Virus record (IMG/VR): IMGVR_UViG_3300004460_000261
Coordinates: 1 to 31,813 of that record
DNA from: a virus
Direction: 5' to 3' (one strand)
Length of the DNA stretch: 31,813 bases
Shown here: positions 1 to 31,813 of the stretch, piece after piece
Layout of the letters: the number at the start of each line of letters is the position of its first letter
Numbering within the stretch: the first letter of the stretch is position 1
Position numbers and translations under genes: made by a program
The notes under the pieces: generated by a model
The model's database searches: none
What the model saw: only the letters and a program-made list of their open reading frames with translations
Told to the model about the DNA's origin: nothing

Positions 1-271
1 TACAAATACAGAAGTTAAATTTATCTTGTTAAATAATTCAGATATTAGCCTATTTAAAGAAAGATATAATAAGTTTAGTTTAGTTACTAATACTTATTTT
101 GATACTTCATTGATAGGTCAATATACTTATGAAATATATGAACAAGCGAGTTCATCAAACACCAATCCATCTGGATTAAATATGTTAGAGAGTGGAATAA
201 TGATGTTAAATCAAGCATCAACAATATTTACTTCATATCAAACGACAGATACTTATAAAATTAGACAATGA
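1..271 (+). CDS. conserved phage structural-region protein, 3' part (continues from 31710)
   Basis: This is the C-terminal part of a gene whose 5' part is at 31710-31813. The frame is open from base 2, before the first possible internal start (TTG at 26). Joining the window ends gives one 124-residue protein with no stop or frame change. It is polar, rich in Asn, Ser and Thr, and has no signal peptide or membrane segment. Its stop overlaps the portal start by 4 nt (ATGA), so it is probably translated with the portal gene. The position between the tail-tube-like gene and the portal suggests a virion or assembly role, but I recognise no defined family. Confidence 0.75.
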   Translation, partial: TNTEVKFILLNNSDISLFKERYNKFSLVTNTYFDTSLIGQYTYEIYEQASSSNTNPSGLNMLESGIMMLNQASTIFTSYQTTDTYKIRQ

Positions 272-2019
272 GTTTTCAAATAATACAATTTGCAGAAGCT
301 AAGCAGCCTGAATATAAAGAAAAGAAAGGCGAAGGATATATTCAGTATGGCGAGAAGAATGATTATCCAATTTATCTGATTGATTTATTTAATAAATCAG
401 CTAAACATAATGCTATTGTAAAAAGTAAAGTACATTATATTAATGGAAATGGTTGGTCTGGTAGTGAGCAATTCATTCAACACATTAATAGAACAGAAAC
501 TTTAAATGATTTAAGCAGAAAAGTATCTTTAGATATTGAACTATTTGGAGGTGCTTATTTAGAAGTTATTTGGGGAGTTGGTAAAATTGCAGAGATATGG
601 CATTGCGACTATTCTAAATTTAGAACAAATAAAGATAATACTCAATATTGGTATAAAGAGGATTGGAAAGATAGAAATGAACAATATCAAGTTTATCCTA
701 CGTTTAATCCAAAGAATCCAACAGGCAAACAGATATACTATATAAAGGAATATAGACCTAATCAAGGTGCTTATTCGTTACCTGCATACTTTGGTGCTTT
801 AAATTACATAGAATCTGATATTGAGGTTAGTAAGCACGTTTTAGGTAATGCAAAAACAGGGTTTTCTGCAAGTAAACTTATTACATTACCAAATGGAGAG
901 CCATCTCCAGAAGAGCAAAGAGTTGTACATAATAAATTTAAGAATACATATACAGGAGCAGATGGCATAAAGTATATGTTAGCTTTTGTTAATGATGCTT
1001 CAAGAAAACCTATTGTAGATGATTTAGGACAATCAGATTTAACTAAAGAAGATTTTGGTAGGGTTGATAGCTTGATTCAAGTTAATATCTTTAGCGGTCA
1101 TCAAATTACTACTCCTTCAATCTTTGGTATTGCAGAAGCAGGTAAGTTGGGTAGCAGAACTGAAATGAGGGATGGATATGAGATTTTTAAGAACACTTAT
1201 GTTAATGCAAAACAGATTGAGTTAGAATCTGTGTTTAATATGTTGGCAGGATTTGCAGGATATCCAGAGGACTTGAAAATTATACCTTGTGAGCCAATAG
1301 GAATGGAGTTGACAGAACAAACTTTATTACAAATAGCACCTAAAGAATGGTTGCTTGAAAAAGCAGGTATTGACATTACAAAATATCAGCAACTTCCTGT
1401 TCAACAATCTTTCGCAGAAGATTTTAGTTGCTTATATGAATTTGGAGATGATAAAAACAAGTATAATATCTGGAAGCAAAGGTCAGTTTTTGAGGAGGCT
1501 AACTTTGCAGATGTAACACAACTGCAAGGAAATGTCTTGGACTTGATAAGCAAAGATAAAAGAATCACTCCTGAGGTCATTGCAGACACATTAGGCGAAG
1601 ATATTGGAGTAATTAAGAGGGTAATATCAAATCTTGCAGATAAGGGATTTTTGGACATTAAAGAGGTTAAAATAGGAGAAGGCATTGATTCTAATGTTCA
1701 AACTGAAAGAATATTAACTGATTCTTTAAGTAAGATATTAGAAAAGATTAAACCAATTACAAGGGAAATGCTTATTAGATATTCTTATGAGTGGAAAACA
1801 GGATTTAGTGATAAGGACAAGCCTAATTCAAGACCTTTTTGTGTAGAAATGATGAATGCTAATAAACTTTATAGCAGGTCAGAAATAGAGCAATTAAGTG
1901 CAAGGCTTGGATATTCTGTTTGGGATAGAAGGGGTGGTTGGTACACAAAGCCAAACACAAACATACATTTAGAATCTTGTAGGCACGAATGGAAGTCTAA
2001 CATTGTAACACGCAAATAA
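268..2019 (+). CDS. portal protein with winged-helix and MuF-like C-terminal regions
   Basis: Probable portal, the dodecameric ring at the capsid vertex through which DNA passes. Residues about 25-380 resemble Bacteroidota phage portals (GEKNDYPIYLIDLF near 28-41 and KSKVHYINGNGW near 52-63), and the 583-residue length is reasonable. Two extra parts follow. Residues about 418-470 read like a winged helix-turn-helix (ITPEVIADTLGED, then VIKRVISNLADKGFLDI). Residues about 500-583 resemble the end of MuF-like head morphogenesis proteins, with SRPFC near 521-525 and a final H567/C571/R572/H573 cluster. It sits 4 nt into the preceding gene and 1 nt before the connector gene, as expected for a portal near the capsid genes. 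The portal call is fairly secure; the winged-helix call is inference from pattern. Confidence 0.85.
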   Translation: MSFQIIQFAEAKQPEYKEKKGEGYIQYGEKNDYPIYLIDLFNKSAKHNAIVKSKVHYINGNGWSGSEQFIQHINRTETLNDLSRKVSLDIELFGGAYLEVIWGVGKIAEIWHCDYSKFRTNKDNTQYWYKEDWKDRNEQYQVYPTFNPKNPTGKQIYYIKEYRPNQGAYSLPAYFGALNYIESDIEVSKHVLGNAKTGFSASKLITLPNGEPSPEEQRVVHNKFKNTYTGADGIKYMLAFVNDASRKPIVDDLGQSDLTKEDFGRVDSLIQVNIFSGHQITTPSIFGIAEAGKLGSRTEMRDGYEIFKNTYVNAKQIELESVFNMLAGFAGYPEDLKIIPCEPIGMELTEQTLLQIAPKEWLLEKAGIDITKYQQLPVQQSFAEDFSCLYEFGDDKNKYNIWKQRSVFEEANFADVTQLQGNVLDLISKDKRITPEVIADTLGEDIGVIKRVISNLADKGFLDIKEVKIGEGIDSNVQTERILTDSLSKILEKIKPITREMLIRYSYEWKTGFSDKDKPNSRPFCVEMMNANKLYSRSEIEQLSARLGYSVWDRRGGWYTKPNTNIHLESCRHEWKSNIVTRK

Positions 2020-2020
2020 A

Positions 2021-2602
2021 ATGAGTTTAAACGTACTATTCATATCAGTTGATACTATCAAAGATAGAAGTGGATTACATAACAATCTTGATGAGAAATT
2101 AGTATTCCCAGAGATTAAAGCTGCACAAGATATTTATATTTTACCTGCACTTGGCTCTGCTTTATATAATAGACTCCAAGATGGAATTACAAACAATAAT
2201 TTAACAGGATTAGAAACAACATTACTTAACAATTATGTTGTAGATACTTTGATAAACTTTGTTTTATCTGAACTTCCACAAGGGATTAGTTATCAGTTTT
2301 ATAATAAAGGATTGCTTAGAAAGGCAGGAGATAATAGCGAATATCCTTCTATGCAAGATATGATTGATGTGGCAAATCGTTATAAAGCAAGGGCAGAATT
2401 TTACAAACAAAGATTGATTAAATATTTAAGGCAGAACATTGTTGATTATCCTTTATATTCTAATTATGGAAGTGGAATAGATGCAATAAAGCCTGAAAGA
2501 GATGCTTATAATGCTTCTATTTGGTTAGGAGATGCAGGATGTTGTGGAGATTTTAAAACATACGAAGAAAAATATCAAGGCAATAATTCAAATTGTTGTT
2601 AA
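2021..2602 (+). CDS. putative head-tail connector (DUF6712-like)
   Basis: This 193-residue, mostly helical protein follows the portal by one base, where an adaptor or head-completion protein normally lies. The sequence resembles DUF6712 proteins of Bacteroidota phages (FPEIKAAQDIYILPALGSAL near 29-48, then a helical middle part ending in RLIKYLRQNI). The C-terminus is unusual in carrying two Cys pairs (CCGDF near 174-178 and the terminal NCC). These could bind metal or form disulphides in the virion; that is a guess. Its stop overlaps a possible 40-codon ORF by one base (TAATG). Family assignment comes from memory of the pattern and the gene order. Confidence 0.65.
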   Translation: MSLNVLFISVDTIKDRSGLHNNLDEKLVFPEIKAAQDIYILPALGSALYNRLQDGITNNNLTGLETTLLNNYVVDTLINFVLSELPQGISYQFYNKGLLRKAGDNSEYPSMQDMIDVANRYKARAEFYKQRLIKYLRQNIVDYPLYSNYGSGIDAIKPERDAYNASIWLGDAGCCGDFKTYEEKYQGNNSNCC

Positions 2603-2724
2603 TGAGTAAAGAGGCTAACATTAAGAATCAAAAAAAATTAAAGGTTTATTTAAGCAAAAAAAATGACATTAAACCAAATAGTAAAAAAAGTAACGGATTA
2701 CGGAAGCCAACATCCACAAATTAA
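2602..2724 (+). CDS. possible small basic protein overlapping two genes
   Basis: This ATG-started frame of 40 codons begins on the last base of the connector stop codon (TAATG) and runs 62 nt into the next gene. The predicted peptide is strongly basic (about 12 Lys plus one Arg), without Cys or membrane segment. The stop/start overlap is the same style used by real neighbours in this genome, which is the main support. It also fills the 60-base gap that would otherwise be non-coding. It may equally be a chance frame in A-rich DNA upstream of the next start codon. Confidence 0.3.
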   Translation: MSKEANIKNQKKLKVYLSKKNDIKPNSKKSNGLRKPTSTN

Positions 2725-3085
2725 TTTTGTGTTGTATGGGGATATTTATGACCATCTTTCACAAGGAGAGGTTAATTATCCTGCTATGTTTTTTAATATA
2801 GAAGATGTAAGTATATCTGCTAAACAGATACAATATACTTTTGGTTTATATTTTATGGATAGGCAGATTGAAAATACAGAGGAATTGGAAGTGATGTCGG
2901 ACCAAATATTAACTGCACAAGACATTATTGCATTAATCAGAAATTATGCAAATGAATGGATTGTTGGAGATAGTATTCCAATGGTTTTATTTACTGAAAG
3001 TGAGCCAGATGTTTTAGCAGGTGTTAAAGCATCAATAAGTTTAGTGTTACCATCTATTAATAATCGTTGTCAAATACCTACATAA
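2663..3085 (+). CDS. putative tail-completion / tail-terminator protein
   Basis: A 140-residue protein with mixed alpha/beta character. After an N-terminal helix (MTLNQIVKKVTDYGSQHP) come strand-like segments (INFVLYGDIYDHL, QYTFGLYFMDRQ) and a C-terminal strand region. Length, fold character and position between the connector and the tail fibre fit the tail-terminator or neck proteins that cap the tail tube, but there is no diagnostic motif. The ATG follows a run of eight A's. The stop shares one base with the ATG of the tail-fibre gene (TAATG), so the two are probably coupled. Confidence 0.5.
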   Translation: MTLNQIVKKVTDYGSQHPQINFVLYGDIYDHLSQGEVNYPAMFFNIEDVSISAKQIQYTFGLYFMDRQIENTEELEVMSDQILTAQDIIALIRNYANEWIVGDSIPMVLFTESEPDVLAGVKASISLVLPSINNRCQIPT

Positions 3086-5538
3086 TGTATTCAAAAAAGA
3101 TTAATCAGTTAGCTACAAATCTAAATCCACAAGAAACAGATTTAATACCTATTGGAGATGCTACTACAGGACAATTAAAAACTACAACTTTTAATTCTAT
3201 TTCAGGTATTTCTGGAGATGGAGTAATTAGTGGAGGTATTGTTACTTGGACAGGTACAGGATTAATATTCAATATATCTGCTTGTACTTATATTTTAAAT
3301 GGAATAAGGTATTCAAGTCCATTTAGTACAAAGACACTTGCAGCAGCAGACCCCACAAATCCAAGAATTGATATTTTTGCGGTTAATACAAGCAGTCAAG
3401 TTGAGGTTATTCAAGGAACACCTGCTTCAAATCCTATTGAGCCTGAAGGAGATACTGCAACAACATTAGGTTTAACAAATGTAACTATTAACGCAGCGGC
3501 AACAACACCAAACAATGTTTCAAGAGATTTAATATATGATGAAAATGTAGAAACTTGGACTAAGGCACAATCTGTTACAGGTTCATTTGATTACAATAAT
3601 ACTGCTTTCGCTTATACAGGAAGTAAATCACTTCTTGTTACAATGATTGCAGGATATGCTTATTTTGATTTTAGTAAGGCAGTTGCAATGGATATTTCTA
3701 ACTACAAGAGTATATCTTTTGCTATTAGGTTAAATACTGCTTGGACATCTAATACAATACTTGCTATTAAATTTTATAATGGAACTTCAACTGTTTCTAA
3801 TTTATTTCAAATTACTGCAAATAATAATGTAGGATTTAATAGAAATTTAGCAGGTCAATGGCAATTAATTACAATACCATTTAACAATACTAATTTAAAG
3901 TTTACAAATAACGCATTTACTTTAATTAGGATTCAAACAACTAATGCTGCTGCAACATATAGGCTTGATACTATCCAATTAAATGGAGGTATTAATAACC
4001 CATCTGGAGGAGGAACAACACCATCTAATTCATTTGGGTTTGTTAATGGAAGTACAGGAACTGCAAGTTCAACAACTGCAACAGATACTTTAAATGTAGT
4101 TGGAACAGGATTGGCTACAACATCCGCAACAGGTAAAACATTGACCATTGCAGTACCTACTCCCATTCCTTCACAAACAGGAAATAGTGGAAAATTTTTA
4201 ACTACTAATGGAACTGCGGTTAGTTGGGGAGCAGCACAAGCACAATTAAATGGTACAGGCTTTGTCAAGGCAAGTGGCACTACTATCAGTTACGATAATA
4301 GCACTTATATAACAGGTAATCAATCAATCACTTTAAGTGGAGATATAAGCGGAACAGGTTCAACTGCAATAACAACTGCTATAGGAACAAATAAAGTTAC
4401 CAATGCAATGTTGGCTCAGGTAGCAACAGGAACTTTTCACGCAAGAATAACTGCTTCAACAGGTAATGTTGAGAATTTAACAGGCACACAGGCAACAACT
4501 TTACTTGATACATTTACATCATCATTAAAAGGTCTTGCTCCTGCAAGTGGTGGTGGTACTACTAACTTTTTGAGAGCAGATGGAACGTGGGCAGCAGCAG
4601 GTGGAGGTACAACAATATACACAGGAGATGGAACATTAACATCTGCAAGAACATTAACACACGGAGGTTTTAATTTATCACTTGTTGGTTCATCATTTAC
4701 AAATAGATTTACATCAGCAGGAAGGCTATTGTTGGGAACAACAACAGAGAGTACATATATATTAGATGTTGTTGGATATTCTCGTGTAAGTACTGATATG
4801 ATAATTAATAACATAACAGTTGGCACAGGAAATAATACTACATCAACAGTAGGAGAAAATACTGCAATTGGTTATCAATCTGGAAAGGCTTATGATAGTG
4901 GTGGAACAAGGAGAAATAGTAGTTTTGGATTTAGGTCTGCTCAAAACGTAACAAGTGGATATTACAATACTCTTTTAGGTGCTTATTCTGGTCAACTTAT
5001 TACAACAGGTTTTGATAATGTGATTATAGGAGTACAAGCAATGTATAATAGTAATACATCTCAAAATGTTGCTATAGGTACAAATTCATTGTATCAAAAT
5101 ACTGGAAATAATAATGTTGTAATAGGTTATAATTCTGGTTATTATAGAAACACAGGAAATACTGATATAGGATACAATTCTGCGAATAATGCTGCTGCAA
5201 CTGGTAGTTATAATATATCATTAGGTTTTAGAGCAGGACAATATTCTGGAGATTATAAATTATATATTGCTTCAGTTCCAGCAACTTATGGAAATTTAAT
5301 ATATGGAGATTTTACAACAGGACAAATAAAGATAAATGATAGTAATACTCCATCATTAACCGCATCAGCACAATTAGAAATTGTATCAACTACTCGTGGT
5401 TTTCTTCCACCAAGAATGACTACCACGCAAAAGAATGCAATAGGAACACCTGCTGCAGGACTTATAGTTTTTGATACAACACTTGCAAAACTATGCGTTT
5501 ATAGTGGAACTGCTTGGGAAACAATTACAAGTTTATAA
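3085..5538 (+). CDS. tail fibre / receptor-binding protein with YadA-head-like repeats
   Basis: Large (817-residue) Gly/Ser/Thr/Asn-rich protein. I chose ATG 3085, which overlaps the previous stop, over a TTG at 3067. The N-terminal about 100 residues (KKINQLATNLNPQETDLIPI) are probably the virion anchor. A beta-sandwich, carbohydrate-binding-like segment lies near residues 150-300, then low-complexity fibre sequence (SGKFLTTNG, FLRADGTWAA). About residues 590-720 hold repeats around N-x-x-IG-x-x-S/A (NTAIGYQSG, NVAIGTNSL, NNVVIGYNSG), the pattern of the left-handed beta-roll head of YadA-type trimeric adhesins. The end (RGFLPPRMTTTQKNAI ... GLIVFDTT ... YSGTAWETI) is a common C-terminal module of Bacteroidota phage fibres. 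It probably forms a trimer that binds the host surface. Confidence 0.85.
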   Translation: MYSKKINQLATNLNPQETDLIPIGDATTGQLKTTTFNSISGISGDGVISGGIVTWTGTGLIFNISACTYILNGIRYSSPFSTKTLAAADPTNPRIDIFAVNTSSQVEVIQGTPASNPIEPEGDTATTLGLTNVTINAAATTPNNVSRDLIYDENVETWTKAQSVTGSFDYNNTAFAYTGSKSLLVTMIAGYAYFDFSKAVAMDISNYKSISFAIRLNTAWTSNTILAIKFYNGTSTVSNLFQITANNNVGFNRNLAGQWQLITIPFNNTNLKFTNNAFTLIRIQTTNAAATYRLDTIQLNGGINNPSGGGTTPSNSFGFVNGSTGTASSTTATDTLNVVGTGLATTSATGKTLTIAVPTPIPSQTGNSGKFLTTNGTAVSWGAAQAQLNGTGFVKASGTTISYDNSTYITGNQSITLSGDISGTGSTAITTAIGTNKVTNAMLAQVATGTFHARITASTGNVENLTGTQATTLLDTFTSSLKGLAPASGGGTTNFLRADGTWAAAGGGTTIYTGDGTLTSARTLTHGGFNLSLVGSSFTNRFTSAGRLLLGTTTESTYILDVVGYSRVSTDMIINNITVGTGNNTTSTVGENTAIGYQSGKAYDSGGTRRNSSFGFRSAQNVTSGYYNTLLGAYSGQLITTGFDNVIIGVQAMYNSNTSQNVAIGTNSLYQNTGNNNVVIGYNSGYYRNTGNTDIGYNSANNAAATGSYNISLGFRAGQYSGDYKLYIASVPATYGNLIYGDFTTGQIKINDSNTPSLTASAQLEIVSTTRGFLPPRMTTTQKNAIGTPAAGLIVFDTTLAKLCVYSGTAWETITSL

Positions 5539-5548
5539 AATATAATAT

Positions 5549-5824
5549 ATGAAACAAATACAACCAATTAACATTTGGATTAATGGAGAAACTAAAGTAG
5601 CTGAATTTTTAAATGCTAATGGCATTAATGTAACACTTGGAGTATCTGCAACTTTTTATTGGCAGTTATTTACAAAGGTTACTGATTCAGAAGGCAATGA
5701 AGTAGCAGGAGAATCAATATCACAAGGAAATTTAACAATGGATGGAGCAGATTATCAACAATGGAATCAAGATATATTTGCTTGGGATTGGATAGCAAAT
5801 AAATTAAATTTAGTAATTTTGTAA
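5549..5824 (+). CDS. conserved hypothetical phage protein after the tail fibre
   Basis: A 91-residue acidic protein starting 10 bases after the tail-fibre stop. It is rich in aromatic residues (FYWQLF near 36-41; QQWNQDIFAWDWIANKL near 71-87) with no Cys, signal or membrane segment. The composition suggests a small beta-rich protein, possibly a fibre-associated or chaperone protein given its place directly behind the fibre gene. I do not recognise a family; virion association is inference from position alone. Confidence 0.65.
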   Translation: MKQIQPINIWINGETKVAEFLNANGINVTLGVSATFYWQLFTKVTDSEGNEVAGESISQGNLTMDGADYQQWNQDIFAWDWIANKLNLVIL

Positions 5825-5836
5825 AAATTAAACATT

Positions 5837-5980
5837 ATGAATATTACAGAATTAAAAGCTAAAGCATACGATACTTTGGCACAAATTGAGTATCTACAAA
5901 AGCAATTACAAGAGATTAACCAACAAATCGGAAAAGCAATACAAGATGAACAAGCTAATACTGATTCTGTTAGTGAGTAG
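5837..5980 (+). CDS. small coiled-coil protein overlapping the spanin gene
   Basis: A 47-residue ATG-started frame 12 bases after the previous stop. It is predicted to be almost entirely helical: residues about 5-40 carry a Leu/Ile/Ala heptad pattern with many Gln, Glu and Lys (LQKQLQEINQQIGKAIQ). Its last 35 nt overlap the start of the spanin gene in another frame. Similar short coiled-coil proteins occur in this position in Bacteroidota phages as far as I recall, but the function is unknown. The regular spacing and clean heptads favour a real gene. Confidence 0.6.
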   Translation: MNITELKAKAYDTLAQIEYLQKQLQEINQQIGKAIQDEQANTDSVSE

Positions 5981-6440
5981 TTTATCTGGATGTCTTTCGC
6001 AAAATAAACTTGCGAGGATTTGCTCAGATAGATTTCCTATAAAAGAGGAGATTAAAGAAGTTTTAGTCATTGATACTATACTTACGCAAGGGGATACTAT
6101 TGTAATTCATTTTAAGGATAGTTCCTTGCCTGTTATTTGCCCACCTAATAAGATTATCACTAAAACAAAAGAGGTCAAAATAACGTCTGAAAACACTGCT
6201 AAAACGTATTTGCTAAAACAAGACTATCAAAAGGAAATAAATAAACTAAATGATGATTGCGATAAGCAGATTAGTAAACTAAATGATGAATCCAAAAAGC
6301 ATATTAAAGAAATTGACAATTTAAACATAAAGTTAGAAAATGTCAAAAAGTTTAAACGTAGGTTTTACCTGCTATTATCAGGAATTATACTTTACTTTGC
6401 TTTGAAATTTGGAATAAAGAGATTATTGTCATCATTTTAG
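5946..6440 (+). CDS. u-spanin (single-gene spanin lipoprotein)
   Basis: This 164-residue protein fits a unimolecular spanin, which fuses inner and outer membranes in the last step of lysis of Gram-negative cells. The N-terminus is a lipoprotein signal (MNKLILILLVSSLSGC) with lipobox LSGC and Cys16 as the lipidated residue. No Asp follows the Cys, consistent with outer-membrane sorting. A periplasmic part with a Lys/Asp/Asn-rich coiled coil spans about residues 92-136. A C-terminal membrane helix at about 140-157 ends in basic residues. Lipobox at one end and membrane anchor at the other is the arrangement of T1 gp11. I chose ATG 5946 over an upstream frame start at 5886, since only 5946 puts the signal at the N-terminus. 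A strong terminator follows. It lies far from the endolysin at 14689. Confidence 0.75.
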   Translation: MNKLILILLVSSLSGCLSQNKLARICSDRFPIKEEIKEVLVIDTILTQGDTIVIHFKDSSLPVICPPNKIITKTKEVKITSENTAKTYLLKQDYQKEINKLNDDCDKQISKLNDESKKHIKEIDNLNIKLENVKKFKRRFYLLLSGIILYFALKFGIKRLLSSF

Positions 6441-6453
6441 TTGTTAGGTTTTG

Positions 6454-6484
6454 AATCCCTGCCATTCTTGGTGGGGATTTTTAT
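6454..6484 (+). terminator. rho-independent terminator after the spanin gene
   Basis: AATCCCTGCC (6454-6463) pairs with GGTGGGGATT (6470-6479) as a 10-bp stem with two G-U pairs and a 6-base loop, followed by a T tract. It lies 13 bases after the spanin stop and closes the late (virion/lysis) transcript. Confidence 0.8.
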
Positions 6485-6523
6485 TATACAAAATATTTCT
6501 CAAACAAAAAAATAAAGTTTTTA

Positions 6524-6553
6524 TTAGTTTTTAAACTATTAGGTTTATCTTTA
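6524..6553 (+). promoter_or_regulatory. candidate promoter of the early/replication block
   Basis: TATCTTTA at 6546-6553 matches the Bacteroidota -7 box TAnnTTTG except the last base. TTAG at 6524-6527, 18 bases upstream, is a weak partner for the -33 TTTG. The site sits between a strong terminator and the first gene of the next block (ATG 6574), where a promoter is expected. It shares the string AGGTTTATCTTT with the promoter at 20985. Confidence 0.5.
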
Positions 6554-6573
6554 CTTAAACAAAACCTAATAAA

Positions 6574-6846
6574 ATGACAATTAAAAACATTAAAGCCAAT
6601 GTCTATGAGGTTATCATAGGCGATTATTACTGCGAGTATTTTACAGAAAGGGAACTAATCCAATTAATTAAGTACAATGACATTGCCGATGTTGTAAAAC
6701 ATCCTCTTGGCTATGTTGTAAACACAGACATAGGTATTCTACTTCCTAATCAATACCTGCGTATTATGTCTGATTCTGCAAAGGAATTATTAGCAATTAC
6801 TTTACTAAACAATAAAACCAACAATTATGAAAGCAGTATCAATTAA
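6574..6846 (+). CDS. hypothetical protein, first gene of the replication block
   Basis: A 90-residue protein, first behind the candidate promoter at 6524-6553. It is predicted alpha/beta with no signal, membrane segment or Cys cluster (one Cys near 20). Segments such as NVYEVIIGDYYCEYFTERELIQLI look like a strand pair followed by a helix. Its last 20 nt overlap the next gene. Being first in the early transcript suggests a host-takeover or regulatory role, but nothing in the sequence identifies one. Confidence 0.65.
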   Translation: MTIKNIKANVYEVIIGDYYCEYFTERELIQLIKYNDIADVVKHPLGYVVNTDIGILLPNQYLRIMSDSAKELLAITLLNNKTNNYESSIN

Positions 6847-7417
6847 GGGAAAGCAATACATCCCTGTTTCAGAAAGATTAAAGTTTTTATCGGACAATTT
6901 CAATTACTCAATCCAAAGCAGTTATGAGTATTTCCCAGAAAGAAAGATGTGGGTAGTTAAAGCTATTTTGCGAATTGAGAAAGGAGAAGAATCATTTACT
7001 TACACAGGATTGGCACAAGAAATTGAAAGTGCTAATTACAAAGAAGTCAATTTTACTTCAGCATTGGAAAACGCAGAAACGAGTGCAGTAGGTAGAGCCT
7101 GTGCTATGGCAGGAATAGGAATTGATGGTGGTATAGCAAGTGCAGATGAAGTTAAAAAAGCAATAGTAAGGGCAGAAGTTGATGAGGTTGGAGATGATAA
7201 AAGAATGTATCTTTTGACCTTATTAGAAAACACTACGTATGAGGAAAGGCAGAAGGAACAACTTGCAATCAAAATTGATAACTTAAAATTTGAAACGGAT
7301 TATGAAAAGGCTTATACCACTTTACAGGCTAATCAAATACAAGATAAAGACAGAATTGCTATGGGTTTAAATTACTCTGCAACAGATATTAAAAAAACAT
7401 TAAAAAATCTTAAATAA
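6827..7417 (+). CDS. putative Rad52/Erf-like single-strand annealing protein
   Basis: A 196-residue protein. The N-terminal half has the layout of a phage recombination family related to Erf/Rad52-type annealing proteins: a start around KQYIPVSERLKFLSDNF, a strand region with a TYTGLAQE turn, then VNFTSALENAETSAVGRA (about residues 73-90) and GIASADEV near the end of the core. These conserved Asn-Thr-Ser-Ala-Leu-Glu and Ser-Ala-Val-Gly-Arg motifs are the basis of the call. The C-terminal 70 residues are charged and helical. Annealing proteins of this sort usually lie beside an SSB, and an SSB-like gene follows at 7985. Exact superfamily is uncertain without profile search. Confidence 0.55.
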   Translation: MKAVSIKGKQYIPVSERLKFLSDNFNYSIQSSYEYFPERKMWVVKAILRIEKGEESFTYTGLAQEIESANYKEVNFTSALENAETSAVGRACAMAGIGIDGGIASADEVKKAIVRAEVDEVGDDKRMYLLTLLENTTYEERQKEQLAIKIDNLKFETDYEKAYTTLQANQIQDKDRIAMGLNYSATDIKKTLKNLK

Positions 7418-7785
7418 TGGAATTAAAAGATTATCAAACTAAATATGAGGCAATGCTTAAATTCCTTGAACAACCATTGGATAAAGAATATGATTCTTTG
7501 ATTACCAGAATGGAACATTTAGGCATCTTATTGGCAAGAGCAGGGGAATATATGACAGAGTCTGCCTATCGGATTGATGAAGTTGTTGATATAGAATGTA
7601 AAGTTAATCTTGAACTTCTGGACAAGTATTCTGCATCTACATTTAATATGATGATAAAGGCAAAAGCAAAGGACTGGAACAAATTAAAGTTAGGTTTTGA
7701 AAGATGCTGCAGTTCGGCAGTTCATCAAATAGATAGCATACGCACAATTATTTCATTTGAAAAAGCTAAAATGAGTTTACTATGA
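7417..7785 (+). CDS. hypothetical helical protein next to the annealing protein
   Basis: A 122-residue protein whose ATG follows the previous stop with a one-base overlap (TAATG). Almost the whole sequence is predicted helical, with heptad-like stretches and a CC pair near residues 97-98. No enzyme motif is visible. Tight coupling with the annealing protein before it and a small protein after it (4-nt overlap) suggests that it acts in recombination or replication, perhaps as a partner subunit. This is inference from context. Confidence 0.65.
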   Translation: MELKDYQTKYEAMLKFLEQPLDKEYDSLITRMEHLGILLARAGEYMTESAYRIDEVVDIECKVNLELLDKYSASTFNMMIKAKAKDWNKLKLGFERCCSSAVHQIDSIRTIISFEKAKMSLL

Positions 7786-7979
7786 GAGATTTCAAAAAAG
7801 TTATACCTACGGAGAGAGGACTTATCATTGCAAAGTTGTACCATAATATGTGGTATGATAAAGATAGATTTAATATTATTATGAATTTGTTTGATGCTTG
7901 GGATAAAGAGCCTGTAAAAGAAGCAAAATATTTAAACGAGATACAGGAATCAGTTAACATTAATGACTTAATAAATTAA
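7782..7979 (+). CDS. small hypothetical protein in the replication block
   Basis: A 65-residue protein overlapping its predecessor by 4 nt (ATGA). It is rich in aromatic and charged residues (LYHNMWYDKDRFNIIMNLFD near 19-38), without Cys or membrane segment. It ends 5 bases before the SSB-like gene. The function is unknown; membership in the recombination operon is the only clue. Confidence 0.6.
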   Translation: MRDFKKVIPTERGLIIAKLYHNMWYDKDRFNIIMNLFDAWDKEPVKEAKYLNEIQESVNINDLIN

Positions 7980-7984
7980 ACAAA

Positions 7985-8230
7985 ATGGAAAAAAGAGAAT
8001 TTGCTAAAGGAATCTTTATCACAGAGAAAGAATCAAAGTCAGGTAAAACGTATTTGGAAATTGCCATTGGAGAAAATGGTGCATACAAGAAGTATGTTGC
8101 ATTTAAAGGCACTAAAGAGGCGAAATACGGAGGTATTATCTATTCTGTGTATGATAAGACAGAACAACCTAAAGAGGCTGAAATTAAGCCTATGACAGAC
8201 CACAGATTAACTAATGATTTACCATTCTAA
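7985..8230 (+). CDS. small SSB-like protein with an acidic NDLPF tail
   Basis: An 81-residue protein. Residues about 1-58 look like a short all-beta, OB-like domain (KGIFITEKESKSGKTYLEIAI, then KKYVAFKG, then GIIYSVYDK). A flexible linker leads to a C-terminal NDLPF. That tip closely resembles the conserved DDIPF tail by which single-stranded DNA-binding proteins recruit replication and repair partners. The core is much shorter than a usual SSB (about 110 residues of OB fold). It stands between the annealing-protein genes and a DnaA-like gene, a typical SSB location. The tail is directly seen; the fold is inferred. Confidence 0.5.
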   Translation: MEKREFAKGIFITEKESKSGKTYLEIAIGENGAYKKYVAFKGTKEAKYGGIIYSVYDKTEQPKEAEIKPMTDHRLTNDLPF

Positions 8231-8239
8231 ACTAAACAA

Positions 8240-8629
8240 ATGAGAACGCAAGAAATTAAAGGATTAATTAAGAGCCATCATAATATAATTTATAGGCTTG
8301 AAAAGATGCTAAAAGAACAACCTAAACAAATAAACGAAGAAAGATTCCCATCTGAAATGATTGTTCAAGAAGTTAACAATAAGTTTATGGTTGATATTAC
8401 AAAAATTACCAGAAAGAAAAAGGTAATGTATGCCAGACACGCTGCAGTATATCTTCTAAAAACACATACTAACTTAATATGGCAGGATATAGCGGTAAGT
8501 GTTGGTAATACTCACCATACATCTGTTATTCATTCATTTAAGGCTGCAAAGGATATTATGGAAACGGATGATGATTACTTACAAACAATAAATGAAATAA
8601 AAGAAAGGTTAGTATTTCTTAAAAATTAG
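8240..8629 (+). CDS. stand-alone DnaA domain IV-like DNA-binding protein
   Basis: A 129-residue protein. Residues about 45-125 match the C-terminal DNA-binding domain (domain IV) of the bacterial initiator DnaA: RKKKVMYARHAAVYLLKTHT (about 58-77), WQDIAVSVGN, then the DnaA signature THHTSVIHSFKAAKDI (about 91-106). The AAA+ ATPase domain is absent. The N-terminal 40 residues form a charged helix. It may bind DnaA-box-like sites in the phage origin or compete with host DnaA. It directly precedes the promoter/leader of the initiator gene at 8733, which supports an origin-related role. Confidence 0.75.
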   Translation: MRTQEIKGLIKSHHNIIYRLEKMLKEQPKQINEERFPSEMIVQEVNNKFMVDITKITRKKKVMYARHAAVYLLKTHTNLIWQDIAVSVGNTHHTSVIHSFKAAKDIMETDDDYLQTINEIKERLVFLKN

Positions 8630-8637
8630 TATCTTTG
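8630..8637 (+). promoter_or_regulatory. candidate promoter, -7 box TATCTTTG
   Basis: TATCTTTG matches the Bacteroidota -7 consensus TAnnTTTG exactly. It overlaps the end of the DnaA-like gene, about 95 bases before the initiator start. No clear TTTG stands at the expected -33 distance; GTTAG near 8609-8613 is the nearest candidate. Transcription would begin near 8643, just before the structured RNA described next. Confidence 0.55.
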
Positions 8638-8648
8638 TAGAAATGAAG

Positions 8649-8729
8649 GAGTCAGACTTCATATTTAAAATTCTTGTTAATCCTAATGGGGTGCGATGCT
8701 GACTCATCAATCCCTGTTAGGATTTTTAT
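8649..8729 (+). ncRNA. structured leader or small RNA with terminator-like hairpin and pseudoknot
   Basis: A 13-bp stem (two G-U pairs) forms between 8679-8691 (AATCCTAATGGGG) and 8712-8724 (CCCTGTTAGGATT) around a 20-base loop, followed by a T-rich tail. GAGTCAG at 8649-8655 is the exact complement of CTGACTC at 8699-8705 inside that loop, so a pseudoknot could form. A TATCTTTG promoter box lies just upstream. It is either an attenuator leader of the initiator gene (ATG 8733, no Shine-Dalgarno) or a free RNA of about 85 nt. Confidence 0.5.
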
Positions 8730-8732
8730 ATT

Positions 8733-9482
8733 ATGAATACAGGACAGATAATAAAATCAAGAACAACTGAAAGGTTTACTACACTTCCCAATGATGTAAT
8801 TAAATCAAAAGAATTAACATTATCTGAAAAGGGTTTATTAAGTTATCTTTTAAGCCTTCCTGCTGATTGGGTTATATATAAACAAAATTTATATAACTCA
8901 CTCCCAGATAAAGAAGGAACGATAGATAAAACATTTAAGGCACTTCAAACAAAAGGATATATTATATCTGTTAGAGTTCACGATAAAAATACAGGTAAGT
9001 TTATGGGATGGAATCACATTGTATATGATATCCCTGCCGAATCTGAAAAACACCGAGATGGGCAAACACCGACTTCGGAATTTACCGATATCGGTGAAAG
9101 TAGTCCTATACTAAAGACTAATGTATTACAAAAGACTAATATTATACAAAAGACTAATAGAATACAAAGTAAACCCACGCAACAGGAAGTAATTGATTTT
9201 TTTATTAGTAAAGAAAGTACAGAAGAAAAAGCAAAACAAGCATACGAATACTACGAAGTTGCTGATTGGTATGATGCTAAAGGCAACAGGGTAAAAAATT
9301 GGAAACAAAAAATGTTATCAGTTTGGATAAATAACAATAACTTTACAAAAACAACAACTAAACAAAATGGAAAATCAACTTCAGATTATTACAAAGAACA
9401 CTACGACAGAAATCTCAAATGGGCAACCGAATGGGATGCAGCAGAAGGAAAACAACCTTTTTTTACAGGCGAAGAAAACTGA
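8733..9482 (+). CDS. replication initiator with winged-helix N-terminus (lambda O / DnaD-like)
   Basis: A 249-residue protein. Residues about 15-100 form a helix-turn-helix domain of the replication-initiator type (FTTLPNDVIKSKELTLSEKG, LSYLLSLPADWVIYKQNL, TFKALQTKGYI). The linker at about 100-150 is Ser/Thr-rich and includes a repeated six-residue unit ending LQKTN/IQKTN. The C-terminal part (YYEVADWYDAKGNRVKNWKQ near 173-192) resembles the DnaD-like tail that contacts helicase or loader. The linker DNA carries 18-bp direct repeats and a palindrome, just as the lambda origin lies inside gene O. The 3' end overlaps the next gene by 116 nt, an unusually long overlap. The gene lies behind a structured leader, which may limit its expression. 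Confidence 0.7.
   Translation: MNTGQIIKSRTTERFTTLPNDVIKSKELTLSEKGLLSYLLSLPADWVIYKQNLYNSLPDKEGTIDKTFKALQTKGYIISVRVHDKNTGKFMGWNHIVYDIPAESEKHRDGQTPTSEFTDIGESSPILKTNVLQKTNIIQKTNRIQSKPTQQEVIDFFISKESTEEKAKQAYEYYEVADWYDAKGNRVKNWKQKMLSVWINNNNFTKTTTKQNGKSTSDYYKEHYDRNLKWATEWDAAEGKQPFFTGEEN
9049..9098 (+). repeat. CACCGA repeats and ACCGATATCGGT palindrome in the initiator gene
   Basis: AACACCGA begins at 9049 and again at 9065 (16-base period). A related TTACCGA begins at 9082 and leads into the perfect 12-bp palindrome ACCGATATCGGT (9084-9095), whose right half is an inverted copy of the motif. They lie directly upstream of the 18-bp repeats and may be further initiator-binding sites. Confidence 0.45.
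9111..9174 (+). repeat. iteron-like 18-bp direct repeats, candidate replication origin
   Basis: Three tandem 18-bp units start at 9111, 9129 and 9147, sharing the core AAAGACTAAT. A degenerate fourth start follows at 9165 (CAAAGTAAAC). The units are in frame inside the initiator gene and encode its repetitive linker. Direct repeats in the linker-coding part of an initiator gene are the arrangement of lambda ori in gene O, so this is the best origin candidate in the window. Confidence 0.55.
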
Positions 9483-10116
9483 AAAATTAAAAGCAGTTAA
9501 TATTCCTGTCATCCTGCAAGTAATTGAAAAGGGATTGATGCTATTGGGAATTAAAGGAGAGAAGCATCCAGATGAAATGTCAATGAAATTAATTGTTGCT
9601 GAACTTCGCAGCCATTATATAAACTTAACTATTGGAGAATTAGACCTTGCTTTTACTTTAGCATCCAGAGGTCAGTTAGATTACGATAATGAAACATATC
9701 AATCATTTTCTGTTCTATACCTAAACAGAATGTTATCTGCATACGCAAGATGGGCATCACATAAGCATTTTATAGAAGAAGTAAAAGAGCCTGTACAATT
9801 AAAACCTTCACTTCCTGAAGATGATATTATAGAAATGGCATTTGATAGTTATAAGAAGTTTAAACAATGGTGGTCAATATTTTACTGCTTAAAAACCTTT
9901 AATATCCTGCATAGTAGGGGAGAAGTAGGTAATGATGTGGACTATATTGTAAGTAAAACTGAAGAGGCAATGCAAAGAAGAATAGATAGGGCAGACCACG
10001 AAGATAAAAAGGATTTAATTGCTGAATTTAAAGATGATGACCAAATGGAATTAAATTGTCGCAGAATGGCAGTAGCTTTGTACTTTAATAAGAAAATTAA
10101 TGAACTTACTACTTGA
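9367..10116 (+). CDS. putative helicase loader / replication protein
   Basis: A 249-residue, mainly helical protein that starts 116 nt inside the initiator gene. ATG 9367 follows an A-rich stretch; a later ATG at 9436 would still overlap. No Walker A motif is visible, so it is not a DnaC-type ATPase. The core (VIEKGLMLLGIKGEKHPDEM, then FSVLYLNRMLSAYARW) and the acidic, helical C-terminus resemble proteins that follow initiators in Bacteroidota phages, where a helicase loader or primosome adaptor is expected. The assignment is from position and shape only. Confidence 0.5.
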   Translation: MENQLQIITKNTTTEISNGQPNGMQQKENNLFLQAKKTEKLKAVNIPVILQVIEKGLMLLGIKGEKHPDEMSMKLIVAELRSHYINLTIGELDLAFTLASRGQLDYDNETYQSFSVLYLNRMLSAYARWASHKHFIEEVKEPVQLKPSLPEDDIIEMAFDSYKKFKQWWSIFYCLKTFNILHSRGEVGNDVDYIVSKTEEAMQRRIDRADHEDKKDLIAEFKDDDQMELNCRRMAVALYFNKKINELTT

Positions 10117-10333
10117 TGTTTATTGCCACACAGAAACTACGGAGTTAATGAGCAATGTAGGTTTGGAAGTTGATTGGAATACTCTGGAGACAAAATCTGT
10201 CCTTTTTAGGAATATAGATTTAGCAATGTCAGTACAGATAGGAGATAAAGAATATACAGAGATTCACGTTGGAGGAAATTCATATATAGCAAAGATAAAA
10301 TTTGTAGAATTTATAAAGCAATCACTTACCTAA
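10100..10333 (+). CDS. hypothetical protein downstream of replication genes
   Basis: A 77-residue protein overlapping the end of the previous gene by 17 nt. It looks beta-rich, with alternating hydrophobic residues (SVLFRNIDLAMSVQIGDKEY near 33-52) and a short C-terminal helix. No Cys cluster, signal or membrane segment is present. It is the last gene before a 159-base non-coding gap. I do not recognise a family. Confidence 0.55.
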   Translation: MNLLLDVYCHTETTELMSNVGLEVDWNTLETKSVLFRNIDLAMSVQIGDKEYTEIHVGGNSYIAKIKFVEFIKQSLT

Positions 10334-10492
10334 ATGTCTTATAAAGTAAACCTAAAACTTGACAAAATTTGACAAATAATGTGTTACAAATCGGACAAAA
10401 TCCTAATTAATGTGTAGTATATCGCACATTGTATACGCAAAAAGATATTAAAGATAGATAATTACAACATTGTGTGCATTTAAATACACTTT
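10334..10492 (+). promoter_or_regulatory. intergenic control region with direct and inverted repeats
   Basis: This 159-base gap holds two copies of TTGACAAA at 10359 and 10369 (10-base spacing, one helical turn), a related GGACAAA at 10393, and an inverted repeat AATGTG/CACATT (10409-10414 and 10425-10430). A 16-bp near-palindrome centred on ATTTAAAT (10474-10489) sits directly before the next ATG. No TAnnTTTG box is present. It looks like an operator region, perhaps for the Cro/CI-like protein at 22119, but the regulator is unknown. Confidence 0.4.
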
Positions 10493-10726
10493 ATGAAAGC
10501 AACACTTGAATTTAATCTTCCAGATGACCAACAGGAATATGACCTTGCAAATAAAGGACTTGCTTTTTGGCACGTATTATGGGAACTTGACCAAGAATTA
10601 AGAGCAAATACAAAGTATGCACCAGATGATATGACAGATGATGATTACGATGCTTACCAAAAGATTAGAGATAAGCTATACGAATTGATGAATGATTATA
10701 ATGTTAACTTAGATATGGTAGACTAA
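10493..10726 (+). CDS. conserved small acidic phage protein
   Basis: A 77-residue, strongly acidic protein. The start (MKATLEFNLPDDQQEYDLAN), AFWHVLWELDQELR in the middle and an Asp-rich DDMTDDDYDAY segment follow a pattern common in proteins of many phages and plasmids, especially in Bacteroidota. Its function is not known to me. It is preceded by the repeat-rich gap at 10334-10492, which probably controls it. The acidity would suit a DNA-mimic or an inhibitor of a DNA-binding protein, but that is speculation. Confidence 0.7.
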   Translation: MKATLEFNLPDDQQEYDLANKGLAFWHVLWELDQELRANTKYAPDDMTDDDYDAYQKIRDKLYELMNDYNVNLDMVD

Positions 10727-10728
10727 AT

Positions 10729-10799
10729 ATATTTCTAATTCATTAATAAAAACCATTGTTTTAAATAAATTAAACCATAATTGTAAACATATTTCTAAT
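10729..10799 (+). repeat. 11-bp direct repeat flanking a 71-base gap
   Basis: ATATTTCTAAT occurs at 10729-10739 and again at 10789-10799, exactly 60 bases apart. The second copy runs into the ATG of the next gene. The AT-rich gap between also holds AAACCAT-like strings. The spacing suggests a regulatory or looping element, but chance in AT-rich DNA is possible. Confidence 0.3.
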
Positions 10800-11007
10800 G
10801 AAAGATAAAATACTTGAATCATTAATTCAGAAATACAAAGAAAGGGCAGAGAAAGGTCATTTGAAATATGGAACTACTCTGGACAGAAACGACCTTGAAT
10901 TATTAGAATGGGTAAACCACGCACAAGAGGAAGCAATGGATTACTGCTTATATTTAGAAAAGATAAAACAAATGTTATCTAATTCAAAAGGAATAAATAT
11001 TTATTAA
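10798..11007 (+). CDS. small MazG-like / phage-conserved helical protein
   Basis: A 69-residue helical protein. The pattern KYKERAEKGHLKYGTTLDRN followed by EWVNHAQEEAMDYCLYLEK is widespread in phages. The E-x-x-x-H-x-x-E-E-x-x-D arrangement (about 37-48) resembles the metal-binding helices of all-alpha NTP pyrophosphohydrolases (MazG-like), but the protein is short and may be only a relative. If active it would clean nucleotide pools. Its stop shares one base with the next start (TAATG). Confidence 0.55.
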   Translation: MKDKILESLIQKYKERAEKGHLKYGTTLDRNDLELLEWVNHAQEEAMDYCLYLEKIKQMLSNSKGINIY

Positions 11008-11321
11008 TGGATATATTAGCAAATGAGTTAACCAAATGGGCAAAGGATTACTCTAAAAAACAAAATTGGAGAGTAACACGAATGAACAACACACCTATTC
11101 ATAGAAGGAAGGGAACTATTGAAAAGGGATGGTGCGATTTAATTGGTTACACAGATACAGGAATATTTGTAGGTATTGAAGTAAAAAAGATAGGAGATAG
11201 ATTAAGTCCTGAACAACAGGACAGAATTAAAGATATTATTACTTGTGGCGGAAAGGCTTACCTTTGTACTGAAGAAAATGGTAAACCGATTTTAATACAA
11301 TGGGAAGGAACGAAATTTTAA
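11007..11321 (+). CDS. VRR-NUC domain nuclease
   Basis: A 104-residue protein that is essentially one VRR-NUC domain, a PD-(D/E)XK-type nuclease fold common in phages and believed to cut branched or structured DNA. Catalytic residues are visible: D44 in GWCDLIG, E58 and K60 in GIEVKK, and the following QQ (70-71) of the Q motif. N-terminal basic residues (HRRKG) probably contact DNA. Its end overlaps the next gene by 22 nt. It probably acts in recombination or in resolving replication intermediates. Confidence 0.85.
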   Translation: MDILANELTKWAKDYSKKQNWRVTRMNNTPIHRRKGTIEKGWCDLIGYTDTGIFVGIEVKKIGDRLSPEQQDRIKDIITCGGKAYLCTEENGKPILIQWEGTKF

Positions 11322-11788
11322 TTGAATTTTGGCAATCTGAAGAGGTTAACAAAGCCTTTAGTAAGATGCACCCTATTGAATTACAAGATGATTTAAAAAG
11401 TGAAGTTTTTTTAATTTTAACTGAACTACCAGATGAGAAACTAATTACTCTTTATGATAAAAAAGAATTAAGATTTTATGTAGTAAGGATAATGTTAAAC
11501 CTTGTACAAAATAGTAACAATCAATTTTTTAAAAAGTACAGAAACTTTGTTGAATATAGTGAGAATGAAGTGGCTGAAAACCATCAAGAAGATTTGACTT
11601 CCAAAGTACAATCTTCAATACAAGATTTACATTGGTATAAAAAAGAATTGTTTAGGCTTTATACAGAAGAGTTTAATTGTAATGCAAAGGCTTTGAGCAG
11701 AGATACAGGCATACCATATATGAGTATTATTAGGACTTTAAATATCACTAAATCAGAATTAAAATCTAAAATTAGAAACAATGATTGA
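11300..11788 (+). CDS. sigma-70-like / helix-turn-helix transcription factor
   Basis: A 162-residue protein laid out like a small sigma factor. Residues about 25-80 (ELQDDLKSEVFLILTELPD, then ELRFYVVRIMLNLVQ) resemble sigma region 2. After a charged linker, residues about 108-155 (WYKKELFRLYTEEFN, then AKALSRDTGIPYMSIIRTLN) resemble a region 4 helix-turn-helix. Bacteroidota phages often encode such proteins in the middle of the genome, as candidates for late gene switching. It overlaps the nuclease gene before it by 22 nt and the membrane protein after it by 8 nt. Confidence 0.55.
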   Translation: MGRNEILIEFWQSEEVNKAFSKMHPIELQDDLKSEVFLILTELPDEKLITLYDKKELRFYVVRIMLNLVQNSNNQFFKKYRNFVEYSENEVAENHQEDLTSKVQSSIQDLHWYKKELFRLYTEEFNCNAKALSRDTGIPYMSIIRTLNITKSELKSKIRNND

Positions 11789-12026
11789 AATTATCACAGG
11801 AATTTGCTTTTCGTTTTTCTTTACAGAGATGCACCAATTTCACAAAAAATTTAAGTTAGATTTCAGACCATTTAACTGCGTAAGTTGTTTATCTGCTTGG
11901 ACATCCTTATTAGTTTATTTCTTGCCTGATTTTATCAAGATGCCTTTGATGGCAATGTTTGTATCTGGAGCAATAGCACCTTTATTTGTTAAACTTTATA
12001 ATCAGTTTTTTTATGGAACAAAATGA
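11781..12026 (+). CDS. small membrane protein with C-x-x-C motif
   Basis: An 81-residue membrane protein with hydrophobic segments at about 1-16, 40-52 and 55-75. A FNCVSCLSAWTS motif (about 31-42) resembles DUF1360-type membrane proteins, where the C-x-x-C and nearby Trp are conserved. Such genes are common in Bacteroidota phages, and their role is unknown. It overlaps its predecessor by 8 nt and the following gene by 14 nt. It could be an additional holin candidate, but the lysis cassette at 14350-15138 is better placed. Confidence 0.65.
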   Translation: MIEIITGICFSFFFTEMHQFHKKFKLDFRPFNCVSCLSAWTSLLVYFLPDFIKMPLMAMFVSGAIAPLFVKLYNQFFYGTK

Positions 12027-12285
12027 TAAAGACTTTTTAGAAGCCAACATAAATAATTACCATACCATAAGTCAGGCAGGTTTTGTCAGAAATATTGAAC
12101 TACCTGTACTCAATCAATATGAGGTACTATACAGGAAGTATTTGAATCCAACATACATAATGTGTAAGTATTGCAAAGATGATATATTTGGGGCATTGGA
12201 ACGATTATATCAATTTTATTTAGAACTTCCACAAGAAGATGTACAGAATCTTGTACATAAAAAAAGAGGCAGACCTAAAAAATGA
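12013..12285 (+). CDS. hypothetical protein with basic AT-hook-like tail
   Basis: A 90-residue protein. I chose ATG 12013 because the upstream alternative at 11986 would add only a hydrophobic stretch shadowing the membrane gene before it. A C-x-x-C pair (CKYC near 56-59) lies mid-protein, and the end is KKRGRPKK, an AT-hook-like minor-groove DNA-binding tail. The rest is helical. DNA binding is therefore plausible, in keeping with the nuclease genes either side. It overlaps the next start by 4 nt (ATGA). Confidence 0.6.
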   Translation: MEQNDKDFLEANINNYHTISQAGFVRNIELPVLNQYEVLYRKYLNPTYIMCKYCKDDIFGALERLYQFYLELPQEDVQNLVHKKRGRPKK

Positions 12286-12653
12286 AATATAGCAGTTCAT
12301 TTTATTATGACCTTGAATTAGGAGAAAAGTCAGAAACTTGGCTTAACGAACTATTTTCAGATGGAAAGAAGATAGAAGTAAAGACAGATTTAATGGCTGA
12401 TAAAACTAAAAACATTTACATAGAAATTTATTCAAGAGGTAAAAAAAGTGGGTTAACTACAACACAGGCTGAATATTGGATATTCAAGTTAACTAATGTT
12501 TCAATAATTATTGCAACAAAAACTTTAAAAGATATTGTTAGGCTTTGTTATAATATCAACGGATATAAAAAAGGAGGAGATAATAATACTTCTTTAGGTG
12601 TTTTAGTACCAATTAATTTATTATTTAATGAGAATATTAGCGATAACATCTAA
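12282..12653 (+). CDS. putative PD-(D/E)XK-like endonuclease
   Basis: A 123-residue protein with the features of a small restriction-endonuclease-like fold: an N-terminal helix with Glu (E18 in EKSETWLNELF), the core IEVKTD (31-36) giving the E-x-K motif, then NIYIEIYSRGKKSGLTTTQA with E48 and a conserved Ser-Gly-Leu-Thr turn before AEYWIF. The family includes phage nucleases that degrade host DNA or resolve junctions. No separate methylase partner is evident. The gene overlaps the glycosyltransferase start by 26 nt. Confidence 0.65.
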   Translation: MKYSSSFYYDLELGEKSETWLNELFSDGKKIEVKTDLMADKTKNIYIEIYSRGKKSGLTTTQAEYWIFKLTNVSIIIATKTLKDIVRLCYNINGYKKGGDNNTSLGVLVPINLLFNENISDNI

Positions 12654-13620
12654 GCATTCTGGAGTTGGATATCATAGGATAATGATGCCATTGGTACATT
12701 TGCATAAGGAATACGCAATGGTAACTGATACTATAAGCCACGAAATTATTGATAACAATTATGATATACTTTTAATCAATAGGGTATTATCAAATATAAG
12801 TGTTGAAGCGGTTTGTGAATTGCGAAAACAATATGGGTTCAAATTAGTAGTTGATAATGATGATTTTTGGGAATTAGATACGCATCACGTTTTATACGAA
12901 ACATATAAAGATTTAGGGATAGTTGATAGGATAAAAGGATTTATACAAGAGGCTGACCTTTGTACCTGCACCCACGAAAGACTTGCCGATGAGATTTATA
13001 AGATAAACAAAAATGTACACATCCTTCCAAATGCTTTGCCATACGGAAGAGAGCAGTTTCTGGATAACAAGGTGGAATCTGACAAGGTTAGGTTATTCTG
13101 GTCAGGTAGTGCAACACACGAACACGATTTAGCCATATTAAGAAATCCAATGAAGAGGCTTTTAGGTATGCCTGTAAAAGCAGTTATTGCAGGATATAAT
13201 GAGGTAGAAAAACATTTATGGGATAGAATGATTGCTTCTTTTACCTGCTCATTAAGGCTTAACCCAACTATTTACAATTATAACGAGGTTACCAAATATA
13301 TGGCTGCCTATGCTGATTCAGATATTAGCCTTATTCCTTTACTTGAGACAAAGTTTACAGGAATGAAATCAAATCTGAAGGTTTTGGAAACTGCATCCAA
13401 AAAGAATCCTGCGATTGTAAGTCAAGTTAACCCTTATTTAAACCTACCAGTACATTATGTGAAAAAGCAATCTGATTGGTTTAAACACATAAACGATTTG
13501 GTAAATGATGAGCAGATGAGAAAAGAATCTGGAGAGCAGTTGTACGAGTATTGTAACAAGCATTTTAACTTTGATGTGATAAATACCAAAAGAAAAGACA
13601 TTTATCAACAAATACTCTAA
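12628..13620 (+). CDS. GT-B fold glycosyltransferase
   Basis: A 330-residue protein with two Rossmann-like halves typical of GT-B (GT4-like) glycosyltransferases. The N-terminal half begins ILAITSKHSGVGYHRIMMP, with an acceptor-side loop, and includes LVVDNDDFW (about 73-81). The C-terminal half begins near VRLFWSGSATHEHDL (153-167) and carries the nucleotide-sugar-binding segment FTGMKSNLKVLETASKKNPA (about 242-261). The target may be sugar-modified DNA bases, the phage particle or the host surface. Another glycosyltransferase belonging to the TET cassette is at 17867, so sequential glycosylation of DNA is possible. It overlaps the gene before it and is followed after two bases by the next. 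Confidence 0.75.
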   Translation: MRILAITSKHSGVGYHRIMMPLVHLHKEYAMVTDTISHEIIDNNYDILLINRVLSNISVEAVCELRKQYGFKLVVDNDDFWELDTHHVLYETYKDLGIVDRIKGFIQEADLCTCTHERLADEIYKINKNVHILPNALPYGREQFLDNKVESDKVRLFWSGSATHEHDLAILRNPMKRLLGMPVKAVIAGYNEVEKHLWDRMIASFTCSLRLNPTIYNYNEVTKYMAAYADSDISLIPLLETKFTGMKSNLKVLETASKKNPAIVSQVNPYLNLPVHYVKKQSDWFKHINDLVNDEQMRKESGEQLYEYCNKHFNFDVINTKRKDIYQQIL

Positions 13621-13622
13621 TT

Positions 13623-14357
13623 GTGCCTGTAATAAAATGTTCAAATGGAAATTATCGGATTGGTTCAGGGGCTTGTATATATGATTCAGAGGATAAAGCA
13701 ATTAAAGTTTGGCAGGCAATTTTAGCTTCAGGCAAATACAAAGCAGATGCAAATAAAGTATCTTATGATTATGATGATACTTTAAGCACAGAAAGAGGTC
13801 AAAAACAGGCTATTAAAGACATAAAAGAAGGTAAGCAGGTATATATCATTACACGCAGGTCAAAGAGCCAAGAAGTGCTTAATATGGCTAAAAAATTAGG
13901 TATTCCACAGAGCAGGGTAATCTTCACAAACGGCTCTTTAAAATGGTCAGCAGTTGCTCATTACGGAATTGGTACACACTATGATAATAATTCCAATGAA
14001 GTAGAACAAATCAATAAACGTACAGATACAAAAGGAGTAAAGTTTGCTTTTGCTGATTCATATAATGATTATCCAGAAGCAGCAGTAAATAATGCAAAAA
14101 GAGCATTAAAATGGGTTGCAGTGAATGGTTGGGGAACTTGTGGAGAAGCTACAGGTAAACAAAGAGCCAATCAAATAGCTAATAAAGAAAATATAACCAG
14201 AGATACTATTGCAAGGATGGCATCATTCAAAAGACATCAACAAAATAAAGATGTACCATATTCAGAAGGATGTGGCGGTTTAATGTGGGATGCTTGGGGT
14301 GGAGATGCCGGAATAGAATGGGCAAGTAGAAAACTTAAAGAAATTGATAATGGATAA
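13623..14357 (+). CDS. HAD-like phosphatase domain between phage-conserved ends
   Basis: A 244-residue protein with three parts. Residues about 1-45 (VIKCSNGNYRIGSGACIYDS) and about 160-244 (TGKQRANQIANKENITRDTI, RMASFKRHQQNKDV, GLMWDAWGGDAGIEWA) match short modules found in Bacteroidota phage head-gene proteins. Between them lies a HAD-type domain: DYDDTLST near 49-56 gives the D-x-D-x-T nucleophile motif, YIITRR near 74-79 is motif II, and FADSYNDY near 142-149 is the acidic motif. It probably acts as a phosphatase or nucleotidase. The start is GTG 13623, two bases after the previous stop. The combination of modules is odd. Confidence 0.65.
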   Translation: MPVIKCSNGNYRIGSGACIYDSEDKAIKVWQAILASGKYKADANKVSYDYDDTLSTERGQKQAIKDIKEGKQVYIITRRSKSQEVLNMAKKLGIPQSRVIFTNGSLKWSAVAHYGIGTHYDNNSNEVEQINKRTDTKGVKFAFADSYNDYPEAAVNNAKRALKWVAVNGWGTCGEATGKQRANQIANKENITRDTIARMASFKRHQQNKDVPYSEGCGGLMWDAWGGDAGIEWASRKLKEIDNG

Positions 14358-14508
14358 TAAAAGTATTGGGATGTGTTTGACAACCCTAATTTTGAAGTTA
14401 TTTGCAGATGTAAGCACGAATGATGTAGCAATGTATGTGGCAATAGTAGCAGGAATAACAACAATAGTTTATAATATTTATAAGATATTTCACGAATTTA
14501 AAAAATGA
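14350..14508 (+). CDS. small membrane protein, holin-like
   Basis: A 52-residue frame overlapping the previous gene by 8 nt and the next by 4 nt (ATGA). It has one clear membrane helix at about 26-45 (VAMYVAIVAGITTIVYNIYK), an N-terminal amphipathic stretch and a short basic tail (KIFHEFKK). Size, single helix and location two genes before the M15 endolysin fit a class III-like holin or its partner. It is too short for many gene callers, but the overlaps on both sides support it. Confidence 0.6.
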   Translation: MDNKSIGMCLTTLILKLFADVSTNDVAMYVAIVAGITTIVYNIYKIFHEFKK

Positions 14509-14702
14509 AGCAATTTTTCACAGAAGCCAATGAAAGGCTTTCAATGAAAAGATTATGCGGATTTATTGCTACAATTTCACTTTGTGGTAAATTAATTCAT
14601 ACTCCTAATGATGCTTTAGTTTATTCAGTTTGTGGGATAGCAATGGCTGCTTTAGGATTAACAACTGCAGAAAAAATATTTAAAAAAGATGAAGATAAGT
14701 GA
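14505..14702 (+). CDS. small two-helix membrane protein, probable holin
   Basis: A 65-residue protein with two hydrophobic segments at about 16-30 and 38-55 (VYSVCGIAMAALGLTTAEKI), and a charged C-terminus (KKDEDK). This is the layout of a small class II holin, which forms holes in the inner membrane so that the endolysin reaches the cell wall. It overlaps the single-helix protein by 4 nt and the endolysin by 14 nt, forming a compact lysis cassette. Which of the two membrane proteins is holin and which antiholin cannot be told from sequence. Confidence 0.65.
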   Translation: MKQFFTEANERLSMKRLCGFIATISLCGKLIHTPNDALVYSVCGIAMAALGLTTAEKIFKKDEDK

Positions 14703-15138
14703 ACACCTTGACTTAGCAGAACTTATCAGAAGTGAATCTGCAAAGAGATTAGGAATATCAAATATGCCAACACCAGAGCATATTGAAAACTTAAAGCAGT
14801 TAGCGGAGCATATTTTTGAGCCTATTAGAAATCATTTTGGCTCACCAATTTATATTAGTTCAGGATATAGGAGTCAGGCTTTAAATTCTTCCATTGGTGG
14901 TGCATTAAATAGCCAACATAATAGAGGTATGGCTATTGATATTGATATGGATGGCACAGATATAAAAAATAGTGCTATCTTTGAGTATGCAAAAACTTTA
15001 CCATTTGACCAACTTATTTGGGAGTTCGGAACAAAAGAAAATCCTGATTGGGTGCATATAAGTTATTCTCCATTAAACAGAAAACAAATACTTTATGCAA
15101 CAAAAGAACACGGAAAAACCATTTACAACAAAGGCTAA
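14689..15138 (+). CDS. endolysin, peptidase M15 family (D-Ala-D-Ala carboxypeptidase-like)
   Basis: A 149-residue zinc peptidase of the M15 family that cleaves peptidoglycan stem peptides. The fold is visible as ISSGYRSQALNSSIGGALNS (57-76), then QHNRGMAIDID with zinc ligands H77 and D84, and WVHIS with the third ligand H123. E112 in IWEFG is a plausible catalytic base region. There is no signal peptide, so export depends on the holin-like proteins before it. Length is usual for a single-domain phage M15 endolysin. It overlaps the holin gene by 14 nt and the metallophosphoesterase by 44 nt. Confidence 0.9.
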   Translation: MKISEHLDLAELIRSESAKRLGISNMPTPEHIENLKQLAEHIFEPIRNHFGSPIYISSGYRSQALNSSIGGALNSQHNRGMAIDIDMDGTDIKNSAIFEYAKTLPFDQLIWEFGTKENPDWVHISYSPLNRKQILYATKEHGKTIYNKG

Positions 15139-16090
15139 TCTTTGTGTTGAATACAGGGAAAAGTATGGTTGGGATATGCCAAGTCTAAAACTTGCAAGAA
15201 TTATTTATAACGATAATCAACTATTGTTTAAAAGTCCAGAAGCAGTTAGAAGCAGTTTAAGAGCCATTGAGGGCAAGATGGGGAACAATAGAAGCACAAT
15301 AAGAAAAGAAGTAGAAAACAGACCATATAATCCTTATAATCTGCCATCAAGTGATGAAACTATTTATGAGCCTTTTAAGATTAATGCACAAAGGTTGCTT
15401 GTACTCTCTGACATACATATCCCTTACCATTCTGTTAATTCGCTCACGATTGCGTTTGATTGGGCAAAAAAACAAAAACCAGATGCCATTCTTCTAAATG
15501 GAGATACATTGGACTTCTTCGGATTAAGCAGATATGCTAAAGACCCAAAGAAACGTAGTTTTAGTTCAGAGTTGGAATCTTTCAAAGATTTCATAACTAT
15601 ATTGAAAAAAACTTTTGATGCAAAGATTTATTTTAAGATAGGTAATCACGAGGAAAGATATGAGCATTATTTGTGGATGAAAGCTGGGGAGTTATCAGGG
15701 ATAGATGATTTTGAGTTAGGGAATATAATTAAGGCAAGAGCAGAAGGAATTGAGATAATATCAGACAAAAGAATTATGAAGGCAGGGGAACTCAATATAA
15801 TTCACGGACACGAATACTTTGGCTCATTCAGTCCTGTGAATATTGCCAGAGGTTTATTTACAAAAGGTAAAGTTTCTGCTATGCAAGGGCATAATCATCA
15901 AACAAGTGAACACACAGAAGCTGATATGAATGGTAAGATTACAACTACTTGGAGTGTGGGTTGTTTATCTGAATTACATCCTATGTATATGCCATTAAAT
16001 AAGTGGAATCACGGATTTGCATTTATTGAAATAGATGGAGATGATTTTCAAGTTCAAAATAAAAGAATATATAAAGGCAAAGTTTTATGA
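15095..16090 (+). CDS. calcineurin-like metallophosphoesterase
   Basis: A 331-residue protein. An N-terminal part (about 15-65; EYREKYGWDMPSLKLARIIY) is a helical, helix-turn-helix-like module often fused to phage phosphoesterases. The catalytic domain carries all metal-binding motifs: DIH (106-108), GDTLD (136-140), GNHEE (183-187), GHE (238-240) and GHNH (265-268). The substrate could be a nucleic acid end, a cyclic nucleotide or a modified nucleotide. Phage relatives are usually of unknown function. It overlaps the endolysin by 44 nt and the next gene by 4 nt. Confidence 0.85.
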   Translation: MQQKNTEKPFTTKANLCVEYREKYGWDMPSLKLARIIYNDNQLLFKSPEAVRSSLRAIEGKMGNNRSTIRKEVENRPYNPYNLPSSDETIYEPFKINAQRLLVLSDIHIPYHSVNSLTIAFDWAKKQKPDAILLNGDTLDFFGLSRYAKDPKKRSFSSELESFKDFITILKKTFDAKIYFKIGNHEERYEHYLWMKAGELSGIDDFELGNIIKARAEGIEIISDKRIMKAGELNIIHGHEYFGSFSPVNIARGLFTKGKVSAMQGHNHQTSEHTEADMNGKITTTWSVGCLSELHPMYMPLNKWNHGFAFIEIDGDDFQVQNKRIYKGKVL

Positions 16091-16275
16091 TTCCAAAAAA
16101 AGTAAACAAAATGACATTAGAGCAACAAGAAGCATTTTTATTAGAAAGGCTTATGGACTTACAAAACAAAGAACAGGTGTATAGAAGAGCATTGGCACAA
16201 GTAAGAGGAAAAACAAAAATTGAAGTAAGTGAAGCAGAAAGGATGGACTTATTAGAATTAAAGGGTGGAGATTAA
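16087..16275 (+). CDS. small charged helical protein
   Basis: A 62-residue protein starting at ATG 16087 (4-nt overlap). A second in-frame ATG nine codons on would also serve. It is almost wholly helical and rich in Glu, Gln, Leu and Arg (EQQEAFLLERLMDLQNKEQV near 11-30), suggesting a coiled-coil dimer. Its end overlaps the HExxH protein by 11 nt. The function is unknown. Confidence 0.6.
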   Translation: MIPKKVNKMTLEQQEAFLLERLMDLQNKEQVYRRALAQVRGKTKIEVSEAERMDLLELKGGD

Positions 16276-16534
16276 AGTTATATATAAAAAGTTAGGCAAA
16301 GAAAAGGTGTGGGGTTTAGCTGATTCTACAGGCATAGTATATTTAGATAGCAGATTAAAAGGAAAGAAACATTTAGAAATACTTATTCACGAAACATTGC
16401 ATCTACTTTATCCAGAAGCAGAAGAGGATGAAATTGTAAACAAAAGCATATCTTTATGTAACATAATTTGGAAGCAGAGGTATAGAAGAATTGAGGATGA
16501 TAAAAAAGAGCCTTTGCAAGATGGTACACTATGA
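16265..16534 (+). CDS. small HExxH zinc protein
   Basis: An 89-residue protein with start GTG 16265, inside the end of the previous gene. No ATG gives the full domain. The N-terminal half is beta-like (EIKVIYKKLGKEKVWGLADS) and leads to the helix ILIHETLHLLYP with HETLH (42-46), followed by Glu53 and Glu54 as possible third zinc ligands. The layout is that of a minimal zinc metalloprotease, perhaps distantly SprT-like. Similar short HExxH proteins occur in many phages. Substrate unknown. Confidence 0.6.
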   Translation: MEIKVIYKKLGKEKVWGLADSTGIVYLDSRLKGKKHLEILIHETLHLLYPEAEEDEIVNKSISLCNIIWKQRYRRIEDDKKEPLQDGTL

Positions 16535-16800
16535 AGAAACACACAAAGTTATATTTAGATTATTTTGGATATGTCAAAGATGATTTTATGGCTTGTGAAC
16601 TCTGTGGAGGAAGGATGGTGGACATTCATCATATTGATTGTAGGGGTATGGGTAGCAGCATGAATAAAGATGAAATCAAAAATCTAATGGGTTTGTGCAG
16701 GTCTTGTCATATTGAATATGGAGACAAAAAGCAACATATAGAATTTTTAAATATGAAGCATTTAAATTTTATAAATGATAACGGACAAAGCATTTCTTAA
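16531..16800 (+). CDS. HNH endonuclease
   Basis: An 89-residue protein with a complete HNH fold: zinc-binding C22 and C25 (CELCGG), the DIHHID motif with H33 and H34, a middle Asn region (IKNLMGLC), and C56, C59 and H60 (CRSCH). In many phages an HNH nuclease next to terminase genes assists genome packaging; here the modification cassette lies between it and the terminase. A free-standing homing nuclease is the alternative. It overlaps the methyltransferase start by 26 nt. Confidence 0.8.
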   Translation: MKKHTKLYLDYFGYVKDDFMACELCGGRMVDIHHIDCRGMGSSMNKDEIKNLMGLCRSCHIEYGDKKQHIEFLNMKHLNFINDNGQSIS

Positions 16801-17305
16801 AGCAGAGTTAGAGATGGGAATCAGTTTTGATAACCCTATGTTTAAATCATTAGCATACAATACTGCTCAACAGGTATTAGGATTAGGAAAATCAGTTTTA
16901 GATTATGGAGCAGGAACAGGAGTTTATGCAGATGCTTTTCATCAAGCAGGGTTTGATGTTGTAATATGGGAGAAATTTGATGCACATAAGGAATACATAA
17001 CCAAGAATGCTCCATATTTAAGTATAATAGATAAACCTATCACTACTGATATAATGGCATTTATAGAGGTTGCAGAACATATGACAGATAAACAATTAAA
17101 TTCTTTATTTAAAAAGATTAAACCTAACTATATCTTATTTAGTTCAACAAGCCAGAGAATACCTGAATGGGATGAATCTTGGGGGCATATAAATATTAAG
17201 GAACAAGAAGAGTGGGATATATTTTTTGCAGAGAAGGGTTACCATATATATAAACATATTACTGCACCAACAGATTATTCTAAAATATACAAATATGATA
17301 ATTGA
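16775..17305 (+). CDS. SAM-dependent methyltransferase (class I), first gene of the modification cassette
   Basis: A 176-residue class I methyltransferase. Motif I is VLDYGAGTG (41-49) and the acidic residue ending strand 2 is E66 in WEKFD. EVAEHM near 96-101 resembles motif IV of non-DNA methyltransferases. The C5-cytosine signatures (Pro-Cys-Gln and Glu-Asn-Val) are absent, as is a D/N-PP-Y/W motif of N6/N4 DNA methylases. It therefore may act on a small molecule or a modified base rather than making 5-methylcytosine. It is coupled to the ParB-like gene by an 11-nt overlap and starts inside the HNH gene. Confidence 0.7.
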   Translation: MITDKAFLKAELEMGISFDNPMFKSLAYNTAQQVLGLGKSVLDYGAGTGVYADAFHQAGFDVVIWEKFDAHKEYITKNAPYLSIIDKPITTDIMAFIEVAEHMTDKQLNSLFKKIKPNYILFSSTSQRIPEWDESWGHINIKEQEEWDIFFAEKGYHIYKHITAPTDYSKIYKYDN

Positions 17306-17870
17306 AACTAAGATTAATGAAATAAAAGCTAATCCTAACAATCCAAGAATTATTAAAGATGACAAGTTTAAGCAACTTGTAAAATCCATTCAGGAGTTCC
17401 CAGAGATGCTAAAATTAAGACCTATTGTAGTAAATGATGATATGGTTGTATTGGGTGGAAATATGCGTTTAAAGGCTTGTAAAGAGGCAGGTTTAAAAGC
17501 AATACCAATTATAAAGGCAAGTTCACTAACAGAACAACAACAGAAGGAATTTATCATAAAAGATAATGTTGGGTATGGAGAGTGGGATTGGGAAAATCTT
17601 GCCAATCAATGGGATAATGAAGAATTAAATGATTGGGGTTTAAATGTTCCAGAATTTAAAACAGATGTTGATTATTCTATATTAGATGAAGTTGATTTAT
17701 CGAATGAGTTAAATAACTTGTCTAATGGTGTAAAAAAAGCCATACAAATAGAATTTGAAGCAGAACATTATGATAAAGCATTTGAGTTGATTAAATTTTG
17801 GAGAGAACAAAAGGCTTATGTAGGGGGAATGATTATGGAATATTTAAAAGCAGAAAAAGAAAAAATATGA
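17295..17870 (+). CDS. ParB/Srx-like protein linked to DNA modification
   Basis: A 191-residue protein from ATG 17295; upstream frame extension to 17226 lies within the methyltransferase gene and is less likely. Residues about 5-95 form a ParB N-terminal-like domain: NPNNPRIIKDDKFKQLVKSI, then LRPIVV and the nucleotide-binding signature VLGGNMRLKA (about 52-61). The C-terminal part (GVKKAIQIEFEAEHYDKAFE ... YVGGMIMEYLKAEKEKI) occurs in phage ParB-like proteins that accompany DNA methylases. ParB-like domains recur in base-hypermodification operons, and here the gene is coupled to a TET-associated glycosyltransferase by a 4-nt overlap. Confidence 0.75.
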   Translation: MIIETKINEIKANPNNPRIIKDDKFKQLVKSIQEFPEMLKLRPIVVNDDMVVLGGNMRLKACKEAGLKAIPIIKASSLTEQQQKEFIIKDNVGYGEWDWENLANQWDNEELNDWGLNVPEFKTDVDYSILDEVDLSNELNNLSNGVKKAIQIEFEAEHYDKAFELIKFWREQKAYVGGMIMEYLKAEKEKI

Positions 17871-18598
17871 TATGTTTCATTCCGACTAAAGGAAGGCATA
17901 AGACTAAAACATATAAATTATTTCAAGATGCAAATATCGAAGTATTGCATTTTATTGAACCACAGGAATTATGTTTATATGAAGTTCCTAATAAGATATC
18001 CATTAAAGAAAATGATAAAGGAATTGGCTATGTTAGAAATTTTATGTTAAATTATGCAAGAGAAAAAAATTATAAATGGGTGTTGATATGTGATGATGAT
18101 GTTACATCTTTTGGTATTTATAATGGTAAGACTATAAAAAAAGATGCAAAAATATGGTTAGATATTTATGAAAAAGCAAAACAACTACCATTTGAACTAA
18201 TAGGAATAAATTATACGCAACACGCGTGGCACGAAAAAACATCATATTCCATAAATAAAAAATTTGCAGAGGTATGTGTTTTAATTAATATAAATAAAAT
18301 AAAATGGAATTATAGAAATGAATTTGATTTAAAAGAAGATAGAGATTTTGCTTTACAGACGATTAAAAATGGTAGTGGAATTTTGAGATTTAATCATTAT
18401 TGGTTTTCTTGTCCTGATGTTGGTAGCAATGTAGGTGGATTGCAAGATATGTATAAGTTGAAAAGGGATGAATATTCTGCTAAAAAAATGTGTTACGAAT
18501 GGCATCCATTTATTACTTTACAAAATAAAGGAGATAGAATAGATATGAAAACAGATATAAAAGCATTGGCGAATCATTATAAAAAAATAGTAAAATGA
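17867..18598 (+). CDS. TET-associated glycosyltransferase (TAGT-like)
   Basis: A 243-residue protein from ATG 17867 (4-nt overlap with the ParB-like gene). It has the GT-A layout of TET-associated glycosyltransferases: an N-terminal strand MICFIPTKGR, the region NDKGIGYVRNFMLNYAREKN (49-68), and WVLICDDDVTSFG with the metal-binding acidic triad D76-D78. A later acidic segment (DLKEDRDFALQT) and FSCPDVGSNVGG follow. The family is known to add sugars to 5-hydroxymethyl pyrimidines in phage DNA. Its partner, the TET/JBP dioxygenase, follows with a 4-nt overlap, which strengthens the call. Its sequence is very AT-rich compared with the terminase genes. Confidence 0.8.
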   Translation: MICFIPTKGRHKTKTYKLFQDANIEVLHFIEPQELCLYEVPNKISIKENDKGIGYVRNFMLNYAREKNYKWVLICDDDVTSFGIYNGKTIKKDAKIWLDIYEKAKQLPFELIGINYTQHAWHEKTSYSINKKFAEVCVLININKIKWNYRNEFDLKEDRDFALQTIKNGSGILRFNHYWFSCPDVGSNVGGLQDMYKLKRDEYSAKKMCYEWHPFITLQNKGDRIDMKTDIKALANHYKKIVK

Positions 18599-19374
18599 AA
18601 AAAATTAATTTAATACAAGTTGAACATAATAGAAAGATTGGTGAAGAATGCGAATATATTGATGCTAACATATTAGAGGATTGTATGTTTTATGCTGATG
18701 GAGAGCCAATAGGTTTTTATTTGAGTAAAATGCCTGATAAAATGTGTAAATTTGCGGATTTGGCAAATAATGAATTCCTGAGCGACAGAGTTCCTAAATC
18801 AAAAATGAATAGAGGAACTGAAGAACAAGCAAAACAAAAAGGTTTAAAATGGATTAGCCAATATTCTACTATAATAGGAAGTATAGCACCCAAACCTCAT
18901 ATGAAAAGAGCCTATGCAAATTATAGTTCGGTGCATTCAGTAAAATCTGCTCAAACTTATATAAAAGCAATGATGCTATTAGCTAAAGAAAGTGAACAAT
19001 TAATAAATGAAATATTGCCATCACAATATCAAAAACAAATAGAAATGTTTAGTGATGTTAAAGATAAATGGAGATTTGGTAAATTATTTACAAGTTCTAT
19101 CTCAAATTTTAATATATCAGCTCCATTTCATAGAGATAATGGTAATATTCAAAATTGTGTAAATGTAATTATATGCAAAAGGTTAAATTCAAAGGGTGGT
19201 GATTTACATATACCTGATTATAATGCAACAATAGGACAAAAAGATAATTCTATTTTGGTTTATCCTGCTTGGAGGAATATGCACGCAGTAACACCCATAA
19301 TACCAACTTTTGATGGCGGTTATAGAAATTCATTAATATTTTATCCATTAAAAGCATTTAAAGGTTTAGATTAA
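18595..19374 (+). CDS. TET/JBP-family 2-oxoglutarate/Fe(II) dioxygenase
   Basis: A 259-residue protein. The C-terminal half has the complete double-stranded beta-helix signature of TET/JBP dioxygenases. H179 and D181 lie in APFHRDNGN, GGDLHIPDYNATIG (201-214) provides the following strands, H230 in NMHAVTPI is the third iron ligand, and R244 in YRNSLIFY binds 2-oxoglutarate. Phage members oxidise 5-methylcytosine in DNA to 5-hydroxymethylcytosine; JBP relatives act on thymine. The N-terminal 100 residues are less conserved and may bind DNA. It overlaps the TAGT gene by 4 nt and ends one base before the small terminase gene. The target base cannot be told from sequence. Confidence 0.85.
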   Translation: MKKINLIQVEHNRKIGEECEYIDANILEDCMFYADGEPIGFYLSKMPDKMCKFADLANNEFLSDRVPKSKMNRGTEEQAKQKGLKWISQYSTIIGSIAPKPHMKRAYANYSSVHSVKSAQTYIKAMMLLAKESEQLINEILPSQYQKQIEMFSDVKDKWRFGKLFTSSISNFNISAPFHRDNGNIQNCVNVIICKRLNSKGGDLHIPDYNATIGQKDNSILVYPAWRNMHAVTPIIPTFDGGYRNSLIFYPLKAFKGLD

Positions 19375-19375
19375 T

Positions 19376-19735
19376 ATGGCAAAAGAAGATTTAATTCCAT
19401 TTGTAAAAGGTCAGAGTGGAAATCCAAATGGCAGACCTAAAAAATATGTTAGCCTATTAAGGGATGCAGGATATAAACTATCTGAAATAAACGATACTAT
19501 ACAGGTAATGATGGCAATGGATTTGGATGAGTTAAAATCTGTATTTGACAATCCAAAGGCAACCATTCTGGAGAAAACAATAGCTAATGCAATGCGTAAG
19601 AGTTTAAGCAAAGGCTCTCTATATAGCCTTGAAACACTTTTAACGAGGGTTTACGGAAAGCCTAAAGAACAGATGGATATTACAAGCGATAATAAGATAG
19701 AGGTTGTATTCGTCAAGGGCAAGACCATATTATGA
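19376..19735 (+). CDS. terminase small subunit-like DNA-binding protein (DUF5681-like start)
   Basis: A 119-residue protein directly before the large terminase (4-nt overlap), the standard place of the small subunit that recognises phage DNA for packaging. It begins with the phage-typical FVKGQSGNPNGRPKK (about 9-23), as in DUF5681 proteins, followed by a helical core and a basic end. Family memory and position agree; a specific DNA-recognition helix is not obvious. Confidence 0.75.
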   Translation: MAKEDLIPFVKGQSGNPNGRPKKYVSLLRDAGYKLSEINDTIQVMMAMDLDELKSVFDNPKATILEKTIANAMRKSLSKGSLYSLETLLTRVYGKPKEQMDITSDNKIEVVFVKGKTIL

Positions 19736-20880
19736 TAATTGAAGTACCTGAAGCACATATCAATCAAGACAAAATACTTGAATCAGAAGCAAGGTTTATT
19801 GTGGTTATGTGTGGGCGAAGGTTTGGTAAATCGGAACTATCACAGATTAAGATAATTACAGAAGCAGTACAGGGAAAACAGATTGCTTACATCACACCAA
19901 CATATTCACTTGCTAAAGTATTCTTTAATAGGTTAATTCACGCACTACCTTTTTTAAATAATAAATCTGATTTGAAGTTATCATTTCCGAATGGTGGCTC
20001 AGTTGAATTTTTTACAGGAGAAAGATTGGATAATTTAAGAGGTCGCAAGTTCCATTGGGTTATTGTGGATGAGGCATCATTTATTCCTGACCTTGAACAG
20101 GGTTGGTTAAATTCTATCAGACCTACTTTAACGGACTATAAAGGGAGAGCATTGTTTCTATCCACACCAAGGGGAAAAAACTACTTTTATTCTCTATTTA
20201 TGAAAGATGAACAGGGATGGGAATCATTCAAATTTACTACATATGATAACCCATATATGGACAAGGCAGAGATAGACGAGGCAAGAACGCAACTTCCAGA
20301 GGCAGTCTTTGAACAGGAGTATATGGCTAATCCAATGGAAAACGCAGCGAATCCTTTTGGCTCTGCCTTCATTCGTAAATGTATTCAACCTTTATCTAAT
20401 AGAGAGCCTGTATGCTTTGGAATAGACCTTGCCAAGTCTTTTGACTTTACTGCTATTATAGGATTAGATTCTTATGGCTATGTAGCTTACTTTGATAGGT
20501 TTCAAATGGATTGGAATAGTACGAAACAAGCTATCCTGCAACTGCCTAAAAAACCTATGCTAATTGATTCCACAGGGGTTGGAGACCCTATTGTTGAGGA
20601 CTTACAAAGGGAGGGTAGGCATATTATGGGATTAAAGTTCACACAGGTAAGTAAGCAACAATTAATGTTAGGACTACAAACTGCAATTCAGAGCAGGAAG
20701 ATAGGCTTCCCAGAGGGACATATCGTTAAGGAGTTGGAAGTCTTTGAGTATCAGTACTCAGCTACAGGGGTTAAGTATTCTGCACCAAGCGGATTCCACG
20801 ATGATTGCGTAATGGCTTTAGCTTTAGCATATCAGAATTTGAGTCAAAATACAGGCTTAGGTAGATATTCATTCCTATAA
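19732..20880 (+). CDS. terminase large subunit
   Basis: A 382-residue ATPase-nuclease that drives DNA into the prohead. ATPase motifs: Walker A GRRFGKS (28-34), Walker B VIVDEA (110-115) and the coupling motif LSTPRG (143-148). Nuclease motifs of the RNase H-like fold: D232 (FGIDLAKS), D279 (LIDSTG) and HDD (356-358). Length is short for the family but both domains are complete. It follows the small subunit by a 4-nt overlap. The type of packaging (headful or site-specific) is not decided by sequence; an apparently permuted genome would fit headful packaging. Confidence 0.95.
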   Translation: MIIEVPEAHINQDKILESEARFIVVMCGRRFGKSELSQIKIITEAVQGKQIAYITPTYSLAKVFFNRLIHALPFLNNKSDLKLSFPNGGSVEFFTGERLDNLRGRKFHWVIVDEASFIPDLEQGWLNSIRPTLTDYKGRALFLSTPRGKNYFYSLFMKDEQGWESFKFTTYDNPYMDKAEIDEARTQLPEAVFEQEYMANPMENAANPFGSAFIRKCIQPLSNREPVCFGIDLAKSFDFTAIIGLDSYGYVAYFDRFQMDWNSTKQAILQLPKKPMLIDSTGVGDPIVEDLQREGRHIMGLKFTQVSKQQLMLGLQTAIQSRKIGFPEGHIVKELEVFEYQYSATGVKYSAPSGFHDDCVMALALAYQNLSQNTGLGRYSFL

Positions 20881-20912
20881 TGTCAAGTTTTCTGCTCCAT
20901 TTACTTGACATT
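20879..20912 (+). terminator. perfect 10-bp inverted repeat after the terminase gene
   Basis: AATGTCAAGT (20879-20888) and ACTTGACATT (20903-20912) are perfect inverted copies with a 14-base loop, beginning in the terminase stop codon. Only a short T run follows, so termination may be weak. An operator for the promoter at 20985 is the alternative. Confidence 0.45.
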
Positions 20913-20959
20913 TAACTAAATTCTTTAGCAAAAAAATAAATAAAAAAAAGTTTAGGAAA

Positions 20960-20992
20960 TTGATTTTTGTATTATCAAAAGGTTTATCTTTG
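20960..20992 (+). promoter_or_regulatory. promoter with exact TATCTTTG -7 box
   Basis: TATCTTTG at 20985-20992 matches the Bacteroidota -7 consensus TAnnTTTG exactly. TTG at 20960-20962 lies 22 bases upstream, within the 17-23-base spacing reported for Flavobacterium promoters. The start of the next gene is 20 bases downstream (ATG 21012). It is the best promoter in the window and opens the small-gene block before the tail genes. Confidence 0.65.
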
Positions 20993-21011
20993 TGTAACAA
21001 AACCAAAAACA

Positions 21012-21305
21012 ATGAATACAGAAATCAAAAACAAACCTGCAGAAATCATTGACATTCCAACATTAAATTCTTGGGAACAATTTGATAAAAATAGAGATAA
21101 AGCAGATATGAATGGAAATGAACATTGCCCTTGTTGTGGTAAAGAAATTAAAAACCCTAAGTTTTTTATCAATACAATTTATGGAGGTTGTATGTATCCA
21201 AAATATAATAAAAATGAATATGCAGATGCTTGGATAATGGGAGTAGGTAGTGAATGTAGAAAAAAACTTCCTAAAGAATATGTAATGACTAAAGAAGAAT
21301 TATAA
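21012..21305 (+). CDS. small protein with Cys-rich, zinc-binding-like motif
   Basis: A 97-residue protein, first behind the promoter at 20960-20992; I chose ATG 21012 because an upstream start at 20967 would precede the transcript. A CPCCGKEI motif (about 39-46) with later Cys residues (GGCMYP, GSECRKKL) could bind one zinc ion. The rest is polar. Similar small Cys proteins occur in Bacteroidota phages and mobile elements without known function. Confidence 0.65.
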   Translation: MNTEIKNKPAEIIDIPTLNSWEQFDKNRDKADMNGNEHCPCCGKEIKNPKFFINTIYGGCMYPKYNKNEYADAWIMGVGSECRKKLPKEYVMTKEEL

Positions 21306-21345
21306 ATCAACAAGGGGTGCAGCATCCTAACAACTGCATAACAAA

Positions 21346-21444
21346 ATGGAAAAATTAATTGAGAACGCAACCCAGAAGCAAGTCATTATAGGAGCATTAG
21401 TATTGGTAATTTTATTCTGCTTAGCAGATAACCTATTTAATTAA
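21346..21444 (+). CDS. very small single-pass membrane protein
   Basis: A 32-residue frame with ATG 21346 behind an A-rich stretch and stop two bases before the next ATG. It consists of a charged N-terminal dozen residues, one membrane helix (about 13-26, VIIGALVLVILFC) and a short polar tail. It is too short for standard gene callers, but spacing and composition support translation. Role unknown; small inhibitors or superinfection-exclusion proteins look like this. Confidence 0.55.
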   Translation: MEKLIENATQKQVIIGALVLVILFCLADNLFN

Positions 21445-21445
21445 T

Positions 21446-21652
21446 ATGAAAACAACACACAAAATCAGCGAGTATATTAATCGCAATGCGGAACGCAAAA
21501 ACGCACATTGGAGGATTACAGGAGAATCAAAGATGTTTATGCACGATGGAATGTGGTATGATGAATCTGTCTTTGATAAGATATTAAGCCTTTATGAATA
21601 TGTAAAATTTAATGATAAAGGAGAGAATCCCGATAAAACTAAAATAAAATGA
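21446..21652 (+). CDS. small hypothetical protein in the accessory block
   Basis: A 68-residue basic protein with aromatic-rich middle (HWRITGESKMFMHDGMWYDE near 21-40) and polar C-terminus. There is no Cys, signal or membrane segment. It overlaps the next gene by 4 nt. Not recognised. Confidence 0.55.
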   Translation: MKTTHKISEYINRNAERKNAHWRITGESKMFMHDGMWYDESVFDKILSLYEYVKFNDKGENPDKTKIK

Positions 21653-21924
21653 TATACGCAATCCAAACAGAAAAAACCTGTCTTGTAACTAAGCAAGTTA
21701 ACGGAGTAAAGAAAATGATAACAAGGGTAGTGCCTATGTGGGTGGGGATAGTCAGTCCATTTAAAGAACCTTTGATAATGTACACCAGAAGTCCAAATGA
21801 AACAATCCTGCACACAGAAGAGGATATTCTTATGGTAACTGATATTCTAAATAAAAAAGGAATAAAACATAATGTTACTCAGGTAGAAAAAACATTCAAA
21901 AACTTCAAGACATTATTAAAATAA
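21649..21924 (+). CDS. small hypothetical protein in the accessory block
   Basis: A 91-residue protein, beta-rich in the first 55 residues (MIYAIQTEKTCLVTKQV; MITRVVPMWVGIVSPF) and helical at the end (TEEDILMVTDILNKKGIKHN). It overlaps its predecessor by 4 nt. No catalytic motif is visible and the family is unknown. Confidence 0.55.
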   Translation: MIYAIQTEKTCLVTKQVNGVKKMITRVVPMWVGIVSPFKEPLIMYTRSPNETILHTEEDILMVTDILNKKGIKHNVTQVEKTFKNFKTLLK

Positions 21925-21951
21925 AGATTATATTTGCTAAAACCTACAACT

Positions 21952-22116
21952 ATGGATATCTACACAAAACACGCTAAGCTATTAGGAAGTTATGAAGCAA
22001 TGTTATTATTTGCTATTGATGCTTTAAAAGGGAAAACTTTATTTTCAGGCAATGAACTTGCAGAATATCTGGAGAAACGGATTAAAGAAATTAACGAAGA
22101 AATCAATACACAATAA
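21952..22116 (+). CDS. small helical hypothetical protein before the regulator
   Basis: A 54-residue protein from ATG 21952; a TTG at 21934 in frame would add six residues and is less likely. It is predicted helical with an acidic/basic C-terminal helix (AEYLEKRIKEINEEINTQ). It stands two bases before the Cro/CI-like gene, so both are probably made together. Function unknown. Confidence 0.5.
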   Translation: MDIYTKHAKLLGSYEAMLLFAIDALKGKTLFSGNELAEYLEKRIKEINEEINTQ

Positions 22117-22118
22117 AT

Positions 22119-22334
22119 ATGAACATCGGAACACAATTAAAGGAAACAAGGAAATTATTGAATCTAACACAGAAGCAGTTGCAGGAGAAATCTAAAATCA
22201 GCTTTGTAACTATCAACAGGATTGAGGGAGGCTCAAACCCAAGATTAAATGTAATTAACAAATTGTTTAACGCAATGGGCAAGAATGTAAATCTTCAAGT
22301 AACTGACCAAACTACTGACAATGTCTTGGGATAA
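22119..22334 (+). CDS. Cro/CI-family helix-turn-helix regulator
   Basis: A 71-residue protein that is nearly all one XRE-type helix-turn-helix domain: GTQLKETRKLLNLTQKQLQE (4-23), then KSKISFVTINRIEGG with the recognition helix at about 28-38, and the following NPRLNVINKLFNAMG helix. It resembles small Cro-like repressors and antitoxins. It has no cleavage domain. With no integrase seen, it may time early versus late genes rather than lysogeny. Repeats at 10334-10492 and 20879-20912 are possible operators. Its end overlaps the tail chaperone by 14 nt. Confidence 0.8.
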   Translation: MNIGTQLKETRKLLNLTQKQLQEKSKISFVTINRIEGGSNPRLNVINKLFNAMGKNVNLQVTDQTTDNVLG

Positions 22335-22986
22335 GATTAATGTTTTTCAATATCAGCAATTAGTACCTGCTTTGGGGATAGAAGATGCTACTGACCAGAA
22401 TATGCGTTTAATAGCCATTTTAAACGGATGGACAGAGAATCAAGTGGATTCCCTATCTGTTGAAGAATATGCTAATGAGAAGGCTAAAATAGGATTCTTA
22501 AGTGAACCTATTGAAGGTAAACCTGTAAAGTACATAAAAGTAAACGGCAAGAGATACAAATGCGTTTATGATGTCAGAAAGTTACCTTCTGGTAGGTACA
22601 TTGAAAGCAAGGTATTTTCTGTTGAACTCGTGACAAATCTTCACAAGTTGGCAGCATCAATGGTAATCCCTATGCGTAAAACTATATTCGGTTGGAGAGA
22701 AGATAAGTACGATGCATCCAGACACGAAGAATATGCAACAGATTTACTTGAAGCAAGATTTGTTGATGTCTATCATTCCATTGTTTTTTTTTATCAAGTT
22801 TACAGAAATTGGATGGAAATTACAAAGGATTATTTGATACAGAAGATAGTGGAGATGGGCAAGAGCCATTCGGAGGCAGAAAAGGAGGTTCAAAATTTAT
22901 TGAATATTTTGGATGGCAGTATTGCTCCAAAATTGTTGCCGACTTCCACAATATCAGATATAATGAAGCATTTGAACTTCAAATAA
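22321..22986 (+). CDS. tail assembly chaperone, short (G-like) product
   Basis: A 221-residue protein in the place of the lambda G tail chaperone, before the tail genes, with an overlapping frame behind it. The N-terminal half (QLVPALGIEDATDQNMRLIA, then ILNGW) is typical of phage tail chaperones, which coat the tape measure during tail assembly. A run of nine T's at 22784-22792 lies in the last third and allows a -1 shift into the 77-codon downstream frame, as in lambda G/GT. The part after the slippery site (about residues 158-221) is the unshifted end. Confidence 0.7.
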   Translation: MSWDKINVFQYQQLVPALGIEDATDQNMRLIAILNGWTENQVDSLSVEEYANEKAKIGFLSEPIEGKPVKYIKVNGKRYKCVYDVRKLPSGRYIESKVFSVELVTNLHKLAASMVIPMRKTIFGWREDKYDASRHEEYATDLLEARFVDVYHSIVFFYQVYRNWMEITKDYLIQKIVEMGKSHSEAEKEVQNLLNILDGSIAPKLLPTSTISDIMKHLNFK

Positions 22987-23042
22987 TCGAATATTTAAAT
23001 ACGTTATCCTACCTGAAAGCCGAGAGAGATTTTAAAAAATAA
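22321..23042 (+). CDS. tail assembly chaperone, frameshifted (GT-like) product
   Basis: Probable -1 frameshift product of the gene starting at 22321. At the T9 run (22784-22792) the zero-frame codons are GTT TTT TTT TAT; a slip of one base gives TTT TTT TTA and continues open to the stop at 23040-23042. The fused protein would have about 157 + 83 = 240 residues. The added end (FIEYFGWQYCSKIVADFHNI, then ELQIIEYLNTLSYLKAER) is a helical, Trp-containing module typical of the T part of tail chaperones, followed by a terminator. No good independent start exists for this second frame (only TTG 22809), which supports frameshifting. Confidence 0.65.
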
Positions 23043-23065
23043 GTTCAGCAAGTGTCTGATTATTT

Positions 23066-23093
23066 CCCCTATCCTTAATTGGATGGGGTTTTT
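23066..23093 (+). terminator. rho-independent terminator after the tail chaperone
   Basis: CCCC-T-ATCC (23066-23074) pairs with GGATGGGG (23081-23088) with a bulged T; the loop is TTAATT, and five T's follow. It lies 23 bases after the frameshift-frame stop. The loop sequence is the same as in the terminator at 31645. Confidence 0.75.
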
Positions 23094-23128
23094 CAGTTAC
23101 TTTCGGATATTCTGGACATTTATATTAG

Positions 23129-23782
23129 ATGAATAAAGCAAAAGCACAGGGATTAATTGCAGCAGAATTTAATCGTTTGATTAATTCGCAGTATAGTAGT
23201 GTTGACTCAAATGCCTTACCATTGCTTGAAAAAATACTTTATTATATCGGATTTGAATTTACTGAGAAGGCTAAAGAAAACTTAACCAAATCTAAAGCCA
23301 TTGCTTCTGGTCAGCTATTTGATTTATCCTTGCCTATCGTTTATCAGAATAATATTGGAGGCTATACTCTGGAGGTTGGTTATCCAATAGGCTCAAAGGC
23401 TGATAAGTATTATGACTTTGTCAATAAGGGTGTAAGGGGAACTAAGAATAAAAAACAGAATCAAGGCACACCATATTCATACAAGTCTGGTAAAAAGAGT
23501 ATTCCTGTAAAACCAATACAGGATTGGTTAGCATTTAATAAAAGCAGGGCAGTAACATTTAAAAAATACAGAAAGTTAGGTGTTGAAGCTAAAGAAATAG
23601 ATGGAAAGAAAAGTTTAGCATTTGCCATTGCAAGGGGAATACACAGAGATGGATTAAGGGCAACAAAGTATTTTGATGATGCTCTGAAGGTGTTACAAAA
23701 TAAAGATTTTTTGGATGCTTTAGCAGTAGCATTGGAAGGAGATATAACTATACAAGTTAATAGAATACAAAAAGAACAATAA
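23129..23782 (+). CDS. HK97 gp10-like neck/tail protein
   Basis: A 217-residue protein resembling HK97-gp10-like proteins, which join head and tail or complete the tail tube. Features are the charged N-terminus, YYDFVNKGVRGTKNKKQNQG (about 90-109) with surrounding basic residues, and the late FAIARGIHRDGLRATKYF (about 167-184). It is the first gene after a terminator, so it probably has its own start, although no consensus promoter box was found in 23094-23128. It overlaps the next start by one base (TAATG). Confidence 0.6.
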   Translation: MNKAKAQGLIAAEFNRLINSQYSSVDSNALPLLEKILYYIGFEFTEKAKENLTKSKAIASGQLFDLSLPIVYQNNIGGYTLEVGYPIGSKADKYYDFVNKGVRGTKNKKQNQGTPYSYKSGKKSIPVKPIQDWLAFNKSRAVTFKKYRKLGVEAKEIDGKKSLAFAIARGIHRDGLRATKYFDDALKVLQNKDFLDALAVALEGDITIQVNRIQKEQ

Positions 23783-25008
23783 TGGCAATTACGATTTTAG
23801 ACACACCTGCGACATATTCTTCAATGCATACAGACTTATGGTTTGTTTCATCTTCAACGAATGCAGGAACGACAAACTTTAAATTTGTTTACGATGTAAA
23901 AGTAAATGGAAGTTTAGTTGCAAGGTCAAAAGTATTCCCAGATGTAAGCGGAAACTATGGAGTATTTAATGCTGCTCCTGTGGTAAGGGCATTTACATCA
24001 AATTACTTTGAGCCTTCAGGAAGTTCAATACTTGTGGCTTCTAACAACAAAATGAAAACTGATTATGTGTTAGAGGTAAGAGAAGAGGTATCTGGAAGCA
24101 TAGCAGTATTACCAGATGCAAGTGGAACATTTTCTGCATACAATTACTATCCGCCATTGTTTGCTGATATGATTGATATTGGAAATGAAATTCCTTTAGT
24201 TTTAGATGATTACTATGAGAATTTATTGGTTGCTAACTTTGCAGATAATTGGCTAACGGATAGGGATTTTGATAAGATAGAAATGGAGTTCGGAGACCAA
24301 TGCTTCATATCCTATTTCAGAAAGACAACAGGAGGCACATATACTGCAACTATTGATGTGGTTAATGAAGCAGGTAGTGTTCTATCAAGCTATACAGGAC
24401 CATTAACATTATCTGGAGAGTTTAATCTATTTAGCCTACAGGGAGCAGCCATTAATACATTTGCAGGAAGCACATTAATTACTGAGGATACTTATGGTTA
24501 TCATTTGTATATCAACTATTCTGCAGGTGGTTCTTCTTTTGTAACAAGTAAAGTTAAAGTTAAACAAGTATGCTACCCTAAACATAGGCAATACAACATT
24601 CATTTTCTTAATAGGCTTGGTGGATGGGACACAATGAAGTTTGCTTTAGTAAATAAAAGGAATACAGAGTTTACGAGGTCATCATATCGCAGAAGTGAAT
24701 GGCAGTTATCTGGAAGCAGTATGTCAAATGTTGATGCTTACAATAGGTATAATGAAACAACCTTAAACTATTCTATTCAGCATAAAGACAGAATGAAGTT
24801 GGTATCTGATTGGGTAAGTGAGAATGACTATGAATGGTTGGCTCAATTAGTAGGCTCAAGCATTTGTTATATTGAGGTGTTATCTGGTTATTTCCCTTGT
24901 GTTATCGCATTAACTAACTATGAATATAAGTTAGCATCAAGTGATAAGCTATTTAATTTTGAGGTGGATATTGAGGTTGGTAAATATATAAATAGTCAAT
25001 ACAGATGA
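23782..25008 (+). CDS. tail structural protein, beta-rich (Bacteroidota phage family)
   Basis: A 408-residue, mainly beta protein with Ser/Thr/Gly-rich composition. The N-terminal half shows strand pairs (LWFVSSSTNAGTTNFKFVYD; VNGSLVARSKVFPD), the middle an HFLNRLGGWDTMKFALVNKR segment, and the end strands leading to VDIEVGKYINSQYR. It belongs to a set found with the next gene in Bacteroidota siphophages, probably the distal tail or baseplate. The exact role is not shown. It overlaps the next gene by 4 nt. Confidence 0.6.
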   Translation: MAITILDTPATYSSMHTDLWFVSSSTNAGTTNFKFVYDVKVNGSLVARSKVFPDVSGNYGVFNAAPVVRAFTSNYFEPSGSSILVASNNKMKTDYVLEVREEVSGSIAVLPDASGTFSAYNYYPPLFADMIDIGNEIPLVLDDYYENLLVANFADNWLTDRDFDKIEMEFGDQCFISYFRKTTGGTYTATIDVVNEAGSVLSSYTGPLTLSGEFNLFSLQGAAINTFAGSTLITEDTYGYHLYINYSAGGSSFVTSKVKVKQVCYPKHRQYNIHFLNRLGGWDTMKFALVNKRNTEFTRSSYRRSEWQLSGSSMSNVDAYNRYNETTLNYSIQHKDRMKLVSDWVSENDYEWLAQLVGSSICYIEVLSGYFPCVIALTNYEYKLASSDKLFNFEVDIEVGKYINSQYR

Positions 25009-27035
25009 TAAGTACAGAAATATATATTGAGAATTATCAAGTTGATTTGGTTGAGGATATATCAACTGATTTCACTTATACGATTGATGACATTAACGAT
25101 TTTGGTGCTAAGAATACATCATTCAGTAAAACAATAACTTTAGTAGGTACTGCAAAGAATAACAAGATATTTGGATTTATTTTTGATTTAGGTAATTCTA
25201 ATGTTACTAATGATGCTTTACCAAATGTTAACTCAAACTTTAATGCTGCTAAAACTGCTCAATGTAGAATACTGATTGATAAAATACAAATCTTTAAAGG
25301 TATTATTAGGCTTTTAGAGATTGTTAATCAGTCAGGAACAATAGAATATCAATGTAATGTTAACGGAGATTTAGGAGGATTTATTTCTGAATTAGGAAAG
25401 GCTAAACTTGAAGATTTAGATTTTAGTGCTTACAATGAAACTTGGACACACGAACATATTGAAGCATCTTGGACAAGTGTAAGTGGAAGCGGTATTTTTT
25501 ATCCTTTGATTGATATTGGTGGAGTAACAAATAATGATTTAGATTTTCAATATCAGGCATTCAAACCTGCTTTATATGTTAAACAATATTTAGAAAAGAT
25601 ATTAGCAGGAACAGATTATACTTGGGATTTTCCTTTGCTATCAACTGATTTATTTAAAAGATTAATAATTCCTTGTAATCAAAAAATATTGAGTAAATAT
25701 TCAAATATTGCTTTGGCTGCAAATCCTACTGCAAATACTTATAATAATCCATCAAATGTTCATTATACTGCAACTACTTTAGGAAACTTTACTTTAAATG
25801 GAGGTAATGACCAATTTACTTATACTCCTGCTGCTGCAATGAATGATGAAATAATATGTTCAGTATTTGGACAAATTAATTCTGTAATAAGTGGAACAAC
25901 TGCAACTTTTACTTTATATAAAAATGCATCAATATTAGAACAACAAACAATTTCAGTTGCTTCATTACCTGCATTTTTTAATGTTGATTTATCTACAAAT
26001 AACGTTACATTTAATCAGAATGATATATTAAGAGTTGGCATTAGTTCAAATGTTACACAGATTCAACAATATGGTGGACAATTACAGGTTATAAGTTTAT
26101 TACCTACAACCGTGAATATAGGATATGGAGATGTGATAACAATCAATGATACAATCCCACACGGAATTTATCAAAAGGATTTTTTCATAAGTATTTGTAA
26201 GATGTTTAATCTTTATGTCTATGATGACCAATTTGATGAAAAAAAACTACATATTAAACCTTACATAGATTTCTATACAGGAACAACACAAGATTGGACT
26301 AATAAGGTAGACAGGTCAAAGGCTTGGTCAATTAAACCAATGAGTGAACTTAATAGTAGGTTTTATCAGTTTAAATATAAGGCTGATAACGATTACTACA
26401 ATGAGAATTATCGCAAAAGATATAACGAAGGTTATGGAGATAGATTGTATGATTCAGAATTTCAATTTGCTAATAATACAAGTTCAACAGAGGTAATATT
26501 TTCTGCAACTACATTATATCAAGGGACAGGAAAAGATAAAGTTTATTCTGCAATCTATAAAAAGTCAAATGATAATGCAGCAAAAGACCAGATGGATTTT
26601 AATATTAGAATCCTTCAGGCTCAAAAGATAACAGGTAGAACGAATTGGAAAATACAAAATGGTGCATCTAATTTGGTTACATTAAATGCTTATGGTTATG
26701 CAGGACATTTGCAATTTAATAATTCATTACTACCATTAAATGATATCAATTTTGGAGCACCAAATGAGCTTTATTTTACTGCAGAATCCTATCCTACTAC
26801 TAACCTATTTAATGCCTATTATAGTGATTATATGGCTGAAATAACGGATAAAGATAGTAAGCTATTAACTTGTCAAGTTTTATTAAATGCTCTGGATATT
26901 CAGCAACTTGATTTCAGTAGATTAGTTTGGATAGATGGTATATTGTTTAGGATTAACAAAGTGATAAACTATAATCCAATGAATTACACCACGACAAAAG
27001 TGGAATTACTTAAAGTGATAACAAAAACATTCTAA
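25005..27035 (+). CDS. large tail protein (baseplate hub / tail tip candidate)
   Basis: A 676-residue protein, N-terminally reminiscent of tail tip proteins of Bacteroidota phages (VDLVEDISTDFTYTIDDIND near 14-33, then NTSFSKTITLVGT). The middle is beta-rich and Asn-rich; the C-terminal third has FFISICKMFNLYVYDDQFDE and SRLVWIDGILFRINKV, like domains of baseplate hub proteins. It has no visible peptidase or lysozyme motif. The tape measure follows immediately, so both probably assemble in the tail tip. Confidence 0.65.
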   Translation: MISTEIYIENYQVDLVEDISTDFTYTIDDINDFGAKNTSFSKTITLVGTAKNNKIFGFIFDLGNSNVTNDALPNVNSNFNAAKTAQCRILIDKIQIFKGIIRLLEIVNQSGTIEYQCNVNGDLGGFISELGKAKLEDLDFSAYNETWTHEHIEASWTSVSGSGIFYPLIDIGGVTNNDLDFQYQAFKPALYVKQYLEKILAGTDYTWDFPLLSTDLFKRLIIPCNQKILSKYSNIALAANPTANTYNNPSNVHYTATTLGNFTLNGGNDQFTYTPAAAMNDEIICSVFGQINSVISGTTATFTLYKNASILEQQTISVASLPAFFNVDLSTNNVTFNQNDILRVGISSNVTQIQQYGGQLQVISLLPTTVNIGYGDVITINDTIPHGIYQKDFFISICKMFNLYVYDDQFDEKKLHIKPYIDFYTGTTQDWTNKVDRSKAWSIKPMSELNSRFYQFKYKADNDYYNENYRKRYNEGYGDRLYDSEFQFANNTSSTEVIFSATTLYQGTGKDKVYSAIYKKSNDNAAKDQMDFNIRILQAQKITGRTNWKIQNGASNLVTLNAYGYAGHLQFNNSLLPLNDINFGAPNELYFTAESYPTTNLFNAYYSDYMAEITDKDSKLLTCQVLLNALDIQQLDFSRLVWIDGILFRINKVINYNPMNYTTTKVELLKVITKTF

Positions 27036-28859
27036 ATGGCAGATTTAAATTTTAAGATAAATATAGGCGGTACAGAAACGATTGCTAAGACTTTTGGAGA
27101 AGTAAAAAAAGCTATCAAGGATGCTGAATTTCAAGCACTTGCATTAAGTGAACAATTTGGTGCAACAGATGAAAGGGTTTTAGCTTTAAGAAAACAAATA
27201 GGTGCATTAAAAGATACAATAGATGATTCAGCAGCAGCCACGAAAAACTATGCAGGTACTTCAGCTATATTTCCTGCAGTTGCTAAAAGTGTACAAGGTA
27301 TTGCTTCTGGTTTTACTGCCGTACAAGGTGCTATAAATTTATTTGGTGGAGAAGCTAAAAATGTAGAAAAGGCTTTATTGAAAGTTCAGTCAGCAATGGC
27401 ACTTTCACAAGGTTTAGGAGATTTAATTGAGGCAAAAGATTCTTTCACTAACCTTGCAGGTGTTATTAAAGGAGGTGTTGTCAAAGCATTTCAAACACTA
27501 AGAACAGCAATAAGTGGAACAGGTGTCTTAGCATTAGCAGTTGCAGTTGGATTATTAATATCAAATTTTGATGCAGTAAAAAAGTATGTACTAAATCTTA
27601 TTCCTGTACTTGGTAAGGTTGCAGATTTTGTTGGAAACCTTGTTAATAAAATTACTGATTTTGTTGGTATAACAAGTGAAGGAGAAAGACAACTTGAAAA
27701 GTTACAAAAAACTACAGAAAGGGGTAATGAATCTATAAATCAAAGGATTAAGGTATTAAAAGCACAGGGAGGTAAAGAAAAAGAAATATATAAAGAAAGT
27801 ACAACACTTATTGAAAATGATTTAAATGTATTAAGAAAAACTTTATCAGCAAAAGGAGAATTAACTGCAGAAGAACAAAAGAAATTTAGAGAACTACAGA
27901 ATGAAAAAGAGGTACTAAGATTTGAAGAAACGAAAAGAATTAAAGAGGAAAATAAAAAACAATCTGAATCTAATCAAAAAAAGAATGAAGAACTATTAAA
28001 ACAGAATGAAGAAAAGAGACAAAAAGAATTAGAGGTTGAGAAAAAACGAAGAGATGATGTTTTAGGTGTTGAAGAAGAGATTAGAAAAATTAGAAATCAA
28101 ACTGCATTAGTAGGATTGTCTGATAAAGATAAAAGACTATTAGAATTACAACAAGAACTTGATGCTAATTTAGCTAAATATAAAGATAATTTAGATGCAA
28201 GACAAAAAGCATATATACTTTATGAAGAAGGTGTTAAACTTTCTAATGCATTAACGAAAGAAGAAGTTAAAGAAAAAGAAAAAAAGGACAATGAAACATT
28301 TTTAGATAATCTCAGTAAAAGAGCATCTGCAAGTATAGCAAACGTTTATGCAGTAAAACAAGAAGGTCAAGTTGTTCAAGCAACAGAAGAACAAAAACAA
28401 CAAGCATATAGAGCTACAGGAGATACTTTTGGTGCATTATCTGATTTGATTGGTAGGCAAACTGCAGCAGGTAAATCATTGGCAATAGGTCAAGCATTAA
28501 TAAATACATTTTTAGGTGTTACAGAGGTACTTAGAAATAAAACAACAATACCAGAGCCATTTGGAACAATCACAAAGGTTGCATCAATAGCTACTATTTT
28601 AGCATCTGGTTTAGGTGCAGTAAGACAAATTAAAAGTACACAAATAGCAGGTGCAGGAGGTGGAGGTGGTTCTATACCTTCTATTTCGTCAATAGCACCT
28701 ATGACACCACAACAACCACAAGCACAATTAACACAACTTAATTCATCAACAATTAATGCTTTAGGAAATCAAGCAATTAAAGCCTATGTAGTGGAAACAG
28801 ATGTAACAACTAATCAACAGAGAATCAAAGCCATACAACAAAGAGCAAGGTTTGATTGA
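27036..28859 (+). CDS. tail tape measure protein
   Basis: A 607-residue protein with the tape-measure pattern. The N-terminal 150 residues form long helices of Ala/Leu-rich sequence (AALALSEQFG-like; VEKALLKVQSAMALSQGLGD). A hydrophobic double segment lies near 150-195 (LALAVAVGLLISNFDAVKKY and VLGKVADFVGNL). A Lys/Glu-rich coiled coil covers about 230-430, and a further hydrophobic Gly/Ala region about 465-550, ending in a low-complexity Gln-rich tail. It sets tail length; 607 residues would imply a rather short siphoviral tail (roughly 90 nm at the usual ratio). It is unusual that it lies after, not before, the large distal tail genes. Confidence 0.85.
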   Translation: MADLNFKINIGGTETIAKTFGEVKKAIKDAEFQALALSEQFGATDERVLALRKQIGALKDTIDDSAAATKNYAGTSAIFPAVAKSVQGIASGFTAVQGAINLFGGEAKNVEKALLKVQSAMALSQGLGDLIEAKDSFTNLAGVIKGGVVKAFQTLRTAISGTGVLALAVAVGLLISNFDAVKKYVLNLIPVLGKVADFVGNLVNKITDFVGITSEGERQLEKLQKTTERGNESINQRIKVLKAQGGKEKEIYKESTTLIENDLNVLRKTLSAKGELTAEEQKKFRELQNEKEVLRFEETKRIKEENKKQSESNQKKNEELLKQNEEKRQKELEVEKKRRDDVLGVEEEIRKIRNQTALVGLSDKDKRLLELQQELDANLAKYKDNLDARQKAYILYEEGVKLSNALTKEEVKEKEKKDNETFLDNLSKRASASIANVYAVKQEGQVVQATEEQKQQAYRATGDTFGALSDLIGRQTAAGKSLAIGQALINTFLGVTEVLRNKTTIPEPFGTITKVASIATILASGLGAVRQIKSTQIAGAGGGGGSIPSISSIAPMTPQQPQAQLTQLNSSTINALGNQAIKAYVVETDVTTNQQRIKAIQQRARFD

Positions 28860-28889
28860 TAAATAATAAAAATTAAAACATTTATAGTT

Positions 28890-29474
28890 ATGGAATTACC
28901 TATTTACGAATTGATGATAAATGAAGATATGCAAGATGATGCTGAGGTATCATTTATTGCTTTGGTAGATAAACCTGCGATTCAAAGAAATTGGAATGCG
29001 TTTAAAGAAAATGTTAAGTTTCAAATCGTTTCTGAAGATAAGCAAATTATCTCTGGTCCTGTTATGTTGGCTGATTCTCCTATCTATCGCAATGATGCTA
29101 CTAATGGCGAGTATTATGTGGTGTTCAGCAAAGACACTATTTTTAAGATTGCTCAAAAGTTTTTCAAAAAAGGATATCAAGCAAATGTAAACTTAATGCA
29201 CGATAGCAATCAGCAGGTAAGCGGAGTAACTATGTTTGAATCTTTTATTTGTGATACTGAAAGAGGTATTCTACCAATGAGAGGATTTGAAGATGCACCT
29301 GATGGAAGTTGGTTTGGTAGCTTTAAAGTAGAGAATCCAGAAGTATGGACAATGATTAAGGAAGGTAATTTTAAAGGGTTTTCAGTTGAGGGAATATTTG
29401 AATATTCAAAGGCTAAAACAAAAGAAGCACAATTATTAGATAGCATTAAAGATATTCTGCAATCTGTTAAGTGA
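28890..29474 (+). CDS. prohead protease (XkdF-like)
   Basis: A 194-residue protein of the XkdF-like head maturation protease group. IALVDKPAIQRNW (23-35) is a typical start of the domain, NLMHDSN carries H104, and FKGFSVEGIF carries S165, giving the likely His-Ser catalytic pair. It precedes a scaffold-like protein and the capsid protein, the classical order of protease, scaffold and capsid. It would trim the scaffold or capsid during head maturation. The start lacks a Shine-Dalgarno sequence. Confidence 0.8.
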   Translation: MELPIYELMINEDMQDDAEVSFIALVDKPAIQRNWNAFKENVKFQIVSEDKQIISGPVMLADSPIYRNDATNGEYYVVFSKDTIFKIAQKFFKKGYQANVNLMHDSNQQVSGVTMFESFICDTERGILPMRGFEDAPDGSWFGSFKVENPEVWTMIKEGNFKGFSVEGIFEYSKAKTKEAQLLDSIKDILQSVK

Positions 29475-29505
29475 TAAACATTAAATAAAATAAACATTTA
29501 CAATT

Positions 29506-30093
29506 ATGAACGCAAAAGACGCAATCTTAAAAATTAGGGCATTATTTGAAGATATGCCTGTTGAAACTGCAAAAGATATGATGCCAACTAAAATGGCTGA
29601 ATATTCATTGATGGATGGAACTAAAGTAGATATTACTGAACTTGCTATTGGTGGTGCAGTAACATTGGCTGATGGCTCTCCTGCTCCAATGGGCGAACAT
29701 CAACTTGCTGATGGAACTTCAATACAAGTAGATGATAAAGGTATTATCATAGAAGTTGCTTCTCCTACAGAAGATGCTATGCCTGAAGAGGTTATGCCTG
29801 AAAATATGGTAAAAAAGCAAGATGCTAAAATGGAAGAGATGCAATCTGATTTCAATAAGCAAATTGATGAATTAAAGGCTATCAATAGTGCATTGCAATC
29901 AAAGATTCAAGATATTGAGTTCAAAAATAAAGAAGGATTTAGTTTGGTAGTATCAATGATGGAAGAGTTCAGCAAAGTACCTTCTGCTGACCCTATTGAA
30001 GCACCTAAATCATTTAAGTTTGAGCAATCAAAAGACATTAAGTTTGATAGACTTAATAAATATAGAAACGCAATTTTAAACAATAAAAATTAA
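29506..30093 (+). CDS. putative scaffolding protein
   Basis: A 195-residue acidic protein between the prohead protease and the major capsid protein. Residues about 30-85 are beta-like with LADGSPAPMGEHQLADGTSI, and residues about 100-150 form a coiled coil (AKMEEMQSDFNKQIDELKAI) as in scaffolds. The end is basic (KFDRLNKYRNAI). It is likely removed by the protease during maturation. Identification rests on composition and gene order. Confidence 0.65.
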   Translation: MNAKDAILKIRALFEDMPVETAKDMMPTKMAEYSLMDGTKVDITELAIGGAVTLADGSPAPMGEHQLADGTSIQVDDKGIIIEVASPTEDAMPEEVMPENMVKKQDAKMEEMQSDFNKQIDELKAINSALQSKIQDIEFKNKEGFSLVVSMMEEFSKVPSADPIEAPKSFKFEQSKDIKFDRLNKYRNAILNNKN

Positions 30094-30098
30094 ATACA

Positions 30099-31052
30099 AT
30101 GGCATTTAGCGTAAGTTCATTAGCAGATTATACAAGAGAGAACGAAGCATTGCTCGTTACTAACTCTGTACTTGGTGCAAAAACTGCTGCCTTGATTAAA
30201 TCTTCTGGCAATGTAATGGTCGGAGTGAAATCAAGTGAGCAAATCAATGTTATGGATACAGATGCATTTTTTCAAGCAGGTGGAACTTGCGGATTCAATG
30301 CTTCAGGAACAACTTCTTTCACACAAAGACCTGTTGTAGTAGGTAAAATTAAAGTTAACGAAGCACTTTGCCCAAAGGCTTTGGAAGCTAAGTATCTTCA
30401 GAAGGCATTGCCAACAGGAAGCAGATATGATTCTATTCCTTTTGAGCAAGAATACTCTGATAAGAAGGCTTCTGTTATTGCTGCACAACTTGAAACTGCA
30501 ATATGGCAGGGTTCAACTTTGAGTGCTGATGGTAACTTGAATAAATTTAAAGGATTTATTAGGCATTCTTTAGAGGCTTCTGCTTCTATCATTGCTGCAA
30601 ATACTTCAACTTATATCTCTGGCGGTCCTGTTGCTTCAATAACTTCTGCAAACGTTATCGCAGTATTTGATGCAGTTTACTTGGCTATCCCTGCTAAGGT
30701 TGTCGCTAAAGATGATATGACTATCTTCTGTGGTCAAGACCTTTTCAGAACTTACACTATTGCTCTTAAGAATAGTGCAAATTTCCATTATCAAATTGAT
30801 GCAAAGGCTGATAGCGAGTTCATCCTGCCAGGCACTTCAATCAAAGTTATTGCAGTTGCAGGTTTGAATGGTACAAATAAAATTTATGCTTGTCGTTTGA
30901 GTAATATGTTCTTGGGAACAGATTTGTTGAACGAAGAAGAGAAATTTGAAATCTTCTATGCTAAAGAAGCAGACGAAGTACGTTTCGTATCCGAGTTCAA
31001 AATGGGTGTGAACTTTGCATTCCCAGATGAGTGGGTTGAATTTAAACTCTAA
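30099..31052 (+). CDS. major capsid protein
   Basis: A 317-residue protein in the place of the major capsid protein and with the features of a Bacteroidota phage HK97-fold capsid protein: an N-terminal helix region (VSSLADYTRENEALLVTNSV), an alternating hydrophobic core, and a C-terminal end with EVRFVSEFKMGVNFAFPDEW (about 293-312). Codon choice looks more GC-rich and regular than in the neighbouring genes, as expected for a highly expressed structural gene. It is followed by a strong terminator. Confidence 0.8.
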   Translation: MAFSVSSLADYTRENEALLVTNSVLGAKTAALIKSSGNVMVGVKSSEQINVMDTDAFFQAGGTCGFNASGTTSFTQRPVVVGKIKVNEALCPKALEAKYLQKALPTGSRYDSIPFEQEYSDKKASVIAAQLETAIWQGSTLSADGNLNKFKGFIRHSLEASASIIAANTSTYISGGPVASITSANVIAVFDAVYLAIPAKVVAKDDMTIFCGQDLFRTYTIALKNSANFHYQIDAKADSEFILPGTSIKVIAVAGLNGTNKIYACRLSNMFLGTDLLNEEEKFEIFYAKEADEVRFVSEFKMGVNFAFPDEWVEFKL

Positions 31053-31058
31053 TTAATT

Positions 31059-31081
31059 GGGGAGGTAAAACTCCCCTTTTT
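31059..31081 (+). terminator. rho-independent terminator after the major capsid gene
   Basis: GGGGAG (31059-31064) and CTCCCC (31071-31076) form a 6-bp stem with a 6-base loop, followed by TTTTT. It lies directly after the capsid stop and may separate capsid from tail-tube expression levels. Confidence 0.85.
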
Positions 31082-31103
31082 ATAATCTTATAAATTAAAT
31101 AAT

Positions 31104-31622
31104 ATGCCGTGTGCTTTAACTCAAGGTTACACACTTGATTGTAGGGATTCTTTAGGTGGTTTAACGGAGGTTTACTTCATTGAATCAGCCAACGTAACAT
31201 CTCAAACAGAAGCAAGTGGAGTAATTACTGCCTTAACTAAGGCAACAGGAAAGAAGTTCTACAAATATGAACTTGTGAAAGGCACATCTTCATTTGTTGA
31301 GAACATAAATTCATCTGTTGAAAATGGAACTATATTCTATCAGCAAGAATTGACACTTGTTCTTAACAAACTTCAAGTTAATACAAGAAACGAAATATTG
31401 CTACTTTCAAAGAATCTTTTGGAAGCAGTTGTTAAAGACAACAATGGCAATTTCTGGTATCTTGGTTTGACAAGAGGATTAGATGTAACTGCAGGTTCTG
31501 CTCAATCTGGTACTGCTGAAGGAGATAGAAGTGGATATACTTTGACATTTACAGGTAAAGAACCTGCATTGGCTCAGAATGTTGCTTCTGCAGTTGCTTC
31601 TGCTTTGACAACCGCAGGTTAA
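31104..31622 (+). CDS. putative major tail tube protein
   Basis: A 172-residue, beta-rich protein between the capsid and portal genes. The pattern is YTLDCRDSLGGLTEVYFIES (9-28), then KFYKYELVKGTSSFVENINS, a mid-helix and SGTAEGDRSGYTLTFTGKEP (about 135-154). This resembles tail-tube-like proteins of Bacteroidota phages, although the evidence is pattern and composition only. It has its own terminator downstream and probably is highly expressed. Confidence 0.6.
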   Translation: MPCALTQGYTLDCRDSLGGLTEVYFIESANVTSQTEASGVITALTKATGKKFYKYELVKGTSSFVENINSSVENGTIFYQQELTLVLNKLQVNTRNEILLLSKNLLEAVVKDNNGNFWYLGLTRGLDVTAGSAQSGTAEGDRSGYTLTFTGKEPALAQNVASAVASALTTAG

Positions 31623-31644
31623 GTTTGAATATATAATATAGAAG

Positions 31645-31676
31645 TGCCTTACCTTAATTGGTAGGGCATTTTTTTT
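31645..31676 (+). terminator. rho-independent terminator after the tail-tube-like gene
   Basis: TGCCTTACC (31645-31653) pairs with GGTAGGGCA (31660-31668), a 9-bp stem with one G-U pair and loop TTAATT, followed by eight T's (31669-31676). It is the strongest terminator in the window. Confidence 0.9.
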
Positions 31677-31709
31677 GTTAAATACTTACGAAGTTGACAT
31701 TTATAGTTG

Positions 31710-31813
31710 ATGATACAATTAACAAAGGGTACTACCCAATATATGTATTTAACTTTAACTGAAAAGGAATTATTGGTTAATCCTAATTACCTTTTCAGAA
31801 GTAGAAGTACAAA
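31710..31813 (+). CDS. conserved phage structural-region protein, 5' part (continues at base 1)
   Basis: ATG 31710 starts a frame that is open to the window end (34 codons plus 2 bases) and continues in the same phase at base 1, ending at 271 for 124 residues. The first residues (MIQLTKGTTQYMYLTLTEKE) match a recurrent start of small proteins near portal genes in Bacteroidota phages as far as I recall. No signal or membrane segment is present. The function is unknown. The clean join across the ends is the main evidence that the window is a closed circle. Confidence 0.75.
   Translation, partial: MIQLTKGTTQYMYLTLTEKELLVNPNYLFRSRST

Follow-up and report, generated by a model that had tools for sequence, protein, structure and literature searches.

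In the Lactococcus phage TP901-1, the repeats of the replication origin presumably lie within the rep gene, and comparable arrangements have been described in lambda and in plasmids. The excerpt of the lambda literature cited here puts the iterons and AT-rich tract of ori-lambda midway along the initiator gene O (PMC7466680). For plasmids, the cited portion of one study describes origin sites of pSK41 (RepA_N) in the linker that joins an N-terminal winged helix to the C-terminal domain, and a pPR9 Rep whose pfam13730 (HTH_36) N-terminal domain and origin region were swapped in jointly (PMC5703833). Bacillus DnaD at oriC reads the unwinding element as single-stranded DNA after DnaA has melted the origin, according to the cited section of a further study (PMC10201434).

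The locus described here is probably a further, well-supported member of this known kind of origin. It lies in a viral sequence of 31,813 nt, referred to as the window, in which the initiator gene occupies positions 8733-9482 of the + strand and encodes 249 amino acids. Its sequence features make it probable that a phage infecting Bacteroidetes-type bacteria here has, inside the linker of a winged-helix, DnaD-like initiator, a lambda-like intragenic origin of the TP901-1/pPR9 type, with iterons, AT-rich repeats and DNA-binding domain forming a single cassette. An earlier sequence-only reading had proposed a lambda-like origin in this linker, with 18-bp tandem repeats as the iterons. Comparison supports that layout well; as for the two repeat types, their roles are probably reversed relative to that reading.

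The gene matches the PHROG 'DnaD-like helicase loader' (7.9e-15) as well as further replication-initiation PHROGs. An AlphaFold2 model (mean pLDDT 68) predicts an N-terminal winged helix (amino acids ~1-103), a disordered linker (amino acids 106-144, pLDDT <50) and a helical C-terminal domain (amino acids ~150-237); from its secondary structure, the recognition helix is assigned to amino acids 61-73, encoded at 8913-8951 (+ strand). Initiator or primosome proteins give the best structural matches to the N-terminal domain, with moderate Z scores (6.6-9.0): DnaB of Geobacillus (Z 9.0; rmsd 3.6 over 96 aligned positions), RctB domain 1 (Z 8.1; rmsd 3.3 over 101), DnaD (Z 7.2), and the initiator/Rep-DNA entries 4pt7 (Z 7.2) and 5kbj (Z 6.6). 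Foldseek returned zero matches at E≤0.001, and phmmer against PDB sequences gave no relevant match. The next ORF (9367-10116; 249 amino acids; PHROG 26016, function unknown) shares 116 bp with the initiator gene and, judged by its position, could encode a helicase loader; some named phages have a helicase loader annotated after the initiator. Further downstream, at 11007-11321, lies a gene for a VRR-NUC domain nuclease (Pfam 3.9e-8) that most close relatives keep.

The N-terminal domain is related to that of TP901-1 Rep (tblastn 4e-11), a protein labelled experimental in its record. The TP901-1 rep linker contains CCAGATGTGG sites at 15-bp spacing and then ACTAAATACTAAT, by eye the same layout as in the window; Sak-like and ssb genes upstream are a further point of resemblance. 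The two differ in half-site, spacing and host phylum; of the protein, the N-terminal domain and linker were compared. The window shares with the HTH_36/DnaD-like TP901-1 type a related winged-helix N-terminal domain (its match to Pfam HTH_36 itself is weak and below the cut-off) and palindromic candidate iterons at 15-16 bp in the linker, followed by an AT-rich element. Among 12 named phages hand-picked from 206 records, those of Pectobacterium, Helicobacter and Arthrobacter and the Flavobacterium phage morran9-1 had no clear array. Our literature search found no paper on the origin of this initiator family; the paper on the TP901-1 origin was likewise absent from its results.

Like RepA_N and pPR9 plasmids, as far as the excerpt cited above portrays them, the window has its proposed origin sites in a linker, but it is a phage with other sites, and the RepA_N domain (PF06970) found no match in the initiator at E≤1, which places it outside RepA_N. 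As in the lambda O arrangement outlined in the cited excerpt, the sites fall between DNA-binding and C-terminal domains and are flanked by an AT-rich tract, but the candidate iterons are 10-bp palindromes at 16-bp spacing. No match to a lambda O family appeared in Pfam or PHROG scans at E≤1; the window origin would work like ori-lambda, but it is no member of the lambda O family. DnaD, in the section cited, shares the winged-helix fold and the position of the initiator side adjoining the unwinding element, but recognizes single-stranded DNA, in contrast to the double-stranded iterons proposed here.

The candidate iterons are copies of a 10-bp palindrome, CCGANNTCGG, exact at 9069 and 9085 and with one mismatch at 9053, spaced by exactly 16 bp. 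The three copies (CCGAGATGGG, one mismatch, 9053-9062; CCGACTTCGG, 9069-9078; CCGATATCGG, 9085-9094) form a block with a GC content of 0.52, and are the only occurrences of CCGANNTCGG with at most one mismatch in the whole 31.8-kb window. Inspection of the sequence suggests that a degenerate copy, CCGAATCTGA at 9037-9046, 16 bp upstream of the next one, may be a fourth iteron; the relative L015 carries CCGATATCGA in its place. Because 16 bp does not make a whole number of codons, each copy falls in a different one of the three reading frames, and thus a repeat in the protein cannot explain them. Two exact CCGANNTCGG sites arose in 0 of 20,000 synonymous codon shuffles of the gene that kept the protein unchanged. 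The sequence-only reading had noted CACCGA repeats ahead of the 18-bp array, which are present at 9051 and 9067, and a 12-bp palindrome at 9084-9095 (ACCGATATCGGT), which is perfect; it overlooked that these are parts of one pattern of 10-bp sites spaced by 16 bp. The palindromes are likely the initiator-binding iterons, and better candidates for that role than the 18-bp repeats.

The AT-rich 18-bp tandem repeats (CTAAAGACTAAT...) occupy 9105-9168 on the + strand. The three units previously placed at 9111, 9129 and 9147 are present by direct check of the sequence and lie in a period-18 array detected by TRF at 9108-9168 (score 87, 3.4 copies). This 61-bp stretch has a GC content of 0.20, is the least stable in the gene (tied with neighbouring stretches), and falls within the lowest 0.94% in stability of all 61-bp stretches in the record. 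Although the 18-bp unit encodes an in-frame repeat of six amino acids, the array exceeds what that repeat would lead one to expect: the observed lag-18 identity of 36/43 was reached by 29 of 20,000 protein-preserving synonymous codon shuffles. The repeats fade in divergent relatives that keep the protein (e.g., L024 and L038). Since they fade in this way, are AT-rich and unstable, and are placed like the AT-rich tract of lambda, they are probably not iterons; from their composition and position, they are probably a DNA unwinding element. A DnaA-trio-like CTACTA in the AT-rich element was considered and rejected as a general feature (2/75 CCGA and 11/74 CCGT linkers, versus shuffle means of 1.4 and 1.1).

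A protein search of viral contigs yielded 80 loci, from each of which the ORF with the best BLASTP match was taken. At least two exact CCGANNTCGG sites were present in 29 of 37 distinct relatives with the same N-terminal domain, compared to 0 of 29 that share only the C-terminal domain (L037, which is cut at a contig end, was left out of this comparison). Outside the gene, exact CCGANNTCGG occurred twice in 299 kb from the first group and not at all in 223 kb from the second. In close relatives, the sites occupy the same offsets (320, 336 and 352) in frames 2, 0 and 1. Judged by the refuting condition set in the sequence-only reading, loss of the repeats from relatives with a conserved protein, the palindromes hold up, whereas the 18-bp repeats as iterons fail in part, fading in relatives such as L024 and L038. 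Across 15 relatives hand-picked from the L001-L081 set, identical amino acids were encoded by the same codon at a fraction of 0.88 over the palindromes (amino acids 107-122) and 0.89 over the AT-rich repeats (amino acids 123-145), versus 0.51 for amino acids 1-100 and 0.63 for the C-terminal domain. This high synonymous codon identity indicates that both elements are constrained as DNA. We also searched 77 protein-selected domain-linker pairs de novo, assuming only that a palindrome with 4-bp arms would occur in two exact copies: 57 were of CCGA type, 2 of CCGT type and 18 had none. By eye, most of these 18 genes contain degenerate arrays; in L050, L164 and L165, no palindromes were seen by eye.

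The domain and its sites are exchanged together. The window and its close relative L021, a phage contig, are 93.5% identical up to 8735, at the start codon; blastn similarity resumes at 9138 and, by eye, near-identity resumes from ~9159, the end of the AT-rich repeats. Between 8736 and the resumed similarity, L021 carries an unrelated DNA-binding domain and linker with its own 21-22-bp repeats. The exchangeable specificity cassette, comprising DNA-binding domain, iterons and AT-rich repeats, can thus be delimited to 8736-9158 (+ strand), replaced in L021 as one piece of ~0.42 kb, a natural experiment that shows the unit of exchange. Conversely, L017 has the same domain and linker joined to a different C-terminal domain. 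Other N-terminal domains on the same C-terminal domain carry linker repeats of their own, including CATATG units (L053-L056, L058, L059, L061 and L062); over the linkers of L053-L062, L021, L048 and L074, the repeats comprise CATATG units, CCTCCCATT[AG]A every 21-22 bp, ATATACCTATATCGG and GGGACTACCACT, and are perhaps further origin types.

We also scanned viral contigs blindly, using no protein information, for pairs of identical palindromes at a spacing of 14-16 bp, or of 15-16 bp in the case of CCGA. Among the matches listed, 63 of 120 CCGA stretches, 84 of 120 CCGT stretches and 59 of 120 CCAC stretches lay inside ORFs with this N-terminal domain, as did 24 of 54 CCTA stretches; the control palindrome GCCA..TGGC gave 0 of 56. 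The 57 of 120 CCGA matches listed that fell outside such genes came mostly from GC-rich contigs. In contigs below 50% GC, the proportions inside N-domain ORFs were 59/68 (CCGA), 44/50 (CCGT) and 55/87 (CCAC) among the matches listed, 24/45 for CCTA and 0/14 for the control. The median distance from the end of the domain to the first palindrome was 25-39 nt, again among the matches listed.

Site type is associated with the recognition helix. In 196 distinct domains from the blind scans (among the matches listed), column 61, at the start of the recognition helix, was the most informative of all columns, both on site type and on base 3 of the half-site (mutual information with base 3, 0.663 bits; second-ranked column, 0.559). 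Among these same matches, G3 sites went with K or R at 61 in 118 of 132 domains, A3 sites (n=48) with an acidic residue in 22 and an aliphatic one in 15, and T3 sites with an aliphatic residue in 11 of 16. An acidic residue 62 accompanies CCGT (68/76, versus 12/76 for CCGA). Of the 14 closest disjoint pairs listed that differ at base 3, 12 have G in one member only; in 11 of the 12 the class of residue 61 shifts as expected and in one it is unchanged, with tree paths that may share branches. A tree-aware test of the code yielded 5 supported contrasts, too few for significance (median p 0.25), and the window protein breaks the trend, with E61 next to K at 60. On balance, we consider it an even call that a linker cassette serves as the origin in winged-helix phage initiators from several bacterial phyla, with residue 61 reading base 3 (K/R for G, acidic or aliphatic for A, aliphatic for T) and specificity changed by swapping a 0.4-kb cassette. 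Most uncultivated phages have no known replication origin. If a recognition-helix residue does read base 3, origin position and site type would be predictable from sequence for very many of these phages, and if the pairing of site and domain holds, the origin could be read from the initiator gene. The pairing also offers a test of how phages switch replication specificity while keeping the helicase-recruiting half.

We infer that, in vivo, the segment serves as an origin in the following way. The N-terminal winged helix would bind three, perhaps four, CCGANNTCGG palindromes spaced by 16 bp, probably with one initiator dimer per palindrome; binding would load the AT-rich 18-bp repeats just downstream, which would melt, and the C-terminal domain would then recruit the replicative helicase or primase of host or phage. 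Along the gene, the candidate iterons at 9053-9094 are followed by a short spacer and the putative unwinding element at 9105-9168, an arrangement like that of ori-lambda (PMC7466680) and of pSK41 and pPR9 (PMC5703833).

The same palindromes could instead be operators through which the protein controls transcription of its own or downstream genes (e.g., as a roadblock), with no origin present. A winged helix with palindromic sites is a repressor layout too, and the candidate operators fall within the first half of a gene that is early. However, they are 320 bp inside that gene, distant from the promoter-like box at 8630, and are followed by a conserved unstable AT tract; the protein groups with replication initiators, and TP901-1 rep has the same layout, all of which disfavours operators and leaves them an unlikely explanation. 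Less probable again is that the initiator binds the 18-bp tandem repeats as iterons, despite their plausible iteron length and their constraint as DNA: they are AT-rich, non-palindromic and in frame, and they become indistinct in relatives with a conserved protein, whereas the palindromes persist and match the recognition helix in type.

It is scarcely credible that palindromes and AT-rich repeats merely encode a low-complexity linker and have no role as DNA. The linker is indeed predicted to be disordered and the 18-bp unit corresponds to an in-frame six-residue repeat, but the strong synonymous-site conservation contradicts a purely coding explanation, the palindromes recur in three frames, and codon shuffles fail to reproduce either palindromes or array. 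An origin with palindromic iterons and an AT-rich unwinding element remains our preferred reading.

DnaA-related features do not accompany this proposed origin. A DnaA-domain-IV protein encoded upstream at 8240-8629 (Bac_DnaA_C, Pfam 2.3e-12) had been suggested as a second origin binder. L021, in which other repeats stand in this position, has it at 96% identity, and L048, L049 and L053-L061 keep it too, all of them with other initiator N-terminal domains. By contrast, the available DNA around the gene in L017-L020 and L022-L047 yielded no homologue; several of these loci keep the palindromes, and some include little upstream sequence. The protein therefore does not track the repeats, and on synteny we rejected it as a second binder. 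The DnaA box TTATNCACA has no exact copy in the window, and boxes with one mismatch are below chance (42 versus 61); by these sequence counts, the locus would not belong to the DnaA-dependent origins. Cumulative GC skew, suggested earlier as a check, rises steadily and monotonically through the region, with no turn, and so carries no information on an origin here.

The region between the DnaA-domain-IV gene and the initiator (8630-8735) contains a promoter-like TATCTTTG and two hairpins, P1 (8643-8662) and the terminator-like P2 (8679-8724), with a T-run directly before the ATG. These hairpins would form a 5' leader RNA of the initiator gene (8643-8724, + strand) that is not part of the origin: the leader stays when the cassette is exchanged in L021 and so belongs to the backbone. 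The P1 and P2 loops can pair with each other (8649-8655 with 8699-8705, GAGTCAG/CTGACTC), and even without this kissing pair the fold has a z of -3.5. The architecture precedes 55 of 65 distinct protein-selected initiator genes and 15 of 99 pattern-selected genes, versus 73 of 1,500 other ATGs and 28 of 492 shuffles; kissing matches were chosen for complementarity, a selection that only the controls correct. The 55 matching leaders contain 31 distinct kissing pairs (6-9 nt), which covary widely, and 43 have a TANNTTTG box, which we take to be the Bacteroidetes -7 element, within 40 nt upstream (30/1,100 random stretches). Rfam gave no match in the window, leader included. Our guess from these patterns is that the leader attenuates initiator synthesis, perhaps with incompatibility-like specificity, and it is possibly an undescribed kissing-loop attenuator. 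A similar kissing-loop leader occurs in L016 at ~4538, ~0.46 kb upstream of the initiator start and before a different ATG, and genes other than the initiator may therefore have the element as well. Both sides of the kissing pair differ in the near-identical phage L001, with GTTCAG/CTGAAC in place of GAGTCAG/CTGACTC, which suggests fast compensatory change.
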